NCBI GenBank assembly: GCA_039930045.1
Contig: JBDSQB010000002.1
Location: 1-64,000, forward strand
Reading direction: 5' to 3'
Origin: Chthoniobacterales bacterium
Lineage (GTDB): Bacteria > Verrucomicrobiota > Verrucomicrobiia > Chthoniobacterales > DASVRZ01
Length of the DNA: 64,000 nucleotides
The translations under genes and the position numbers were made by a program. Below, one piece after another: positions 1 through 64,000 of this stretch. Under the pieces are notes generated by a model. That model did not search any database, was not told where the DNA came from, and worked only from the letters and a program-made list of their open reading frames with translations. Numbering within the stretch: the first letter of the stretch is position 1; every line of letters starts with the position of its first letter.

Positions 1-1458
1 GCTGGCTTTGCTCGCGTTGGTGGTGCCGTTGATGGTCAGCGTGCCGCCGGTTTTCACCGACACAGCCGTGCCGGAGATGAGAAGGTAGCCAGCACCTGCG
101 GCCGTCGATGCGCCGCTGACCGTCGTCGATCCGGTGAAGTCCACGCCGCCAGCTCCGGCGCCGATATTCAGGCCTTGGCCGCCGAATCCCGACACAAGAC
201 TGTTCGTCCCGGCAAAGGTGATCTTGTTGGTCGGAGTCAGGTTCACTTGCTGAGTACCTGTAAAGTTTCCATTGATGGTCATGGTGCCACCCGACGCGTT
301 GAAGGTGGCGAAGGCGCCTGAGGCGGTGAAGTTGTTCGCCAGGGTGACGTTGGCGGAGCTCGCCACCGTGGACGCGTTCGGCGAGCCGCCTAAGAACACC
401 ACTGTCCCGGTCCCGAAGGCCGCGTCATTCCCGGCGGCAAGCGTGCCATTATTGCTGATCGTCGTGTTGCCGGTGTAGCTGTTGGCTACCGAGAGGGTGA
501 GCGTGCCGGTGCCGGACTTGGTTAAGCCGCCGGTGTTGCTGCTATCCAAAGCAGACGCAAAGGTGGCGTTGAACCCATTCGTGTCAATCGAGATCGCGCT
601 GGTGCTGTTCTTGATGCGGCTGGAGATGTCGGCATTTGCGCCGCCTGCGAAGGTGCTGCCATATCGGAGCGTGCCACCGGTGAAGGTCACGTTGCCCCCC
701 AAGGCTGTGGTGTTCAACGCGTTTGCGCTGTTGGCCAGCAGGACTCCGCCGGCGATGGTCGTGACGCCGGTGTAGGAGTTTGTGCCGGAGAGGCTCCATG
801 TGCCGCTGCTCGCCTTGGTGACGGCGACACCCAAGGCCGCGCCGCCGTTGCTGATGATGCCGCTGATTTCGTTCGCGGTCGTGCTGGACCCCGTCAAGGT
901 GAGAGTAATGCCCTGGGTGGTAGTTCCGCCGGTGACCGTGCCGCCGATCTTCAGGATATCACCCGCCAAACCGGAGGCATTGCTGAAAGTATAAGCGCCC
1001 GCCGTCGTGGCCGAAGCCGGCTCCAGCACCAGCGGCGCATTCACGGTTTCCGTAGCACCAGTCACCGTTCTGCCGCTGCTGATGCCAATCTGCCCACCGT
1101 TCCCAAGCAAAAGCGAGTTGCCGCCTGTAGTTCCAATCGTGAAAGCAGAAGCGGACGCAACGACACCGAAGGTGATGCTGCCAATCCCCAAGCTGGTAGC
1201 GTTGCTCGCCGTGGCGTTGATTGCGATGGTCGTGCCGCTGCTGGTTAGAAAAGTGGCGGTGTCCGAGTCTGTAATCGAGCTGAGCGCCCCCGGAAAAGTC
1301 CCGGGACCTGTGCTCCAGTTATCTTCGGCCCCAGCGGCTTCCCAGTTACCAATGGTCGGCGAGGCATTCCAAGTCGCAGGAGCCGCCTGGGCGGAGGGTC
1401 CGAAGGACAGAGCGGCGGTAACGGCGATAGCGAGCTTGGTATAGGAAGATTTTTTCAT
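1..1458 (-). CDS. Autotransporter-associated beta-strand repeat protein (N-terminal part, runs off the window)
   Basis: An uninterrupted minus-strand reading frame runs from an ATG at 1458 to base 1 (486 codons, no stop), so the gene continues outside the window. The product begins with a Sec signal peptide (MKKSSYTKLAIAVTAALS..., cleavage after AQA near residue 26). It then becomes Gly/Ser/Thr/Asn-rich with repeated segments such as GTLTLSVANSYTGNTTI and GTWSLSGTNSYTGVTTI. These match the autotransporter-associated beta-strand repeat pattern (GxGTLxLxGxNxYTGxTTI). Such proteins are large exported beta-helix polypeptides, frequent in Verrucomicrobiota; a role in adhesion or polysaccharide contact is only inferred. 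An in-frame ATG at 1473 is an alternative start. Neither start has a clear Shine-Dalgarno. The gene diverges from the LacI-family gene on its right. Confidence 0.85.
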   Translation of the reverse strand, partial: MKKSSYTKLAIAVTAALSFGPSAQAAPATWNASPTIGNWEAAGAEDNWSTGPGTFPGALSSITDSDTATFLTSSGTTIAINATASNATSLGIGSITFGVVASASAFTIGTTGGNSLLLGNGGQIGISSGRTVTGATETVNAPLVLEPASATTAGAYTFSNASGLAGDILKIGGTVTGGTTTQGITLTLTGSSTTANEISGIISNGGAALGVAVTKASSGTWSLSGTNSYTGVTTIAGGVLLANSANALNTTALGGNVTFTGGTLRYGSTFAGGANADISSRIKNSTSAISIDTNGFNATFASALDSSNTGGLTKSGTGTLTLSVANSYTGNTTISNNGTLAAGNDAAFGTGTVVFLGGSPNASTVASSANVTLANNFTASGAFATFNASGGTMTINGNFTGTQQVNLTPTNKITFAGTNSLVSGFGGQGLNIGAGAGGVDFTGSTTVSGASTAAGAGYLLISGTAVSVKTGGTLTINGTTNASKAS

Positions 1459-1572
1459 AGGAGGAGTTTTCATAGAAGGATAAGGAATGTTTCGCGTCTT
1501 ACGAAACGGAGAACCTGTGGAGATTGCCGCATCTCAGATGGGTTTACAAGAACACTCACTAGGAAAAAGCAT

Positions 1573-1584
1573 TTACACTGGTAA
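1573..1584. promoter_or_regulatory. Inverted repeat TTAC-N4-GTAA in the divergent promoter region
   Basis: TTAC and GTAA arms flank four bases in the roughly 310-bp gap (1459-1769) between the repeat-protein gene and the LacI-family gene. The gap is A+T-richer than its flanks and holds no convincing gene, so it should carry both divergent promoters. This short dyad lies 5 bp from a perfect 10-bp palindrome. Operator function is inferred only from symmetry and position. Confidence 0.3.
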
Positions 1585-1588
1585 CTCC

Positions 1589-1598
1589 CTTGCGCAAG
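1589..1598. promoter_or_regulatory. Candidate operator, perfect palindrome CTTGCGCAAG
   Basis: A perfect 10-bp palindrome with a central GC step lies about 130 bp from the repeat-protein start and about 170 bp upstream of the LacI-family start. LacI/PurR-family proteins bind palindromes of this general size, so autoregulation or control of the divergent gene is plausible. No experimental match is claimed. Confidence 0.35.
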
Positions 1599-1769
1599 TA
1601 ATAGTCGGATCATCCAAGTTCAATAAAAATCGACCCGCGCAATCTCGCCTTCCACGCATTCCTCTATCCAACAAACCAGAGGGAATGCTGAAACTCGAAC
1701 TGCGGCAGGAATGCCGATTTGTCTGGTGATCGTTCCCTGATTACGTTTAGGAAATCTTTCCCCCCTTTC

Positions 1770-2810
1770 ATGCCTGTTCCATCCGATGCCCCACGTATCA
1801 GTCTGAGGGATATTGCCAAAAAGCTCGGGGTGAGTCATGCCACCGTGTCCATGGCCTTGCGGGATCATCCGCGCATCTCGACTGCGTTGCGGACTAAGAT
1901 CCAAGAGGAGGCTGTGGCGATGGGGTATCGGCCGGATCCGCTGCTGACGGCGCTCGCTCATTATCGGACGGGCAAGACGGCGAAGATTACCCATGAAGAG
2001 GTGGGTTGGATGAATGGCTGGCCGGACCCAAACAAGTTGCGCAGTTACCGGGAGTTTGATCTTTATTGGCGAGGCGCGTCGGAGGCAGCCGCCAAGTTTG
2101 GCTACCATCTGGAGGAATACTTTTGCAGCAACCCAGCGGAGTTGGAGCGGACTCAAAAAGCCTTGTTGACACGCGGGGTGCGCGGACTGCTCATCCCCCC
2201 ACAACAGGTGGTGCCGGAGTGGAATGAATTTCCGTGGAGTTATTTTACCCTGGTGCGGCTGGGGCGCTCGACGAATACCCCGCGCGCCCTTGTGGTGACG
2301 AGCGACCAGGTGGCGAATACGATGATTGCGGCAGAAAAAATGCGCTCGCTCGGCTATAACCGGGTGGGGTTTGTCGCAGTGGAAAGTCTCAAACGAGGGA
2401 TGCTCTTCCAAGCCGGTTATTTACGCGCCCAGGCAGAATGGCCGGAGGAATCGCGACTGCGCCCGCTCTGCATGGAGAACCTGCCGCCGGAAGCCTGGCA
2501 AACCGCCCTGTCCGCGTGGCTCAAGGAAACCCGGCCCGACGCCATATTGACGGATGTGTCCGAGATGCGAGCCATGCTGGAAAAGGCCGGTTACCGTGTG
2601 CCGGATGACATCGGCCTGGCTGCGGAAAGCATCCTCGATGGCAATGCGGATGCCGGGATCGATCAAAATCCTCTGGAAATCGGCCGGGTCAGCTTTCTCC
2701 TGATAATGTCCCAACTTAACGATCACGCACGGGGTGTGCCGCCGATTTTTCGGCAGATCCTAGTGGAAGGCATGTGGGTGGACGGCTCGACTCTGCCGCC
2801 ACGGGTATGA
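1770..2810 (+). CDS. LacI-family transcriptional regulator
   Basis: A 346-residue DNA-binding regulator. The N-terminal helix-turn-helix covers about residues 10-37 (ISLRDIAKKLGVSHATVSMA), the classic LacI signature, followed by the hinge (GYRPDPLL). The rest is a periplasmic-binding-protein-like effector domain (for example residues around VVTSDQVANTMIAAEKM and YNRVGFVAVES). I chose ATG 1770 because the signature then starts within ten residues, as usual in the family; the reading frame extends back to 1719 without adding recognisable sequence. It diverges from the giant repeat protein, a pairing common in Verrucomicrobiota, so it may control that gene in response to a sugar. The ligand is unknown. 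Confidence 0.9.
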   Translation: MPVPSDAPRISLRDIAKKLGVSHATVSMALRDHPRISTALRTKIQEEAVAMGYRPDPLLTALAHYRTGKTAKITHEEVGWMNGWPDPNKLRSYREFDLYWRGASEAAAKFGYHLEEYFCSNPAELERTQKALLTRGVRGLLIPPQQVVPEWNEFPWSYFTLVRLGRSTNTPRALVVTSDQVANTMIAAEKMRSLGYNRVGFVAVESLKRGMLFQAGYLRAQAEWPEESRLRPLCMENLPPEAWQTALSAWLKETRPDAILTDVSEMRAMLEKAGYRVPDDIGLAAESILDGNADAGIDQNPLEIGRVSFLLIMSQLNDHARGVPPIFRQILVEGMWVDGSTLPPRV

Positions 2811-2973
2811 ATTGGGCGTAGTGCGCCGACTGCACGAAACTTAACCGTGTGACTTAATAATTCCCCCGTTGGCACCAAGAAAGCCCGTGACCTCGCCATC
2901 GGGAAGGGCGTTAGCTTGGCGGGAAATGTAGAAGTCGCCCCCGCGTCCACTTGTCCTTTTGGAAAATTAACTC

Positions 2974-5310
2974 ATGCCCCTCCCCCGTTTCCTCCACTGG
3001 CTGGCGCTCGCCGGCCTGCTCTTCACCGGGTCCTGCTCGCCAAAAAAGACGACCACTAATCTGACCGACTCCATGACGCTGGGCGATGCGGCTTCCGAGA
3101 AGGCGCATGGGCTCGATTCGAGCTCCAGTGATATCGCGAAGGGCCTGCTCGGCGACCCGGTTCGCAGGTTGCTGCCGCTCGCGCCGCCGACTTGGGAGGG
3201 CGGAAAATTGTCCTTCAAGATGAAGGTCGATCCGGCGCGGCAGAATTATTTCTCCATTCGTTTCTCCGGCGATGAAGTCACCGAAAACCGGCTCGTGCTC
3301 TATGCCGACGGCAAACAAATCGGCTGGCGGCATCTCGGCGAGGTCGAGCAGCTCGACTACGGCTCAGTGGAGCCCGGCTACCTCGGCCGGTTCTATTACA
3401 ACACCTGCCCGCTTCCGCTCGAATTGACCCAGGGAAAAACGGAACTCACCTTTGAAATCCGCAGCAACGGGCGCATCTGGGGTTACGGCTCGACCTGGGA
3501 GCAATATCAGAAGCCGATGACTCAGCCGACGCGCGGCATTTACCGGGTTTACACGCACAACGACGCCTGTCTCGTGCCGCCGGCGAACGAAAAACAAGGC
3601 AGCGCGCCAGCCGCAGCACCGGTTCGCCAGACGCCTGGAGAGGAAACGCTGACTGCCATGAAAGATCGCGTGAATCACGAGGTCGATGCCCGGCTCACCG
3701 CCAAAAATCCGCTGAGTCAGATGCAAATGGGGCTCCTCGCCAAAGCCTACGACGTGCCGTGGACGCACGCTTTTCAGAATCCAGCGGTCATCGAGCAGAT
3801 CGTCAAATCCCTCGATAACCTCTTCGCCGCGTATCGCAAAAACCCCAAGCTCGCCCAGGCCGAGCCATCGACATGGAACCCGGATTGGTTTGGCCTCGGG
3901 CCATCGGGTCAGGTGATCGCGCTGCGCTCGGAGCAGTTGCAGCCGCGTCTCGATGAAATGCTCGATGATGGCAATGGAACTCAAATCTCCCGGCGCGCAG
4001 CCTTCACCGAGATGCTCCTCGCCTGCCGCGACTGGCACCGGCTGAACCGCCGCCAGTACACCAACCAGACGATGCTGAACGACTTGAATGGCATCTATTT
4101 TCCGAATCGCGGTCTGGCCGTTCTCGATCCGGCGAAGGCGCTTCCGGAGCCCGAAGTGCGGCGTTATTTATACGAATCCGTTGCCCTCGAACCGTGGCGC
4201 GACAGCGATCCGGGCGGTCACATGTGGAATGTCGGCCCGAATTATAGGCAACTCACCGCCAAGGGCCTGACCAAGGAACTCGGCTACGTCGGCACCTACG
4301 GCGAGGTGATCGATCTCGTCTCGGATATTTACAATGCGACGAGGCCCGCACCCGGCCAGCCTGGCGATGAAAAAATCAAGGCCCAGCTCGTGCGGATCGC
4401 CCTGGCACGCTCCTATTTCCGACATCCGTCGCTCGACGCCGAGGGCCATCGCGCGATGCGTCTGGAGCAGGTCGTCGGCTGGCGCGATTCGCATTATCCC
4501 GGCGTCATGGCCTACGGACAGCGGGCCACGCGCGACGCCTCGGCTTTGCAGGCGGCGGCGATTACGCTCGATCCAAAACTGGTCGGTTACGCGCAGCAAA
4601 TGATCGCCGACAACCAGTTTTTCGCCTCCGAGGTCGAGGCGATGGAAGACGGAGCACAGCCTTTGCGGACGACGATTGGCCGTCTGGAAACACCAGACGA
4701 ATACGAGTTGATCAAGGCCCAGCCGCCGAGCGCGCAACGGCTGCCCATGAGCTGGGACCAGCCCGATTTCGTTTTCTCCGATGAGGACGACGGCGTGCTG
4801 GCGCTGAAACGCGGACAGGAAATTCTCTACGCCTCGCTCTACTGGCGCGCCCGCTACGGCATCAACCATCTGGCCCGCGTTCACTTTCTCACGCCGCAGA
4901 TCGACCGCATCGCGGTGGTGCGGCAGGAGACGCAATTCACCCCGAGCGGACTGGAATTTACCTGGCCCAACTGGACGAACATGGCCTTTGGCAACGGCGG
5001 CCTGAAATATCCCGGCAACCTGCAGTCGGCGTACGCCGGAATGAAGGTTCCCATCGCGAAAATTCCCGACGGCATTCCCTTCCAGCCTGGACAGGAAAGT
5101 CCGTATGCCGGGCGCGGCGATTTCTACACCTGCCGCTATGGCGATTATCTGATCGGGATGAATTGTTCCGCAGATCAGACATTTGAATTGAAGTCGCCTG
5201 CCGGGCTCCAGAAAGCCCGCGATCTCGTCACCGCCAAGGACGTGGATCTCACCATTCCACTCAAACTCCCGCCTAAAACGACCGTCGTTCTCTGGCTGGG
5301 CGCCAAGTAA
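2974..5310 (+). CDS. Large exported lipoprotein of unknown function, possibly carbohydrate-active
   Basis: This 778-residue protein begins with a lipoprotein signal peptide: a hydrophobic core LALAGLLFTG, then a SC lipobox with Cys near residue 21. The next part (about 70-190) looks like a beta-sandwich, with alternating short strands and aromatic residues. The middle (about 225-560) is helix-rich with repeated amphipathic segments, and the C-terminal 200 residues look beta-rich. That order resembles enzymes with an alpha/alpha toroid followed by a beta domain, such as some polysaccharide lyases, but I recognise no catalytic motif. It is followed after 27 nt by a LamG-like exported protein, so the two probably form an operon acting on the cell surface. 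Function is unassigned. Confidence 0.75.
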   Translation: MPLPRFLHWLALAGLLFTGSCSPKKTTTNLTDSMTLGDAASEKAHGLDSSSSDIAKGLLGDPVRRLLPLAPPTWEGGKLSFKMKVDPARQNYFSIRFSGDEVTENRLVLYADGKQIGWRHLGEVEQLDYGSVEPGYLGRFYYNTCPLPLELTQGKTELTFEIRSNGRIWGYGSTWEQYQKPMTQPTRGIYRVYTHNDACLVPPANEKQGSAPAAAPVRQTPGEETLTAMKDRVNHEVDARLTAKNPLSQMQMGLLAKAYDVPWTHAFQNPAVIEQIVKSLDNLFAAYRKNPKLAQAEPSTWNPDWFGLGPSGQVIALRSEQLQPRLDEMLDDGNGTQISRRAAFTEMLLACRDWHRLNRRQYTNQTMLNDLNGIYFPNRGLAVLDPAKALPEPEVRRYLYESVALEPWRDSDPGGHMWNVGPNYRQLTAKGLTKELGYVGTYGEVIDLVSDIYNATRPAPGQPGDEKIKAQLVRIALARSYFRHPSLDAEGHRAMRLEQVVGWRDSHYPGVMAYGQRATRDASALQAAAITLDPKLVGYAQQMIADNQFFASEVEAMEDGAQPLRTTIGRLETPDEYELIKAQPPSAQRLPMSWDQPDFVFSDEDDGVLALKRGQEILYASLYWRARYGINHLARVHFLTPQIDRIAVVRQETQFTPSGLEFTWPNWTNMAFGNGGLKYPGNLQSAYAGMKVPIAKIPDGIPFQPGQESPYAGRGDFYTCRYGDYLIGMNCSADQTFELKSPAGLQKARDLVTAKDVDLTIPLKLPPKTTVVLWLGAK

Positions 5311-5337
5311 ACAACCCCACATAACCACCTAACTCCC

Positions 5338-6099
5338 ATGAAAAAACAACTCCTCGCACTCTCCACCACCCTGGTTTTGACCGCCGCCGCACTGGCTGGC
5401 ACGAAACCGGAAGTCACCCTCGACTTCAACAAGGAATCCAGCGTGGCCTTCGAAAACGGCGCCGCGCTCGGACCGGAAGGTTCCGGCGTTTCCGGCAAAT
5501 CCGGCGACCGCGCCTATGTCGCCAAGGGAACGATTGGATCCACCGATCCGCAGCCGGGAGCCATCGTGCAGGATATGATGTTCGATGATCTGGATAAAAT
5601 GACTCTCACCTTCTGGTACAAGGCCGACGATGCCCTGGCGCAGAACGCGTCCCTGCTGAATTTTGGCGGTGCTTACATGATCTGGGACGGCAAATCCGGC
5701 TGGACGGCCCGCTTGGGCGGCAAGACCGACAAGCCCTTTGGCAGCTGGGTGCGCATCGGGGAAAAAGGCCCGGTCGGCCCGTGGTCGGCGACAGGCGAAT
5801 GGATCTTCGGCGCGATCAGTTGGAACTCGGAGACGAAAACCGCCACGGTCTATCAGGGAGCCAAGGACGGCGCGGCCACGTTGCAGCGCGCCTTTGCGAA
5901 CATGCCCATCGAAGGCAATATCGGCGGCGGGACCGTGGGCATGATCGGCAATACGCAGCAACCCAAGGTGAATCCCCCCATGCCGAGCGACCGCCCATTT
6001 AGCGGCAGCATCGACAACGTGAACGTCTTCCGCGCCGAGCTGAGTGAGAGCGAAATCGAGGCCGTGCGCGCCGCCGGAGTCGAGAACAAGACGCCTTGA
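5338..6099 (+). CDS. Exported LamG/concanavalin A-like domain protein
   Basis: A 253-residue protein with a clear signal peptide (MKKQLLALSTTLVLTAAALA, cleavage near residue 20). The mature part has the hallmarks of a LamG-type jelly-roll: an early MTLTFWYKADD strand, a central GEWIFGAISWN strand and a C-terminal SGSIDNVNVFRAELSESEIEAV segment. The last is the usual closing motif (IDNVxIxxxxLSxxEI). Such domains bind sugars or protein surfaces. The gene follows the large lipoprotein gene by 27 nt on the same strand, suggesting co-expression. No catalytic residues are recognisable. Confidence 0.85.
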   Translation: MKKQLLALSTTLVLTAAALAGTKPEVTLDFNKESSVAFENGAALGPEGSGVSGKSGDRAYVAKGTIGSTDPQPGAIVQDMMFDDLDKMTLTFWYKADDALAQNASLLNFGGAYMIWDGKSGWTARLGGKTDKPFGSWVRIGEKGPVGPWSATGEWIFGAISWNSETKTATVYQGAKDGAATLQRAFANMPIEGNIGGGTVGMIGNTQQPKVNPPMPSDRPFSGSIDNVNVFRAELSESEIEAVRAAGVENKTP

Positions 6100-6239
6100 T
6101 TCTGCGGCTTCCCCCCAGAGTCATTGCCAACCGTGACATCCAAGGTGTAATTCCGAAGCCAGCCGAGAGGTTGGCGGCGTGAGGGGTTTCGCCTATCCAC
6201 CATTTACGAATCGGTCGGGAACTGTTTGGCTCGGCTCCT

Positions 6240-6908
6240 ATGTTTCTGGTGATTCCCTATGAGGTCCGCACCCTCACGCAACGCAGCCCATGGGCCAATT
6301 TGGCGGTGATCGGCCTTTGCATCCTCGTTTTTCTGGGCTTCTACACAAACTATCTACCCGAGAACCTTGTGCCCTGGCTTATTTTCTCTTCCGAAAATTG
6401 GCTGGGACTGATCACTAGTTCCCTAATGCACGCAAGTTGGGGCCACCTCATCGGGAACATGATCTTCCTCTGGGTTTTTGGTAACGCCCTTTGTGGTGTG
6501 ATGAATTGGGCGCTCTATCTGGCTCTCTTTTTTCTACTGGGCGGAGCGGCTGATTTAATTCATCTGCTGATCGATGGGCATCCTGTGCTGGGAGCCAGTG
6601 GTGCGATCAGCGGATTACTCGGTGTCTTCATGGCGCTTTATCCGCTCAACCGGGTGCATTCCTTCTACTTCATTGTCTTCAAGTTTGGCTTGTGGGACGT
6701 GCCGGGCTGGCTCTTGCTAACTTGCTGGTTCATTCTCCAATTTCTCTCTCTTTGGAGCGGACCCGAGGATATCGCTTACTGGGCGCACATCGGGGGATTT
6801 GTCTCCGGGCTTGGGTTAGGCTTGCTCCTCTCCAAACTGGAACTGGTGGACGTGGGGGAATACGATAATCCCTCGCTGCTCGACATCCTGTTGCGAAGAT
6901 CGAGTTAG
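6240..6908 (+). CDS. Rhomboid family intramembrane serine protease
   Basis: A 222-residue membrane protein with about six or seven hydrophobic helices. Rhomboid hallmarks are present: the HLIGNMIFLWVFGN segment (residues 69-82), the nucleophile motif GASG with Ser120, and the partner His183 in AYWAHIGGF. Together these form the Ser-His dyad in the membrane. The length equals that of a minimal bacterial rhomboid. The N-terminus (MFLVIPYEVR) matches a common bacterial subfamily that starts with a short cytoplasmic stretch before the first helix. Substrates cannot be predicted. The upstream gap 6100-6239 carries no recognisable gene. The downstream radical SAM gene is convergent. Confidence 0.92.
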   Translation: MFLVIPYEVRTLTQRSPWANLAVIGLCILVFLGFYTNYLPENLVPWLIFSSENWLGLITSSLMHASWGHLIGNMIFLWVFGNALCGVMNWALYLALFFLLGGAADLIHLLIDGHPVLGASGAISGLLGVFMALYPLNRVHSFYFIVFKFGLWDVPGWLLLTCWFILQFLSLWSGPEDIAYWAHIGGFVSGLGLGLLLSKLELVDVGEYDNPSLLDILLRRSS

Positions 6909-6938
6909 GACACAGGAAGTATTAGCTGTCTCTGTTAG

Positions 6939-8216
6939 CTAGATGATCGAGCCAAACGGGGAGCCGGCAAAAAGTTCCAGTTGAGTTGCAGGCAACTCTG
7001 CGGGGGCAAGGGTTTCGCCGATGAGTTTGGGGAGGTGGTCGGCGGCGATGAGGAAGGGGAGTGCTTTTTTCAGCGGGACGCGGAGGCGGGTGAGGTCGGC
7101 CAGGGTGACTCGGTGCCAGCGGCGAATTTGCAGGATGCGGTCCACGTTTTTCACGCCGAGACCGGGGATGCGGAGGAGGCGTTCGCGCGCGGCGCGGTTG
7201 ATGTCGATGGGAAAGGCGGCCCGATTGCGCAGGGCCCAACTGAGTTTGGGGTCTTCGGTGAGCGAGAGATCGGGCGCGGCGGTGGTGGTGAGTTCGCCAA
7301 CTTCGTAGCCGTAGAAGCGCAGGAGCCAGTCGGCCTGGTAGAGACGGTGTTCGCGAATGAGCGGTGGCGCGATGAGCGGGAGCTTCGAGGAGGAATCGGG
7401 GATGGGGCTGAAGGCGGAGTAATAGACGCGCTTGAGTTTTTGCTTCAGGTAAAGGCTGCTGGCGCGTTCGAGGATATCCCTGTCGGGTGTGGGCGTGGCA
7501 CCGACGATCATCTGGGTGCTCTGGCCAGCAGGGGCGAAGGGTGCGGGTTTGGCGGGAGCACCGGCGCGGACGCGGGAGGCGTCGCGCGCGGCGTGGTCTT
7601 TGCGCTCGGCTTTGGCTTCGAGAATGCTGTCGCGGATGCCGTCCATGGCAGTCTCGGTGCGGGCGAGGCTTTTTTCCGGGGCCAGTTGCGCGAGGTCGAT
7701 GGCGGTGGGGAGTTCGATATTTATGCTGATGCGGTCGGCCCATTTACCGGCTTCGGCGATGAGTTCGGGTGAGGCTTCGGGGATGGTTTTGAGGTGGATG
7801 TAACCTTTGAAGCCGTGCTCAACGCGGAGTTTGCGGGCGACGGCAATGGTTTGCTCCATGGTGTAGTCGGCGTTGCGGATGATGCCCGAGCTGAGGAAGA
7901 GGCCCTCGATGTAGTTGCGCCGATAGAAGTCGATGGTGAGCTGGACGACTTCCTCAACGGTGAACCGCGCCCGCTGCACGCTGCTGGAGGTGCGGTTGAT
8001 GCAATACAGGCAATCGTAGATGCAGTAGTTGGTGAGGAGGATTTTCAGCAGCGAAACGCAGCGTCCGTCGGGCGTGTAACTGTGGCAAATCCCCGAGCCG
8101 GTGCTGGAGCCGAGGCCGCCGGCGCGAGAGTTGCGTTTGTCGGTGCCGGAGCTGGCGCAGGAGGCGTCGTATTTCGCCGCGTCGGCGAGAATGGCAAGTT
8201 TGCGGTCGAGTTCCAT
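6939..8216 (-). CDS. Putative DNA modification/repair radical SAM protein
   Basis: A 425-residue radical SAM enzyme. The cluster motif CIYDCLYC (Cys65, Cys69, Cys72) fits the CxxxCxxC that binds the catalytic 4Fe-4S. It starts with the conserved MELDRKLAILADAAKYDASC segment and ends with a helix-hairpin-helix-like stretch (about 335-375, RIPGLGVKNVDRILQIRR) typical of DNA-binding proteins. This architecture fits the family annotated as putative DNA modification/repair radical SAM protein. Members are often next to a partner related to DNA glycosylases, which I do not see here. I chose ATG 8216 because family members begin at this point; the frame extends to 8306 with further ATGs at 8237 and 8306. 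Confidence 0.85.
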   Translation of the reverse strand: MELDRKLAILADAAKYDASCASSGTDKRNSRAGGLGSSTGSGICHSYTPDGRCVSLLKILLTNYCIYDCLYCINRTSSSVQRARFTVEEVVQLTIDFYRRNYIEGLFLSSGIIRNADYTMEQTIAVARKLRVEHGFKGYIHLKTIPEASPELIAEAGKWADRISINIELPTAIDLAQLAPEKSLARTETAMDGIRDSILEAKAERKDHAARDASRVRAGAPAKPAPFAPAGQSTQMIVGATPTPDRDILERASSLYLKQKLKRVYYSAFSPIPDSSSKLPLIAPPLIREHRLYQADWLLRFYGYEVGELTTTAAPDLSLTEDPKLSWALRNRAAFPIDINRAARERLLRIPGLGVKNVDRILQIRRWHRVTLADLTRLRVPLKKALPFLIAADHLPKLIGETLAPAELPATQLELFAGSPFGSII

Positions 8217-8362
8217 GCGGTTGCAGTAGATACGCATGGAACTCGAATCAGGACATGATCTGAGTGACAATTGGAGAGCAGAACCGTTCGCCGTACAGCC
8301 GGTCAAAGGCTCCCCGTGCTACAGCGTTTGCCTTCCCGGGCGGGGCAAGAGAGCAGCGGCTT

Positions 8363-9169
8363 TCATTTTGCCGGAAAGATCCGCACCAGGACGACGCCGT
8401 GCGCGGGAACTGGTGCCTCGAATTTCTGGTCGAATGTCCCGAGGTCCTTCTGCTGCCAGAGATCGCGGACGAGGCATTTGCCATTCAACCTCAAGTCGGA
8501 CCACTTTGCGGTGACGGTTTCAGCCACGTTCGAACGATTGAAAATCCCGACCGCGACCGAGCCGTCCACGAGGGGTTTCATGTAAACGTCCAAGTCATTG
8601 GCACTCGACACGGCGGTGCCTTGTTTGCAGAGCTCGTCCTGGTCAATCTCAAGCACCTCGTCGTTGGTGAGGAGGTTGAGCGTAAACTCGTCGAGTTGCG
8701 CCAGATCGCTGCCGATGAGGAGCGGCGCACCGAGCAGGCACCACAGGCTGATGTGGGTGTATTGCTCGTCGGGGGTGAGCTTGGTCGGATGCGGATGACC
8801 CCAGCCGACGTGGCCGACGATGAGCATGTCGGGGTCGTTGTAGTGACCGGGTTTCTGGCAGGGTGCCCACTTGTCTTGGCTGAATCCGATACCGCTCATG
8901 CTGCCCCAGCTATCGCTGATGTCGCCCGTCGTGCGCCAGGCGTTGGCGAGGGGCGCGAGTTCGCCGATGATGCCGAAGATTTTTCCGGCGCCGTTATTCG
9001 ACAGGCTGTAAACCACGTCGCGTCCGCTGGCGCGAAGGGCATCGGTCATTTCACGGGTGTTCGCCACATCGACGGGGCCCCAATCGTATTTCATGTAATC
9101 AAACCCCCACGCGGCCCACTGCTGCGCGTCCTGTTTGGCGAAATGATATGGGCCGACATCGAAGGGCAT
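8363..9169 (-). pseudogene. GH27 alpha-galactosidase, N-terminal truncation
   Basis: The 268 residues correspond to the middle and C-terminal parts of a family 27 glycoside hydrolase. They include GFDYMKYDWG with the nucleophile Asp (KYD), AWRTTGDISDSWGS with the acid/base Asp, and the conserved GHYNDPDMLIVG. Intact enzymes begin with a WNSW-type segment and have over 100 more N-terminal residues. Here the first ATG (9169) falls inside the (beta/alpha)8 barrel, and the upstream frame hits a TGA within about 60 nt without restoring homology. Bases 9170-9306 therefore look like the scar of a deletion or rearrangement next to the ICDH-like gene. A functional short enzyme is unlikely because the early barrel strands are missing. 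Confidence 0.75.
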
Positions 9170-9306
9170 GACGTGCTTTTCCCGGGTTGGATCGCAATGA
9201 CGTCAACCGTCCGGCCACGGGGCCGCCGCCGTCAATGAACCGCACCACGGTGCCGGTGGGCTGATTCCGCTCGCGCTAAAAAACGAGTCGTGGAAAGGTG
9301 CGCCCG

Positions 9307-10362
9307 ATGCTTTCGAAACACCTGATCGGAATTTTGCGCGGCGAGGGAGTCGGCCCGTCGCTGCTGGACGCGAGTCTGCTGATCCTGGATCGAGTCGGGG
9401 CGTTATCTGGCTGCAAGTTTGAGGTGCGTTTCGGAGGCGAGATCGGCTGCGAATCCGCCCGGCGCGGGCTCGGTTATTTGCCGGGCGATGTGGTGGAATT
9501 TGCGCGCTCCATTTTCGCCGACGGTGGGGCGCTCCTGGCCGGTGCGGGCGGGGGGCGTTTCGTCTATGAAATGCGCCATGAATTCGCTCTCTTTCATAAG
9601 CTCAATCCGATTCACTCCTACCCCGAATTGGCCGGAGCCTGCCGCCTGAAAAGTCCGCCTGAACCGGTCGATATTCTGGTCGTTCGCGAAAACCTCCACG
9701 GGCTCTACCAGGGCGAGGCCGAGGAATCGCTCACGGACGATGGACGCGAGATTCGGCACACGTTTCGCCAGGCGGAAAAGCAGGTGAGAAATGTGCTCGA
9801 AGTCGCGGCATCTGCAGCCTCGGGGCGGCGCAAAAAACTCACGGTCGTCTGCAAGGACGCCGGGCTGCCCGTGCTGCATTCGCTCTGGCGCGATTGCGCG
9901 GAGGAAGTGGCTGCCGGACGCAATCTGACGCTCGAATTTCTCGACATCGATTACGCCGTTTACAAGCTGGTGCAGGAGCCGTGGAAATTCGACGTGGTGG
10001 CCGCGCCGAACTGCTTCGGAGACATTCTGGCGGATCTCGGAGGCGTGATCGCAGGCGCGCGCGGGCTGACTTACGGCGGGAGTTTTTCGAAAACTGGAGC
10101 CGCTGTTTATCAGACGAATCACGGCGCGGCCTACGATCTCACCGGCACCGACGTGGCGAATCCAGTGGGGCAAATCCTCTCGCTGGCGATGTTGCTGCGG
10201 ATGTCTTTTGGATTGCAACGCGAGTCGAACGCGATCGAACAGGCGGTGCAAACAGCTTGGCGCGACGGCTGGCGCACGGCGGATTTGCCGGAGGCGGGCA
10301 CGCGCTGCGTGGGCACGGCGGAGTTTGCGGCGCGCGTGGTGGAACGACTGGCCGCTCCATGA
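9307..10362 (+). CDS. Isocitrate/isopropylmalate dehydrogenase family protein
   Basis: A 351-residue beta-decarboxylating dehydrogenase-fold protein. Recognisable family segments are GILRGEGVGPSLLDA (nucleotide side), LVVRENLHGLYQGE (usually RENTEGLYxG), the Lys of VVCKDAGLPVLH, IDYAVYKLVQEPWKFDVV, and the metal-binding NCFGDILADLGG. Near the C-terminus QTNHGAAYDLTGTDVANPVG replaces the usual GSAPDIAGKGIANP. Such enzymes oxidise and decarboxylate 2-hydroxy-3-carboxy acids to 2-oxo acids. Divergence at the substrate loop (RENL for RENT) suggests a substrate other than isocitrate or isopropylmalate. Start ATG 9307 has GGAAAGG upstream; GTG 9298 is less likely. Its stop overlaps the next start (ATGA), so it heads a three-gene operon. 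Confidence 0.85.
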   Translation: MLSKHLIGILRGEGVGPSLLDASLLILDRVGALSGCKFEVRFGGEIGCESARRGLGYLPGDVVEFARSIFADGGALLAGAGGGRFVYEMRHEFALFHKLNPIHSYPELAGACRLKSPPEPVDILVVRENLHGLYQGEAEESLTDDGREIRHTFRQAEKQVRNVLEVAASAASGRRKKLTVVCKDAGLPVLHSLWRDCAEEVAAGRNLTLEFLDIDYAVYKLVQEPWKFDVVAAPNCFGDILADLGGVIAGARGLTYGGSFSKTGAAVYQTNHGAAYDLTGTDVANPVGQILSLAMLLRMSFGLQRESNAIEQAVQTAWRDGWRTADLPEAGTRCVGTAEFAARVVERLAAP

Positions 10363-12191
10363 AAACGGCGCTGCTTTTGATCGATTTGCAGAATGATTTT
10401 CTGCGCGCCGACGGCCTGACTCCACCCGCCGGTGCCATCGTGGCGAACGCAGCTCGATTGCTATGCGACTGGCGCGCAAGCGGGCGGACGGTCATTCACA
10501 TTTGGACCACGGTGTGGCGCGATGACGACCGCCGAATGCCGCACTGGCGCAAGAATGAAACTTGGTCGTGCGTCGCTGGAACAGACGGCCATGCGACTCC
10601 GATTTCGCTCACGCCGAGGGACGGCGAGATGGTCATTCACAAGACGTTTTTCAGCGGATTTTCCACAGGCGAGTTGGAGTCGTATCTCCGGGAAAACGGC
10701 ATCGAAAAAGTCATCCTCGCCGGCGTGCACACGCATGGCTGCATCCGTTCGACCGCCCTCGCCGCCTACGAAAAAGGCTTCGAAGTCGAGATCGCCGCCG
10801 ACGCAATCGGAGGCTACGACGCGATTCACAGCACGATCAGCGAAGACTACCTCGACGGGCGCGCCGGACTTTTCCTCGACTCGGACGAGATCGAGTCCGG
10901 CCCAATCGACGAAAACATCCCCGGGATTCAGGAAACATTTTCCCTCGCCAGAACCGCGTTTACCCAATGGCAAAACGTCACCCTCGCCCAGCGTCAATCC
11001 GTGCTCCTCTCGCTCGCAGAAAAACTGGCCCAACACGCTGAGGAACTCGCCACCATTTTGGTCGAAGACATCGGAAAACCCATCACGCTGGCGCGCGGCG
11101 AAGTGCAGCGTTCCATCGATTTGCTGCTCACCGTTTGCCGGGGTGCTACCGACCATTTTCACACCTCGCTCACGACCGGCTGGCGGCGCGTGCCGCTCGG
11201 CGTCGTCGCCCTCATCAGCCCCTTTAACAACCCGCTCGCCATCCCCATCGGCAAGCTCGCCCCGGCACTCCTCCATGGAAATGTGGTCGTCTGGAAACCT
11301 GCGATTCCCGGCTCCCGCATCGCCACGCGCACGGCGGAATTGTTGGCTGAACTGATTCCCGGGGCACTGCAAGTCGTCCTCGGCGGCAAACGCGCAGCCC
11401 GCGAATGCATGTCTCGGGCGGACGCGGTCACTCTCTCCGGTTCGCCGGAAGCCGGTCGCGCCGCGCAACTTATCTGCGCCCGGCGCTGCCTCCCGCTCCA
11501 GGCCGAACTCGGGGGAAACAACGCCGCCATCGTCTGGCACGATAGCGATCTAACTCCCGTCGCAGCCGCCGTGGCCGATGGCGCGTTTGCCTTCGCCGGG
11601 CAGCGTTGCACCGCGAACCGGCGCGTGATCGTGGATGCAGCGATTTATCCGGAATTTCTCGAACACCTGAAAGCGCTCCTGCCCGCCTTCGCGCCGCTGA
11701 ATCCAATGGAACCCGGCTCACGCCTCGGGCCGCTTATTTCGGTCCGCTCGCGTGAGCGGCTGGAGGCTTCGCTGCAACGCGCCGTCGCTGCTGGTTGTGA
11801 TATTTTTTCCCTCCCGAAAACGCAGCCGCAGGACAGCGCATGGATGAATCCAGTCATCGTCTGTGCGCCCGATCCGTCTCTGGAAATTGTGCAGGAAGAA
11901 AGTTTCGGCCCCATTCTCGTCGTGCAAAAAGCGGCCACTTGGGAGCACGCCCTCGATCTCTGCAACGGCGTCCGCCAGGGACTCGCGGCGGCCTGTTTTA
12001 CGAGCGATACGGGACGCATCGACGACTTCCTGCGCACCGTCCGTTGCGGCATTTTGAAACTCAACCGCTCCACCGCCGACGCGGATGTCGATCTGCCTTT
12101 CGGCGGCTGGAAAACCTCCGGTCTCGGCCCGGCGGAACACGGTCCGGCCAACGTGGAATTTTACACACGGATGCAGGCGATTTATCGATGA
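10359..12191 (+). CDS. Isochorismatase-like hydrolase fused to aldehyde dehydrogenase
   Basis: A 610-residue two-domain protein. Residues 1-about 180 form an isochorismatase-like cysteine hydrolase with the triad Asp9 (LLIDLQNDF), Lys95 (VIHKTFFSGF) and Cys128 (VHTHGCIRS). Residues about 190-610 form an NAD(P)-dependent aldehyde dehydrogenase: SPFNNP with Asn290, GNVVVWKPA, ELGGNN with the general base Glu383, and GQRCTANR with the catalytic Cys417. Both active sites look complete. The pairing suggests hydrolysis of an amide or ester-like precursor followed by oxidation of an aldehyde, inferred from domain content only. ATG 10359 overlaps the previous stop (ATGA); the reading frame reaches further upstream but that part lies inside the preceding gene. 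The 3' end overlaps the next start in the same way. Confidence 0.88.
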   Translation: MKTALLLIDLQNDFLRADGLTPPAGAIVANAARLLCDWRASGRTVIHIWTTVWRDDDRRMPHWRKNETWSCVAGTDGHATPISLTPRDGEMVIHKTFFSGFSTGELESYLRENGIEKVILAGVHTHGCIRSTALAAYEKGFEVEIAADAIGGYDAIHSTISEDYLDGRAGLFLDSDEIESGPIDENIPGIQETFSLARTAFTQWQNVTLAQRQSVLLSLAEKLAQHAEELATILVEDIGKPITLARGEVQRSIDLLLTVCRGATDHFHTSLTTGWRRVPLGVVALISPFNNPLAIPIGKLAPALLHGNVVVWKPAIPGSRIATRTAELLAELIPGALQVVLGGKRAARECMSRADAVTLSGSPEAGRAAQLICARRCLPLQAELGGNNAAIVWHDSDLTPVAAAVADGAFAFAGQRCTANRRVIVDAAIYPEFLEHLKALLPAFAPLNPMEPGSRLGPLISVRSRERLEASLQRAVAAGCDIFSLPKTQPQDSAWMNPVIVCAPDPSLEIVQEESFGPILVVQKAATWEHALDLCNGVRQGLAAACFTSDTGRIDDFLRTVRCGILKLNRSTADADVDLPFGGWKTSGLGPAEHGPANVEFYTRMQAIYR

Positions 12192-14680
12192 GCCGTTTGT
12201 CCAGCCGCCTGCGCGAACACTTGGAACAGTCCGACCGCGCCGCCATCGCAGACTGGACTTACACCCGACTCAACGACGTTTCCGCCCGCATAGCCGGGGC
12301 GTTGCTCGACTGTCCGAAAGACCAGCCGGTCGCGCTGCTGATGGATCACGGCCCCGAGTTGATCGCCGCCATCGTGGCCGTGGTGCGAACGGGCCGCTGC
12401 TATCTCGTGCCGTCGCCGGGCCGGCTGCAACTCAGCGACCTCCAGCCCGGCGCATGGATCGCGGACGCCGCCCATTTGCCACTGGCGAAAAAGCTCGGAG
12501 TTCCATTCCTATCCTTCGAGAAATCGCAAAAATTGCCGCCCGATTTTGCCTTTGCCGAGACCGACGAATCGACCGCGCTCGCCATTTTTTACACCTCCGG
12601 CTCCACGGGTCAGCCGACGCCCTACGTTTACACCCACGGCGGCACCTGGCAGACGGTGGGAAATCACGCCGCGTCGCTTGCGCTCACGCCGGACGACCGG
12701 CTTTCGCTCCTCTCGCCCACCTCGGCGGCGGCGTCCGTCTCCGGGCTTTTTGGCGCGTTGCTCCACGGCGCGTGCGTGCTGCCGCACAGTCCGTCGGCGG
12801 GTTTGGCGGAATGGCTGGATGCGCAAAAACCCAGCGTGCTCCATTTGGTTCCGAGTCTTTTCCGCCGGTTCGCCGCCACTCTGCCGGCGGAGAAATCTTT
12901 CGACTCCGTGCGCGCGATCAAATTTGGCGGCGAACCGCTTTTTTCCTCCGATGTGCCGTTTGTCACACGTCATTTTCCGCGCTGCCGTCTCGTCATCAAT
13001 GGACTCGGGGCGACCGAGGCAAATGGAAACATCTGCCATTTCCCGTTCGATCCGCAGACGTTTTCCAGCGCAACGGGCAACGTCCCGATCGGACGCGCTC
13101 TGACGGGATTTCACATGCGAGTTGCAGTCGAATCGGGCGAGGATGCGGCTCCCGGCGAGGTCGGGGAAATTCTCGTGCGCAGCGATTTTCCGCCGCCCCG
13201 ACGCTGGGGCTCCGCAGCGGAAACGCCTCTCTGGCGCAGCACCGGCGACCTCGGCCAGCGAGACAGCGACGGTCTGTTTCATCATCTCGGACGCCGCGAC
13301 GGGCAGTTCAAATCGCACGGTTTGTGGATCACGCCCTCACTCGTCGAGGGTGCGCTCCAGGCGCACGCCGCTGTGCGTGAGGCGGGTTGCATTCCATTGT
13401 TAGTCGAATCCGGCGAGCCGCTGCTGGCGGCATTTCTCGTCTGGCGCGAAACGGCGGCGTCCGATGCCGAGTTGCGGTCGCATCTCGCCAGCCGCATTCC
13501 GCCGCATCTGATGCCCCGGCGATTCTGGACGCTCCCCGCGTTTCCCGTCCTCGCCAATGGCAAGCTCGACCGCGTGCAACTCGCCCGCATCGGCGCGGAA
13601 CGACTCCGCCAGGAAACTCTCGCGCCGCCGGATTCGACCGACCCGCTGATCGTCCAGCTCACGCGCATCTGGCAGGCGGCGCTCCGGCTCGAACGCATCG
13701 GGCTGGACGACGATTTTTTTGATCTCGGCGGCGATTCTCTCGCGGCGGCGGCCATTTTTACCGAAGTCGAACGCAGCCTGCGGCGTCACCTGCCGGTCTC
13801 GATTTTGCTCAAGGCACCCACCATTCAAAGGCTCGCCAACCATCTCCGCAGCGGAGGCTGGACGAAGTCGGAGTTGCGCCTGATTCCACTGCAACTCGAG
13901 GGCAACGGGCCGCCGATTTTCTGCGTGCCGGGCGCGGGCACCGAAGCGCTGGCGCTGCGTTTTCTCGCCGCGCATTTGGGAAATGGGCAGCCGTTTTTTG
14001 CCTTCCAGCCGCAGGGTCTCGACGGGCGCGAGCCTTACCTGCGCACGGTCGAGGACATGGCCCGCCGCTATGTCGCGGACCTTTGTGAGCGCTGTCCGGC
14101 GGGTCCGTTCGTTCTCTGCGGCACGTCTTTTGGCGGGGTCGTGGCGCTGGAAATGGCCCAGCAACTCCGCGCACTGGGACGCGTCCCGGCGAGTTTGATT
14201 CTAATCGACGCTCGGGGCGGGACGTATCCGAGGTTGAGGAAATTTCTGCCGATCCGGCTCTGGCCGCGGTGGTTGTTGCGTCCGTTTTTGCCGGAGTTTC
14301 AGGAAGATCAGCCGCTTTCTCTCGGGCTGCTGGGCGAGGGAATTGCAAACTGGTGGAAACGGAAAATCGTCTGGCTCGACATCATTTTTCATTTCAAAAA
14401 ACTGCCGCGTCCCAACGAGCTGCGCTTCATCTATCTGCGCGAATCCTGCCGCGTCGCCCGGCGAAAATATGTGGCCCGACCGTGGCCGGGAAAGATTCAT
14501 CTCCTGCGCGCCGCCCAGCAGCCGTCGGACAATTTTTACGAGTCCGATCCGTATCTCGGCTGGCAGGGACTAGCGGAGAATGGACTCGAAGTTGCCGAAG
14601 TTCCGGGCGATCACGTAACGCACATGCGCGAGCCACACGTGGCCGTGGTCGCAGAAAAACTGCGAGAAATTTTAGGCTGA
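12188..14680 (+). CDS. NRPS-like protein with adenylation, carrier and thioesterase domains (A-T-TE)
   Basis: An 830-residue single-module protein without a condensation domain. The adenylation domain (about 1-470) shows the A3 loop YTSGSTGQPTP (usually followed by PK), a GATEAN A5 motif, WRSTGDL (A7), HLGRRDGQFKSHG (A8) and the A10 Lys459 in NGKLDR. The carrier domain (about 485-555) has LGGDSL with the phosphopantetheine Ser517. The thioesterase (about 565-830) has GTSFGG with nucleophile Ser647 and a C-terminal GDHVTHM histidine. A-T-TE proteins without condensation domains are known to join two aryl-2-oxo acids into furanone- or quinone-type products, so a 2-oxo acid substrate is possible. 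It is the last gene of a coupled operon (ATGA at 12188) and needs a phosphopantetheinyl transferase from elsewhere. Confidence 0.88.
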   Translation: MSRLSSRLREHLEQSDRAAIADWTYTRLNDVSARIAGALLDCPKDQPVALLMDHGPELIAAIVAVVRTGRCYLVPSPGRLQLSDLQPGAWIADAAHLPLAKKLGVPFLSFEKSQKLPPDFAFAETDESTALAIFYTSGSTGQPTPYVYTHGGTWQTVGNHAASLALTPDDRLSLLSPTSAAASVSGLFGALLHGACVLPHSPSAGLAEWLDAQKPSVLHLVPSLFRRFAATLPAEKSFDSVRAIKFGGEPLFSSDVPFVTRHFPRCRLVINGLGATEANGNICHFPFDPQTFSSATGNVPIGRALTGFHMRVAVESGEDAAPGEVGEILVRSDFPPPRRWGSAAETPLWRSTGDLGQRDSDGLFHHLGRRDGQFKSHGLWITPSLVEGALQAHAAVREAGCIPLLVESGEPLLAAFLVWRETAASDAELRSHLASRIPPHLMPRRFWTLPAFPVLANGKLDRVQLARIGAERLRQETLAPPDSTDPLIVQLTRIWQAALRLERIGLDDDFFDLGGDSLAAAAIFTEVERSLRRHLPVSILLKAPTIQRLANHLRSGGWTKSELRLIPLQLEGNGPPIFCVPGAGTEALALRFLAAHLGNGQPFFAFQPQGLDGREPYLRTVEDMARRYVADLCERCPAGPFVLCGTSFGGVVALEMAQQLRALGRVPASLILIDARGGTYPRLRKFLPIRLWPRWLLRPFLPEFQEDQPLSLGLLGEGIANWWKRKIVWLDIIFHFKKLPRPNELRFIYLRESCRVARRKYVARPWPGKIHLLRAAQQPSDNFYESDPYLGWQGLAENGLEVAEVPGDHVTHMREPHVAVVAEKLREILG

Positions 14681-14688
14681 TTTCGCAG

Positions 14689-16194
14689 TTAGTAGGACCT
14701 GGCGAAGATCACGCGCTGGGCGCTGGGTTCGCCGGTGAAAATGCACGTCCCCGGTTCCGGCGTGAAGTAGTCGCGGGCAAACGGAATGCAGCGGATGGTG
14801 ACTTTCAAGTCGTTCTTGATCTGCTCCTCGACGACCGGACTTCCATTCCAATGGGCGAGCGCGAAACCGCCGCCGTCGTCGGCCTTAAAGTAGTCGTAGA
14901 AGGCTTCCTTCGTGTCTAACACTTGCATGTTAGCATTGCGGAAAGTCTCGGCCTTGGTGAAGAGATTCGACTGAATGTTAGTCAGCGTTGCGCCAATGTT
15001 AGCAACCAGATCCGCGAGCGTTGGAAATGATTTCTCTTTCACTCCCATGTCGCGCCGGCTGACAGCCGCGGTTCCCTTCTCCAGATCGCGCGGGCCGACT
15101 TCGATTCGAATCGGGATTCCCTTTTTGATCCACTCCCAATTCTTCGTGCCGCCGGGGAGATCGCGCTTGTCGAGTTCCACTCGAATGGGCTCGCCAGCGT
15201 AGGATTGGGCGCGGAGTTCGGCGGCGAGCTTTTCGCAGGCTTCCAGCACGGCGGCCTTCGTTTCTTCCTTCGGCGTGACGGGCAGGATAACGATCTGACT
15301 CGGCGCGATGCGCGGCGGCAGGACGGCTCCATCGTCGTCGCCGTGCGCCATGAGCAGCGTGCCGATCATGCGGGTACTAACACCCCAGCTCGTGGTCCAG
15401 GCGTGCTCCTCTTTTCCCTCGCGGGACTGAAATTTGATGCCGCTCGCCTTGGCAAAATTCTGCCCGAGAAAATGCGACGTGCCGGCTTGGATCGCCTTCC
15501 GATCCTGCACCATGCATTCGATGGTGTAAGTGCGCACCGCGCCGGGGAAACGCTCGTTGGCCGATTTCTCGCCGGGACAAACGGGCAATGCTAACCAATC
15601 GCGAGCAAACGTCTCATAGACACCTAACATCTTGTCTGTTTCTTCGATGGCTTCATCCGCCGTTTCGTGTGCGGTGTGGCCTTCCTGCCACAAGAATTCG
15701 GTGGTGCGCAGGAACAAGCGCGGGCGCATTTCCCAACGAACGACGTTGGCCCATTGATTGATAAGGATCGGCAGATCGCGCCACGACTGGACCCATTTCG
15801 CGTAGGTCGCACCGATGATGGTTTCGGAAGTCGGACGAACGACGAGCGGCTCCGTCAGCGGGCCGGCGGGCACCAGTTTTCCATCGGAGTTCAATTCCAA
15901 TCTATGATGCGTGACGACGGCGCATTCCTTGGCAAAACCCTCGACGTGCGCGGCCTCTTTTTCGAGGTAACTGAGCGGGATGAAGAGCGGGAAATAGGCA
16001 TTTTGATGTCCCGTGGCCTTGAACATTCCATCGAGCGCGCGCTGCATTTGCTCCCAAAGTCCGTAGCCCCAGGGCTTGATGACCATGGCGCCGCGCACGT
16101 CGGAGTTTTCCGCCATCTGGGCGGCACGAACGACTTGTTGATACCACTCTGGAAAATCAGCGGCGCGTGTGGGTGTAATGGCAGTTTGGGACAT
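14689..16194 (-). CDS. proS: Prolyl-tRNA synthetase, archaeal/eukaryotic type
   Basis: A 501-residue class II aminoacyl-tRNA synthetase that charges tRNA-Pro. It begins with FPEWYQQVVRAAQMAEN and contains motif 2 (RWEMRPRLFLRTTEFLWQEGHTAH), the LVVRPTSETI segment, and the C-terminal extension ending FARSY. The C-terminal Tyr is typical of the type lacking the bacterial editing insertion (ProS type 3). It is convergent with the A-T-TE gene, with an 8-nt gap. The 5' leader contains a long-loop inverted repeat (16215-16251), but I see no T-box hallmark. The coding sequence is unusually rich in the words CTAAC/GTTAG. Confidence 0.96.
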   Translation of the reverse strand: MSQTAITPTRAADFPEWYQQVVRAAQMAENSDVRGAMVIKPWGYGLWEQMQRALDGMFKATGHQNAYFPLFIPLSYLEKEAAHVEGFAKECAVVTHHRLELNSDGKLVPAGPLTEPLVVRPTSETIIGATYAKWVQSWRDLPILINQWANVVRWEMRPRLFLRTTEFLWQEGHTAHETADEAIEETDKMLGVYETFARDWLALPVCPGEKSANERFPGAVRTYTIECMVQDRKAIQAGTSHFLGQNFAKASGIKFQSREGKEEHAWTTSWGVSTRMIGTLLMAHGDDDGAVLPPRIAPSQIVILPVTPKEETKAAVLEACEKLAAELRAQSYAGEPIRVELDKRDLPGGTKNWEWIKKGIPIRIEVGPRDLEKGTAAVSRRDMGVKEKSFPTLADLVANIGATLTNIQSNLFTKAETFRNANMQVLDTKEAFYDYFKADDGGGFALAHWNGSPVVEEQIKNDLKVTIRCIPFARDYFTPEPGTCIFTGEPSAQRVIFARSY

Positions 16195-16214
16195 GGGGAG
16201 TTAAAGGAAACACA

Positions 16215-16251
16215 CTTCGCCGGAAGCAGAAATAAAAAACCGACGGCGAAG
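16215..16251 (-). other. Inverted repeat between the kinase gene and proS
   Basis: CTTCGCCG (16215-16222) and CGGCGAAG (16244-16251) are perfect 8-bp arms around a 21-nt loop that contains a run of six T on the minus strand. It lies after the kinase stop and about 20-60 nt before the proS start, both on the minus strand. The T run is in the loop and not after the stem, so it is not a textbook terminator. It may be a weak terminator or a leader hairpin. Confidence 0.35.
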
Positions 16252-16328
16252 CCTGCGAGCACATGCTCGGTGGCTGAACGAGGAACTTTGCGGGTCCACC
16301 CTTCCAGAGGAGCTGAGTGCCGAGCGGA

Positions 16329-19202
16329 TTAGGGATGAAGATATTCTTTTTCCAACTGACCAAGCGCGCTTTGAGTTGTGGCGGCTTGCCTGTGTTGTTC
16401 CGAGATCTCGGCACGCTTTCTTTCTTCATCGGCAAAAATGGCCACGAGCTTTTGCACTTTCGCGTCGCGCTGCGGGACGTCCTGCCAAGATGCCAGCAGC
16501 TCGATAAAGTCATTGGTCGTGCTGTTGAGATGCTCGCGGCTCACGTTGTCGTTTCTCTCGACTTGCGTGAGGGCGGCAGTGGTTTTGCCGGCCAGCACGG
16601 TGAGCTGCACGTCCTGCTCAGCTTGCTTTTTGGCGGGCAGAAAGCGTTCGCCAAAGGTCCGCAGGTCGTGACGAATCATGTCGTTTTGAATGAACAACTC
16701 CCCGCTTTGCTGCAAGTGCAGTTCCTGCAAAGTCCCGACATCGGCCCAGACTCCCAACGCTTGATTTCGCGCAGATTCCCGCTGCGAAAGTTCGCTGAGC
16801 GTGGCGGGTGTGAACTGCGCCAGCTCGTGCAGATGGGCGCTGAGCGAGGCACTGGCGCGTGGCTCGCCCTCGGTGATCTTCGCGATGAGTTCGTCGCGCG
16901 TCGCGAGCTTTCGGGCGATGTCGTCCACGATCCAGCTTCGGCTGGCTGGCTCGCGCTGGTTCGACGCGGTTCCATTTTCAGAAACGAGTCCCCCGATAAA
17001 ACACAACATCCAAATGACCATGCTGATGCCGCCGAGCACGAGCGCGGTCCAGCCAGCGCGTGAGGCTCGCGACAGGCTGCCGAGGATGATCGCAAGAGCC
17101 GCAAGGACCAGCGTGAGCCCGAGCATGGCTTCTTGAAACTGCGGCGTGATCCATGGGATGGCGCGCGCATTCCAATAGAAAATCATCGGAATCAAGTTGC
17201 TGAGCACTCCGAAGAACAGCGCCATGTAAGCCAGCGGCTTCACATCCGGCTGCGTGGAGATCGTCCGCGGATTCAACGCGCACCAGACTTTTCGTGCGAT
17301 GAGCACATTCGCGCCGATCACAATGGCGAGCGTCAGCAGGACCAGCGCATTATAAGTTGCGACATAGAGCGTGACGTCCACCTGTCCCACCAGAGCGTTG
17401 GCAAGCGTCTCAATGGAGTCGCGCCGATGAAGCGCAATGCCGACATACGTGTCGAGCGTGAGCAGCGGCGGCAATAATCCATCGACAACGGCAAGCCACA
17501 TTCCATGCAATCGGCCGGCGGAGTTGCGGATTTGTGAAACGGCGATCCAGCCGAAGTTCGTGGTGCCGATGACCGACAAAATAATGGATAACTTGATCGC
17601 CGGATCGGTTTCCAGCCCGGTGAGCGGGGATGCCAGCAAGACGAGAATGACGAAGACGAGAAATGGCCAGCACGCGCCGAAGATTGCTGTGCGCGAGAAA
17701 CGCGACGCGGTGTTTCCGGTGCGTGCGCCTTTGCGGAAACGGTCAACCAGAAAACTACACAACGTCGTCAGGCTGAACACGGTGAGAAACCCCATCGTCA
17801 CGGAAACAGGCTTGGACCAGTGCGTGTGCGGCTCGATACCGAAATCGAAGAAAAACATCGCTCCGACGAACACCATGCCTCCAACGACATACGTCCAGCG
17901 CGGCGGCTGGCTGGCCTTGAACGACTCTTTGAGCCGCGCAGCAGTGACTCTGTTTTCCTGTGCCCATTTCGTGGAGGAAAGCCCTTCCCTCAATATCTTC
18001 CGCCAGACCGGATTCCCGGCCAGGCCGAGGGCGAGAGTCAGCGCGGCGTAGAGCCAGCGAGCCCCGCCATGCGTGGTGAAAATGATCAGTATCGGCGCGA
18101 ACCATGTGGCCGAATTCCAAATCGCGAACATCACATTCCGCATCGTCATCTCGCGTTTTTCGCCCGCGTCCATGTTCGCCCAGATTTGCTGATGCAGCGG
18201 CGATGGCGAACGACCGGACTCATCCGCTGCTGATGGAGGCGCAGTTTCCGGCGTCGCCGCGATTGTCTCCACCTGCGTCTTGAAAACGCTGATCTCCTGG
18301 TAGCGGAGTTCGGGATTTTGCTCCAAGGCACGAAGCACGATTTCGTCGAGCCGCACGTCGATCTGCACTTTGCGCGAGGGCGGCTCGATTTTTCCATTGG
18401 GCAGCTCTCCAGTGAGCATCTGGTAAAAGACCACGCCGAGCGCGTAGATGTCGGCCCGGTTGTCCACGTCCTGCGGATGCGACATCTGCTCCGGGGCCAT
18501 GTAGCTCGGGGTGCCGATGATTTTTCCCGCCTCGGTCTGGCCTTCGGCAGCGAGCGGAGTGTCAGTCGAATGCCACTCGCCTGCGACCATCTTGGCGACG
18601 CCGAAGTCGGCGATCTTCACCTGGCCCGCCTGGTTGAGCAGAATGTTCTCGGGTTTGATGTCGCGATGAACGATGCCCCGGTCGTGGGCAAATTGCAGCG
18701 CCTCGCAGATCTGCGGAACGATGGCCAGCGCCTCGCTGGGTGCGATGCGGCCCGCGTTGAGCAACTGCCGCAGGTTCACGCCATCGACGTATTCCATGAT
18801 GAAATAAAACAGGCCGTCGGCCTCGCCGAATTCATGGAGCGAGACGATGTGCGGATGGTGCAGCTTCGCGAGCGCCCGCGCCTCCCGCTCGAAGCGCGCT
18901 GCGAACGACGGATCCTGATCCACTCGCGGTGGCAGGATTTTTAACGCCACCACCCGGTCCAGCCGCTTCTGGCGAGCCTGATAAACCGCGCCCATTCCGC
19001 CACGTCCGAGCAATGCCAGAATCTCCAGCTCTGGAAAACGCGCGCCCAGTTCCTCCGGCGTCGGCGGCTCGAAGGGGCGAGTTTCATTCGTATCACCGGT
19101 AAGCGTGGCGAAGCCGGAACGCACCAGGCACTCCGGGCAAAGCCCCATCAGGGCGTCGGTGGCGAGAGGTTTTCCGCATTGTGGGCAAGTTTCTGTATTC
19201 AT
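16329..19202 (-). CDS. Membrane Ser/Thr protein kinase with N-terminal zinc ribbon
   Basis: A 957-residue kinase. Residues 6-25 hold a CPQC...CPEC zinc-ribbon-like motif. The kinase domain (about 58-320) has the GRGGMG glycine loop, VALKIL with the ATP-binding Lys, HRDIKPEN, DFG and SYMAPE, so it should be active. Several hydrophobic helices follow (about 355-415, 435-500, 520-760), then a Gln/Glu-rich, coiled-coil-like C-terminal region of about 170 residues. The kinase should be cytoplasmic with a multi-pass membrane part acting as a sensor. An ECF sigma factor gene lies 47 nt upstream on the same strand; such sigma-kinase pairs are known in Planctomycetes and Verrucomicrobiota, with the kinase thought to control the sigma factor. 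The signal sensed is unknown. Confidence 0.9.
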   Translation of the reverse strand: MNTETCPQCGKPLATDALMGLCPECLVRSGFATLTGDTNETRPFEPPTPEELGARFPELEILALLGRGGMGAVYQARQKRLDRVVALKILPPRVDQDPSFAARFEREARALAKLHHPHIVSLHEFGEADGLFYFIMEYVDGVNLRQLLNAGRIAPSEALAIVPQICEALQFAHDRGIVHRDIKPENILLNQAGQVKIADFGVAKMVAGEWHSTDTPLAAEGQTEAGKIIGTPSYMAPEQMSHPQDVDNRADIYALGVVFYQMLTGELPNGKIEPPSRKVQIDVRLDEIVLRALEQNPELRYQEISVFKTQVETIAATPETAPPSAADESGRSPSPLHQQIWANMDAGEKREMTMRNVMFAIWNSATWFAPILIIFTTHGGARWLYAALTLALGLAGNPVWRKILREGLSSTKWAQENRVTAARLKESFKASQPPRWTYVVGGMVFVGAMFFFDFGIEPHTHWSKPVSVTMGFLTVFSLTTLCSFLVDRFRKGARTGNTASRFSRTAIFGACWPFLVFVILVLLASPLTGLETDPAIKLSIILSVIGTTNFGWIAVSQIRNSAGRLHGMWLAVVDGLLPPLLTLDTYVGIALHRRDSIETLANALVGQVDVTLYVATYNALVLLTLAIVIGANVLIARKVWCALNPRTISTQPDVKPLAYMALFFGVLSNLIPMIFYWNARAIPWITPQFQEAMLGLTLVLAALAIILGSLSRASRAGWTALVLGGISMVIWMLCFIGGLVSENGTASNQREPASRSWIVDDIARKLATRDELIAKITEGEPRASASLSAHLHELAQFTPATLSELSQRESARNQALGVWADVGTLQELHLQQSGELFIQNDMIRHDLRTFGERFLPAKKQAEQDVQLTVLAGKTTAALTQVERNDNVSREHLNSTTNDFIELLASWQDVPQRDAKVQKLVAIFADEERKRAEISEQHRQAATTQSALGQLEKEYLHP

Positions 19203-19249
19203 GGTCTTGCTGCGTTCAGAGACATTCCGGGAAGAATGTTACAGGCTTT

Positions 19250-19984
19250 CTACGAGGAAAGAATATTTCGGAGATATTCCAGTTCCTCTGTGATAGCTGA
19301 CTCGCCCGCTTCGCCAGTCACGGTTTGGGAAATTTCCTCGCGCAGGAGCACCCGGTAGCGTTTCCGCAGCCGATGCACCGCCACGCGGACTGCTTCCTCG
19401 GAGATTTTCAGTTTCTCGGCGAGAACGGCATACGGCTGGGCATTTTCCCCGCTGGTGATGGTCAATCGCAGGGTCATGAACAAATCGCCGCGACCCGAGT
19501 CGGCATACTCCGCGCACAGCCGCCGCACCACCGTATCGAGCAGCGTCATCGCCCATTGCCGCTCGAACAACCGCTGCGGGGTCATGTGGTCCACCGGCTC
19601 GCATTGATAACGATTTTCCGCGCGCTCCGCATCCAGCGAGATCGTGCGCTGAATGGAACGTTTCCCAGCCGTGGCCTTGTCCCATTCGTCGGCCAGATAA
19701 TGGTTCATCGACGCCAGCAGGAAGGCGCGAAATTTCCCATTCTCCCGCGCCACAGACTTCACCGACTCCAGCCGCAGGAGCCGCTCAAAGAAACCCTGGG
19801 TGAGGTCCTCGGCATCCTCCGCACCGTGGCCTCGCCGCCGCACGTAGGCATAGAGCGGATACCAATACGTCTGGCACAACTCGGCCATCGCGACCTGCGC
19901 GCGCTCCGTGTCCGAGCGCCCAGCCGTCACCACAGCCGTCCAGCGGGTCGTTACAAAAATATCGGCTCGGTCAGGAGAAGGCAT
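19250..19984 (-). CDS. ECF-type RNA polymerase sigma factor
   Basis: A 244-residue sigma factor of the type found with Ser/Thr kinases. It starts FVTTRWTAVVTAG, characteristic of that group. It carries a region 2 with WYPLYAYVRRRG...AEDLTQGFFERLL (core binding and -10 recognition) and a region 4 helix-turn-helix near residues 180-215 (YAVLAEKLKISEEAVRVAVH). The roughly 50 residues between regions 2 and 4 are longer than in short ECF factors. No anti-sigma gene is adjacent; the downstream kinase is the probable regulator. The leader contains no obvious bipartite ECF promoter that I can assert. Confidence 0.88.
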   Translation of the reverse strand: MPSPDRADIFVTTRWTAVVTAGRSDTERAQVAMAELCQTYWYPLYAYVRRRGHGAEDAEDLTQGFFERLLRLESVKSVARENGKFRAFLLASMNHYLADEWDKATAGKRSIQRTISLDAERAENRYQCEPVDHMTPQRLFERQWAMTLLDTVVRRLCAEYADSGRGDLFMTLRLTITSGENAQPYAVLAEKLKISEEAVRVAVHRLRKRYRVLLREEISQTVTGEAGESAITEELEYLRNILSS

Positions 19985-20049
19985 GGGTTTCCACTCCTTT
20001 TAGAGGGAAACGCCGGGGAACATTACAGAAATTTCGCGGAAGAGGCGCC

Positions 20050-20757
20050 CTACTCGCCCGGATAAAGAATGCGTCCGCATTGCTCGCAGGAGGTGAGCAC
20101 TTTCTGACCGCGCACGGCGTGAACGATTTGTGGCGTCACTTTCATGTGGCAGCCGCCGCAGGTCTCGTGGTCGAGCGTGACCACCGCCGTGCCGAGTTTT
20201 TTGACAAAGATGCGGTTGTAAAGATCCAGCAAATCCTCGTCCGGAAACGCCGCCGCCAGAGCTGCGCGCTCCGCCTCGATTGCGCCGATGCGGCCTCCGA
20301 TGCTAGCCGTGCGCTCCTCCACGGTCTTCGTGCGTTCGGTAGCGATCCGCTTCGCCTCGGCAAATTTCGCGTCGCTGGAAACGAGCGCCGCCTTTTGCTG
20401 CTCGATGCCTTCCATAATCTCGATCTCGGTGTCTTCCAGCGCGACGATGTCTTTCTCGTAACGCGCGATCTCATGGCTCAACGCCTGAAATTCCTCGTTC
20501 TTGCGCGTCTGAAATTGCTGGTTCTTAAACTTCGCAATCGAGTCGCGCTTGGCCTGCGCGTCGAGCTCCAGCTTCTTCTTGCGAATCTCGAGTTCCTGCA
20601 ACGTGGCGCGTGCCTTTTCGTGGTCGGCGGTGGCGCGGGCGAGGTCGTCGGCGATGCGTTGTTTTTCCAGCGGACCGCGGGTGAGTTCATCGCGAAAGGC
20701 CTTGATTTTCTGGTCGCGATCTTGCAGGACGAGGAGTTGTTCGATCTCAGGTAACAT
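20050..20757 (-). CDS. Coiled-coil protein with C4-type zinc ribbon
   Basis: A 235-residue protein. Residues about 5-170 form a long helical hairpin rich in Glu, Lys, Ala and Gln, with the conserved turn KNQQFQTRKNEEFQAL. The C-terminal 45 residues contain CGGCHM and CEQCGR, four Cys able to bind zinc, ending in GRILYPGE. This is the widespread bacterial family once called DUF164. Its cellular job is not firmly established; links to nucleic-acid or envelope processes have been proposed. It sits 46 nt from the NagZ-like gene and 65 nt from the sigma factor gene, all on the minus strand. Confidence 0.88.
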   Translation of the reverse strand: MLPEIEQLLVLQDRDQKIKAFRDELTRGPLEKQRIADDLARATADHEKARATLQELEIRKKKLELDAQAKRDSIAKFKNQQFQTRKNEEFQALSHEIARYEKDIVALEDTEIEIMEGIEQQKAALVSSDAKFAEAKRIATERTKTVEERTASIGGRIGAIEAERAALAAAFPDEDLLDLYNRIFVKKLGTAVVTLDHETCGGCHMKVTPQIVHAVRGQKVLTSCEQCGRILYPGE

Positions 20758-20803
20758 GGGCGGCTAAGATACGGATGGAACTCGAATCAGAAAACCAAAA
20801 AAC

Positions 20804-21925
20804 TTAATACACTTCCACCGGCGAGCGTTTGCCATCCTCGGGACTCCGCGTGTCGGCCTCGCCCTTCCCCAGCACATCGACGCGCAACTGCCGCACCTCG
20901 TCGTCCAGTTCGGCGTGCGCGCAGAGGCTGAACTCCGTGGGCGGTGCCAGTGTCGTCTGGAAGGCGGCGACGTTTTCCAGTGCGCGGTCGAGCACGGCGC
21001 GGTCGAGGGTTTGCAGAATGGTGTGCGCCTCAGCCACCGTCTCCAGCCGGTGACAAATCATGGCCAGATCGTTGCCAGCGGTGAGGGCGCGCCGGATCGT
21101 TTCGGCGAGGCCGTATTCGTTCAGAATCGCTCCCATGTCGAGGTCGTCGGTCATGATCAAGCCCGTGAAACCGTGCTCGCGCCGGAGGATTTGCGTGATC
21201 GCATTAGCACTCAATGACGCCGGCACGCGTTCCGCGTCGATCGCCGGATACCACGCGTGGCAGATCATCATCGAGTCCACCGTCGGTGCGAAATGACGGA
21301 AGATCGCCAGTTCAGTCGCATCCAACTCGGCCCGCGAACGCCCGATCACGGGCAGCTCGTGATGCGCATCCACCGCCGCCGCCGCGTAGCCGGGGAAATG
21401 TTTCCCGCAACTCAGAATCCCCGTGCCGCGCAGAGCGGAATTAAACTCGCCCGCCTTCGCGATCACCTCCGCCACCGTACGCCCGTAGCAACGTCCGCGC
21501 AGGGAGTTGTCTGCCTCGTCATCGAACGAAATATCCAGCACCGGACAGAGATCGAGATTGAACCCGAAGAGCCGCAGCAGGTCGCCGGTGATCCGACCAT
21601 GACGCGCAATCAGCCCGAGGTCGTCTTTGTCGCGGAGTTGCACCGCATTGGGCGGCTCGGCCCCGAGCAATTTCAGCCGCGACACCCGCCCGCCCTCCTG
21701 GTCGATGGTGATGATTGGCACGTGACCCGCCTCCGCCGCGAGGTCGCGCAGGTCGTCGATCAATTTCCGCAACTGCACCGCCGACTCGATATTGCGACCA
21801 AACAAAATATATCCGCCCGGCTGAATCCGCCGAAACACCGCCGCCGTCTCGGCATCGAGCACCGTCCCCGGCACTCCAGTAAGAAGCAATTGACCCAGCG
21901 AATTTGCAGCAGCAGAAATACTCAT
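20804..21925 (-). CDS. nagZ: Glycoside hydrolase family 3, NagZ-like beta-N-acetylhexosaminidase
   Basis: A 373-residue GH3 N-terminal-domain enzyme. Evidence includes PGGYILFGRNI, IDQEGGRVSRL, the loop KHFPGYAAAAVDAHHELP that keeps the Asp-x-His dyad proposed as general acid in NagZ enzymes, and VxMTDDLDMGAI with the nucleophile Asp. The usual GHGDT in the loop is changed to GYAAA, so loop chemistry may differ slightly. NagZ removes N-acetylglucosamine from muropeptides during cell-wall recycling. There is no signal peptide, so the cytoplasm is the likely site. A NamZ-like muramidase occurs further along the window, consistent with a recycling capacity. Confidence 0.88.
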   Translation of the reverse strand: MSISAAANSLGQLLLTGVPGTVLDAETAAVFRRIQPGGYILFGRNIESAVQLRKLIDDLRDLAAEAGHVPIITIDQEGGRVSRLKLLGAEPPNAVQLRDKDDLGLIARHGRITGDLLRLFGFNLDLCPVLDISFDDEADNSLRGRCYGRTVAEVIAKAGEFNSALRGTGILSCGKHFPGYAAAAVDAHHELPVIGRSRAELDATELAIFRHFAPTVDSMMICHAWYPAIDAERVPASLSANAITQILRREHGFTGLIMTDDLDMGAILNEYGLAETIRRALTAGNDLAMICHRLETVAEAHTILQTLDRAVLDRALENVAAFQTTLAPPTEFSLCAHAELDDEVRQLRVDVLGKGEADTRSPEDGKRSPVEVY

Positions 21926-21994
21926 CCGCAGAGCATTACTTCAGGGCTGGAGGTCCATGCAACCCCGCATCACTTCCGCCAACCCGATGATTCC

Positions 21995-22360
21995 TTACTC
22001 CCAATCGAACTGCATCGGTTGTGAGAGGATATTTTCCGCATCCGCCTCCAGAGCCTTGTAATCCTGCCGAGTTAGATCGTCCCGATCTCCTTTGAAATAG
22101 GTCTCGAGAAATATAAGATAGAGCGCCTCATCCATTTCTTCGACTCTATAGATCAGCCGATAGCCGCCACTCTTGCCCACATTCAGGCCAGGAGCCCGCA
22201 GGCGCATCTTACGAAGCTGATGAAAGCCGGGAATGGCGAGACCATAGTAGGGGTTCAGCCGGAGAGCTTGCAATACAACCGGGCAGCCCTCCAAAACCCG
22301 GTGCTTCGACTTCCTTCCCGAATGCCGCACGCGTTTCGTGCAGTGGAACCGGACATCCAT
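21995..22360 (-). CDS. RelE/ParE-fold toxin of a Panacea-type toxin-antitoxin pair
   Basis: A 121-residue basic protein with RelE-superfamily features: GFHQLRKMRLRAPGLNVGKSGGYRLIYRV followed by YLIFLETYFKGDRDDL. That is the usual strand-strand-helix end of RelE/YoeB/HigB toxins, most of which cleave ribosome-bound mRNA; ParE relatives poison gyrase. ATG 22360 begins one base after the TAA of the upstream Panacea-domain gene (TAAcATG). The frame can be extended to 22399, but only by overlapping that gene. The tight spacing supports a bicistronic antitoxin-toxin unit. Confidence 0.75.
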   Translation of the reverse strand: MDVRFHCTKRVRHSGRKSKHRVLEGCPVVLQALRLNPYYGLAIPGFHQLRKMRLRAPGLNVGKSGGYRLIYRVEEMDEALYLIFLETYFKGDRDDLTRQDYKALEADAENILSQPMQFDWE

Positions 22361-22361
22361 G

Positions 22362-22844
22362 TTACAAGCCTTCCGGATCTTCTTTATGCCCATAGGCAAT
22401 CAGTTCCGGAGAAAGCTTTTCGCGCATTTCCGCGTAATGCCAGGAAGGCTCCAAGTGGCTCAAATTCGATAATACTGTCGCGCTCTTCCCTCCCAGCTTT
22501 TTGCAGATGCTTTCGATCAAAGTCGCCTCTGCACTTTCGAAAACATCCATTTCAGGCTCTCTCTGCGCGTGAACCTTGTTTAGCGTCATACTCCCCACCT
22601 TGGCTCGCGTCGTCGTCACGTCACCGCTTTCCAAGAGTTTCTTCAAATGCTTTTCTCCACGGCTTGGCACCGGACCATGTTGGTATTTGATAAACTCCGA
22701 ATCCGTCACAGGCTCACCGAGGTCTCGGAGCGCTTGGGCATCAATGAAATAGATGAGCTTCCAAAGCTTTGTCGGCCCGAGATCCTTCACCCCGGGATGA
22801 GAGGCGAGATGCACAATCAATTCCTCTAACTTTCGTGCGTTCAT
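22362..22844 (-). CDS. Panacea (DUF4065/SocA-like) domain antitoxin
   Basis: A 160-residue protein. The N-terminal segment GPTKLWKLIYFIDAQALRDLGEPVTDSEF followed by KYQHGPVP matches the Panacea domain (DUF4065, found in SocA). This domain recurs as the antitoxin opposite many unrelated toxins. A helical segment near residues 103-140 (ATLIESICKKLGGKSATVLSNLSH) completes the domain. It is the first gene of a two-gene unit with a RelE-like protein. The unit's promoter must lie in 22845-23041, a 197-bp stretch without a recognisable gene. Confidence 0.82.
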   Translation of the reverse strand: MNARKLEELIVHLASHPGVKDLGPTKLWKLIYFIDAQALRDLGEPVTDSEFIKYQHGPVPSRGEKHLKKLLESGDVTTTRAKVGSMTLNKVHAQREPEMDVFESAEATLIESICKKLGGKSATVLSNLSHLEPSWHYAEMREKLSPELIAYGHKEDPEGL

Positions 22845-23041
22845 GACACTCTTCCTTTAACTCCCGCTGCCCGGTCCGTCAATTCCAGCGCAAGGACGAA
22901 CCGTGAAGGTGAATTCATAGGGCTCCCAAGTAGTCCGTCAAGGCAAGGTGCAAAGCTCTCGCCACGTCGCTGCTTTTCTTGCAAACAGACTCCGCCTCCC
23001 ACACGTATCCGATTTGCGTCTCCAATAACACCCCTACTCCC

Positions 23042-23419
23042 ATGAAAAACAATCCCGTTGGCTGGTTCGAAATCTACGTGCAAGACCTCCCCCGCGCCCG
23101 CGCCTTCTACGAGCGCGTGCTCGGCACCACCCTCAGTCCCCTCCCCACCCCGATGCCGGGGCTGGAAATGGCCGCCTTCCCCATGGACCACACCGAGCCC
23201 GGAGCGACCGGCGCCCTCGTCCAGATGGCCGACAAAGACTCCGGCATCGGCGGCACCATCATCTACTTCAAATGCGATGACTGCGCCGTCGAGTCGGCCC
23301 GCGTCACTCCCGCCGGAGGACAAGTCGTCCGCGAAAAATTCTCCATCGGCGACTACGGTCACATCGCTCTCGTCACCGACCCCGATGGCAATATGTTCGG
23401 GCTGCACTCGATGGAATAG
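23042..23419 (+). CDS. VOC (glyoxalase-like) family protein
   Basis: A 125-residue vicinal-oxygen-chelate protein. It begins GWFEIYVQDLPRARAFYERVLG, the standard beta-alpha-beta opening of the fold, and ends HIALVTDPDGNMFGLHS, the closing strand pair with the D-P-x-G-N turn. Members range from glyoxalases to resistance proteins and small-molecule binders; the substrate is unknown. ATG 23042 gives the normal family length; an upstream frame extension to 22979 adds no fold sequence. Confidence 0.9.
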   Translation: MKNNPVGWFEIYVQDLPRARAFYERVLGTTLSPLPTPMPGLEMAAFPMDHTEPGATGALVQMADKDSGIGGTIIYFKCDDCAVESARVTPAGGQVVREKFSIGDYGHIALVTDPDGNMFGLHSME

Positions 23420-23457
23420 GTTCGCAGCCTCTGCGACTCGTCATTTAGTTTGCTCCC

Positions 23458-23949
23458 ATGCGCTACTTGATGACTCAAAAACTCTTCTGCCTCGGCGACG
23501 ACTTCACCATCCGCAATGAGGCGGGCGAGGACGTCTATCTCGTCGATGGCAAAGCCTTTAGCTTCGGCGACAAACTCTCTTTCCTCGACATGGCCGGTCG
23601 CGAACTCGCCTTCATCCGGCAAAAACTCTTCGCCTGGGGACCCACCTACGAGATTCACCGCGATGGCACGCTCGTTGCCGTGGTGAAGAAAGAAATCTTC
23701 ACCCTTTTCCGCTGCCGTTTCACCGTCGATGTGGAAGGCCCCGACGATTTGGAGGCGCAAGGCGACTTCATGGATCACGCCTACACCTTCAGTTGCGGAT
23801 CGAGACAGGTCGCCGAAGTCTCCAAGAAATGGTTCACCCTGCGCGACAGCTACGGCGTCGAGATCGCCGACGAAGCAGACGCCGTCCTCATTCTAGCTAG
23901 CACCGTAGTCATCGACATGGTCTGCCACGGGGATCAGAAGGGGCGTTAA
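23458..23949 (+). CDS. LURP-one-related (tubby-like fold) protein
   Basis: A 163-residue protein resembling the LURP-one-related/scramblase-like family. Features are MRYLMTQKLFCLGDDFTIRNEAGEDVYLVDGK, then FGDKLSFLDMAGRELAFIRQKLFA, then an YEIHRDG strand and a KKWFTLRDSYGVEI repeat. The alternating beta-hairpins fit the 12-stranded tubby-like barrel around a central helix. The biochemical role in bacteria is unknown. It is convergent with the FRG-domain gene, with only 7 nt between the stops, which is where the base composition drops sharply. Confidence 0.85.
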   Translation: MRYLMTQKLFCLGDDFTIRNEAGEDVYLVDGKAFSFGDKLSFLDMAGRELAFIRQKLFAWGPTYEIHRDGTLVAVVKKEIFTLFRCRFTVDVEGPDDLEAQGDFMDHAYTFSCGSRQVAEVSKKWFTLRDSYGVEIADEADAVLILASTVVIDMVCHGDQKGR

Positions 23950-23956
23950 ATTACAT

Positions 23957-24766
23957 TTAAGAGGCGTATACCTGTAACTCCATTCGAATAGACTTACATA
24001 AACCCTGCAAATCTCCGTAGAGACTTTTGCTGTTAAGATTCATTTTTCTCAGCAGAGCAAACAAGTTGTCGTATAGCGTGAATGGAATAATAAACTTAGT
24101 TAGATTGATCTCGTTGTAGATTCTCGAGGTAAGTATTTCTTCTATCTTGCTTGCTCGATCTCCTGAAACTAAAAAGCATCCCGATTGCCGGTCTAACCGC
24201 TTATTTATTCTTTGCGGCTCTGTAGCCCAAGCGATCTTGTATGAATGCGGATCAACAATGTCGTCGAATACCGTATCTTGTTTCAATTGCAATGATTCTC
24301 TCGATTCAAGAAACTTAGCATCGTTATTCTTAATGAAGTCTATAGAGGCATCCATCATTTTTGAGTAATCCAACGCAAAGATAGCCATACTTGAACCTTT
24401 ATTAGTCTGTAGTTCAGTAGGACTTATTGACTCCATAGCAAAGTAAAGAGCGACGAAAGGGCTTTCAGTAAAATCAATCAAACGGGTCGGTGCACCGTAA
24501 TGCTGCATGAGTGATAGCCAAGCCAGGCGAGATGTTGGTTCTATATTCTCTCCGTCATAGAGATGGAATTTTGAACGAAAACGTTGAAGCGCGAAATCCT
24601 CAAACTGTCTGGCTCTAACGGAAGACCAGTTATCTCCTAAAAGCCTCTCTAATGAAGATTCAAGATTCCAATGCGCTGATGCCTGGCCTCTAAATATATA
24701 GGAATTAGGCAGCTCATTCAGCTGGCTGATCACATCTTCGGGGCTAAGTAAATCTATCTGAGTCAT
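23957..24766 (-). CDS. FRG domain-containing protein
   Basis: A 269-residue protein. The name-giving motif FRGQ is at residues 25-28 (SYIFRGQASAHWNLESSLERLL). The second family block SLMQHYGAPTRLIDFTESPFVALYFAM lies near residues 85-112. FRG-domain proteins are widespread in accessory regions of bacterial genomes, with no settled biochemical function. The start overlaps the end of the upstream gene by 23 nt, so the two are probably translated together. Base composition (about 40% G+C where I counted) differs sharply from the roughly 60% of neighbours, which points to horizontal acquisition. Confidence 0.85.
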   Translation of the reverse strand: MTQIDLLSPEDVISQLNELPNSYIFRGQASAHWNLESSLERLLGDNWSSVRARQFEDFALQRFRSKFHLYDGENIEPTSRLAWLSLMQHYGAPTRLIDFTESPFVALYFAMESISPTELQTNKGSSMAIFALDYSKMMDASIDFIKNNDAKFLESRESLQLKQDTVFDDIVDPHSYKIAWATEPQRINKRLDRQSGCFLVSGDRASKIEEILTSRIYNEINLTKFIIPFTLYDNLFALLRKMNLNSKSLYGDLQGLCKSIRMELQVYAS

Positions 24767-25589
24767 GCCTTACCCTTTCATATTCTCCTTGGGCATCGCT
24801 TAATACTGTTTTCAAGTCTACAGCCGTCTTTTCATAGACTAATTTTACTGGATCACCTGATAAGTTGATCCTAATCGTGCGCTTGCCGGCTTCTTCTTGT
24901 ATTCGGGCTGATGCCTTATTGCCTGTTGCAGCTGTGCTTCTCGCCACCTCTTTAACGACCTCAGGATTGAGGTGAGAACCTTGTATAGTCGCCTCACCGT
25001 ATGTCCCATTTGCCGCATTAAGATACACAGACAATGGCTTCTGAAATAACTCGTCTGCATCGAATGGGTTCGGACCTGTAAACCATGCTGTAAACTTCTT
25101 AATAGCATTCGCATCGTTCAGTCGTGAGATAAAGTCACTTGGATCAGGGATCGGATCAACTTTTACATCGACCTCATTTCGCATAATAACATCTGTTTGG
25201 CCTAGCAATTTTGCGATCTTGCTGGCTACTTCTGCTGTCGTTCCCGTTAAGTCACTCTCCTTCCGGATTGCTACAATTCCTAGTTGGGCATCATAGATTA
25301 CTTCTGTGTTAGGACTAGTCTCCGACTCAGTATCTACAAAATCACCCGAGGCGATATCTAATCTGGGAATAGATGTAGGACTATTGCGACCTATCCTGAA
25401 AACGCCAGTCAACGCGCTGAACTCTAGTAGATTCGCAATATGCCAGGTATAAGACTTCCTATATGCGGCATACGGCTTCGTCTGTAATGAACTAATAAAA
25501 AGATCACTAGTTGTTAGCTCGTCATACAAAAAAGAGGTTTGAGCCGGACGTATAAATTTAGCTCGATAGAGGTGAAATTCGGTAGTCAT
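24744..25589 (-). CDS. Protein of unknown function paired with the FRG-domain gene
   Basis: A 281-residue protein that I do not recognise. It starts MTTEFHLYRAKFIRPAQTSF and appears mixed alpha/beta and cytoplasmic, with no signal peptide or membrane segment. A middle stretch (about 125-160) looks like alternating strands (EVIYDAQLGIVAIRKES), followed by a helix with SKIAKLLGQ. ATG 25589 is preferred; the frame extends to 25640 but would overlap the neighbouring gene. It shares the low G+C content of the FRG gene and overlaps its start by 23 nt. The pair looks like a single transferred two-gene cassette in which this protein might be the sensor, substrate or inhibitor of the FRG protein. Confidence 0.7.
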   Translation of the reverse strand: MTTEFHLYRAKFIRPAQTSFLYDELTTSDLFISSLQTKPYAAYRKSYTWHIANLLEFSALTGVFRIGRNSPTSIPRLDIASGDFVDTESETSPNTEVIYDAQLGIVAIRKESDLTGTTAEVASKIAKLLGQTDVIMRNEVDVKVDPIPDPSDFISRLNDANAIKKFTAWFTGPNPFDADELFQKPLSVYLNAANGTYGEATIQGSHLNPEVVKEVARSTAATGNKASARIQEEAGKRTIRINLSGDPVKLVYEKTAVDLKTVLSDAQGEYERVRHDSDRFT

Positions 25590-25605
25590 TTTTATTGTGT
25601 GAATC

Positions 25606-26346
25606 CTAATCCACCAAAGGCCGGTCGGCCTGCAAACCAAACGCTGTCCGCTGGGCGGCGTTTAGGGGGTCGCGGTGGGTGTAAGCTTGGTCGGCGGTGC
25701 CTTGGAGGTCGCGTCGCAGCGGGTTGAGCACTTCGAGGATTTCTTTCTTTAACAAGGCGAGGAGGGCGACGGCTTGGGTCTCGGCGTCGCCTTGGGCCCA
25801 ATTCGCTCCTTGATAGGTGATGCGCAGGGTGTCGAGGGCGGTGATTTCGGCGGGGAGCACGCCTTTCAGTTTATCCTTGGGCGCGGCGCCGCCGGGACCT
25901 GCGCTGAGTTGGCCAAAGGCGTAGGCGGCGAGGTCGAGGAGTTCCTGGGTGCTGTGGCTGGAGATGGCTTCGCCGATGCCGTAGGCTTTGCGCTCGGCGC
26001 TGCCGCTGGCGTGGGTGCGGCGGGCGCCTTTCAGGATGGGGTCGAGGGCGTGAACGATGGCGGTGCGGGCGGTTTCCTCCTCGGCGGTGCGGGTGAGTTT
26101 GCCGGTGCGGAGTTCTTTGATGCGGGCTTTGTAGCCGGTGCAGACGCCGAGCGAGGCGGTGAGGAGGGCTTGGTCAGCGGCGCTCCACTCGCGGATGTCG
26201 AGCGCGGCGGCGATGTCGGGCTTGGCGGCCTCTTGCCCGCAATCGTCGGCGAGGGTGATGTCGTCTTCGAGGCTTTGGCTGATGAATCCGCGAGGGCCGC
26301 GGGTGGTGGCTGGGGCGGGCGTTGGAGTTGGAGTGGTATCGGACAT
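25606..26346 (-). CDS. Helical protein of unknown function
   Basis: A 246-residue protein with a Pro/Thr-rich N-terminus (SDTTPTPTPAPATT) followed by a long, mostly helical body rich in Ala, Leu, Thr and Glu. The C-terminal block ITALDTLRITYQGANWAQGD and LKKEILEVLNPLRRDLQGTADQAY is the part most likely to define a family. I have an impression of similar proteins in Verrucomicrobiota and Bacteroidota but cannot name one. It is followed after 16 nt by the A+T-rich FRG cassette and preceded by a 21-bp tandem repeat region. Its own G+C content is high, so it is not part of the transferred cassette. Confidence 0.65.
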   Translation of the reverse strand: MSDTTPTPTPAPATTRGPRGFISQSLEDDITLADDCGQEAAKPDIAAALDIREWSAADQALLTASLGVCTGYKARIKELRTGKLTRTAEEETARTAIVHALDPILKGARRTHASGSAERKAYGIGEAISSHSTQELLDLAAYAFGQLSAGPGGAAPKDKLKGVLPAEITALDTLRITYQGANWAQGDAETQAVALLALLKKEILEVLNPLRRDLQGTADQAYTHRDPLNAAQRTAFGLQADRPLVD

Positions 26347-26389
26347 AATGATGTGTTGGTTGGTGTTGTTGGAGTGGTTTGGACAGGAG

Positions 26390-26764
26390 TTAGGCGGAAA
26401 TGAGGTGAATTAGTCTTCCATCGACGAAAATTAGGCCGAATCGACTCGGATTAGCGTGGCAGCGACGACAGTTATGGCTCCAACGCCGGCAACTATCGCT
26501 CCAGCGACGTGCGTTATCGTTGCAGCGACGCGTGCTATGGTTCCGGCTACGCCGGTTATCGATCCAGCGACCGGGAATAGCGCGGCATCGGCTCGGCTGG
26601 AGGTGAAAGCGGGTCGCGTTGGGCGGGAAGCGTTGCCCATCTGGCTGAAAGCGGGTCGCGTCGAAATGGTGGCGAGTCGTTTCCAACTGGCCGCCGCCAG
26701 CGTCGTCCAAGGTCGGTGAGCCGCGCCCAATCTGCGGTGCCGCAGGATGAGTGAAGTCCGGCAC
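26390..26764 (-). CDS. Possible small heptapeptide-repeat protein
   Basis: A 124-codon frame from a GTG at 26764. Its body is made of seven-residue units with an aromatic or Cys at position 1 and Arg at the end: HFDATR, FQPDGQR, FPPNATR, FHLQPSR, CRAIPGR, WIDNRRS, then RRWSDSC, RRWSHNC. The unit equals the 21-bp DNA repeat beneath it. Other frames on both strands are also open, and one minus frame reads as VAGSITG/VAGTIAR/VAATITH units. Coding potential is therefore uncertain. The regular basic/aromatic pattern and the same-strand gene 44 nt downstream favour this frame. Confidence 0.35.
   Translation of the reverse strand: MPDFTHPAAPQIGRGSPTLDDAGGGQLETTRHHFDATRFQPDGQRFPPNATRFHLQPSRCRAIPGRWIDNRRSRNHSTRRCNDNARRWSDSCRRWSHNCRRCHANPSRFGLIFVDGRLIHLISA
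26422..26714. repeat. Imperfect 21-bp tandem repeat, about 14 units
   Basis: Units begin at 26442, 26463, 26484, 26505, 26526, 26547, 26568, 26589, 26610, 26631, 26652, 26673 and 26694, exactly 21 bp apart; the first is at 26422, 20 bp from the next. Most start CGAC or CGG/CGC and end TCCAG, GCAG or GAAAG. The units are diverged, not identical, so this is an old or functionally constrained array. Because 21 is a multiple of three, every frame yields heptapeptide repeats. The rest of the 26347-26993 gap shows no other gene that I can support. Confidence 0.85.
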
Positions 26765-26993
26765 GACAACGACGCAGGCGCTTCCATTCGCCCGCGAGTG
26801 GAGTGTTTTGCAGGGGAATGGTCAAGAAACAAAGGTCATTTCCCGAAAAAATAAATCAAAAGGCGCAGCGTGACGTTGTGGAGAGGCGCGAGGCCATGCG
26901 CATTCGTGTCGCGGCCATCCTCCGGGTCGGAGACATGCGGGACCGGGGATTTCCGTCTTTCCAAGGGTCGGGGTTCCGTTCTTTGATGAGCCC

Positions 26994-28805
26994 ATGTTAC
27001 TGGCGCTGCTTCCTTTTACCTTTCAGATGGGTCTGGTCCTGGGGCTGTTGCTGCTGGCGGTGGGCTTGTTTTCGCTGGAGAAAATTCCCGTCGATGTGGT
27101 GACTCTGTCGATGCTGGTGGTGTTGGTGACGGCCGGAATCCTGACTCCGAGTCAGGCGTTTGCGGGTTTTAGCGACGACATCATTATCATTCTGGCGTCC
27201 ATATTTGTGATCGGCGGCGCTTTGCAGGAGACGGGTGTGCTCGATGAGATTGGCGGACGTCTGGCGCGCTTCGCGGGGGGTAGCGAGAATCGCCTGCTCC
27301 TGATGTTGATGGGGACGGTGAGCGCGATGTCGGCGTTTATGAATAATACGACGGTGACGGCGATGTTTCTGAATCCGACGATCAATGTGGCCCGGCGGAC
27401 GGGCGTGCCGGCGTCGCGTTTGCTCCTGCCGCTGGCTTTTGCGTCGTTGCTGGGCGGCACGGCGACTTTGATCGGCACTTCGACCAATGTCGCGGTGAGC
27501 GGCTACATGCAGCGGGCGGGAATGCGGCCGCTGGGGCTTTTTGAAATCACTCCCGTCGGCCTGGTGCTGATCGCCGTGGGCATCGCCTACATGATGTTGA
27601 TCGGCAGGCACTTCCTGCCGGTGCGGCAGGCTGGGGAGAATCATTTTACGGAGGATTACAACATTCGCGAATACCTTACGGAGATCGTGGTGATGCCGCA
27701 TTCGCCGTTGATCGGCCAAGCGATTGGGGACTCCGATCTCGGGGTGTTGAAGTTTACGGTGTTGAAGATTGTGCGCGGCCAGGAGGCGTTTGCACCGAAG
27801 CTGGGATTCCGCTTCGAGGAAGGCGACATCATTCTCGTCGAGGGTCAGGTGAGCAATCTCCTGAAAGTGAAAACCATCGAGGGCATCGAGATTCGGAGCG
27901 ATCTGAAGCTGGGAGATCGCGATGTGGAGAGCGAAAATTTCCACATGGCGGAAGTGATTCTAAGTCCGCTCTCCGATCTGCGCGGCAAAACGATCCTGGA
28001 AGCCCGTTTCCGCGAACGGTATGAACTGACCGTGCTCGCCTTGTCGCGCATGGGCAAATCGATCCACGAAAACCTCACCGAGATTCGTCTCGAAGTCGGC
28101 GACACGCTGCTCGTCCAGGGCGACGCCCAACGAATCGCCAGCATCCGGGGTAACCCGAGTTTCGCTGTGCTCGAGGAAAAGGAACTGGCCCATGTGCAGA
28201 CTCGGAAGGGTTATCTGGCCCTCGGGATTTTTGGAGCGGCCATCCTCGCTGGAACGATGAATTGGATGCCGCTGTCGATTGCCTTCCTCGCTGCCGCCCT
28301 CGCCATGGTTCTCGCGAAATGCGTACCGATCGGGCGTGTTTACCAGTATCTCGACATGAAACTGCTCATCCTGATCGGGGGTATGACTGCCTTTGGCACG
28401 GCGATGAAAGCCACCGGCGCCGCCGAGTTTCTCGCGATTCACGTGGTGCATACGCTCGCTCCGCTCGGTGCCTCGGCGGTGTTGGGAGGCTTTCTGTTGC
28501 TAACGATTGCCCTCACTCAGCCGATGTCGAACGCCGCCGCGGCCCTCGTCGTCCTGCCGATTGCGCTCGAAACGGCGCAAAAGATGGGGCTGAATCCACG
28601 GACTTTTGCCATTGCCATCATGCTGGCGGCGTCCGTGTCGTTGATCACACCGTTCGAACCGTCGTGCATCCTCGTTTACGGGCCCGGACGATATAAATTT
28701 TCCGACTTCCTCAAAAACGGCCTCATCCTGACGTTGCTCCTCGCCGTGGTCATCATCCTGTTGCTGCCGGTCTTCTGGCCTTTGAAAATGCCGGGGAGCC
28801 TTTGA
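26994..28805 (+). CDS. SLC13/DASS-type anion transporter with two RCK_C (TrkA-C) domains
   Basis: A 603-residue inner-membrane transporter. The N-terminal half has about five helices including FMNNTTVTAMFLNPTI and LLGGTATLIGTSTNVAVSGY, the conserved substrate and sodium-binding loops of the DASS/citrate-transporter superfamily. Residues about 215-390 hold two TrkA-C/RCK_C domains (for example LIGQAIGDSDLGVLKFTVLKIVRG and LRGKTILEARFRERYELTVLAL). These cytosolic ligand-binding modules are typical of this subfamily. The C-terminal half repeats the helical bundle, with TQPMSNAAAALVVLPIAL. Likely substrates are dicarboxylates, sulfate or similar anions; specificity cannot be read off. Confidence 0.9.
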   Translation: MLLALLPFTFQMGLVLGLLLLAVGLFSLEKIPVDVVTLSMLVVLVTAGILTPSQAFAGFSDDIIIILASIFVIGGALQETGVLDEIGGRLARFAGGSENRLLLMLMGTVSAMSAFMNNTTVTAMFLNPTINVARRTGVPASRLLLPLAFASLLGGTATLIGTSTNVAVSGYMQRAGMRPLGLFEITPVGLVLIAVGIAYMMLIGRHFLPVRQAGENHFTEDYNIREYLTEIVVMPHSPLIGQAIGDSDLGVLKFTVLKIVRGQEAFAPKLGFRFEEGDIILVEGQVSNLLKVKTIEGIEIRSDLKLGDRDVESENFHMAEVILSPLSDLRGKTILEARFRERYELTVLALSRMGKSIHENLTEIRLEVGDTLLVQGDAQRIASIRGNPSFAVLEEKELAHVQTRKGYLALGIFGAAILAGTMNWMPLSIAFLAAALAMVLAKCVPIGRVYQYLDMKLLILIGGMTAFGTAMKATGAAEFLAIHVVHTLAPLGASAVLGGFLLLTIALTQPMSNAAAALVVLPIALETAQKMGLNPRTFAIAIMLAASVSLITPFEPSCILVYGPGRYKFSDFLKNGLILTLLLAVVIILLLPVFWPLKMPGSL

Positions 28806-28821
28806 ATTTTACGATGGAAGC

Positions 28822-29049
28822 ATGGCCGCGCAAGAGCACATTGAGTATCACAAGAACGGGACGGTCTGTGCGCGCGGCCAGAAGACGGAGGGTCTGCTGG
28901 TGGGATATTGGGAGTGGTTTCGCAAAGATGGAACGAAGAAGCGGTCGGGCCATTTCGAGGATGGTGAACCCGTCGGCGAATGGATTACCTACGATCAGCA
29001 GGGCGCGGCGTATAAGGTGACTCAGCGCAAGCCGCCCTCAGCCGGATGA
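28822..29049 (+). CDS. Small MORN-type repeat protein
   Basis: A 75-residue protein with two or three MORN-variant repeats: IEYHKNGTVCARGQKTEG, GYWEWFRKDGTKKRSGHFEDG and GEWITYDQQGAAYKVT. This is the pattern seen in YwqK-family proteins, some annotated as antitoxins, and in many uncharacterised exported or cytoplasmic proteins. No signal peptide is visible. It lies 16 nt after the transporter gene and may be co-transcribed. Function unknown. Confidence 0.75.
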   Translation: MAAQEHIEYHKNGTVCARGQKTEGLLVGYWEWFRKDGTKKRSGHFEDGEPVGEWITYDQQGAAYKVTQRKPPSAG

Positions 29050-29091
29050 ACCTTCGTCGGCGGAGTTATTGAATTCATCCGACGTCCGCAC
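29043..29091. terminator. Inverted repeat between convergent genes, possible bidirectional terminator
   Basis: CGGATGAA (29043-29050, overlapping the MORN gene stop) and TTCATCCG (29084-29091) are perfect 8-bp arms with a 33-nt loop. It is placed between two convergent genes (ends 29049 and 29120). No T run follows, so intrinsic termination is only a possibility. Confidence 0.3.
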
Positions 29092-29119
29092 GCCCGAGTG
29101 GTGATTTGGTGAGGTGCGC

Positions 29120-29896
29120 TCAGTTCGGGTCGTCTTCGCCGGTGGCGGTCCAGACGATGTTGGTCTGCGGGTAGAGGAGACGGGCGGTCTCGTCCATGAT
29201 GTCGTCGGCCTGGACGGATTCGGTGTGGCCATCGACGAAGAGCAGGACGCCTTTGCCAGAGTAACGCTCGACGAAGGCGCGTCCGTTGGCCTTGGGGCGT
29301 CCGTCGTATTTGGGGGCGGCTTTGGTGGCGGCTTTCTCGCCTTTGAGGCCGCGTTCGAGGAAGATGACGGTGCGGGAGGGTTTGGCGATCTTGTTGGCGA
29401 GCACGGGGTCTTTGACTCCGGTGAGGGGGTCTTTGCGCTGGAGGCGGGAGTTCATGGCGATGGCAAAGAGGGGGGCGGTCAATTTGCTGTCGCCATTGGG
29501 GTATTTGGCACCGGGGAGGTAGAGGATGTTGTCTTTGTGGTAGAAGCTGGAGGCGCTGCCGAGGTAGTCGCCGACGCCTTTAGTGTTGCTGAGTTTGGGG
29601 AGGGCGTTGTACCAGATTTTGGCGTTGATAGGGTCGGCGGCGGCGGTCCAGGTGTCGCCGCCCATGGCGTCTTCCTGGGGTAGTGCGTAGTCGTTTTCGC
29701 TGACGAAATGGGAGAAGCTGATGCCGAGCTGGCGGAGGTTGTTGGTGGCGATGGTGTGGTTGGCGCGGGTGCGCATGGTGTTGTAAACCGGCACGGCGAT
29801 GGCACCGAGGATGAGGAGGATGGCGATGCAGACGACGAGCTCCATGACGGTGAAGGCGCGGCGGGCGGAGGAAAACTGGGCGGGGTGTGTGTGCAT
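29120..29896 (-). CDS. Prepilin-type pseudopilin-like protein (H-X9-DG family)
   Basis: A 258-residue protein with a type IV prepilin-like N-terminus, SARRAFTVMELVVCIAILLILGAIAVPVY. The processing-site Gly is replaced by Ala before Phe, and the Glu at position +5 of the mature protein is present. The C-terminal GVLLFVDGHTESVQ is the H-X9-DG type motif of the large Planctomycetes/Verrucomicrobiota pseudopilin family (DUF1559-like). These proteins are present in many copies per genome and their role is unclear, possibly in type II secretion-like or surface structures. It is on the same strand as the DUF4956-VTC pair upstream. Confidence 0.85.
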   Translation of the reverse strand: MHTHPAQFSSARRAFTVMELVVCIAILLILGAIAVPVYNTMRTRANHTIATNNLRQLGISFSHFVSENDYALPQEDAMGGDTWTAAADPINAKIWYNALPKLSNTKGVGDYLGSASSFYHKDNILYLPGAKYPNGDSKLTAPLFAIAMNSRLQRKDPLTGVKDPVLANKIAKPSRTVIFLERGLKGEKAATKAAPKYDGRPKANGRAFVERYSGKGVLLFVDGHTESVQADDIMDETARLLYPQTNIVWTATGEDDPN

Positions 29897-29931
29897 AGGG
29901 AGGGGGGTGGCGGGTTTGACTAGGTTTCGGA

Positions 29932-30645
29932 CTAGGTTTCGGATTCCAGGACCATGCTTTCGGATTTGTTGGTGGTGAGGAGGACGCGGTTGTTGCCGTT
30001 GATTTCCTGCAAGGTGGAAACGAGGGAGCCGGGGGAGATGCCGGGCCGCAGCCGGATGCCGTAGCGGAGTTCGGTCATCATGCCGGCCTGGATGGATTCA
30101 ATGGAACGCAGCTCGATCTGGTCGAGGGAACGCTCGAAGACAGCAGCAAAAGCGGCGTCGTAGTCGATGTCGTTGGTGACGCGGATGCGCAGTGAATGGG
30201 TCGGGCGGACGACGGCAAACCAGTTGTATTTCGACATGAGATACACCGCGGCGCAGATGACGGCTGTGGTGAGGACAGCGACGCCATATTGGCGCGCTCC
30301 GACGCCCATGCCCATGGCCATGGCGAAGAAGATGAAGCCGATGTCGCGGGCCTGCGGCACGGCGCAACGGAAGCGGATGATGGAGAAGGCGGCGAACATG
30401 CCCACGGCGACGGCGGCGTTTCCCCGAACGACCATGACGATCACAGAAACGACGACGGTGAGGAGGATGAGGGTGTGAACGTAGTCTTGCGAATAGGTGG
30501 TGCCGCGGAAGGTGTGGCGGTAGGTAACAGAGATCGTCAGTGCGAGAATAAAGCTGAGCGCCATGGCAAAGACGACCTCCATCGAGGTGGGGATGTCCTG
30601 TCCAAGAGCCAGTGCGTCTTGGAAAAATTCGTTGAATTCGTTCAT
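29932..30645 (-). CDS. DUF4956 membrane protein
   Basis: A 237-residue protein with about four hydrophobic segments in the first 140 residues, including VVFAMALSFILALTISVTYR and HTLILLTVVVSVIVMVV. The intervening loop AAFSIIRFRCAVPQARDIGFIFFAMA is the characteristic conserved block of DUF4956. A soluble alpha/beta tail follows. The start overlaps the stop of the VTC-domain gene (30642-30645), showing translational coupling. DUF4956 proteins commonly accompany VTC-domain and CotH proteins; here no CotH gene is adjacent. Confidence 0.88.
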   Translation of the reverse strand: MNEFNEFFQDALALGQDIPTSMEVVFAMALSFILALTISVTYRHTFRGTTYSQDYVHTLILLTVVVSVIVMVVRGNAAVAVGMFAAFSIIRFRCAVPQARDIGFIFFAMAMGMGVGARQYGVAVLTTAVICAAVYLMSKYNWFAVVRPTHSLRIRVTNDIDYDAAFAAVFERSLDQIELRSIESIQAGMMTELRYGIRLRPGISPGSLVSTLQEINGNNRVLLTTNKSESMVLESET

Positions 30646-31439
30646 GATAGATTAGGAAGGGAGAGACCCGGTGCCAGCGGTGTGCGGGCCGCGCGCAGGG
30701 GCGAGCGTTGCTGTTGCAAAACGGGGTCGCTGGCTTCCAGTGCGCTGCAGTATTTGCTGAAACTCCGCGCCATGCAGCCGTGGCGACCGAGCACAACGCT
30801 CAGCCAGTAGGGAACTACGCCCCAGACTTTGACCTCCATGATGGCGTGGTCGTCGTCGAGAATGCGCTGGGTGAAGCGGCGGTCGTCAGGCACGGGTTCC
30901 AGTTCATTCATCCGGTAGGTGATGCCGGTGTCGAAGGTCACACGCAAGCCCGTCTCGTCTTCCAGCCCGGCAAAGGCCTGGCGCTCGTAACGCAGCACAC
31001 AGACGGGGGCGATCTGGCGATTTTGCACCATGGAAACGACCTCTCGCGCCACCTTTTGCTCGCCGTAAGACAGGTTGCAATCGGGCATTTCGCCCCGGCC
31101 GATGGCCATTGCGGATTCGAGCGGAAGTTGCGCCCGTCGTTTCACACCGCGTCCCTCGTGCTTGTGTTTCACCTCGATGAAAGTCGTGGGCGGTATGCCG
31201 CTGTCCTCGCTGCCATAGACGCGCACGCGCACTTTGCGGCGGCTGCGAAGTCCCTCGTGTTTCTCCCAATAGAAATCCCGCTGGGGAGTGTCGTAGTAGA
31301 GCGAGACGATCGGGTAAAAACTGCTGCCGCCCGTCATATCGGGGCGCAAACAGGCGCTCATTTCATCGAGCAAGCGGGATTTTTCCTCTTGCTTGATGAG
31401 GAACTTGAGTTCGTAACGGTCGAGTCGTGGGAGGATCAT
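30642..31439 (-). CDS. VTC-domain protein, polyphosphate polymerase-like
   Basis: A 265-residue soluble protein with the tunnel-fold residues of the VTC/CYTH-like group: RYELKFLI, SLYYDTP, RRKVRVRVYG, TFIEVKHKHEGRGVKRRAQL, RYERQAF, and IMEVKVWGVVPYWL. Yeast Vtc4 homologues make polyphosphate from ATP. Bacterial proteins paired with DUF4956 are assumed to do similar nucleotide or polyphosphate chemistry, but this is not proven. It is the first gene of the minus-strand unit VTC-DUF4956 and diverges from the NamZ-like gene across a 178-bp gap. Confidence 0.87.
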   Translation of the reverse strand: MILPRLDRYELKFLIKQEEKSRLLDEMSACLRPDMTGGSSFYPIVSLYYDTPQRDFYWEKHEGLRSRRKVRVRVYGSEDSGIPPTTFIEVKHKHEGRGVKRRAQLPLESAMAIGRGEMPDCNLSYGEQKVAREVVSMVQNRQIAPVCVLRYERQAFAGLEDETGLRVTFDTGITYRMNELEPVPDDRRFTQRILDDDHAIMEVKVWGVVPYWLSVVLGRHGCMARSFSKYCSALEASDPVLQQQRSPLRAARTPLAPGLSLPNLS

Positions 31440-31496
31440 CGAGGAACGTGTTAGTCCTTTTTAGTCCTATAATTTAGGGAGAGTCCATACAAAATA

Positions 31497-31510
31497 TTAC
31501 AAGATTGTAA
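31497..31510. promoter_or_regulatory. Perfect dyad TTACAA-GA-TTGTAA between divergent genes
   Basis: Six-base arms around a 2-bp spacer lie in the A+T-rich gap 31440-31617 between the divergent VTC and NamZ-like genes. The same gap contains TATAAT at 31468-31473 and a direct repeat TTAGTCCT at 31451 and 31461. The dyad is a candidate operator for one or both transcription units. No cognate regulator is visible nearby. Confidence 0.35.
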
Positions 31511-31617
31511 CTTGACGGCGCGCGCCTGGGCTGCAGCGAGCGAGTCGAATGCAACTCGGATGGAAAACTGGGCCCGGAGAGTTGACCGGGCGGCGGCGTT
31601 GCTTTTATCGTCGCGCC

Positions 31618-32823
31618 ATGTGGACGCGCTGTGTTTTCTCGATTTTCCTGGCGCTGGCCGCCCTCGTTTTTCCCGCTCAAGCCGAGGTGATGCTGGGGAT
31701 CGATGTGCTGGAGGCGAATCATTTCGATCTGTTGCAGGGCCGCCGCGTGGGGCTCGTAACGAATCAGACCGGAGTCAACTCGTCGGGGGTGAAAACGCGG
31801 AAGATTCTCAAAAACGCCGACGGCGTGAAGCTGGTAGCATTGTTTACCCCCGAGCACGGGCTCGATGGCACGGAGGGCGCGGGGAAATATATTACCTCGA
31901 GGATCGATTCGCTGACCGGACTTCCGGCTTACTCGCTCTATGGGCCGAATCGCAAGCCGTCGCCGGGGATGTTGAAGGGGATCGACACCCTGGTCTTCGA
32001 CATGCAGGACATTGGCTGCCGGAGTTACACCTATATCTCGACGATGGGGAAATGTATGCAGGCAGCCGCGGAAAATGGGATCGAATTTATCGTGCTCGAC
32101 CGACCGAATCCGCTCGGTGGCAACCGCGTGGAAGGCCCCGGCATGGAGAAGGAATGGATCTCGTTCATTGGGCAATTTCCCGTGCCGTATGTCCACGGAA
32201 TGACGACCGGTGAGCTGGCGCAGATGAGCAATGCGCGGGGCTGGATGGGGCCAAAGTGCAGCCTCAAAATTGTGAGAATGCGGGGCTGGAGCCGTTCGAT
32301 GACTTGGCCCGACACCGGGCTGCGCTGGGTGCAGACGTCGCCGAATGTGCCGCGCGCGATGTCGCCGTTTTACTATGTGCTGACGGGCTTGATCGGGGAG
32401 CTGAGCCCGCCGGAGTTGGGGATTAATACGAGTGAGCCGTTCGAGATCATGGCGACGAGCTGGATGAATGGCGGAAGTTTTGCCAGTTACTTGAACAGCC
32501 TCGACACGCCGGGGGTGGAGTTTGCGCCGGTGAGCGGGTTTAAGGGTTGTAACGGAGTGCGCATCCGCATCGCGCCGCACACGACGACGGATCTCTGCGC
32601 GACTTCGATGTTTATGTTGTCGTATATGAACAAAACGGCAGGGAGCCGGAGTATTTTTGCCCGCACTGGAGGCGAGGCGCTCGATCTTTTCTACAAATCC
32701 TGCGGAGGCAAAACCATCCGTCACCAGATCGAAGCGGGCGTGAGTCCGCAAAAGATCGCGGCGGGCTGGGAACCGTATCTGCGGCGATTCCGCAGTGAAC
32801 GCAGCGCTTATTTGCTCTACTAG
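31618..32823 (+). CDS. namZ: NamZ-like exo-beta-N-acetylmuramidase (DUF1343 family), exported
   Basis: A 401-residue protein with a signal peptide (CVFSIFLALAALVFPAQA). The DUF1343 hallmarks are GRRVGLVTNQTG, LFTPEHGLDGTEGAGK, VFDMQDIGCRSYTY, and VLDRPNPLGGNRVEGP. Characterised NamZ enzymes release MurNAc from the non-reducing end of peptidoglycan fragments, feeding cell-wall recycling. The start at ATG 31618 places the signal peptide at the N-terminus; an upstream frame start at 31549 would put charged residues before it. The gene is followed after 4 nt by nadD. Confidence 0.85.
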   Translation: MWTRCVFSIFLALAALVFPAQAEVMLGIDVLEANHFDLLQGRRVGLVTNQTGVNSSGVKTRKILKNADGVKLVALFTPEHGLDGTEGAGKYITSRIDSLTGLPAYSLYGPNRKPSPGMLKGIDTLVFDMQDIGCRSYTYISTMGKCMQAAAENGIEFIVLDRPNPLGGNRVEGPGMEKEWISFIGQFPVPYVHGMTTGELAQMSNARGWMGPKCSLKIVRMRGWSRSMTWPDTGLRWVQTSPNVPRAMSPFYYVLTGLIGELSPPELGINTSEPFEIMATSWMNGGSFASYLNSLDTPGVEFAPVSGFKGCNGVRIRIAPHTTTDLCATSMFMLSYMNKTAGSRSIFARTGGEALDLFYKSCGGKTIRHQIEAGVSPQKIAAGWEPYLRRFRSERSAYLLY

Positions 32824-32827
32824 CCTC

Positions 32828-33394
32828 ATGAAAATCGGACTCTACGGCGGCACTTTTGATCCCATTCATCACGGCCATTTGATTCTGGCTCGGACGGCGC
32901 TGGAAGAAATGGAACTCGACTCGATCATTTTCATTCCCGCAGCGATCTCGCCGCACAAGCTGGAAACCTCCCCCACTCCGTCGGCGATTCGCTGGGAGAT
33001 GATCCTCGCTTCCATCGACGGCGAGGCGGGAATCCTGGCCGACCCCTACGAGTTGGAGCTCGCCGGGCCGTCCTTCACCTACGACACGGTGCTGCATTAC
33101 CGGAAGAAATTTCCCGACGCGGAGCTCTTCTACTTCATCGGCTACGACAATCTCGAAAAACTCGACACCTGGCACCGCATCGAGGAGTTGAAATCGCTCG
33201 TGACTCTGGTCGTGCTGGATCGCGGCGCGGCGTCGGGCACGATCCCCTTTCCGCAGATCTTCCGCCGCTACGACATCTCGGCCTCGGACATCCGAAACCG
33301 GGTTGCCAAGGGACTTTCGATTCGCTATTTAGTAACACCGCCAGTGGACGACCTCATTCGCCGGCATCACCTCTACCAACCCCATTCCCATTAA
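32828..33394 (+). CDS. nadD: Nicotinate-nucleotide adenylyltransferase
   Basis: A 188-residue nucleotidyltransferase of NAD biosynthesis. It starts KIGLYGGTFDPIHHGHLILA, containing the HxGH-type nucleotide-binding motif, and ends with SASDIRNRVAKGLSIRYLVTPPV, the ISxTxIR-like motif. ATG 32828 gives the motif at residue 7, as expected; an upstream frame extension to 32795 overlaps the previous gene. The stop at 33392-33394 overlaps the apparent ATT start of rsfS. The nadD-rsfS order is common in bacteria. Confidence 0.93.
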   Translation: MKIGLYGGTFDPIHHGHLILARTALEEMELDSIIFIPAAISPHKLETSPTPSAIRWEMILASIDGEAGILADPYELELAGPSFTYDTVLHYRKKFPDAELFYFIGYDNLEKLDTWHRIEELKSLVTLVVLDRGAASGTIPFPQIFRRYDISASDIRNRVAKGLSIRYLVTPPVDDLIRRHHLYQPHSH

Positions 33395-33761
33395 ACTCAC
33401 CTCCGAAGAACTCGCCCGCATTTGCGCCCGCCTCGCCGCCGATAAAAAAGCTGAGGACCTCGTCGTTCTCGACTTGCGCGGCATCTCGACTTTTACCGAT
33501 TTCTTTGTCGTTTGCTCGGGCACGGCCGACCCGCATTTGAAGGCTATCGCCGGTTCGATCCGCGAGGGCTTGCGCGATGATTACAATGTAACTCCGCTCG
33601 CCGTGGACGGCTATCCGGCGAGCCAGTGGATGATCCTCGATTACATCCAGGTGATTGTGCACATTTTCCACGAGTCGAAGCGCGATTTCTACGACCTCGA
33701 GACGCTCTGGAACGACGCGCCTCGCCTCAAAATCGACGAGCCCGAACCAACGGTGCTATGA
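33390..33761 (+). CDS. rsfS: Ribosomal silencing factor RsfS, apparent non-canonical start
   Basis: A 123-residue RsfS/Iojap protein that binds uL14 and blocks subunit joining. It contains EDLVVLDLRGISTFTDFFVVCSGTADPHLKAIAGSI, then ASQWMILDYIQVIVHIF and the FYDLETLW tail. The homologous N-terminal part (KLTSEELARICARLAADKKAED) reads back to 33390, but the frame up to the stop at 33333 contains no ATG, GTG or TTG. The first standard start is TTG 33474, inside the conserved core. ATT 33390 overlaps the nadD stop (ATTAA), imitating the local ATGA coupling. ATC 33366 or ATT 33384 are other options. The 3' end overlaps the next gene by ATGA. Confidence 0.8.
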   Translation: MKLTSEELARICARLAADKKAEDLVVLDLRGISTFTDFFVVCSGTADPHLKAIAGSIREGLRDDYNVTPLAVDGYPASQWMILDYIQVIVHIFHESKRDFYDLETLWNDAPRLKIDEPEPTVL

Positions 33762-33943
33762 ACCTGCTCGTCGAAACGGAGATCACGTGTCCGTTTTGTT
33801 TCGAGTCGTTTTTCACCATGGTCGATACGTCCCAGGGCGACGTGGATATGATCGAGGATTGCACGGTTTGCTGTCGTCCGATGCGACTCGTGATTGCCTG
33901 TCAGCCGGGCGAAGTGGAGAGTGTGGAAATCGAACCCGGCTAG
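33758..33943 (+). CDS. CPXCG-motif cysteine-rich mini-protein
   Basis: A 61-residue protein with CPFC near residue 11 and CTVCC near residue 35, a pair able to hold zinc. It continues with PMRLVIACQPGEVESVEI. This matches the small CPXCG-motif family of unknown function, found in many Proteobacteria and other phyla. Its ATG overlaps the rsfS stop, so it is translationally coupled. The SirB1-like gene begins 14 nt after it. Confidence 0.85.
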   Translation: MNLLVETEITCPFCFESFFTMVDTSQGDVDMIEDCTVCCRPMRLVIACQPGEVESVEIEPG

Positions 33944-33957
33944 ACTTTTTCCCTCCC

Positions 33958-34809
33958 ATGTTTGAACAACGCGACGCCCTTATTCGACTGCTCCGCGACG
34001 ACGATCCAGCCACGGTCGATCTGATTAAGGAGCAACTCACGACGAGCGGTCCGGCGATTCTCGGCGACCTGCGCGATTTGCTGGAGTCGGATGATGAAAA
34101 AGTCTCGCTGCATGTGAGCGAGATGATTGCGGAAATCGAGAAGCAACAGGCCTGCGGCGAGTTTGCTTCTTTTTGCCGACATTTCGACGAAGCCAATGGC
34201 ATCGAACCCGCCGCTTGGCTGCTCTCGGCCGCGATGATTCCTGGATTCGACTCCAAGTCGTATCGGGCCAAGCTGGATAGCTGGGGCCGTCAGGTGCGGC
34301 TCCTACTGGAAAGCGCCATTTCCGACCGCGAGCGCGTGGAAATTCTTAGTAAATTCATGTCGGAGCACCTCTCGTTTCGCGGCAATGCGGACGACTATTA
34401 CAATCCGAGAAACAGCTTTTTGCCGACGGTAATCGACACGCGCTCCGGCATCCCGATCACGCTGAGTGTGCTCTATATGTTAGTCGCCCAGCGCGCCGGG
34501 ATGTTAGTCGAAGGCGTCAATCTTCCGGGGCACTTTATCGCGCGGCATCGCGAGGTTTTTTTCGATCCATTTCACCAGGGAAAAATCCTTTCGCTGGCCG
34601 ATTGCCGAGAGATTCTCGACCGGCAAAATCTGGAGATCGAGCCGTCGCATTTCGCCACCGCGACGAACCTGCACATTTTGGTGAGGATATTGGCGAATCT
34701 GCTCTTCATCTACGAGCGGCAGAACGACATCGACATGCAGACGCGCATCCTCGACTGGCTGGCCGCGCTCGACCGCAAGTCGGGGCGCAAATACCCCGGC
34801 GCGGAATGA
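33958..34809 (+). CDS. SirB1/transglutaminase-like family protein
   Basis: A 283-residue protein of the SirB1/YchA type. The core RNSFLPTVIDTRSGIPITLSVLYMLVAQRAG followed by VEGVNLPGHFIARH is the family signature, a transglutaminase-like fold. It is preceded by a helical HEAT-like segment (DALIRLLRDDDPATVDLIKEQL). The usual catalytic Cys of transglutaminases is replaced in this family, so enzyme activity is doubtful. Function unknown; some relatives lie next to prfA or prmC. The stop overlaps the cinA start (ATGA). Confidence 0.82.
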   Translation: MFEQRDALIRLLRDDDPATVDLIKEQLTTSGPAILGDLRDLLESDDEKVSLHVSEMIAEIEKQQACGEFASFCRHFDEANGIEPAAWLLSAAMIPGFDSKSYRAKLDSWGRQVRLLLESAISDRERVEILSKFMSEHLSFRGNADDYYNPRNSFLPTVIDTRSGIPITLSVLYMLVAQRAGMLVEGVNLPGHFIARHREVFFDPFHQGKILSLADCREILDRQNLEIEPSHFATATNLHILVRILANLLFIYERQNDIDMQTRILDWLAALDRKSGRKYPGAE

Positions 34810-36032
34810 TCGCCGAGGTCATTAACACCGGCTCGGAGCTTCTGCTCGGCCAGGTGGTGAACACGCATCTCGCCTTCCTCGGCGAGAAACTTTTCGGCCT
34901 CGGCTTCCGCATCGAACGTCAACTAGCCATTCCCGACGGCGACGCGATTCGGCACAGTCTGGAGGAAGCATTTGCACGACGACCGGATGCAGTTTTTGTC
35001 ACCGGCGGGCTCGGCCCGACGACGGATGATATTACCCGCGATTTGTTAGCAGAAATGTTAGGAGCGGAGTTAGTTCGCAATGACGAAATTATGGGAATGA
35101 TCCAGCGGCGTTTTGAGCGGCGCGCCATTCCCATGACGGAGCGTATCGCCCTGCAAGCGCTCGTGCCGGTCGGCGTGTATCCGATCCTGAACGACTGGGG
35201 CACGGCGCCCGGCCTCCATCTGCCCGCATCGGAACGCAACCCGCATGTGTTTTTTCTGCCGGGCCCGCCACGCGAGTTAAAGCCGATGTTCAACGAGCGA
35301 GTCGCACCTATATTGCGCGAGCTTTTTCCCAGTGAAAATCAAAACGTCTGCCGCATCCATCGCATCGTCGGAATGGGCGAATCGATGGTTGAGCAAAAGG
35401 TCGGCCCGCAGTTGCTGTCCCTGAATGGACTCGAACTCGGCTACTGCGCCCGCTCGGGCGAGGTCGATGTGAGATTGGTCGGTGCCGCCGAGGTCGTCGA
35501 GGCCGCCAATCGGATCATTGAAATGGAACTCGGGTCTAACATTTACGCTCACGACGACGGCACGATGGAGCAGACCGTGGTGGAACTCCTCCGCGCGAAA
35601 AAACAAAGCGTGGCCACCGCCGAATCCTGCACCGGCGGATTCCTGGCGCATCGTCTCACCAACGTGCCAGGCGCCTCGGAAATCTTCGGCGCGGGTTACG
35701 TGACTTACGCGAACGAAATCAAAGCCGCCACGCTCGGAATCGACTTCCAATTGATTCTGGACCACGGCGCGGTCAGCGAACCCGTCGCCGCCGCGATGGC
35801 CGCCGGAGCACGCCAGGTTTCGGGAAGTGATTTCGCTTTGTCCACTACCGGCATCGCCGGACCCGGCGGCGGCTCGGAAGCGAAGCCGGTCGGGACGGTT
35901 TTCATCGGCCTCGCCGACGCGAATGGAGTGGAAGTCACGCGTCACTTTTTCCCGACGGACCGGGAGACGTTTAAGTTTCTCGTCACCCAGACCGCGCTGA
36001 ATTTGTTGCGCGAGCGTTTGCTTCTGGGCTAA
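34806..36032 (+). CDS. cinA: CinA-family protein (competence/damage-inducible, NMN deamidase domain)
   Basis: A 408-residue two-domain protein. Residues 1-about 170 form the molybdopterin-binding-like domain with INTGSELLLGQVVNTH and FVTGGLGPTTDDITRDLLAE. The C-terminal domain (about 255-408) has VATAESCTGGFLAHRLTNVPGAS with the catalytic Ser and TGIAGPGGGSEAKPVGTVFIG, typical of nicotinamide-nucleotide amidase (PncC). It probably salvages NMN, and ADP-ribose in some family members. ATG 34806 overlaps the preceding stop. With nadD upstream in the same run of genes it fits an NAD metabolism context. Confidence 0.93.
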   Translation: MIAEVINTGSELLLGQVVNTHLAFLGEKLFGLGFRIERQLAIPDGDAIRHSLEEAFARRPDAVFVTGGLGPTTDDITRDLLAEMLGAELVRNDEIMGMIQRRFERRAIPMTERIALQALVPVGVYPILNDWGTAPGLHLPASERNPHVFFLPGPPRELKPMFNERVAPILRELFPSENQNVCRIHRIVGMGESMVEQKVGPQLLSLNGLELGYCARSGEVDVRLVGAAEVVEAANRIIEMELGSNIYAHDDGTMEQTVVELLRAKKQSVATAESCTGGFLAHRLTNVPGASEIFGAGYVTYANEIKAATLGIDFQLILDHGAVSEPVAAAMAAGARQVSGSDFALSTTGIAGPGGGSEAKPVGTVFIGLADANGVEVTRHFFPTDRETFKFLVTQTALNLLRERLLLG

Positions 36033-36128
36033 CGCGGCGAGCGCGAAAAAGTTTCAGAGCCAAGGACAACCTGCGGCTGGTTTCTGCCAAAAGAAGGGGA
36101 GCCTAAATGCGTGCGGCGGAGTTAAGTT

Positions 36129-36152
36129 AGTATTCTCCCCCAATAGAATACT
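36129..36152. promoter_or_regulatory. Perfect 8-bp inverted repeat just upstream of the cyclic-nucleotide-binding gene
   Basis: AGTATTCT (36129-36136) and AGAATACT (36145-36152) flank an 8-base spacer CCCCCAAT, and the right arm ends three bases before the ATG at 36156. In DNA it could be an operator; in mRNA it would form a hairpin covering the ribosome-binding region. No Shine-Dalgarno is visible between it and the ATG. Confidence 0.5.
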
Positions 36153-36155
36153 CCC

Positions 36156-36671
36156 ATGACCTCCCCCGATTCAGTGTTCCTAATGCTGCCTGCGCTCAGC
36201 ACGTTATCGCTCGCCACCAAAGAGGCGGCGCGCCGTTTCGCAATGAGGACCCGGTTCAAAAAAGGGGAAATCATTTTTCGTGAAAACGAGGGCGCGGACC
36301 GGTTCTATATCATTGAAAACGGCTACATCGATCTGGGGTATTTTGGACCGGGAGAAGATCAGCTCATCGAAACGCTGGGACCGGGCGAGGTGTTGGGATA
36401 TTCCTGGATGTTTGAGCCATATCGATGGCAGTCGGACGCAAAAGCGGCGTCGGACGTGGAGGCGATTTTTTGCTACGCGACTCCGCTGAGAGCTCTTTGC
36501 GAGAACGATCCGCAGATGGGCTGGGAGCTGACGACTTGGTGTGCCGCGATTTTGCAGAAACGCCTGCGGCATCTGAAGGTCGGTTTCGCTCCTGTGAGGA
36601 ACTGTCACCAGGAAGTTTGCAGCCAAGATCCCTGGCCATGGATGGAGGGCGAACCGGTGTCGCTCCAATGA
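36156..36671 (+). CDS. Cyclic-nucleotide-binding (CRP-like) domain protein without DNA-binding domain
   Basis: A 171-residue protein with the beta-roll of the cNMP-binding family: RTRFKKGEIIFRENEGADRFYIIENGYIDLGYF, GPGEVLGYSWMFEPYRWQ, and AIFCYATPLRALCENDP. The phosphate-binding cassette (GEVLGYSWMF) lacks the usual R-S/T-A sequence, so cAMP binding is not assured. No C-terminal helix-turn-helix follows, unlike CRP/FNR regulators. It is therefore a stand-alone sensor domain. Its stop overlaps the start of a polysaccharide deacetylase gene, suggesting a functional pair. A strong inverted repeat precedes the start. Confidence 0.82.
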   Translation: MTSPDSVFLMLPALSTLSLATKEAARRFAMRTRFKKGEIIFRENEGADRFYIIENGYIDLGYFGPGEDQLIETLGPGEVLGYSWMFEPYRWQSDAKAASDVEAIFCYATPLRALCENDPQMGWELTTWCAAILQKRLRHLKVGFAPVRNCHQEVCSQDPWPWMEGEPVSLQ

Positions 36672-37393
36672 AAATCCCGCTGGCACTGCTGGCCAGCTTT
36701 CTCCTTTCCAACGGATTTTACCTAACGGTTTTGCCGCTGGCGCAACGTGTTCCCCGGGAGCCAGCGGTGGTGCAAGAAATCGAGCGCGGCCCACGCGGGT
36801 TGCATGAGTTGGCGCTGACTTTCGATGCGGGAGGTGAAGATGCGGGGTTCGCGGATTTGCTGGAGGCTCTGGGCCGGGTGCGTTGCACGTTTTTCCTGAC
36901 CGGCCAATGGATGCAGGCGCATCCGGACCATGTCGCCGCATTGCTGAGGGCTGGCCATGAACTGGCGAATCACACTTGGAACCATCGCGATCTAACTCAA
37001 TTGAAAGACGAGGAGATTCGCTCCGAGATTTTGCGAACGGGCATGGCCTTAAACGCGGTTGCAAAACCGCAGACGCTCCATCTCTGGCGCGCGCCTTACG
37101 GTGCAAGGAATGCGCGGGTTTTAAGCATCGCGCACCAACTCGGTTACATCTCGATCTACTGGACATTCGATAGTCTGGATTCGGTCGATCCGCCGAAATC
37201 TTCGGACTATCTCATTGCCCGAATCACGCATCTAACAGACGCGAAACTAAGCGGTGCCATCCTGCTGATGCATGTGGGAGAACCTTCCACTGTCCTGGCT
37301 GTGCCAGCCATCCTGAGCGATCTGCAGCGGCGCGGACTGGTGCCCGTGACGGTCTCCGTATTACTGGCCGGTCAAAAATTCCATCCGGGTTAG
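36668..37393 (+). CDS. Polysaccharide deacetylase (CE4/NodB-like)
   Basis: A 241-residue protein with an N-terminal signal or anchor helix (PLALLASFLLSNGFYLTVL). NodB motifs are LTFDAGGEDAGF (motif 1, with TFDAG instead of TFDDG), HELANHTWNH (metal-binding His pair), LWRAPYGA (motif 3) and LSGAILLMHVG (motif 5). The Asp-to-Ala change in motif 1 occurs in some CE4 relatives and may alter metal coordination. Likely substrates are N-acetylated glycans such as peptidoglycan or chitin-like polymers outside the membrane. The ATG overlaps the stop of the cNMP-binding gene. Confidence 0.87.
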   Translation: MKIPLALLASFLLSNGFYLTVLPLAQRVPREPAVVQEIERGPRGLHELALTFDAGGEDAGFADLLEALGRVRCTFFLTGQWMQAHPDHVAALLRAGHELANHTWNHRDLTQLKDEEIRSEILRTGMALNAVAKPQTLHLWRAPYGARNARVLSIAHQLGYISIYWTFDSLDSVDPPKSSDYLIARITHLTDAKLSGAILLMHVGEPSTVLAVPAILSDLQRRGLVPVTVSVLLAGQKFHPG

Positions 37394-37488
37394 AGAGGGC
37401 AATCTACGCCCAGTTTTAGACAACCGAGGGTGAGCCTATTTTTCAAAGGGGACGATCCTAGAAACAGGAGGTGCCTCTAACTCCGGCC

Positions 37489-38930
37489 ATGCATGCGCAC
37501 GATCTCGCGAACTATTATGAAACTCCGGCTGTGCGCGACCGCATCGGCGAATTTCTCGGTGGCAAACCTCCGACCGCTGCGTTCCTCATTGCTGGCGATG
37601 CCGCTCAGTTTGGAAAGACACCGCGCCCGGTCTCCGATTTATCGGCCTGCCTGCAACAGGGAATGGAAATCGCTCGTTCGCTGTGGGACACGGATTCACT
37701 GATTGCGCATCTCGACATCGAGTATGTGAATTTCGATTTCCCAGCTCAGGTTTATCTGCATCAGGAGCGTGCTTTTTTTATCCAAGCTCCGGTCATCGCG
37801 GCGGTGGATCGTTTGCTGGCGGCCAGCCACATTCAGCCTTGCACATCCTTAGTGGACGCGGCCATCATTACTCGTGGAGAATCCTCCGGAACTCGCCTGT
37901 TTTCTCCCAGCTGATCGATGTCGGAGGCATCGTTTCCCCACCGCAGCATGTGAGAAAATTTTCGGCCGAGTGCGAGTCGATTCCGCGGCATTTGAAGAGC
38001 GCCTTCGCCGGGCTGGGGCTCGTCATGGAAGGCTTGGCGCATATGATCAAAGATGAATCTGCGAGGGAATGTGCCCTGCCCGTGGAACTCACCGCTCTCG
38101 AAGTCGGCCCCGGCGAACATGGCCGCGAGATGGTCTCCATTGATATCTCGGAATATGGCGATCCGCTCGTCAGTCGCACGATTCGCACGCCCTTTAGTGT
38201 TTACTGGAAGCCGTGGCAGCAGCCTTGGTTGTTTGAACCGGAAACCTTGGAAGCCATGCGCCCGTTTTTCTTTATTCCAGTGCGAGGCAATCCTCTCGGG
38301 GAACAACTCCAGACCATGCGAAATATCGAGGCGACTCAAAAGCTGGCGGAAGAAACGGCGACGTTCATTCCTGAGCAAAGCGTCGGCATGGAGCATCTGG
38401 TAGAGAGTTATCTCGGCTCCGAGGTGAGGCGTTTCCACGACTGGTATTATTCCCACATTCCTCATCCGGCGGAAATGTGGGCACAGACATACGATTTTTT
38501 TCCACTCGATGCTGTGCCCGCCTGTGTGCGCCTGGTCCTCACCCAGCCCAACGATCTGCTCCTGCGCCCTTGGGGAATGCGGCTGGTCGTGCGCACCCTG
38601 CTCGCCCTCGGCTGGCACCCGCGGCACATTGCGGGATTGATCACTTCCAAGTTTGCTCGAGACCACGGCTGGGCCGACTTATGGACCAACTACGACCCAG
38701 CGATGCGGGCCGATTTTTACACGCGGCTTTTTGCGGGTCTTTTCATGGTGCGGCATGATGATATGGTCGATTTCAATTGCCAGTCGACCAAGGAGGAAAA
38801 GGGCTGCCCCGTGACTGACTGTCCGGCAAATCTCGCGCACTTTCGACAATCCGCACTAACCAGGAGGAACTATGGCTACATGGCCCATCGGCCTTTCAAC
38901 AGGCTCATTTCATCACATCAGCATCTTTGA
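37489..38930 (+). pseudogene. Gene of unknown function with an apparent single frameshift
   Basis: Two overlapping frames read as one protein. Frame A runs from ATG 37489 (MHAHDLANYYETPAVRDRIGEF...) to a TGA at 37912. Frame B, open from 37683, continues with FSQLIDVGGIVSPPQHVRKFSAE and ends at 38930 near CQSTKEEKGCPVTDCPANLAHFR. The best join is around 37895-37910: one extra C in the CCC run of TTTTCTCCCAGCTG would fuse RLFSP to QLIDVGG. The combined protein would be about 480 residues; I do not recognise the family. The Cys cluster near the C-terminus may bind metal. The 3' end overlaps the following isomerase-like gene by 59 nt. A real mutation, a sequencing error and programmed shifting are all possible. 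Confidence 0.6.
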
Positions 38931-39717
38931 TTGCCTCGTGCCAATCCGCGAAAGCGGTTTCAGCATGATCGAAGTCTGCTTTTCACCCGAGCATCTGGAT
39001 TATCACAATCACGAACTCGTCCATCGCGCCGCCGCCCGGATCGACGAGCTAGGCATGGAGGCCTACTCGTTTCACGCTCCTTTCGCGAACCACATCGATC
39101 TCTCCACCTTCGACAAAGGCGACCGCCAGCGCGCGCTCGATGAGATCTTTTGCGCCATCGAAGCCGCGGCCATTCTCCAGGTTCACTATTTCGTCATTCA
39201 CCCCGGACCCGAGTCCGCCGGCATCCCGGATAATCAGGAGCGCTATGACCGCATGATGCACACCGTAGAGGCCCTGAACCAAGTCGCCGAGCGGTGCCGT
39301 TCGGTGGGAATCGGCTGTTTGCTGGAAAACAAATTGCCGCATCTTCTTTTTGGAAACACCAGCGACGTCCTTTGGATTCTCGATGCGCTGGAAGGTATTA
39401 ACATCGGAGCCTGCCTCGACACGGGACACGCCGCACTTTCAGGCGACTTGCAGTCCGTTCTGCACAAGCTGGCGGGGCATCTGAAAATGGTTCACGCCCA
39501 TGACAACCATGGCCATTGCGACGATCATTTACCGCCCGGAGATGGCCGCTTGGATTGGGAAATGATTCTGCACTCACTGGATACTGGAAACTTCCGGGGC
39601 GGCATCATCTTGGAACTCGCCTCTGGTGCGGATGTGGCAGCCACGCTCGCGAGTGCCAGGAGGGGACGCACTTTTCTGCGCCGCATCGCGCGTCGTCACG
39701 TCCTGGCCCGCCCCTGA
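38872..39717 (+). CDS. Sugar phosphate isomerase/epimerase-like TIM-barrel protein
   Basis: A 281-residue protein of the xylose isomerase-like TIM barrel (AP endonuclease 2-like) superfamily. It contains SFHAPFANHIDLS, HYFVIHPGPE, CLLENKLPH, GACLDTGHAALSG, MVHAHDN and GIILELASG. Those segments hold the conserved metal-binding Glu, Asp and His residues. A strong Shine-Dalgarno (AGGAGG) lies 6 nt before ATG 38872. The substrate is unknown. The gene overlaps the end of the frameshifted gene, so they probably form one operon. Confidence 0.88.
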   Translation: MATWPIGLSTGSFHHISIFDCLVPIRESGFSMIEVCFSPEHLDYHNHELVHRAAARIDELGMEAYSFHAPFANHIDLSTFDKGDRQRALDEIFCAIEAAAILQVHYFVIHPGPESAGIPDNQERYDRMMHTVEALNQVAERCRSVGIGCLLENKLPHLLFGNTSDVLWILDALEGINIGACLDTGHAALSGDLQSVLHKLAGHLKMVHAHDNHGHCDDHLPPGDGRLDWEMILHSLDTGNFRGGIILELASGADVAATLASARRGRTFLRRIARRHVLARP

Positions 39718-39769
39718 TCAACACAGCGCGACGATGGACTTGCCTTTCACCCTGCGCTAATTGTCCTGC

Positions 39770-40423
39770 GTGAAACGTCTCCTCATTTTCCTTTCACTCC
39801 TCCTTTTGCCCGCGTTTTCGGCGTTCGCCGGGCTCACCTGGACCACGACGAGCGTGAAGATCGACGCGCAGGTCGGCGACAAAACGGCGACCGGCGTTTT
39901 TCCATTTAAGAACGACTCGAAGAAAAGCGTAGCCATCACCGAGACGAAAACCTCCTGCGGCTGCACCACGGCGAAGCTCGACAAAAAGACTTATGCGCCC
40001 GGTGAATCGGGGCAGATCACGGCCCATTTCGACATCGGTAGCCGGGTCGGCGCGCAGCAGAAAACGATCACGGTGACGACCGACGACCCCAAGGAAAAGC
40101 CAGTCGAATTGGAGCTCAATGTGGAGATTCCCGATCCGGTGGAAACGTCGGCGGCGCTGCTCATTTGGAAGGTGGGCGCGACTCCCGAAGCGCAGATTTT
40201 TAGTGTGAAAGCGAAGCCCGGCTACAAGATCAAAGTGACGGATGTGCGTTGCTCGAATGCGTTTTTCACAGCCAAGCTCGACTCGGCGAAAGAGGGCGCG
40301 GCCTACAATATCGCGGTGACTCCGGTGAAGACGGACGCGAAGGCGTTTGGCCTGCTCATCGTGACGACCGACAGCCCGGCGGACAATCCGCGCGTGGTCT
40401 ATTCGCAGCTCCAGGTGCAGTGA
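39770..40423 (+). CDS. DUF1573 exported protein
   Basis: A 217-residue protein with a signal peptide (LLIFLSLLLLPAFSAFA). The DUF1573 hallmark VFPFKNDSKKSVAITETKTSCGCTTAKLDKKTYAPGESG includes the CGCT motif, with an immunoglobulin-like fold and the following QITAHFDIGSRVGAQQKTITVTTDDP. Such proteins are exported and suspected to bind metal or thiols. I start at GTG 39770; a TTG at 39761 is possible. Its stop overlaps the GTG start of a rhodanese gene (GTGA). Confidence 0.85.
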   Translation: MKRLLIFLSLLLLPAFSAFAGLTWTTTSVKIDAQVGDKTATGVFPFKNDSKKSVAITETKTSCGCTTAKLDKKTYAPGESGQITAHFDIGSRVGAQQKTITVTTDDPKEKPVELELNVEIPDPVETSAALLIWKVGATPEAQIFSVKAKPGYKIKVTDVRCSNAFFTAKLDSAKEGAAYNIAVTPVKTDAKAFGLLIVTTDSPADNPRVVYSQLQVQ

Positions 40424-40836
40424 AAAATTCCCCCTGGCTGCAGGCGCTGGCCATCGTGTTGCTGGCGGCTTTGCCCGCGTTGACGGCGGCGGTTTTTCAT
40501 CCGAAACGCCCCGCCTGGTCGCGGGAAACGCTGGCGAAAGATGAAGTCACGCTAGCGTCGGCACAGGCGACTTCCAATGTGATCTGGGTCGATGCGCGGT
40601 CGGACGCGGCCTATGCGCGGGAGCACATTCCGGGGGCGATTTCGCTGAACGAGGAACGCTGGAATCTGCTGCCGCTGGCGGTCCAGTTTCAGCCGGAGCA
40701 GACGATCGTGGTGTATTGCGATTCGCTCGAGTGCAATGCGAGTCACCAAGTGGCGGCGAGATTGCGGAAGGAACTCGGCGCGGAGAAAGTGTTCGTTTTG
40801 AAAGGAGGCTGGCAATCATGGAAGACGAAAAAGTAG
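40420..40836 (+). CDS. Membrane-anchored rhodanese-like protein
   Basis: A 138-residue protein: an N-terminal hydrophobic anchor (LQALAIVLLAALPALTAAVF) followed by a single rhodanese domain, VIWVDARSDAAYAREHIPGAISL, with the active-site loop VVYCDSLECNASH. The Cys of YCD is the sulfur carrier. The GTG start overlaps the DUF1573 stop, and the end overlaps the MauE-like gene by 19 nt. The three genes form a unit that suggests thiol or sulfur chemistry outside the membrane. Confidence 0.85.
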   Translation: MKNSPWLQALAIVLLAALPALTAAVFHPKRPAWSRETLAKDEVTLASAQATSNVIWVDARSDAAYAREHIPGAISLNEERWNLLPLAVQFQPEQTIVVYCDSLECNASHQVAARLRKELGAEKVFVLKGGWQSWKTKK

Positions 40837-41291
40837 GGACGAGTTCCATCGAAATCGGACTGCGCTGGCTGCTTGGCGGGCTCTTCGTTTTCGCGGGCGT
40901 GCTGAAGGCGCTCGACCCAGCGACGTTCGCCGACGACATCGCAAATTACCAGCTTCTGCCCTGGACGGGTGCGGTCGCCGGGGCGTTTTATCTGCCGTGG
41001 CTGGAGATTTTTTCCGGCGTCGCGCTGGTCAGCGGCGTGTGGAAGTCGGGCGCGATTCGCATCCTACTTTTGCTGATGCTGGCGTTTTTGCAGGCGCTCT
41101 TTGCGGCATGGCTGCGCGGGTTGAATATCCATTGCGGCTGCTTCGGCCAGGCGCTGGCGACCTCGAATTACGCGCTGCTGTTTCTCCGCGATGCCGCCAT
41201 TCTCGCCGGCCTGCTCTGGCTGCTCTGGGCCGAATGGAAACGCCGGATCGCCGAGGAAGCGATTGCCGAAAACGAGCCGAGTCAGATATAA
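40818..41291 (+). CDS. MauE/DoxX-like membrane protein
   Basis: A 157-residue protein with four hydrophobic helices. It starts EIGLRWLLGGLFVFAGVLKALDPATFADDIANY and has LNIHCGCFGQ between helices 3 and 4, the CxCFG-type motif of the MauE/DoxX-related family linked to thiol redox. ATG 40818 follows AAAGGAGG with ideal spacing. It closes the DUF1573-rhodanese-MauE run, where its Cys pair could exchange electrons or sulfane with the rhodanese. That is inference. Confidence 0.85.
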   Translation: MEDEKVGTSSIEIGLRWLLGGLFVFAGVLKALDPATFADDIANYQLLPWTGAVAGAFYLPWLEIFSGVALVSGVWKSGAIRILLLLMLAFLQALFAAWLRGLNIHCGCFGQALATSNYALLFLRDAAILAGLLWLLWAEWKRRIAEEAIAENEPSQI

Positions 41292-41299
41292 TTCAGCGG

Positions 41300-42394
41300 A
41301 TGCCCGATTTTTCCATCACCACCCCGGTCCCACATCGTTGCTGGGCGGAAATCGATCTGGCGGCGCTGCGACATAATCTGGCCGCGATCCGCGCTCAGAT
41401 CGGACCGGGCGCGAACATCATGGCGATCGTGAAGGCCGACGCTTACGGCCACGGGTTGGGCGGCATTTTATCCACACTCGGGCAATCGGTGGAGCATTTC
41501 GGCGTGGCGAATGTGACCGAGGCGCTGGATGTGCGCGCGGTGCTGTCGGACGCGGAGATTTTGCTGCTCGGCGCGACGCTGCCCGAGGAGCGCGAACTGG
41601 TGGTGCGCCACGGTTTTATGCCAGCGATTTCCAGCGTGGAGGAGGCGGAATCGTTTGCTAAATTGTCCACAGTCGGCCCGACGCGCGTTCATCTCGCGCT
41701 CGACACGGGCATGGGACGGCTCGGGTTCTTGCCAGACGAATGGCCGTCCGCGCTGGAGAAAATCCGCACGCTGCCGCAGTTGAAAATCGAGGCCGTGGCG
41801 ACGCATTTGCCGTCGGCGGACGAGGATGAAGGCTTCACCCTTTCCCAGCTCGGCGACTACGAGGCGCTGGTGAGAAACGAACCTAACTCCCATGTGCTGA
41901 ACAGCGCCGGGATCATCAATTTCCCCACGCACGCTGGGCAATTCGTGCGCGCCGGGCTCATGCTTTATGGCGTGTCGCCCATGCCGGAGTTTCAGCTCAA
42001 ACTCCAGCCTGTGATGACTCTGAAAAGCCGCATCACGCTCATCCGCACGCTGCCCGCCGGACACGGCATTAGCTATGGCCGCAGCTTTCTGACCAGCCGC
42101 CCGACGCGAGTTGCAACCTTATCGGCGGGCTACGCCGACGGCTACCAACGACGGCTCTCGAATCGGGGCGCAAGCGTCTGGATTCGCGGCCAGCGTTGCC
42201 CGGTTTTGGGTCGTGTGACGATGGATCAAATCATGGTGGATGTGACGGATTCGACCGCCGCACTCGGCGACGAGGTGGAGCTATTCGGCACGCATATTTT
42301 GGCTGGCGAGATCGCCCAACTCGCCGACACTATCCCGTGGGAAATCCTCACCAGCATTAGCAAACGCGTCCCGCGCCTCTTCCTGAATCCGTAG
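41300..42394 (+). CDS. alr: Alanine racemase
   Basis: A 364-residue fold-type III PLP enzyme making D-alanine for peptidoglycan. Lys45 in IVKADAYGHG binds PLP; HLALDTGMGRLGF, VLNSAGIINF, GLMLYGVSP, GISYGRSF with the catalytic Tyr, and GRVTMDQIMVDVT are all typical. The length is normal. The Ddl gene in the dcw cluster further right uses its product. It starts 8 nt after the MauE-like gene and precedes a RelE-like gene. Confidence 0.95.
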   Translation: MPDFSITTPVPHRCWAEIDLAALRHNLAAIRAQIGPGANIMAIVKADAYGHGLGGILSTLGQSVEHFGVANVTEALDVRAVLSDAEILLLGATLPEERELVVRHGFMPAISSVEEAESFAKLSTVGPTRVHLALDTGMGRLGFLPDEWPSALEKIRTLPQLKIEAVATHLPSADEDEGFTLSQLGDYEALVRNEPNSHVLNSAGIINFPTHAGQFVRAGLMLYGVSPMPEFQLKLQPVMTLKSRITLIRTLPAGHGISYGRSFLTSRPTRVATLSAGYADGYQRRLSNRGASVWIRGQRCPVLGRVTMDQIMVDVTDSTAALGDEVELFGTHILAGEIAQLADTIPWEILTSISKRVPRLFLNP

Positions 42395-42406
42395 CTTTTT
42401 CACCCG

Positions 42407-42769
42407 ATGTTCCAGATTATTTTCAATGAAATCAGCGCCGCAGAGATGGCGGAAATCCCCAAGCTCACGCAGCTCGATCTGCTCGCGGAATTTCAACTGC
42501 TGCCAGCCGATCTGGACAAACTGGACAAGGCCCGGTTCACCACGGTGAAACGCGATGGGAAGACGTATTATCGCTATCGCGCGACCGATTACCGCCTCTA
42601 TTTCAGCAAGTGTCCCGAGGGAATCGTGATCCATCGCGTGCTGCACAAAAACACCATCCGCGACTTCCTATTTCGCTCCAAGCTGCCGATGAATGAGGAC
42701 GAAAGTGGGATCGAAACGACCGTGCCATGGGAGTTGATCAAGGAAGGTCAGCGCGCCCGGAAATCGTAG
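42407..42769 (+). CDS. RelE-like protein without a recognisable partner
   Basis: A 120-residue protein with a RelE/ParE-like end: FTTVKRDGKTYYRYRATDYRLYFSKCPEGIVIHRVLHKNTIRDFLFRSKLP. The first 40 residues (MFQIIFNEISAAEMAEIPKL) form the opening strand and helices. Related proteins in Verrucomicrobiota are annotated as cytotoxic translational repressors, but they sit in housekeeping operons without an antitoxin. The neighbours are alr and a small membrane protein, neither an antitoxin. A non-toxic role is therefore possible. Confidence 0.7.
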   Translation: MFQIIFNEISAAEMAEIPKLTQLDLLAEFQLLPADLDKLDKARFTTVKRDGKTYYRYRATDYRLYFSKCPEGIVIHRVLHKNTIRDFLFRSKLPMNEDESGIETTVPWELIKEGQRARKS

Positions 42770-42777
42770 CTGGAGCC

Positions 42778-43005
42778 GTGACTCGCAAGGGCTGGTTTTT
42801 GCTGTTTCTCGGCGTGATCGCGGTGCACGCGGGCATCTTTTGGCTAATCAAGGACGGGCCGGTGATTCCGCCGCAATGGATTGTGCCCACGCCGCCGGAA
42901 CCGACTTTCAAATTCGACCAGGCCACCTATGTGGACCCGGTGACGAAGGAAAAAATGGTGGTGAAGGAATTCACCATTCAAGCTCCACACGACGCAAAAC
43001 CATGA
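42778..43005 (+). CDS. Small single-pass membrane protein
   Basis: A 75-residue protein with GTG start at 42778. One hydrophobic helix spans about residues 5-22 (WFLLFLGVIAVHAGIFWLI), followed by a Pro-rich tail PPQWIVPTPPEPTF and a short conserved-looking segment FDQATYVDPVTKEKMVVKEFTI. No family recognised. The stop overlaps the aminotransferase start (ATGA), so the two are coupled. An upstream start at 42727 would overlap the preceding gene. Confidence 0.6.
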   Translation: MTRKGWFLLFLGVIAVHAGIFWLIKDGPVIPPQWIVPTPPEPTFKFDQATYVDPVTKEKMVVKEFTIQAPHDAKP

Positions 43006-44144
43006 ATCTCTGGACGGATGAACCAACACGGCTGGCGCAGTTTCCGATTGCCCGCGAACACATTTTTCTCGCTCACGCGGCGGTGACGGCGCTGCCGCAA
43101 TGCGTGGCCGATGCGATGATCGATTACACGCGGCAAAGCACTACGCACCAGCAGGAGTTTGAGTCGGTGCTGCGGGTGATTGCGCAGACGCGAAAAGCCT
43201 GCGCCACGCTGATCGGCGCGCAGCCGGATGAGATCGCGCTCCTCGGTCCGACGTCGCTGGGGCTGAGTCTTTTTGCCAACGGACTCGACTGGGCGCCGGG
43301 CGACGAGGTGGTGTGTTATCAGGACGATTATCCGGCGAATGTTTACCCGTGGCTGGCGCTGGAGCGACTCGGGGTGAAATTGGTTTATCTGAAGCCGGAA
43401 AAAATGGGCGAGATTACGATGGAACTCGTCTCTGCCGCGCTCACGCCGCGCACGAAACTGGTGGCGCTGGCCTCGTGCAATTTCCTCACCGGCTACCGAA
43501 TCGACCACAACTCGATTGGAAAAATGCTGCACGAGCGCGGCATGCTTTTTTCCCTGGATGCCATCCAGACGCTCGGGGCGTTTCCGACGACGGTGGAGCA
43601 TGTGGATTTTCTGAGCGCCGACGCCCACAAATGGCTGCTCGGCCCGATGGCGGCGGGCATCGTTTATGTGAAGCGCGAGCACTTCGAGAAGCTGCGCCCG
43701 ACCCTACTCGGAGCGTGGAATATCCAGTCTCCGCAATTCATCACGCAGGCGGAAATTCGGTTCGTCGATTCAGCCCAACGCTACGAGCCCGGCGTGCTAA
43801 ATACGCCCGGCATCTACGGAATGCTGGCGGCGATTGAAATGCTACTCGACTGTGAAATTTCGACGATCAGCGAACGCATTCTCCATCTGCGCCAGCGGAT
43901 CGCCGACGGGGTGACGGAGCTGGGTTTTGAAGTTCTGAGCCCGATGAGCGGCCCGGAGCGGAGTGGGATTGTGACCTTCCGCCACTCGGAGAAGGCGACG
44001 AAGCCGTTCTTCGACAAGCTGACGGAAAACAACGTCATCGCGTCCCATCGCTTTGATCGCAACGGACGGGACTACCTGCGTGTCAGCCCTCACTTCTACA
44101 ACACGGACGCCGAAATCGACAGGGCGCTGGAACTCCTCTCGTAG
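43002..44144 (+). CDS. Class V aminotransferase (cysteine desulfurase-like fold)
   Basis: A 380-residue PLP enzyme. The PLP Lys210 lies in FLSADAHKWLLGPMAAGI. Other features are LGPTSLGLSLFANGLDW, YQDDYPANVYPW, LVALASCNFLTGYRID, FSLDAIQTLGAFP (the Asp that contacts the PLP ring) and a C-terminal DYLRVSPHFYNTDAEID. The close overall similarity to isopenicillin N epimerase/SufS-like proteins leaves the substrate open: a cysteine desulfurase, an epimerase or a kynureninase-like enzyme. No obvious Cys loop for desulfurase activity is visible. Confidence 0.85.
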   Translation: MNLWTDEPTRLAQFPIAREHIFLAHAAVTALPQCVADAMIDYTRQSTTHQQEFESVLRVIAQTRKACATLIGAQPDEIALLGPTSLGLSLFANGLDWAPGDEVVCYQDDYPANVYPWLALERLGVKLVYLKPEKMGEITMELVSAALTPRTKLVALASCNFLTGYRIDHNSIGKMLHERGMLFSLDAIQTLGAFPTTVEHVDFLSADAHKWLLGPMAAGIVYVKREHFEKLRPTLLGAWNIQSPQFITQAEIRFVDSAQRYEPGVLNTPGIYGMLAAIEMLLDCEISTISERILHLRQRIADGVTELGFEVLSPMSGPERSGIVTFRHSEKATKPFFDKLTENNVIASHRFDRNGRDYLRVSPHFYNTDAEIDRALELLS

Positions 44145-44181
44145 CAGCTTGCATTGGTGACATAACTCCGTTCATTGCGGA

Positions 44182-46599
44182 ATGCATGGATTGGAGATCG
44201 GTCTGGCGCTGCCCGATCTCTGGCAGCAGGAGGCGGTGCGGTTGTTGCGCGATGGCAGCGATGTGGTGGTCCATGCACCGACGGGCGCGGGGAAGACGTT
44301 CGTCTTCGAAATGCTCTATCCGACGTTGCGCGGACAGGCCATTTTCACCGTTCCGACCCGCGCACTGGCCAATGACAAGCTGGCCGAATGGCGCGCCCGT
44401 GGCTGGGATGTCGGCATCGCGACGGGCGATATTTCGGAAAATTTGCAGGCCAAAGTGATCGTCGCGACCTTGGAAACGCAGAAGGCGGCATTTCTCCAGC
44501 GACGCGGTCCGCGGCTGCTCGTGATCGACGAATATCAGCTCCTGAGCGACTCGCAGCGCGGGGTGAATTACGAGCTTTGCATCGCGCTCGCCCCGCCGGA
44601 AACGCAGTTGCTCATGCTCAGCGGCAGCGTCGAAAACCCCCAGAGCGTCGTCGCCTGGCTGGAGCGTCTGGACCGGAAGGCGGCTCTCGTTCGCACCGAC
44701 GAACGCCCCGTGCCGCTGGAGGAAATCATGGCGCACGATCTGCGCTCGCCAATTTCAGCGAACATCAGCGGCTACTGGCCAAAGCTGGTGGCGCGCGCGA
44801 TTGGCAACCAGCTTTCGCCGCTGCTCATTTTCGCGCCGCGTCGCAAGACCGCAGAGGAACTCGCCATTGCCATTGCCAATGCGCTTCCGGCACCCGATCC
44901 GCTGCCCCTTTCCCACGAACAAATGCAACTCGCCGGCGAGCAACTCACCAAACTCCTGACCAATCGCGTCGCCTGGCATCACAGCGGACTTTCCTACGCG
45001 GTGCGCGCGGGTTTGATCGAACCGCTCGCAAAACGCGGTCATCTGCGGGTGATCGTTTCCACGACCGGACTCGCGGCGGGCATCAATTTTTCCGTACGCA
45101 GCGTCATGGTTACAGGCACGAGTTACCAGTCGGGCCACCACACGATGGAGTTGCGGTCCGATGAGCTTTTGCAAATGTTCGGACGCGCCGGTCGCCGTGG
45201 ACTTGATGAAAAAGGTTACGTCCTCGCCACGCCCGATTTGCCGCGGCTGTTCGACGCGCGTCCGCAACGCGTGCGCCGACCCAACAGCATCGATTGGCCG
45301 TCATTTATCAGCGTGATGGAGGCGGCGGTGGAGCACGGCGACGATCCATGTCGCGCCGCGATTGAGCTCACGAAAAAACTCTTCAGCACGAACGAAGTCC
45401 GCACCGGCTTCGAGATCGGACTCGACTGGAAAACGATCCCCTGTGGCCTGCGAACCGACGCCGAGAGGGCGCGGCTCGTCCGGCGTTTCGACGTGGAAAT
45501 GTTGAACAGCCAGGGCGAATGGGAAATCCAGCCGAGTTCCAGTGGATTCACACTCGACCGGGCGCTGGTGCGGCGGGGCGAACGCTGGTTTCCCGCGCTG
45601 TCGCAGCCGGAGATTTTTGCCCAACTCGGCACTGGCAATCTTTGCAAACTCACTGCCGGTCCCGTGAAAACCTATGGACGCGAGATCACTGTTGCCACTG
45701 TGGTTGACGACGTTTACCAGCCGACGCAGCCGGTGCGCAAGCTCCTGCGGGAGAGCGGCTTGCGCGAGACGCGGCGCTTCGATGAGCGGGCGTTTCACGA
45801 AACGGTCTGGCCATTCGTCTCCAAGTTGTCCACTGGCCAGCCGCAGCCGCCTGTGCTCCGTGGCAACCTCGTCGTCGCCCAATTTTCCTTCGCCCATTCG
45901 CCTGTCACTGGATTTCTCGACAGTCACGGCAAAGTTCTCATCGACCCGCCGACGCGGCGCGAATGGCCAGCGATTTGCCAGACTTGTCCGCATAAATCCG
46001 ACTGCGAGTCGATTGATCCGACAAATTCCCCCGCCATGGCCTGGCGCAAGCTCAGCTTGATCGCGCCCGATGGCACTCCGACTCAACGCGGACAGATTTT
46101 CAGTTATTTTTCCCATGGCGAAGGACTGACAATTGCGGCGGCGCTGGAGAAACCAGATTACGCCATCGAGGATCTCATTTTCGATGTGGCGAACATTCGC
46201 GCCGGACATCGTTTCGCGGGCGACGATTCGCCTTATGGTGGACGTCTCGGTTTTGTTTCCTCGCAGACTTACGACCGAATGGAGTTCCCGGGTTATCTGG
46301 AGTTTGGTGTGCCCGTCGGCTTTGGCGACGGCGCAGGCGACGTGATGCGCGAACTGTCCACGCCGGGCACCAATCGCAGCAAACTCCTCACGCTGGCCCT
46401 GCGGCCCGGCGACATCGAGCGGGCGCAACTCGAATGGCACAGCCTGCTCCGACAGATCGTGGCCGCGCCGACTTTGCCTTGGAGCCGCTGGACGGAGTTG
46501 CAGTCGGCGGCGGCTCATTTTTTGGAAACTCACACCCGCAAGAAACGTCTCGACTTCCCGCCGCTGCTGGGCGAACACCTTTTGCGCTACCTGCGGTGA
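44182..46599 (+). CDS. Ski2-like superfamily 2 helicase
   Basis: An 805-residue helicase. Motif I is APTGAGKT (residues 32-39), Ia VPTRALAND, II DEYQ (116-119, in place of DExH/D), III SGS, IV LLIFAPRRKTAEELA, V STTGLAAGINF and VI QMFGRAGRRG (near 331-340). The order matches Ski2/Mtr4/Hel308-type enzymes. The C-terminal half is specific: a beta-rich region, a CxxCxxxxxC cluster near residue 600 (CQTCPHKSDC), and a helical end. It is probably an RNA or DNA helicase, but the target is unknown. A similar helicase is rare in well-studied bacteria. Confidence 0.88.
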   Translation: MHGLEIGLALPDLWQQEAVRLLRDGSDVVVHAPTGAGKTFVFEMLYPTLRGQAIFTVPTRALANDKLAEWRARGWDVGIATGDISENLQAKVIVATLETQKAAFLQRRGPRLLVIDEYQLLSDSQRGVNYELCIALAPPETQLLMLSGSVENPQSVVAWLERLDRKAALVRTDERPVPLEEIMAHDLRSPISANISGYWPKLVARAIGNQLSPLLIFAPRRKTAEELAIAIANALPAPDPLPLSHEQMQLAGEQLTKLLTNRVAWHHSGLSYAVRAGLIEPLAKRGHLRVIVSTTGLAAGINFSVRSVMVTGTSYQSGHHTMELRSDELLQMFGRAGRRGLDEKGYVLATPDLPRLFDARPQRVRRPNSIDWPSFISVMEAAVEHGDDPCRAAIELTKKLFSTNEVRTGFEIGLDWKTIPCGLRTDAERARLVRRFDVEMLNSQGEWEIQPSSSGFTLDRALVRRGERWFPALSQPEIFAQLGTGNLCKLTAGPVKTYGREITVATVVDDVYQPTQPVRKLLRESGLRETRRFDERAFHETVWPFVSKLSTGQPQPPVLRGNLVVAQFSFAHSPVTGFLDSHGKVLIDPPTRREWPAICQTCPHKSDCESIDPTNSPAMAWRKLSLIAPDGTPTQRGQIFSYFSHGEGLTIAAALEKPDYAIEDLIFDVANIRAGHRFAGDDSPYGGRLGFVSSQTYDRMEFPGYLEFGVPVGFGDGAGDVMRELSTPGTNRSKLLTLALRPGDIERAQLEWHSLLRQIVAAPTLPWSRWTELQSAAAHFLETHTRKKRLDFPPLLGEHLLRYLR

Positions 46600-46615
46600 T
46601 CCGACTTACATTCTT

Positions 46616-46975
46616 ATGCTGGGCATTCGCCACGAAAAAACTCTCCTGATCCGGCCTGAATATTTGAATCATTCCGGCACGGTTTTCGGCGGAAATATGA
46701 TGAAATGGGCCGACGACATGGCTTACAACGCCGCTGCTTTGCTTTTCCCAAACGCGACCTTTGTGACGAAGCTTTTTGGGCAGTTTGATTTCACCACGCC
46801 CGTTTCGCAGGGGCACATCATCAAGATTTATAGCCAAGTCGAATCGAGGGCGACGACTTCCTGCAAAGTGCTCGTCTGGGCGGAAAACGCCACCACTGGA
46901 GCCGATGTTTTCAGCACATTCGCCGTGATGGTGAACGTCCGGAACAACCAGAAAGTACCGCTCGATCCGGTCTGA
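46616..46975 (+). CDS. Hot-dog fold acyl-CoA thioesterase
   Basis: A 119-residue YciA/BFIT-like thioesterase. It contains RPEYLNHSGTVFGGNMMKWADDMAYNAA, the HxGxxFGGxxMxWxD motif with the catalytic Asp, then ATFVTKLFGQFDFTTPVSQGHIIKIYSQVE. It hydrolyses acyl-CoAs. The gene lies 16 nt after the helicase gene. The following 129-bp gap carries the mraZ promoter region. Confidence 0.88.
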   Translation: MLGIRHEKTLLIRPEYLNHSGTVFGGNMMKWADDMAYNAAALLFPNATFVTKLFGQFDFTTPVSQGHIIKIYSQVESRATTSCKVLVWAENATTGADVFSTFAVMVNVRNNQKVPLDPV

Positions 46976-47040
46976 ACGGCCAAAATTCTCAGAATGTTTT
47001 CTCGGAACAGCGATTTTGTTTGACCCGAATAGCCCTTTGG

Positions 47041-47080
47041 TGGCAAAAAAGGGGGCGATGTGGAGCGAAATGGGGCAAAA
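47041..47080 (+). promoter_or_regulatory. Candidate MraZ-binding repeats upstream of mraZ
   Basis: Four consecutive 10-bp units, TGGCAAAAAA, GGGGGCGATG, TGGAGCGAAA and TGGGGCAAAA, end 24 bp before the mraZ ATG. Known MraZ operators are TGGG-type direct repeats spaced 10 bp apart upstream of mraZ, so this matches the expected autoregulatory site. A possible -35 TTGACC lies at 47020-47025; the -10 is unclear. Confidence 0.6.
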
Positions 47081-47104
47081 AAGCTCGATTCCTCCAGCAC
47101 TTCC

Positions 47105-47557
47105 ATGGAAACCACCTTCACACCCACACCTGTTTACGCTGGCGAGTTTCGTCACGCGATCGACCCAAAGGGTCGGGTGACGGTTCCCTCGAAGTGGCGT
47201 CGGGCGGAGTCGGAGGATCTCTATGTGATCCCAGATCAGCAAAATCAGTATCTCATCATCATGCCGCCGGAGGAGTTTAAGGCGATTGGCCAGAAGATCG
47301 AAAAGGCGGACATGGAGGAGGGCCGGAAGCGGATCTTTTTGCGGAATTTTTACTCGCAAGCCCAGCCGACCACGGTTGACCGCCAGGGAAGAATGCTGCT
47401 GCCCGAGGACTATTGCGCGCGCGTGGGTCTCCTTCAGGACGTGGTGCTGGCGGGCGGGCTTGTGCGTTTTGAAATTTGGAATCCAGAGCGTTGGCAAAAG
47501 ACAATCGAGGAGAAACAAAATGTTTACTGCGAAGTGGCCGATAGCATTGGGCTGTGA
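47105..47557 (+). CDS. mraZ: Transcriptional regulator MraZ
   Basis: A 150-residue AbrB-like repressor heading the dcw cluster. Two repeats are visible: VYAGEFRHAIDPKGRVTVPSKWR and TTVDRQGRMLLPEDYC, each with the DPKGR/DRQGR DNA-contact loop. ATG 47105 is chosen because the first SpoVT-AbrB-like repeat begins near residue 10; an upstream frame start at 47060 lies inside the repeat site. The 3' end overlaps rsmH by 38 nt. It probably binds the 10-bp repeats just upstream. Confidence 0.93.
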   Translation: METTFTPTPVYAGEFRHAIDPKGRVTVPSKWRRAESEDLYVIPDQQNQYLIIMPPEEFKAIGQKIEKADMEEGRKRIFLRNFYSQAQPTTVDRQGRMLLPEDYCARVGLLQDVVLAGGLVRFEIWNPERWQKTIEEKQNVYCEVADSIGL

Positions 47558-48578
47558 CCCGGTGCGTTTGGGTGCCTCGGAGGACTTGTTTTCCACCCCT
47601 GACGTTCTGGCTACCAGCTTTCAATCCGAAAAAACCGTGGATTCCTCACCCCAAGACGCCGCAGGATTTCATCACGTCCCCGTTCTCGCGGAGGAAGTGC
47701 TGACCGCGCTTGCGCCGCAGCCGGGTGAATTATTCGTCGATGGGACCTTGGGCGGCGGCGGACATTCTGAGTCTCTCCTGCGCGCGGGGGCGCATGTGAT
47801 CGGCCTCGATCAGGATGCAACTGCATTGGCGCACGCGAGCGAGCGGCTGCGAAATTTCGGTGAGGCATTCCATCCGGTGCGGGCGAATTTCCGCGATCTG
47901 CGGACGGTGCTGAACGACTTGGGCATCGGAAAAATCGACGGACTCCTCCTCGACATCGGAGTTTCATCGCATCAACTCGACACCGCCAGCCGCGGCTTCA
48001 GCTTCCAATCCGACGGGCCTCTCGACATGCGCATGGACCAATCGGCTCCAATGACGGCCGCCGATTTAGTGAACACCGCCGATGTGGAGGAACTCATCCG
48101 GATTTTCCGAAAATACGGCGAGGAGCCAAGTTCGGTTCGTATCGCGAAACACCTCGTCGAGATTCGCCAGACGCAGCCATTTTCCACCACAGCGCAACTT
48201 GCCGCAGCCGTGGAATCCATTCTCCCGCGTCGGGGAAAACGGCATCCTGCGACGCAGATTTTCCAGGCGCTGCGCATTGCGGTGAACGACGAACTCGGTG
48301 CCTTGGAAGCCATCCTCAACAACGCTCCTGCGCCGCTGAATAAAGGCGCGCGGTTTGCCGTCATCACCTTCCATTCTCTGGAGGACCGGCTGGTGAAACA
48401 AGATTTCCGTGCCCGCAGCCAAGCCACGCTGGATCGGCCCGAATGGGCGGCACCGCGTCCCAATCCCGCCCACGTTTATCAGCCTATCAACCGCAAAAGC
48501 ATCACCGCTAGTACTAGCGAACTCTCCAGCAACCCGCGCGCGCGCAGTGCCAGACTGCGGGCCGTGCAAAAAATTTAG
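47520..48578 (+). CDS. rsmH: 16S rRNA (cytosine-1402-N4) methyltransferase
   Basis: A 352-residue SAM-dependent methyltransferase (MraW). Evidence: HHVPVLAEEVL, VDGTLGGGGHSE (SAM loop), LLDIGVSSHQLD, SRGFSFQSDGPLDMRMD, HPATQIFQALRIAVNDE and FHSLEDRLVK. ATG 47520 is preceded by GAGGAG with 7-nt spacing, which settles the start despite the 38-nt overlap with mraZ. It carries an N-terminal extension of about 50 residues before the core, longer than in E. coli. Confidence 0.93.
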   Translation: MFTAKWPIALGCDPVRLGASEDLFSTPDVLATSFQSEKTVDSSPQDAAGFHHVPVLAEEVLTALAPQPGELFVDGTLGGGGHSESLLRAGAHVIGLDQDATALAHASERLRNFGEAFHPVRANFRDLRTVLNDLGIGKIDGLLLDIGVSSHQLDTASRGFSFQSDGPLDMRMDQSAPMTAADLVNTADVEELIRIFRKYGEEPSSVRIAKHLVEIRQTQPFSTTAQLAAAVESILPRRGKRHPATQIFQALRIAVNDELGALEAILNNAPAPLNKGARFAVITFHSLEDRLVKQDFRARSQATLDRPEWAAPRPNPAHVYQPINRKSITASTSELSSNPRARSARLRAVQKI

Positions 48579-48592
48579 AAAGCCACAATCCC

Positions 48593-48964
48593 ATGTCTCG
48601 CAATCGTCGGAAAAATGTTAACACCGTTCGCATCGCCACCTTCTTCTGGTGGCTGATGGTTTTCATCGGCCTGAGTGTGTTAGGTCTGAGTTACGTTTCC
48701 ATCAAAAACCAGACCATCGCGTTTGGTGAGCAACGCCGCCTCCTGGAGCGCCAGCTTCGCGACCTCACCGAGCAAAACCGCGCCTTCAGTTCGCAAGTGA
48801 CCGCACTTACATCGCGCTCTGCTCTGCAAAAGCAGTTGAACAGCGGCTTCATCAAACTCGTCGAAATCGATCCGATGCAAATCGTGCGTCTGAACGCCTC
48901 GGGAGCGCAGCCCGCCACGATCGCCGACGCACTAACCTCCAGTAAAACGCTGGCCCAAAAATGA
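48593..48964 (+). CDS. ftsL: FtsL-like division protein
   Basis: A 123-residue bitopic protein: a short basic N-terminus, one membrane helix (about 14-34, IATFFWWLMVFIGLSVLGLSY), then a coiled-coil-like segment (EQRRLLERQLRDLTEQNRAF). Sequence similarity to FtsL is weak by nature, so the name rests on topology and on its place between rsmH and ftsI. The stop overlaps the ftsI start (ATGA). Confidence 0.75.
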   Translation: MSRNRRKNVNTVRIATFFWWLMVFIGLSVLGLSYVSIKNQTIAFGEQRRLLERQLRDLTEQNRAFSSQVTALTSRSALQKQLNSGFIKLVEIDPMQIVRLNASGAQPATIADALTSSKTLAQK

Positions 48965-50766
48965 AGAGTTGCCGCTCGCGAGCAATCATCGTTTGCATCG
49001 GCTTGGTCGTGTTATTCAGCGGCTTTTCCGCCCGTCTGATTCACCTCCAAGTCAACCAGCACGATGAGTATGCCGCGCTGGCGGACGCGAAGCACATTAT
49101 CAAAAAACCTGTCTATGCCCAACGCGGACAGATCGTGGACGCGAACTACGAAACGCTCGCGGAAAATGTCTCCGTCCAGACCGTTTATGCCGACGCCTCG
49201 CACATCCTCAATCCCGAGTCGGTCAAGACTCCAAAGGCTCTCGCGCAAGCTGCGGAAACCGCCCAAATTGTCGCCCAAACCCTGGGCCTTTCCGAGGAGG
49301 AGGTATATGCCAAACTCCTAACAGACCGGCGCTTCATCATCCTCAAAAAAGAAGTCGATCAAATCACCGCCTCGAATCTCCAAACTGAGCTGGCCAGGAA
49401 GAATCTGCGCGGCATTTATTTCATCGAGGATTTCAAGCGCGTCTATCCCAACGGCGACATGCTCTGTCACGTTTTGGGCTATCTCGACCACGATCACAAT
49501 GGAATTTCAGGCATAGAAAAAAGCATGGACACCTATCTCCAGCAGCACGATGGCTACCGCTTCACCGAGCGCGATCGGACTGGCAAGGAAATCCTTCTTT
49601 ATCGCGGCCAGGAACGTCCCGCGCAGGATGGTTATACCGTCCAGACAACGATCAATCTCGGCTTGCAAGCCATCGCTGAATCGGAGCTCAAAGCCGCTTG
49701 TGCAAAATACAAGCCAAAGGGTGCGACAATCATCATCATGAAGCCGCAAACCGGCGCGGTCCTAGCCATGGCCTCGTGGCCGATGTTCGACAACAACGAT
49801 GCTAACAATGCGCCGCCCGAGGTGACGAAAAATCACGCCGTGTTGGACATGGTTGAGCCAGGTTCGACTTTCAAGATCGTGGCGACTTCCGCTGCTTTCG
49901 AGGAAGGCATTGTCAACGACGACACGAGAATCTATTGCGAGGCTGGTCACTTCAATTACGCCGGACGCGTCCTTCGCGACCACCATCCGTATGGTGACAT
50001 GACTGTTCATGAAATCCTCATGAAATCCAGCAATGTCGGCGTGGCTAAACTAGCTTTGCAACTAGGCGAGCAACGTTTCTACGACTATGTTAGACGCTTC
50101 GGTTTTGGCGATCGCACCGGCATTGATCTTCCCGGTGAAATCAGCGGCAAAGTCAATCCTCCCTTCAACGGCGACAAGGTGGCCATCACCCGTGTGCCGA
50201 TGGGACAAGCCGTCTGCGTAACTCCGATTCAACTATGCTCGGCGATGTCTACGATTGCCAATGGCGGCACGTTGATGATGCCGCAGGTGGTTAGTAAGAT
50301 TACCGCTAAAGATGGACACGTTGTTTCCAAGTTCGACCCAGTTCCCGTGCGGCGCGTCATTTCACAGGCGACTTCCAAACGTATCGTCGATGCGTTGAAG
50401 GATGTGGTTAGCAAAAAAGGCACCGCCGAACTCGCCGCTGTTGAAGGTTTTCGCGTCGCAGGAAAAACCGGCACCGCGCAAAAAGTGAATCCAACTGGTG
50501 GCGGCTACCTTTCCGGAAAATATGTGGTTAGCTTTTGCGGCTTCATGCCAGCAGATGATCCGGCGTTTGTCGCCTACGTATTGTTAGATGATGCCGTGAC
50601 TGTTCCCAATGGGAATTACGGCGGACTCGTGGCCGCTCCAATCTTTTCCAGCATGGCGAAAAAAGTCGCCCGCCTGCTCGATTTGCAACCTGACCCTGCC
50701 CTACTTGCCGCTCAAAAGCAGGATCTGAAAAAGACGTCCTACACGGCAGATTTTCGCGATCAATAA
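48961..50766 (+). CDS. ftsI: Class B penicillin-binding protein, FtsI
   Basis: A 601-residue septal transpeptidase. It has an N-terminal membrane helix (IIVCIGLVVLFSGFSARLI), a dimerisation domain, and the catalytic triads: SxxK with Ser302 and Lys305 (VEPGSTFK), SSN (MKSSNVGVA) and KTG at 502-504 (AGKTGTAQK). It cross-links peptidoglycan at the division site, partnering the FtsW gene downstream. No PASTA domains follow. The ATG overlaps the ftsL-like stop. Confidence 0.95.
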   Translation: MKSCRSRAIIVCIGLVVLFSGFSARLIHLQVNQHDEYAALADAKHIIKKPVYAQRGQIVDANYETLAENVSVQTVYADASHILNPESVKTPKALAQAAETAQIVAQTLGLSEEEVYAKLLTDRRFIILKKEVDQITASNLQTELARKNLRGIYFIEDFKRVYPNGDMLCHVLGYLDHDHNGISGIEKSMDTYLQQHDGYRFTERDRTGKEILLYRGQERPAQDGYTVQTTINLGLQAIAESELKAACAKYKPKGATIIIMKPQTGAVLAMASWPMFDNNDANNAPPEVTKNHAVLDMVEPGSTFKIVATSAAFEEGIVNDDTRIYCEAGHFNYAGRVLRDHHPYGDMTVHEILMKSSNVGVAKLALQLGEQRFYDYVRRFGFGDRTGIDLPGEISGKVNPPFNGDKVAITRVPMGQAVCVTPIQLCSAMSTIANGGTLMMPQVVSKITAKDGHVVSKFDPVPVRRVISQATSKRIVDALKDVVSKKGTAELAAVEGFRVAGKTGTAQKVNPTGGGYLSGKYVVSFCGFMPADDPAFVAYVLLDDAVTVPNGNYGGLVAAPIFSSMAKKVARLLDLQPDPALLAAQKQDLKKTSYTADFRDQ

Positions 50767-50767
50767 T

Positions 50768-52252
50768 ATGCTGCTGAAAACCCTGCTCACGAAAACGCCA
50801 GTCGAGGAAGTCATCGGCTCGGCGGAGCGTGAAATTACTAACATCGCCTACGACTCGCGCCGTGTCGTGCCCGGCTCCCTTTTTATCGCATTAAAAGGGC
50901 AGAAGCAGGACGGCGCCGACTTCATTCGTCAGGCCATCGAGCGCGGCGCAGAGGCCGTGGTCACAGAGTCAGCTAACATTCAGTCAAAGGTCACCACCAT
51001 ACGAGTGCCCGACAGCCGTAAGGCGCTGGCGGATTTTTCCTGTGCATTCTACCGCCACCCAGCATCGAAGTTGAAGCTTGTTGGCATCACCGGCACTAAT
51101 GGAAAAACGACGACTTCCTATCTATTAAAACATCTCCTGCAATCGTCCGGACTCCGTTCTGGATTGATCGGCACGGTGCGCTACGAGATCGGCAATCGCA
51201 TTCTTCCAGCATCGCGCACAACTCCTGAATCGCTGGAAATCAACGATCTGCTTTACCAGACTCTCAACGCTGGCGACAAAGCGGCAGTCATGGAAGTTTC
51301 CTCTCACGCGCTGTCGCAGGATCGCGTGCGCGGGCTGGAGTTTGACGCTGTCGTTTTTACCAATCTCACACAAGACCACCTCGACTATCACAAGACGATG
51401 CAGTCTTACTTTGAGACGAAGTCGCTTCTTTTTGTGCAGGCTGCCGAGCAGAAACGGAAGAAGAGCACCGGCATTGTTAATATCGACCAGTCGCAGGGTG
51501 AACAACTCGTCACGCGATTTGAAAAAGAGCTGCGCCTGATTACTTTCGGACTTGGCGTGGCGGCCAATTTCCGGGCGACTAACATCAGAACCGACGGCAG
51601 CGTCACCACCTACCAGCTCGATGCGGAGGGCAAAAGCTACCTCGTGCGCCTGCCGTTGATCGGACGTTTCAATGTTTACAATTCGCTGGCTGCACTCGCT
51701 GCCGCACGCGTGATCGGTCTTTCCATCCGCGATTGCGTGAAGGCTCTCGCTCATGCGCCGCAAGTCCCCGGGCGTCTCGAAGCGGTGCCGGTGAAACGGC
51801 AGTTTCAGGTTTATGTCGATTATGCGCACACCGACGATGCCTTGATAAATGTCCTGCGCACGCTGCGCGAATTGTCTCCTAACAGACTCATCGTGGTCTT
51901 CGGTTGTGGCGGTGATCGCGACCGCGCCAAGCGTCCCAAAATGGGAGCGGCTGCCAGTGAGAATGCCGATTATTCCATTGTCACTTCCGACAATCCACGG
52001 AAGGAATCGCCCGAAGCCATAGTAGCAGAAATCATCAAGCCAATGCGGCTTGGAAAATACGAAGTCGTGCTCGATCGGCAGGAAGCCATCTTCCGCGCCA
52101 TCGCCCTGGCACAGCCCCGCGACATCATTCTCATTGCCGGCAAAGGCCACGAGACCAACCAGGAATTGGCCGACTACATCATCCCTTTCAACGACGTGGA
52201 AGTCGTCCAAAATGCCGTGGGAGCGCAGCCCGTGAAAATGTCTGAGTCATGA
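50768..52252 (+). CDS. murE: UDP-MurNAc-L-Ala-D-Glu:meso-DAP ligase
   Basis: A 494-residue Mur ligase. The ATP loop is GITGTNGKTTTSY (about 101-113). Other motifs are the SSHALSQDRVRG segment, TNLTQDHLDYH, and DNPR at 408-411, the signature of enzymes adding meso-diaminopimelate, not lysine. This predicts Gram-negative type peptidoglycan. It starts one base after the ftsI stop; its own stop overlaps murF (ATGA). Confidence 0.96.
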   Translation: MLLKTLLTKTPVEEVIGSAEREITNIAYDSRRVVPGSLFIALKGQKQDGADFIRQAIERGAEAVVTESANIQSKVTTIRVPDSRKALADFSCAFYRHPASKLKLVGITGTNGKTTTSYLLKHLLQSSGLRSGLIGTVRYEIGNRILPASRTTPESLEINDLLYQTLNAGDKAAVMEVSSHALSQDRVRGLEFDAVVFTNLTQDHLDYHKTMQSYFETKSLLFVQAAEQKRKKSTGIVNIDQSQGEQLVTRFEKELRLITFGLGVAANFRATNIRTDGSVTTYQLDAEGKSYLVRLPLIGRFNVYNSLAALAAARVIGLSIRDCVKALAHAPQVPGRLEAVPVKRQFQVYVDYAHTDDALINVLRTLRELSPNRLIVVFGCGGDRDRAKRPKMGAAASENADYSIVTSDNPRKESPEAIVAEIIKPMRLGKYEVVLDRQEAIFRAIALAQPRDIILIAGKGHETNQELADYIIPFNDVEVVQNAVGAQPVKMSES

Positions 52253-53628
52253 ACCCGCTCACTGCTTCTAACATTGCCGCTCTGGCTGGTGGAAAAATCG
52301 TTTCCGGCGACGACGCGGTCATCATCCAGCGGGTCGTCACCGACAGCCGCCTCGTGCAACCGGGCGATTTGTTCGTTGCATTGAAAGGTCCGCACTTCGA
52401 CGCGCACGCTTTCATCGCAGACGTCACCACCCGTGGAGCGTCGGCTGTTATGGTCGATCAGAGCGTTGCTAGTACGGCCACGGTGATTCGGGTGAAGGAC
52501 ACACTCATCGGTCTCCAGTCGTTGGCGAAAAACTACCGCGCCACGCTCCAGTGCCATGTCGTCGGCATCACCGGCAGCAATGGAAAAACCAGCACGAAAG
52601 ATCTGGCAGCCGCCGTTTTTTCCAGTCAGTTCTCCGTCAGCAAAACCCAGGGGAATCTGAACAATCATATCGGACTCCCCATGTCGGTTCTAGCCATTGA
52701 TGCCGCGCACGAAGTCGCCATTCTCGAGATGGGCATGAACCATGGCGGCGAGATCGCGCCCCTCGCCGCCATCGCCGCGCCGGATGTCGCGATCATTACT
52801 AACATCGGCACTGCGCACATCGAGTTCATGAAAACCCAGGAAGCCATCGCTCTGGAAAAAGCCGAGCTCGCCAAGGCGGTTTCCAAGACAGGCGTGGTTG
52901 TCCTGAACGCCAACGACGCCTTCACGCCGATGATTGCCAAGCTAACCAAAGCAAGCGTGGTTACCGCTGGCATCAAGGCGGGCGACGTTTCTGCCAGCGA
53001 ACTCAGCGCCGACCACGGCGGCACCACTTTCACCGTCACGCATGGCTCGGAAAAGCTCCCCGCATTTCTACCCATCCCGGGGAATCACATGGTCGGCAAT
53101 GCGATGTTAGCTGTCGCCGCCGGACTGGCCCATGGCATTCCGCTGCAACGCTGCGTGGATGCATTGGGAAAAATTCAACTCACCAGCGGGCGGCTCGAAA
53201 TCAAGGAGATCGCGGGCATTCATTTTCTCGACGACACTTACAATGCCAACCCCGATTCCATGCTCGCGGCGCTGGCGACTTTGGAATCCATCCCGGGCAG
53301 CGGAAAACGTATCGCGGTGTTAGGAGCCATGGGCGAGTTGGGGAGTTATGCCGAGGAAGGCCATCGCAAAGTCGGGGCCGCGAGCCAGGATGTCGATATC
53401 ATGGTCACCGTCGGCGACACGGCCGATTGGATTGCCGATGAGGCCGAAAAATCTGCTGCGACCCACGTCATTCGCACCGCGGACACGCGGCAGGCTGCGG
53501 CGGCCTTAATCAGTCTTCTGCAACCCGGCGATTGCGTGCTGGTCAAAGGCAGCCGCTCCGCCCGCATGGAGCAGGTCATTCAGGAACTAACCATCAGCTT
53601 GCAACCCATTCCCTCAGCCAAACGCTAA
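52249..53628 (+). CDS. murF: UDP-MurNAc-tripeptide:D-Ala-D-Ala ligase
   Basis: A 459-residue Mur ligase adding the D-Ala-D-Ala dipeptide. The ATP loop is GITGSNGKTSTKD (106-118). Also seen: EMGMNHGGEI, ITNIGTAHIEFM, DDTYNANPDSM near residue 328 and VLGAMGELG. The substrate dipeptide comes from alr and ddl in this window. The start overlaps murE and the stop (TAA) shares a base with the mraY start. Confidence 0.95.
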   Translation: MNPLTASNIAALAGGKIVSGDDAVIIQRVVTDSRLVQPGDLFVALKGPHFDAHAFIADVTTRGASAVMVDQSVASTATVIRVKDTLIGLQSLAKNYRATLQCHVVGITGSNGKTSTKDLAAAVFSSQFSVSKTQGNLNNHIGLPMSVLAIDAAHEVAILEMGMNHGGEIAPLAAIAAPDVAIITNIGTAHIEFMKTQEAIALEKAELAKAVSKTGVVVLNANDAFTPMIAKLTKASVVTAGIKAGDVSASELSADHGGTTFTVTHGSEKLPAFLPIPGNHMVGNAMLAVAAGLAHGIPLQRCVDALGKIQLTSGRLEIKEIAGIHFLDDTYNANPDSMLAALATLESIPGSGKRIAVLGAMGELGSYAEEGHRKVGAASQDVDIMVTVGDTADWIADEAEKSAATHVIRTADTRQAAAALISLLQPGDCVLVKGSRSARMEQVIQELTISLQPIPSAKR

Positions 53629-54737
53629 TGCTCTACTACCTCTCTCAATTTGGCGAAGGCTCACCGCTGCACACGGCGCTAAATGTGTTTCAGTATATTA
53701 GTTTTCGCGCGGCATCGGCGGCGCTCACCTCCTTTTTGCTCTGCTTGATTTTTGGAAATGTCGTCATCCGAAAACTGATTTCACTCAAAGTCGGCCAGCC
53801 GATTCGCACGAAGGAAGAAGTGCATAAACTTTACGAACTCCACGGAGCGAAAAAAGGCACGCCCACGATGGGCGGAGTGCTGCTCATGGGTTCGGTCGTG
53901 GTCTCCACATTGCTTTGGGCCAGGCCGGACAATCATTTCGTCTGGCTGGTGGTGGTAAGCATTATCTATCTCGCGACCATCGGTTTCATCGACGACTACC
54001 TGAAGGTTAAAAAGAAGAAATCCGACGGACTTCCCGGACGCTTGAAGTTAGTCGCGCAATTCGTACTCGCAGCCGGTATCACGACGTTTCTCCTGCGAGA
54101 TCCGGCGTCCGCCTCGCAGACGCGCGAACTCTACATTCCATTCTACAAAGAGCCGATCTTCTCCTTCGGAATCGTCAGCGCATTTCTCTTCTACGCTGCG
54201 ATGATCGTCGGCACTTCCAATGCGGTGAACCTAACCGACGGCCTCGATGGCCTGGCCACCGGTTGCACGATCACGACCTCCGTCGCCTACGCGCTTTTCT
54301 CGTGGGCCACAGGCAATTTCGTCGTGGCGCGCTATCTCCAGATTCCGCACAACGTCTTCGCATCCGAGCTCACCGTCGCCTGCATGGCCCTGGCCGGCGC
54401 GGGACTCGGCTTCCTCTGGTTCAACGCGCATCCGGCCCGCGTTTTCATGGGCGACACGGGTTCGCTTTCTATCGGCGGAATGCTCGCGGTCGTCGCCATT
54501 TGCTGCAAACAGGAACTCCTTCTCATGGTCGTCGGCGGCATCTTCGTCATCGAGGCGCTCTCCGTCATCATCCAAGTCATCAGCTTCAAAACGACCGGCA
54601 AACGCGTCTTCAAAATGTCGCCCATTCACCATCATTTCGAGTTGATGGGCTGGAAGGAAAACACCGTCATCGTCCGCTTTTGGATCATGTCGCTCATTTT
54701 CGCATTGTTAGGACTCGCCACGCTAAAACTGAGATAA
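53628..54737 (+). CDS. mraY: Phospho-MurNAc-pentapeptide transferase MraY
   Basis: A 369-residue polytopic enzyme that makes lipid I. Signatures are HGAKKGTPTMGGVLLM, IGFIDDYLKV with the Asp pair, SNAVNLTDGLDGLATG, FMGDTGSL and FKMSPIHHHFELMGWKE. About ten hydrophobic helices are visible. ATG 53628 overlaps the murF stop; a longer frame start at 53532 lies inside murF. Confidence 0.96.
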   Translation: MLYYLSQFGEGSPLHTALNVFQYISFRAASAALTSFLLCLIFGNVVIRKLISLKVGQPIRTKEEVHKLYELHGAKKGTPTMGGVLLMGSVVVSTLLWARPDNHFVWLVVVSIIYLATIGFIDDYLKVKKKKSDGLPGRLKLVAQFVLAAGITTFLLRDPASASQTRELYIPFYKEPIFSFGIVSAFLFYAAMIVGTSNAVNLTDGLDGLATGCTITTSVAYALFSWATGNFVVARYLQIPHNVFASELTVACMALAGAGLGFLWFNAHPARVFMGDTGSLSIGGMLAVVAICCKQELLLMVVGGIFVIEALSVIIQVISFKTTGKRVFKMSPIHHHFELMGWKENTVIVRFWIMSLIFALLGLATLKLR

Positions 54738-54739
54738 CC

Positions 54740-56080
54740 ATGGAAGTCGCTGGAAAACATATTGCCGTGTTAGGACTCGCCCGCAGCGGCGAATCCGTCG
54801 CGCGACTGTTGCTTTCCAAAGGAGCGAAAATCACCGTGCTCGATTCGGGAAATTCCGAGCCGTTGTTGGCACGAGCGGAGAAGCTGCGTTCCGCAGGAAT
54901 GACAGTGTTAACAGGCCCTGACGCAGTCTCCGATGAGGCATTTTCGCTGGTGGTAGTTAGTCCGGGCATCGACTTGGCCAGCCCATTTGTCCGGCAGTAT
55001 TCAGATCGCGGAATTCCCGTGACCGGTGAACTGGAAGTCGCCTGGCAGTTTTGCACAAAGCCCGTCATCGCCATCACCGGCACCAATGGAAAAACCACCA
55101 CCACCGAGTTGATCAGCGCGATGCTTAACAGCGCCGGAAAACGCACGGTCGCCTGTGGAAATATCGGATTGCCCTTTTCAGAAGTCGTGGCGCATTCACA
55201 GGAGAATCTCGACGTGATTACAGTGGAAGTCAGCTCGTTCCAACTGGAGACTATTTCCAGTTTCCGCCCGCAGATCGCGCTCTGGCTGAATCTAACTCCC
55301 GACCACTTGGATCGCTATCCGTCGATGCAGGAATATCGTGAGGCCAAGCTCCGCGTGTTTGAGTATCAGACAAATGAAGACTTCGCCGTGTGCAACGCGG
55401 CCGACGATTTGCCTAACCTCGCCGCGAAGAAAATCACCTTCAGCGCCTATGGACACGCGGCGGATTTCACTTTGGTCAATCACTCCATCGCCTATCGCGG
55501 CGAGGCGATTGCGCGGCTCGATTCCTTTCAACTCATCGGCCTTCACAACATCGAAAACCTGATGGCCGCCCTCGCCACGGGACACGTTCTCGGAATAACC
55601 TTCGCCGACTTACTGCCCGCGTTGCAAAACTACCGCCCCTCGCCGCATCGCTGCGAGCTGGTCGCCACCATTGATGGCGTGCGCTATATCAACGACTCAA
55701 AATCCACCAACGTCAATTCGCTGGCGAAGGCGCTAACACTGGATGAGAAAAAAGTGATTCTCATCGCCGGCGGCAAGGATAAGGGATTTGAGTTTGGTTC
55801 GATTCGACAGCTAGTAGGCGAAAAAGTTTCCACCGCCATCCTCATCGGCGAAATGGCGGAGCGCATTTCCAGTGACTGGAGCGGCTCCGTTCCCTGCCTG
55901 CTAACATCCAGCTTGCAGGACGCTGTCCAGCAGGCGCATAGTCTCGCGCGGGCAGGCGACACGGTGCTTTTCTCGCCGGGCACTTCCTCGTTCGACATGT
56001 TTCGCGACTACGCCGATCGCGGCGAGCAATTTCGTCAGGCAGCCACAACTCTTTCTAACCTCACATCCATCCCATTATGA
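54740..56080 (+). CDS. murD: UDP-MurNAc-L-Ala:D-Glu ligase
   Basis: A 446-residue Mur ligase. It starts with the Rossmann segment HIAVLGLARSGESVARLL. The ATP loop GTNGKTTTTE is near residues 114-123, followed by CGNIGLPFSE, VEVSSFQLE and LNLTPDHLDRY, and NDSKSTNVNSL later. It adds D-glutamate. It begins 2 nt after the mraY stop and ends overlapping the LysM gene (ATGA). A much longer upstream frame lies inside mraY and is rejected. Confidence 0.95.
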   Translation: MEVAGKHIAVLGLARSGESVARLLLSKGAKITVLDSGNSEPLLARAEKLRSAGMTVLTGPDAVSDEAFSLVVVSPGIDLASPFVRQYSDRGIPVTGELEVAWQFCTKPVIAITGTNGKTTTTELISAMLNSAGKRTVACGNIGLPFSEVVAHSQENLDVITVEVSSFQLETISSFRPQIALWLNLTPDHLDRYPSMQEYREAKLRVFEYQTNEDFAVCNAADDLPNLAAKKITFSAYGHAADFTLVNHSIAYRGEAIARLDSFQLIGLHNIENLMAALATGHVLGITFADLLPALQNYRPSPHRCELVATIDGVRYINDSKSTNVNSLAKALTLDEKKVILIAGGKDKGFEFGSIRQLVGEKVSTAILIGEMAERISSDWSGSVPCLLTSSLQDAVQQAHSLARAGDTVLFSPGTSSFDMFRDYADRGEQFRQAATTLSNLTSIPL

Positions 56081-56787
56081 ACATCAAGAACTTGTTCCAA
56101 AAAAACCCGCCCAAGAAAATGAACGCCACCACACGACGCGCCACCATGCCGATCGCGGAAGACTACGACATCGACGAGCCGAACGTAAAACTCTCGAAGG
56201 CATTTTTCGTTGTCATGCTGCTGCACGTTGTCGCCGTCGGCGGCATTTTTGCCTTCAGCTCGCTCAAGAAAAACACTCCGGCTCCTATGGACACGCCACT
56301 AGTCGAGAGTCCGGCCAAAGGCAGCGATCTCCCTGCGGACAGCCGGATTTATACCATCAAGGCCAACGATAATCTGGGCAGCATCGCCTCGACTTTTGGA
56401 CTTACCCGGAATGATCTCGAAACGGCCAACCACCTAACAGAGTCGAGTTCCATTAAAATGGGCGACAAGCTCATCATCCCCACGAAATCCACGGCGCAAC
56501 CCGTGCCGTTGAATGTGCAAAAACTTCTGCAACTATCGCAGAACACCAAGACCGAGCCGCTGCCTGTGAAGGTGAGCAACACCACTCCAGCCGCACCGAA
56601 AACCGCTCCCGCAGTGGACACAGTCGCACCCGCCGGAGGGAAAATTTATGTCGTGCAAAAAGGCGACAACCCCGTGCTCATCGCCAAGCGCCAGGGCGTG
56701 AAATATGCCGACTTGCTAACAGCCAACAAAATCACCGATCCCAAGAAACTTCAGATCGGCCAAAAGCTGATTATTCCCTCGAAATAA
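56077..56787 (+). CDS. LysM-domain membrane protein in the dcw cluster
   Basis: A 236-residue bitopic protein: a cytoplasmic N-terminus of about 40 residues, one membrane helix (about 42-61, AFFVVMLLHVVAVGGIFAF), then two LysM domains. They span about residues 91-135 (YTIKANDNLGSIASTFGLTR) and 190-234 (YVVQKGDNPVLIAKRQGV), joined by a Thr/Pro/Ala-rich linker. LysM binds peptidoglycan glycan. Its place between murD and ftsW, coupled on both sides, suggests a cell-division or wall-anchoring role peculiar to this lineage. Confidence 0.88.
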   Translation: MNIKNLFQKNPPKKMNATTRRATMPIAEDYDIDEPNVKLSKAFFVVMLLHVVAVGGIFAFSSLKKNTPAPMDTPLVESPAKGSDLPADSRIYTIKANDNLGSIASTFGLTRNDLETANHLTESSSIKMGDKLIIPTKSTAQPVPLNVQKLLQLSQNTKTEPLPVKVSNTTPAAPKTAPAVDTVAPAGGKIYVVQKGDNPVLIAKRQGVKYADLLTANKITDPKKLQIGQKLIIPSK

Positions 56788-56791
56788 AACG

Positions 56792-57937
56792 ATGCAGTCT
56801 CGCGGAGTTTATTTGTTAGTCGTCGCCGTCCTAGCTGTCATGACAGTCGGGCTCGTCATGCTTTCAAGCACGGGCGCGTTCGCCGCAGACAGCCACGGCG
56901 ACGCCTCCAAATTCCTCCGCCTTCAATCCGCCTGGCTTGCCATCGGCCTCGTCACTGCGGTCATCGTTTCTGTTACCGACTATCACTTCTGGCAAAAACT
57001 CTGGCCCTACTTGCTGGGACTTTCCGTTCTCTTGCTCATCCTCTGCCTGCCGCCATTCGGACATAAAATCAACGGCTCCTATCGCTGGATTCGCGTCGCT
57101 GGATTTAGCTTTCAACCATCGGAACTAGCCAAACTAGCCAGCATCATTTTCCTGGCTTCCTGGTTCACCAAGCATCAGGAAAAAACCACGACCTTCGTCC
57201 ATGGATTCGTCATTCCCCTGGCAGTGATTAGTGCCATGCTGTTGTTGATTGTTAGAGAGACCGACCTCGGCGCTACTCTGCTCATCGCCACCACGATGTT
57301 CTGCGTGATGTTCGTCGCCGGGAGTCGTTTGCGTTACTTCATGCCGATGTTAGTCGTCGGCATGCTCGGCGTCATCGTGGTAGTTAGTAAAATGCCGGAG
57401 CGCGTTGATCGCATTCTAGCTTATCGAAATTTGGAAAAATACAAGGAAGGCGACGGGCTCCAGCAATATGCTGGCCTGACCGCGCTTGGTTCCGGCGGAG
57501 TGGAGGGGCTTGGCCTGGGCAATGGACGCCAAAAATTGCTCTACCTCCCCTTCGCCCATACCGATTTTATCTTCCCCGTGATCGGGGAGGAACTAGGGCT
57601 CTGGTTTACCCTCGGAATCGTCTCGGCCTACGTCGTGATGATTCTTTGCGGAACGATGATTTCCCTCTGCTCGAAGGACCATTTCGGAATGCTGCTCGGC
57701 TTCGGCTGCGTCATGCTCCTAGCCATTCAGGCGGCGGTGAATATCGGCGTCACCACGGCTCTGCTTCCTAACAAAGGAATGCCGCTCCCTTTTGTTAGCT
57801 ACGGCGGATCGAATCTCTGCCTCTGCCTTTTATTCATCGGGATTCTTATCAGCATCCATCGTCACAGCGAAGTGACCACGCTCGCATCCATCCCGCGAGT
57901 GCTGGCGGCGAAAACCCGCAAGACGATTCGTCTGTAA
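56792..57937 (+). CDS. ftsW: SEDS peptidoglycan glycosyltransferase FtsW
   Basis: A 381-residue polytopic protein with about ten helices. SEDS signatures are GFSFQPSELAKLASIIFLA, RETDLGATLLI, IGEELGLWF and NIGVTTALLPNKGMPLPFVSYGGS. It polymerises septal glycan with FtsI. It begins 4 nt after the LysM gene and precedes murG by 5 nt. Its location next to murG supports FtsW over RodA. Confidence 0.95.
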   Translation: MQSRGVYLLVVAVLAVMTVGLVMLSSTGAFAADSHGDASKFLRLQSAWLAIGLVTAVIVSVTDYHFWQKLWPYLLGLSVLLLILCLPPFGHKINGSYRWIRVAGFSFQPSELAKLASIIFLASWFTKHQEKTTTFVHGFVIPLAVISAMLLLIVRETDLGATLLIATTMFCVMFVAGSRLRYFMPMLVVGMLGVIVVVSKMPERVDRILAYRNLEKYKEGDGLQQYAGLTALGSGGVEGLGLGNGRQKLLYLPFAHTDFIFPVIGEELGLWFTLGIVSAYVVMILCGTMISLCSKDHFGMLLGFGCVMLLAIQAAVNIGVTTALLPNKGMPLPFVSYGGSNLCLCLLFIGILISIHRHSEVTTLASIPRVLAAKTRKTIRL

Positions 57938-57942
57938 CTCCC

Positions 57943-59031
57943 ATGAAAGTCGCAATCGCATGTGGAGGCACTGGTGGCCATTTATTTCCAGGACTAGCCG
58001 TGGCCGATGTGCTCCTGGAACGCGGGCACGAGGTGCTGGTGTTCATCTCGGAAAAAGAAATCGACTCGCTCGCCACGCAGGGGCGCGACGATCTGCGGCT
58101 TGAGAAACTTCCCTCCGTCGGAATGCCGCATGTCTTCTCACCGGCCATCGCGAAGTTCTTTGTTAGATTCTTCGGCAGCTATCAGAAGTGCCGACAAATC
58201 TACGATTCGTTCCAGCCCGACGCCGTGCTCGGCATGGGCGGCTTTACTTCGACCGCGCCGATTTTGGCCGGGCGCACGCGGAAGGTTCCCACATTCATCC
58301 ACGAGTCGAATGCGATTCCCGGCAAGGCTAGCAAACTCACCGCACGGGTGTCTTCCATGGTGTTATTAGGTTTCGCGGAATGCGCCACATTCTTCCCTAA
58401 GTCAAAAACCGAAGTCACCGGAACGCCCGTTCGTCACAGCCTCCTAACACCGGTCAACCGCCACGAGGTGCTAGCCAAATTTGGCTTGCGTGAAAATGTG
58501 CAAACGCTGCTCATCATGGGAGGAAGCCAGGGCGCGCAGGGCCTGAACCGCGCCGCGTCGGCTGCCGTCGCCACGTTTCCGGCGGACGAGTTACAGGTGA
58601 TTCATTTTACCGGCAAACGCTGCGAGGAAACGATTCGCGCCGAATACGCCAGCCAGGGTCGCGCGGCCTATGTCGCGGCGTTTCATCACGACATGCAGGA
58701 GGCATATTCCGTGGCCGATCTGGCGATTTCCCGATCCGGCGCGGCGAGTCTCACGGAGCTTTCCCATTTTGGACTGCCCTCGGTGCTGATCCCGTTTCCG
58801 TATGCGGCGGAGGATCACCAGACCTTGAACGCGCAAATCTTTGTGCGGGCCGGCGCGGCGATTCTTTGCAAGGAGGAAAACGCCATTGCGGGCGACCTCG
58901 CCGACGTCCTGCGCCGCCTCATCGCCAAGCCCGAATTGCTAACAACCATGGCCGCCAAAAGCAAAAATTTTGCCCGCGACAACGCCGCCGCCGCGGTGGT
59001 GGATTTGATCGAACAGCAATGCCGCCGATAG
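57943..59031 (+). CDS. murG: UDP-GlcNAc transferase MurG
   Basis: A 362-residue GT28 enzyme converting lipid I to lipid II. The N-terminal loop is ACGGTGGHLFPGLAVAD; GMGGFTSTAPILAG, HESNAIPGKASKL, MGGSQGAQGLNRA and SRSGAASLTELSHFGLPSVLIPFP are all family hallmarks. Inner face of the membrane. It is followed by murCB after 9 nt. Confidence 0.96.
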   Translation: MKVAIACGGTGGHLFPGLAVADVLLERGHEVLVFISEKEIDSLATQGRDDLRLEKLPSVGMPHVFSPAIAKFFVRFFGSYQKCRQIYDSFQPDAVLGMGGFTSTAPILAGRTRKVPTFIHESNAIPGKASKLTARVSSMVLLGFAECATFFPKSKTEVTGTPVRHSLLTPVNRHEVLAKFGLRENVQTLLIMGGSQGAQGLNRAASAAVATFPADELQVIHFTGKRCEETIRAEYASQGRAAYVAAFHHDMQEAYSVADLAISRSGAASLTELSHFGLPSVLIPFPYAAEDHQTLNAQIFVRAGAAILCKEENAIAGDLADVLRRLIAKPELLTTMAAKSKNFARDNAAAAVVDLIEQQCRR

Positions 59032-59040
59032 TCTCCTCCC

Positions 59041-61332
59041 ATGTCTGACATCGCCGCCCTGACGACTATTTTTACCGGTTCCGCGCGCCACATCCATCTC
59101 CTGGGCGTGGCCGGTTCGGGCATGAGCGGCATCGCGGGTTTGCTGCTGGCGCTGGGCCATCGCGTGAGCGGCTGCGACCGCACTTCGAGCCGCGAAGTGG
59201 AGCGGCTGATCGGACTCGGACTCCACTTTCACTCGAAACAAACCGCGCTCTCGGTGCAAGACGCAGAGTTCGTCATCTACTCGTCGGCCATCAAAAGCGG
59301 CAACCCGGCCTATGACGAAGCCATCCGGCTTTGCGTGCCGCTGATCCGCCGCGCCGAGGCTTTGGCCGCGATCATGAGCGCGAAAAAAGGCATCGTCGTT
59401 GCCGGCATGCACGGCAAAACGACGACCTCGTCCATGGCCGCGCACGTTCTGCGTGTCGGCGGATTGCGCCCGTCGCATTATGTCGGGGCTGAGATTCCCA
59501 TTCTCGGTACTAACGCCTATTGGGATGCAACCGGCGAAAATTTCGTGGTCGAGGGCGATGAGAGCGATGGAACTCTGGTGAACTATCATCCGCAGCACGC
59601 CATCATTTTGAACATCGAGGAGGAGCACCTCGACTTCTATCGCGATCTCGCGCACATCGAGTCGGTCTTTGAAACACTCCTCGCGCAGACGCCGGGGATG
59701 ATCGTTTATAGCGGCGACGATATCCATGCAACTCGTGTCTGCGGCCATCGAGCCGGGGCGATTTCCTATGGTGCCGGAGAGAATTGTTTCTACCGCTACA
59801 ACATTGTGACGACAGGAAATTTCCAGACAACCTTCGAGGTTAGTCGCAATGGAAAATCCCTCGGCAGCTTCGTTCTGAACATCCCTGGAGCCCACAATGT
59901 TAGCAACGCCACTGCCGTCATCGCGCTGGCTCACGAACTCGGAGTCGAGACGCGCAAAATTGCCGAAGGGCTGGAGAATTTTCGCGGAGCGCGCCGCCGG
60001 TTTGAGGTGAAATACAACGAGCGCGGCATCCGGGTCGTGGACGACTACGGGCACCATCCCACCGAGGTAAAAGCCACGCTCGCCACCGCCCGCACCGAGG
60101 GAGCGAAGCGGATAATCGTGATGTTTCAACCCCATCGCTACACGCGCACGGCGGCGTTGAAGGATGATTTCGGCAAGGCGTTTACCCTCGCGGACAAAGT
60201 TTATGTGACCGACATATACGCCGCCAGTGAGACGCCGATTCCGGGCATCAGCGGGCAGACCATCGTCGATGCCGCGCAGGCGCTGGGAATGACTAACATT
60301 TTTTATCGCCCGCAAAAAGAGCGGCTCTGGAAAGAGATAGCACCGCAAATCGCCCCGGGCGACCTCGTGCTCAGTCTCGGCGCGGGCGATATTCACGAGC
60401 AAGGGATGCGCTTGATCGGCGACCTGCGACGCGTCGATGAAATCGAGGCGCTGACCGGTGCTAACACGGTGAAACTTTACGAGCCGCTCTCGCGTCACAC
60501 CACTTTGCGAGTCGGCGGCCCGGCGCAATACTGGGTGCAGCCGCAAACCGAGGAAGCCTTCTCCGCGCTGATCCGCTACGCGCATGCCAGCAATCTCGCC
60601 TTCATGGTTGTCGGCCGCGGTTCTAACCTACTCGTGCAGGACGGCGGCATTCCCGGAATTGTCGCGCATCTCAGCGATGGAGATTTTTCGCAGATTTCAG
60701 TGGATGGACTAACCATCACAGCCGGAGTCGGAGTGCGCCTGAAACAGCTTGCCGCTGCCGCAAAAAATGCCGGCATCGGCGGTTTCGAATGGATGGAAGG
60801 CATTCCCGGAAACGTCGGCGGCAGTCTGCGGATGAACGCCGGAGCGATGGGAGCGGATACGTTTTCGCAGGTGGTTAGCTTTTGCTATTTCGATCACTTC
60901 GGCCAGCTTCATGAGGTCACTCCGCAAGAGGTGGATGTGCGCTATCGCAGTGTGCCGTTGCTCGCAAAAAATTACGCCGTGTCGGCTATTTTCCAAGGCC
61001 AGCCAGGCGATCCTGCGGAGACGGAGCGCCTTCTGCGCACCTCAATGGAAAAACGCAAAACCAGCCAGCCGATTGCGGCGAGCGCTGGTTGCATTTTTAA
61101 AAATCCCGCCGAACTTCCAGCCGGCAAACTCGTGCAGGATCTCGGGCTGAAAAACAGTCATGTCGGACAGGCCCGCGTCTCCGAGGTGCATGGCAATTTT
61201 ATCGTGAACGATGGCGGGGCCAGCGCCGCCGATGTGATGCGCCTGATCCGCGACATCCAGCACGTGGCCCTGACCGAGAAAGGCATCCAACTCGAGACCG
61301 AGGTGCAGATCGTCGGAGAGCCGCTGAGTTAG
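59041..61332 (+). CDS. murC-murB: Fused UDP-MurNAc:L-Ala ligase / UDP-MurNAc dehydrogenase (MurC-MurB)
   Basis: A 763-residue fusion. Residues 1-about 462 are MurC: HIHLLGVAGSGMSGIAG, the ATP loop GMHGKTTTSSM (about 121-131), EGDESDGT and DDYGHHPTEVKATL. Residues about 470-763 are MurB: TLRVGGPAQYW, VVGRGSNLLV, GIPGNVGGSLRMNAGAMG, and the catalytic segment SAGCIFKNP with Cys684 where Ser is usual, ending LETEVQIVG with the conserved Glu. The fusion joins two consecutive steps of UDP-MurNAc-alanine synthesis. Fused MurCB proteins occur in a few lineages, including Verrucomicrobiota and Chlamydiae-related bacteria (in the latter with Ddl). Confidence 0.93.
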   Translation: MSDIAALTTIFTGSARHIHLLGVAGSGMSGIAGLLLALGHRVSGCDRTSSREVERLIGLGLHFHSKQTALSVQDAEFVIYSSAIKSGNPAYDEAIRLCVPLIRRAEALAAIMSAKKGIVVAGMHGKTTTSSMAAHVLRVGGLRPSHYVGAEIPILGTNAYWDATGENFVVEGDESDGTLVNYHPQHAIILNIEEEHLDFYRDLAHIESVFETLLAQTPGMIVYSGDDIHATRVCGHRAGAISYGAGENCFYRYNIVTTGNFQTTFEVSRNGKSLGSFVLNIPGAHNVSNATAVIALAHELGVETRKIAEGLENFRGARRRFEVKYNERGIRVVDDYGHHPTEVKATLATARTEGAKRIIVMFQPHRYTRTAALKDDFGKAFTLADKVYVTDIYAASETPIPGISGQTIVDAAQALGMTNIFYRPQKERLWKEIAPQIAPGDLVLSLGAGDIHEQGMRLIGDLRRVDEIEALTGANTVKLYEPLSRHTTLRVGGPAQYWVQPQTEEAFSALIRYAHASNLAFMVVGRGSNLLVQDGGIPGIVAHLSDGDFSQISVDGLTITAGVGVRLKQLAAAAKNAGIGGFEWMEGIPGNVGGSLRMNAGAMGADTFSQVVSFCYFDHFGQLHEVTPQEVDVRYRSVPLLAKNYAVSAIFQGQPGDPAETERLLRTSMEKRKTSQPIAASAGCIFKNPAELPAGKLVQDLGLKNSHVGQARVSEVHGNFIVNDGGASAADVMRLIRDIQHVALTEKGIQLETEVQIVGEPLS

Positions 61333-61340
61333 AAATTTTT

Positions 61341-62255
61341 ATGAGCTTAAACATTGCCGTATTGTTAGGAGGACCCGGAGCCGAGCGCGAAGTCTCGCTG
61401 CGCTCTGGCAGCGCGGTCGCCGCCGCCCTGCGCCAGTCGGGTCACAGTGTTATCGAAGTGGACGTGACGGATGAAAGTTTCGCGCTGCCACCTAACATCG
61501 ATATCGCGTTCAACGTCATCCACGGGACCTTCGGCGAGGACGGCGACTTGCAGGCGGAATTGCAAAAGCGCGGCGTCGTTTACACTGGAGATTCTCCTGA
61601 ATCCAACCGCATCGCCTTCGATAAAATTCTTTCCAAAGAAGCGTTCGTGGCCGCTAGTATCGCCACGCCGCGCAGCGAGACACTTATCGGCAACGCACGT
61701 CCCACGCTGCCGCTGCCGCTCGTCGTGAAAGCGCCGCGCCAGGGCTCCAGTGTCGGCGTTTACATTTGCAAAACCTCAGTCGAGTTAGATGCCGCCCTCA
61801 CTGCCGTCACGGAGTTTGGCGAGGACATTCTCGTGGAGGAATTTATTCAAGGCGACGAGCTAACAGTCGGTATCCTCGGCGATCTGGCGCTGCCGATTAT
61901 TTTGATCTGCCCGAAGGACGGCGTTTACGATTTCAAAAACAAATATCCCTGGCTCAATCCGGGCGGCGCGGCCGATCATTTCTGCCCGGCTCCGCTCGAC
62001 GACACGCTCACCCGGAAAATTCAGGCGCTCGCGCTGGAGGCGCATCGGTCGCTTGGGTTGAAAGTTTATAGCCGAGTGGACGTTCTTTTGTCTGGCCAGG
62101 GCGAGCCGTTTGTGTTGGAAGTTAACACCGTGCCAGGAATGACTGAATCGAGCCTTCTGCCAGAAGCCGCCGGAGTGGCGGGGTTGAGCATGGGCCAGCT
62201 TTGCGAACGCATCATCGAACTCTCCACCGCGCGTCTGAAGGGAGTCTCATCATGA
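61341..62255 (+). CDS. ddl: D-alanine-D-alanine ligase
   Basis: A 304-residue ATP-grasp enzyme. It begins NIAVLLGGPGAEREVSLRSG, followed by NVIHGTFGEDGDLQ, VVKAPRQGSSVGV, ILVEEFIQGDELTVGI and FVLEVNTVPGMTESSLLP, the last holding metal-binding residues and the dipeptide site. It supplies the dipeptide used by MurF. The stop overlaps the ftsQ start (ATGA). Length is standard. Confidence 0.96.
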   Translation: MSLNIAVLLGGPGAEREVSLRSGSAVAAALRQSGHSVIEVDVTDESFALPPNIDIAFNVIHGTFGEDGDLQAELQKRGVVYTGDSPESNRIAFDKILSKEAFVAASIATPRSETLIGNARPTLPLPLVVKAPRQGSSVGVYICKTSVELDAALTAVTEFGEDILVEEFIQGDELTVGILGDLALPIILICPKDGVYDFKNKYPWLNPGGAADHFCPAPLDDTLTRKIQALALEAHRSLGLKVYSRVDVLLSGQGEPFVLEVNTVPGMTESSLLPEAAGVAGLSMGQLCERIIELSTARLKGVSS

Positions 62256-63277
62256 TGTTTGAAGCCAGAACCAGCGGCGCTCCACGGCAGAACAACCGGC
62301 GCAGCATTAACAAACGCCGGAAGCAGTCACAGCATCTGCTCGATGTTAACATTCGCTCGGACAAAGCTCGGTCGCAGCGCAATCAGCGAATCGTTCTCTT
62401 CGGCTGCAAGATCCTCGTTTTCGTCACGCTTATCGTCGGCGTGGTCTATGGCTGCCGCTACGGCATGAACCGGATGTTCTTCGCCAATCCTAACTATGTG
62501 TTGAATCAGATCGACGTGGAGAATGAGGGCACACTGCCGCGCGAGCAAATCATCTCTGCTGCCAAGCTAACTCGTGGTGAAAACATTTTCTCCATCTCCC
62601 TGCCGGAAGCGCGCCAGGCATTGCTCGACATCCCGCAAGTGGAGGATGCGCAAATCCAGCGCGCGCTGCCCGACACGCTGAAGATCACGATTCGCGAACG
62701 TCACCCGGTCGCCTGGCTGGCGAACACCCGAGCTGAGGCCGATTCGCTGGATCACACTCATGCGCTGATGATCGATGCCGCGGGCGTGGTGCTGAAAAGC
62801 CGCTCGATTCTCCCCGAATACCTGCGGCTGCCGATCATTGCCGGAGTGGCGACGGACAGTCTGCGCATTGGAAAAAAAATCCCCTCTTCGGATGTGCTAA
62901 CATCGCTCTCGCTCATTCAAAAAACCTCCGACATTCTGCCGGGCCGTTTCGAGATTGCCTGCATCGATCTCAGTAACGGCTACAGCATGGAGGTCCACGA
63001 CCGCGAGCACACGGCGGCGCGGCTTTCCTTCGACGACATCGACGGGCAACTCCAGCGCCTGCGCTTGCTGCTCGATTACTGCGACGCCAACCAGAAGAAA
63101 ATGGAGACAGTCAATCTGTTAGTACAGCGCAATGTCCCGGTGACTTTTGTGCAGCTCGATACCACCGATCTAACATTGCCTGCGATCAAGCCAGGCGGCG
63201 AGCCGATCCCTGTTCGCAAGGCTGTCCCACTCACCACTCCTAACAAGAAAAAGAAAATCACCAATGGCAAGGGATGA
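62252..63277 (+). CDS. ftsQ: FtsQ/DivIB-type division protein
   Basis: A 341-residue bitopic protein: a basic N-terminus (NNRRSINKRRKQ), a membrane helix (about 48-67, IVLFGCKILVFVTLIVGVVYG), a POTRA domain (YVLNQIDVENEGTLPREQIISAAKL, NIFSISLPEARQALLDIP) and a beta domain with TLKITIRERHPVAWL. ATG 62252 overlaps the ddl stop; a second in-frame ATG at 62255 is equally possible. The end overlaps ftsA by 14 nt. Confidence 0.9.
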   Translation: MMFEARTSGAPRQNNRRSINKRRKQSQHLLDVNIRSDKARSQRNQRIVLFGCKILVFVTLIVGVVYGCRYGMNRMFFANPNYVLNQIDVENEGTLPREQIISAAKLTRGENIFSISLPEARQALLDIPQVEDAQIQRALPDTLKITIRERHPVAWLANTRAEADSLDHTHALMIDAAGVVLKSRSILPEYLRLPIIAGVATDSLRIGKKIPSSDVLTSLSLIQKTSDILPGRFEIACIDLSNGYSMEVHDREHTAARLSFDDIDGQLQRLRLLLDYCDANQKKMETVNLLVQRNVPVTFVQLDTTDLTLPAIKPGGEPIPVRKAVPLTTPNKKKKITNGKG

Positions 63278-64000
63278 CATCGTCGTTGGCCTGGAGATAG
63301 GCACCAGCAAAATTTGCGTCGTTGTCGCCGAGGATCAGGAGGATGGAACGATCAAAATTCTAGGGGTCGGCCAGGTGCCTTCCCGGGGCATTCGCAAAGG
63401 GGAGATCGTCGATTTCGACACCGCGCAGCAATGTCTGCACGACGCGCTCGTCGATGCCGAGCAAAAGTCCGACATCGAGATCGACAACGTTTTTGTCGGC
63501 ATCACCGGCTCGCACATTTTGAGCTTCAACAGCCGTGGAGTCGTCATCGTTCCCGAGGAGAAAGGCGAGATCGACGAGGACGACATCGCCAACGTTAAGG
63601 CCAGCGCCATCGAGGTAAACATCCCGGCGGAGCATTCCTTTCTGCACCAGATTCTCCAGCACTACTACATCGACGACCGCGAGGGCGTGCTCAATCCGGT
63701 GGGAATTTTCGGCACGAAGCTGGAAGCCGACTACCATATCATTCACGGCATTCGGAACCGGATTCATAATACGTTGCGCTGTGTCCGCGAGATCCCTTTG
63801 AGCGTCGCCGACATTGTTCTCAACGGCCTCGCCTCCGCGCAGGTTGTGCTCGATCAGGAGCAAAAAAATCTCGGCGCGCTCGTGCTCGACATCGGCGGCG
63901 GCACCACGGATTACGTTCTCTACCATGAGGGAGCGGTTCGCCAGAGCGGCGTACTAGCAGTCGGCGGCGACCACATTACCAACGATATTAGCATGCTGCT
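63264..64000 (+). CDS. ftsA: FtsA, actin-like division protein (partial, runs off the window)
   Basis: The frame opens at ATG 63264 and has no stop before the window ends (about 245 codons). The start MARDDIVVGLEIGTSKICVV is the phosphate-1 loop of the actin-like fold. GVGQVPSRGIRKGEIVDFDTA and VFVGITGSHILSFNSRGVV (1C domain) follow, then LVLDIGGGTTDYVLY (phosphate 2) and VGGDHITNDI. FtsA tethers FtsZ to the membrane. ftsZ would be expected just beyond the window. Confidence 0.95.
   Translation, partial: MARDDIVVGLEIGTSKICVVVAEDQEDGTIKILGVGQVPSRGIRKGEIVDFDTAQQCLHDALVDAEQKSDIEIDNVFVGITGSHILSFNSRGVVIVPEEKGEIDEDDIANVKASAIEVNIPAEHSFLHQILQHYYIDDREGVLNPVGIFGTKLEADYHIIHGIRNRIHNTLRCVREIPLSVADIVLNGLASAQVVLDQEQKNLGALVLDIGGGTTDYVLYHEGAVRQSGVLAVGGDHITNDISML

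Follow-up and report, generated by a model that had tools for sequence, protein, structure and literature searches.

In the window, the 64,000-nucleotide stretch of a Chthoniobacterales genome analysed here, the gene for ribosome silencing factor (rsfS) is highly likely to be translated from an AUU codon at position 33390. For the clade as a whole, we hold with still greater confidence that translation of rsfS would start at AUH (AUU, AUC or AUA; written ATH for the DNA codons ATT, ATC or ATA). In six families of the order (f1, f3, f4, f5, f8 and f10) the homologous start codon is ATH in 85 of 97 genomes (ATA 35, ATC 29, ATT 21), and in 80 of these 85 it is preceded by the core of a Shine-Dalgarno (SD) sequence. 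An earlier note on this DNA had suggested that rsfS starts at an unusual codon, AUU, that overlaps the stop of nadD, and with these counts its suggestion becomes the best reading of the junction; the note had reckoned with ATG in relatives should it be mistaken, and it was ATT, ATC or ATA that was found. The complete account, in which rsfS of the window would start at AUU 33390 after an ancestral AUG had given way to AUH with a strong SD and control by initiation factor IF3, is considered likely from the comparison of sequences.

The nadD-rsfS junction

The features of the junction are collected in Table 1. The product of nadD matches Pfam CTP_transf_like (E 2.3e-23) and scores above the cut-off of NCBIfam TIGR00482. 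Directly upstream of nadD lies a gene for a NamZ-type exo-beta-N-acetylmuramidase (31549-32820; Pfam NamZ_N and NamZ_C), and Rfam and tRNA scans of the window gave no matches. The open frame of rsfS extends from 33336 as far as the stop at 33761, and both family profiles are matched far above their cut-offs (PF02410, 105.6 bits against 21.6; TIGR00090, 104.9 against 56.9); the genome has a single rsfS. At its far end the TGA stop of rsfS shares the sequence ATGA (33758-33761) with an ATG of the small reading frame that follows, so that this downstream neighbour is able to use a normal start.

Table 1. Features of the nadD-rsfS junction in the window.
Feature	Coordinates	Strand	Remarks
nadD (nicotinate-nucleotide adenylyltransferase)	32828..33394	+	ATG 32828, stop TAA 33392-33394
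rsfS (ribosome silencing factor)	33390..33761	+	read from ATT 33390, 123 residues
proposed rsfS start, ATT	33390..33392	+	ATTAA overlap with nadD stop; direct reading and relatives
in-frame TAA, upstream bound of rsfS frame	33333..33335	+	direct reading
place of SD in relatives (GGAG/AAGGAG)	33372..33386	+	no SD in window
TTG, first standard start in rsfS frame	33474..33476	+	judged internal; within RsfS domain

Coordinates and sequence bear out the claim that no ATG, GTG or TTG lies between the in-frame TAA and the TTG, and the ATTAA that the earlier note had described can be read directly, the last T of the ATT codon being the first base of the nadD TAA. Two other isoleucine codons, ATT 33384 and ATC 33366, occur in the rsfS frame. 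Homology to RsfS was also said to reach upstream of the TTG, and so it does: the TIGR00090 match begins at frame residue 28 (33417), and positions 3-98 of Pfam RsfS (PF02410) correspond to frame residues 30-125, from 33423 (E 1.7e-30), while the TTG itself is frame residue 47.

Start codons and Shine-Dalgarno motifs in relatives

The window's genome is the only one of its family, and the comparison drew on other families within the order and the class. In each genome a single locus was oriented and matched to an RsfS profile, and the start codon was read 16 positions ahead of the conserved KKA motif, a place chosen because outgroup rsfS genes mostly have ATG there. For the order, 133 genomes were read, made up of 53 of the 54 matched in a first search together with 21 and 59 from later searches; the last 59 were taken from the best-scoring matches (180 of 197 genomes matched), and these lean to f5 and f8. 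One genome with rsfS split over two contigs (G045) was left out, and an upstream ATG in open frame led to the omission, by eye, of L102. For the same reason the apparent ATH codons of L026, L138, L140 and L158 (f2 and f13) were not counted. An f8 locus with an accidental TTG upstream, inside nadD (L369), was called by hand, and stop offsets were not used for L134 and L357, where the nadD assignment had hit another gene.

Within the six families, 86 of the 97 genomes have no ATG, GTG or TTG at or shortly before the homologous place, and the remaining 11 have a standard start either at the place itself (6) or 6-12 codons upstream (5). The start is ATT in f1, ATC in all 10 genomes of f4 and in the only one of f10, and ATA, ATC or ATT in 47 of 47 genomes of f8. 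Five of six f3 genomes have ATC, ATT or ATA, the sixth having CTG, and f5 has ATT or ATC in 21 of 32, along with ATG (5), GTG (1) and starts further upstream (5). These standard and upstream starts of f5 indicate that an AUH start of rsfS can be lost. Among the named genomes read are Chthoniobacterales and Spartobacteria MAGs, and a MAG labelled Chthoniobacter flavus (L046) has ATT. At least seven changes among ATT, ATC and ATA are required on the tree, or ten when the f2 and f13 rows are included. Two sequence features of an IF3-discriminated start, namely the lack of a standard start codon and conservation among relatives, are found in the window and in the 85 ATH genomes of its six families; a third, a strong SD as in infC, is present in 80 of the 85 and absent from the window.

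Elsewhere in the order, standard starts occur in f6 (ATG, 12/12), f7 (ATG 2, GTG 1) and f12 (GTG, 6/6), and in f2, f9, f11 and f13 most rsfS genes are extended at the N-terminus, an ATG lying upstream. One of the latter (L138, f13) specifies a protein whose long N-terminal extension is rich in Lys and repeats a unit resembling KKATAKETVV, and Lys-rich extensions are also present in f9 and other f13 genomes. In the other orders of the class 54 genomes were read, and none has ATH at the homologous codon; ATG, GTG or TTG lies within four codons of the place in 44 and slightly upstream in 6, and 4 are without a call. The outgroup start often reads ATG GAT TCN.

An SD core was defined as AGGA, GGAG or GAGG located 4-18 nt upstream of the start codon. 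Its frequency among the ATH genomes compares with 1 of 27 for the canonical-start rsfS genes of the order, 4 of 50 for the outgroups and 94 of 1099 for background windows inside nadD. Spacing is narrow: in 65 of the 69 genomes that have GGAG, its first G stands 10-12 nt upstream of the ATH codon. Duplex energies computed against a generic anti-SD have a median of -7.2 kcal/mol for the 85 ATH genomes, which include the window, against -1.7 for canonical starts, -1.55 for outgroups and -2.7 for the nadD background. Start type and SD core are strongly associated when kinship is ignored (Fisher p 2e-19), but the association is not independent of kinship: a kinship-aware test of start codon against SD had too few independent changes, with four on the tree and two supported independent pairs (sign test p 0.5). 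The SD might have arisen as a side effect of the amino acids that end NadD, or of one dipeptide there, but this was rejected, since GGAG occurs in each of the three codon phases of nadD (44, 17 and 3).

The overlap with nadD varies with the start codon. In all 34 ATA genomes where nadD was detected, the start runs into the TAA stop of that gene as ATAA, and ATTAA is formed in 14 of the 21 genomes with ATT, so the third base of the rsfS start often follows from the nadD stop. No overlap of this kind was found among the 29 ATC starts, which makes the avoidance of G at the third base independent of that stop.

Other genes of the same order were used as controls. Standard ATG, GTG or TTG starts were found for RbfA in 30 of 30 cases, for S20 in 28 of 30, the two failures (L252 and L278) being short-contig loci that were placed wrongly, and for nadD in 72 of 74. 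A general habit of relaxed start codons was rejected on these grounds. For nadD itself, most of the f8 genomes read (L005, L009, L012, L018, L023, L115, L119, L120 and L155) have TTG as the nearest standard start, and most other families have ATG.

Competing readings of the start codon

As ATT, ATC and ATA are exactly the isoleucine codons, and most genomes have a long run of open frame ahead of it, the conserved codon could in principle encode an internal isoleucine of a NadD-RsfS fusion produced by frameshifting or readthrough. However, the frame of nadD relative to that of rsfS is +1, +2 or 0 in different ATH genomes, so that no single recoding event could join the two proteins, and stops in the rsfS frame lie only 1, 1, 2 and 3 codons upstream of AUH in L115, L361, L024 and L354. 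The spacing of the SD also suits initiation, and outgroups have ATG at the same column. Together, these observations argue that the ATH codon is very probably a start, and the fusion was rejected as the least probable of the readings. Hardly better placed is the idea of a truncated protein made from the TTG at 33474, or of a normal start removed by sequencing error, which we regard as very improbable. While TTG is a legal start and the ATT of the window is without an SD, beginning at the TTG would cut about 17 positions from the Pfam domain, including K20, A21 and D28, columns that are invariant in a 15-sequence alignment (A1), and this start was rejected. In relatives, the next ATG, GTG or TTG is mostly 21-37 codons further on, or none is found in the scanned stretch, and its places are inconsistent. 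The worry over sequencing error is largely removed because nadD, too, would lose its stop codon if the base at 33392 were changed, and because the same pattern recurs in independent genomes.

A more substantial rival, although still an unlikely one, accepts the AUH start and gives IF3 no role, the codon being either a weak start by which less RsfS than NadD is made or the outcome of drift tolerated through coupling to nadD. The coincidence of AUA and most AUU starts with an overlapping TAA stop of nadD speaks for it, as does the retention of AUU in the window without an SD, but the 29 ATC genomes are free of the overlap constraint, and the prevalence of the SD core argues against a simply weak start. 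The layout of AUH and SD is, moreover, that of infC, apparently in this genome too. We therefore prefer a start at AUH that may be under IF3 control.

Possible control by IF3 and the window as an exception

RsfS blocks the joining of 30S and 50S subunits. In the account preferred here, the rsfS start would have changed from AUG to AUH in an ancestor of several families, with a strong SD placed 6-8 nt upstream, as in infC. IF3 would reject initiation at AUH, so that more RsfS would be made once less IF3 is free, as when it is bound up by 30S subunits that are in excess or not yet mature. With IF3 scarce, 50S subunits would be held apart by RsfS, in parallel with the autoregulation of infC. Initiation at AUH, the IF3 control, the direction of the ancestral change and its physiological sense are what we infer from sequence. 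Taken by itself, IF3 control of rsfS is given a slightly better than even chance, and an even one is given to the wider proposal that the order has a small regulon, made up of rsfS and infC, that senses IF3 and in which both anti-association factors would rise when 30S subunits titrate free IF3. A conserved AUH on a factor that blocks 50S joining would tie the dosage of RsfS directly to IF3 and, if true, would provide a simple rule for balancing the control of subunit association, with a 50S-side silencer dosed by a 30S-side factor; rsfS and infC, whose products both keep the ribosome halves apart, may thus be regulated alike.

To our knowledge, very few bacterial genes besides infC start with AUU, AUC or AUA, and rsfS would be, as judged by its conserved codon, a further gene of the infC and pcnB kind. 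The resemblance to infC lies in the AUH start, the strong SD and products that hold ribosomal subunits apart; infC, however, is autoregulated, whereas rsfS would be controlled by IF3 in trans and shares bases with the gene ahead of it, nadD. The function of pcnB is RNA polyadenylation and, unlike rsfS, it does not specify a ribosome-association factor. In E. coli, pcnB is a gene other than infC with an AUU start, and the two are described as the only AUU-start genes of that species (PMC9410913). IF3 is reported to destabilise or repress initiation at such codons elsewhere; it autoregulates infC, and represses the GTC start of Streptomyces sigR (PMC5472188). Like rsfS, sigR is a gene other than infC, but its start is GTC and not AUH, it encodes a sigma factor, and its control by IF3 was measured, whereas that of rsfS would be a prediction from sequence. 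In E. coli without RimM, IF3 and RsfS are both reported to rise (PMC13246957). A survey gives 1 of 61,358 ancestral AUG starts as switched to AUU, and links weaker starts (GUG, UUG) with stronger SDs (PMC5622118).

Starts of infC were called by eye at 50 loci, of which one was misplaced (L191). They are ATT in most families, CTG in f8 and ATG in most of f3. The infC of the window's genome (L200, at about position 1503) appears to start at ATA behind AAGGAG. The f8 genes (L201, L212, L213 and L217-L219) appear to be CTG-started, with a stop two or three codons upstream and no in-frame ATT or ATG between that stop and the CTG. The two genes switch separately, since f6 combines an infC ATT with an rsfS ATG, and f3 has mostly ATG for infC and ATH for rsfS.

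A literature search that covered few subscription journals found no report of a non-standard rsfS start. As gene finders generally disallow AUU, AUC and AUA starts, annotations of rsfS throughout the order are probably wrong or too short.

Of the genomes that show the pattern, the window fits it least well. No SD is present (duplex with the generic anti-SD, +2.9 kcal/mol, against the ATH median given above), and the start is at codon -18, not -16, since two additional codons precede the aligned segment. Structure around the start is weak (-5.8 kcal/mol over 80 nt, against a median of -12.4), and given this and the absence of an SD, initiation is probably carried by coupling; the SD would have been lost, and ribosomes ending nadD would re-initiate at the ATT that overlaps its TAA. 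Re-initiation has been studied in E. coli, and it is reported to be more frequent when an SD lies upstream of a coupled gene (PMC2268962). In a quick tree of NadD and RsfS, the window is sister to f8 and related named loci, within an ATH-rich group (SH-aLRT 91).
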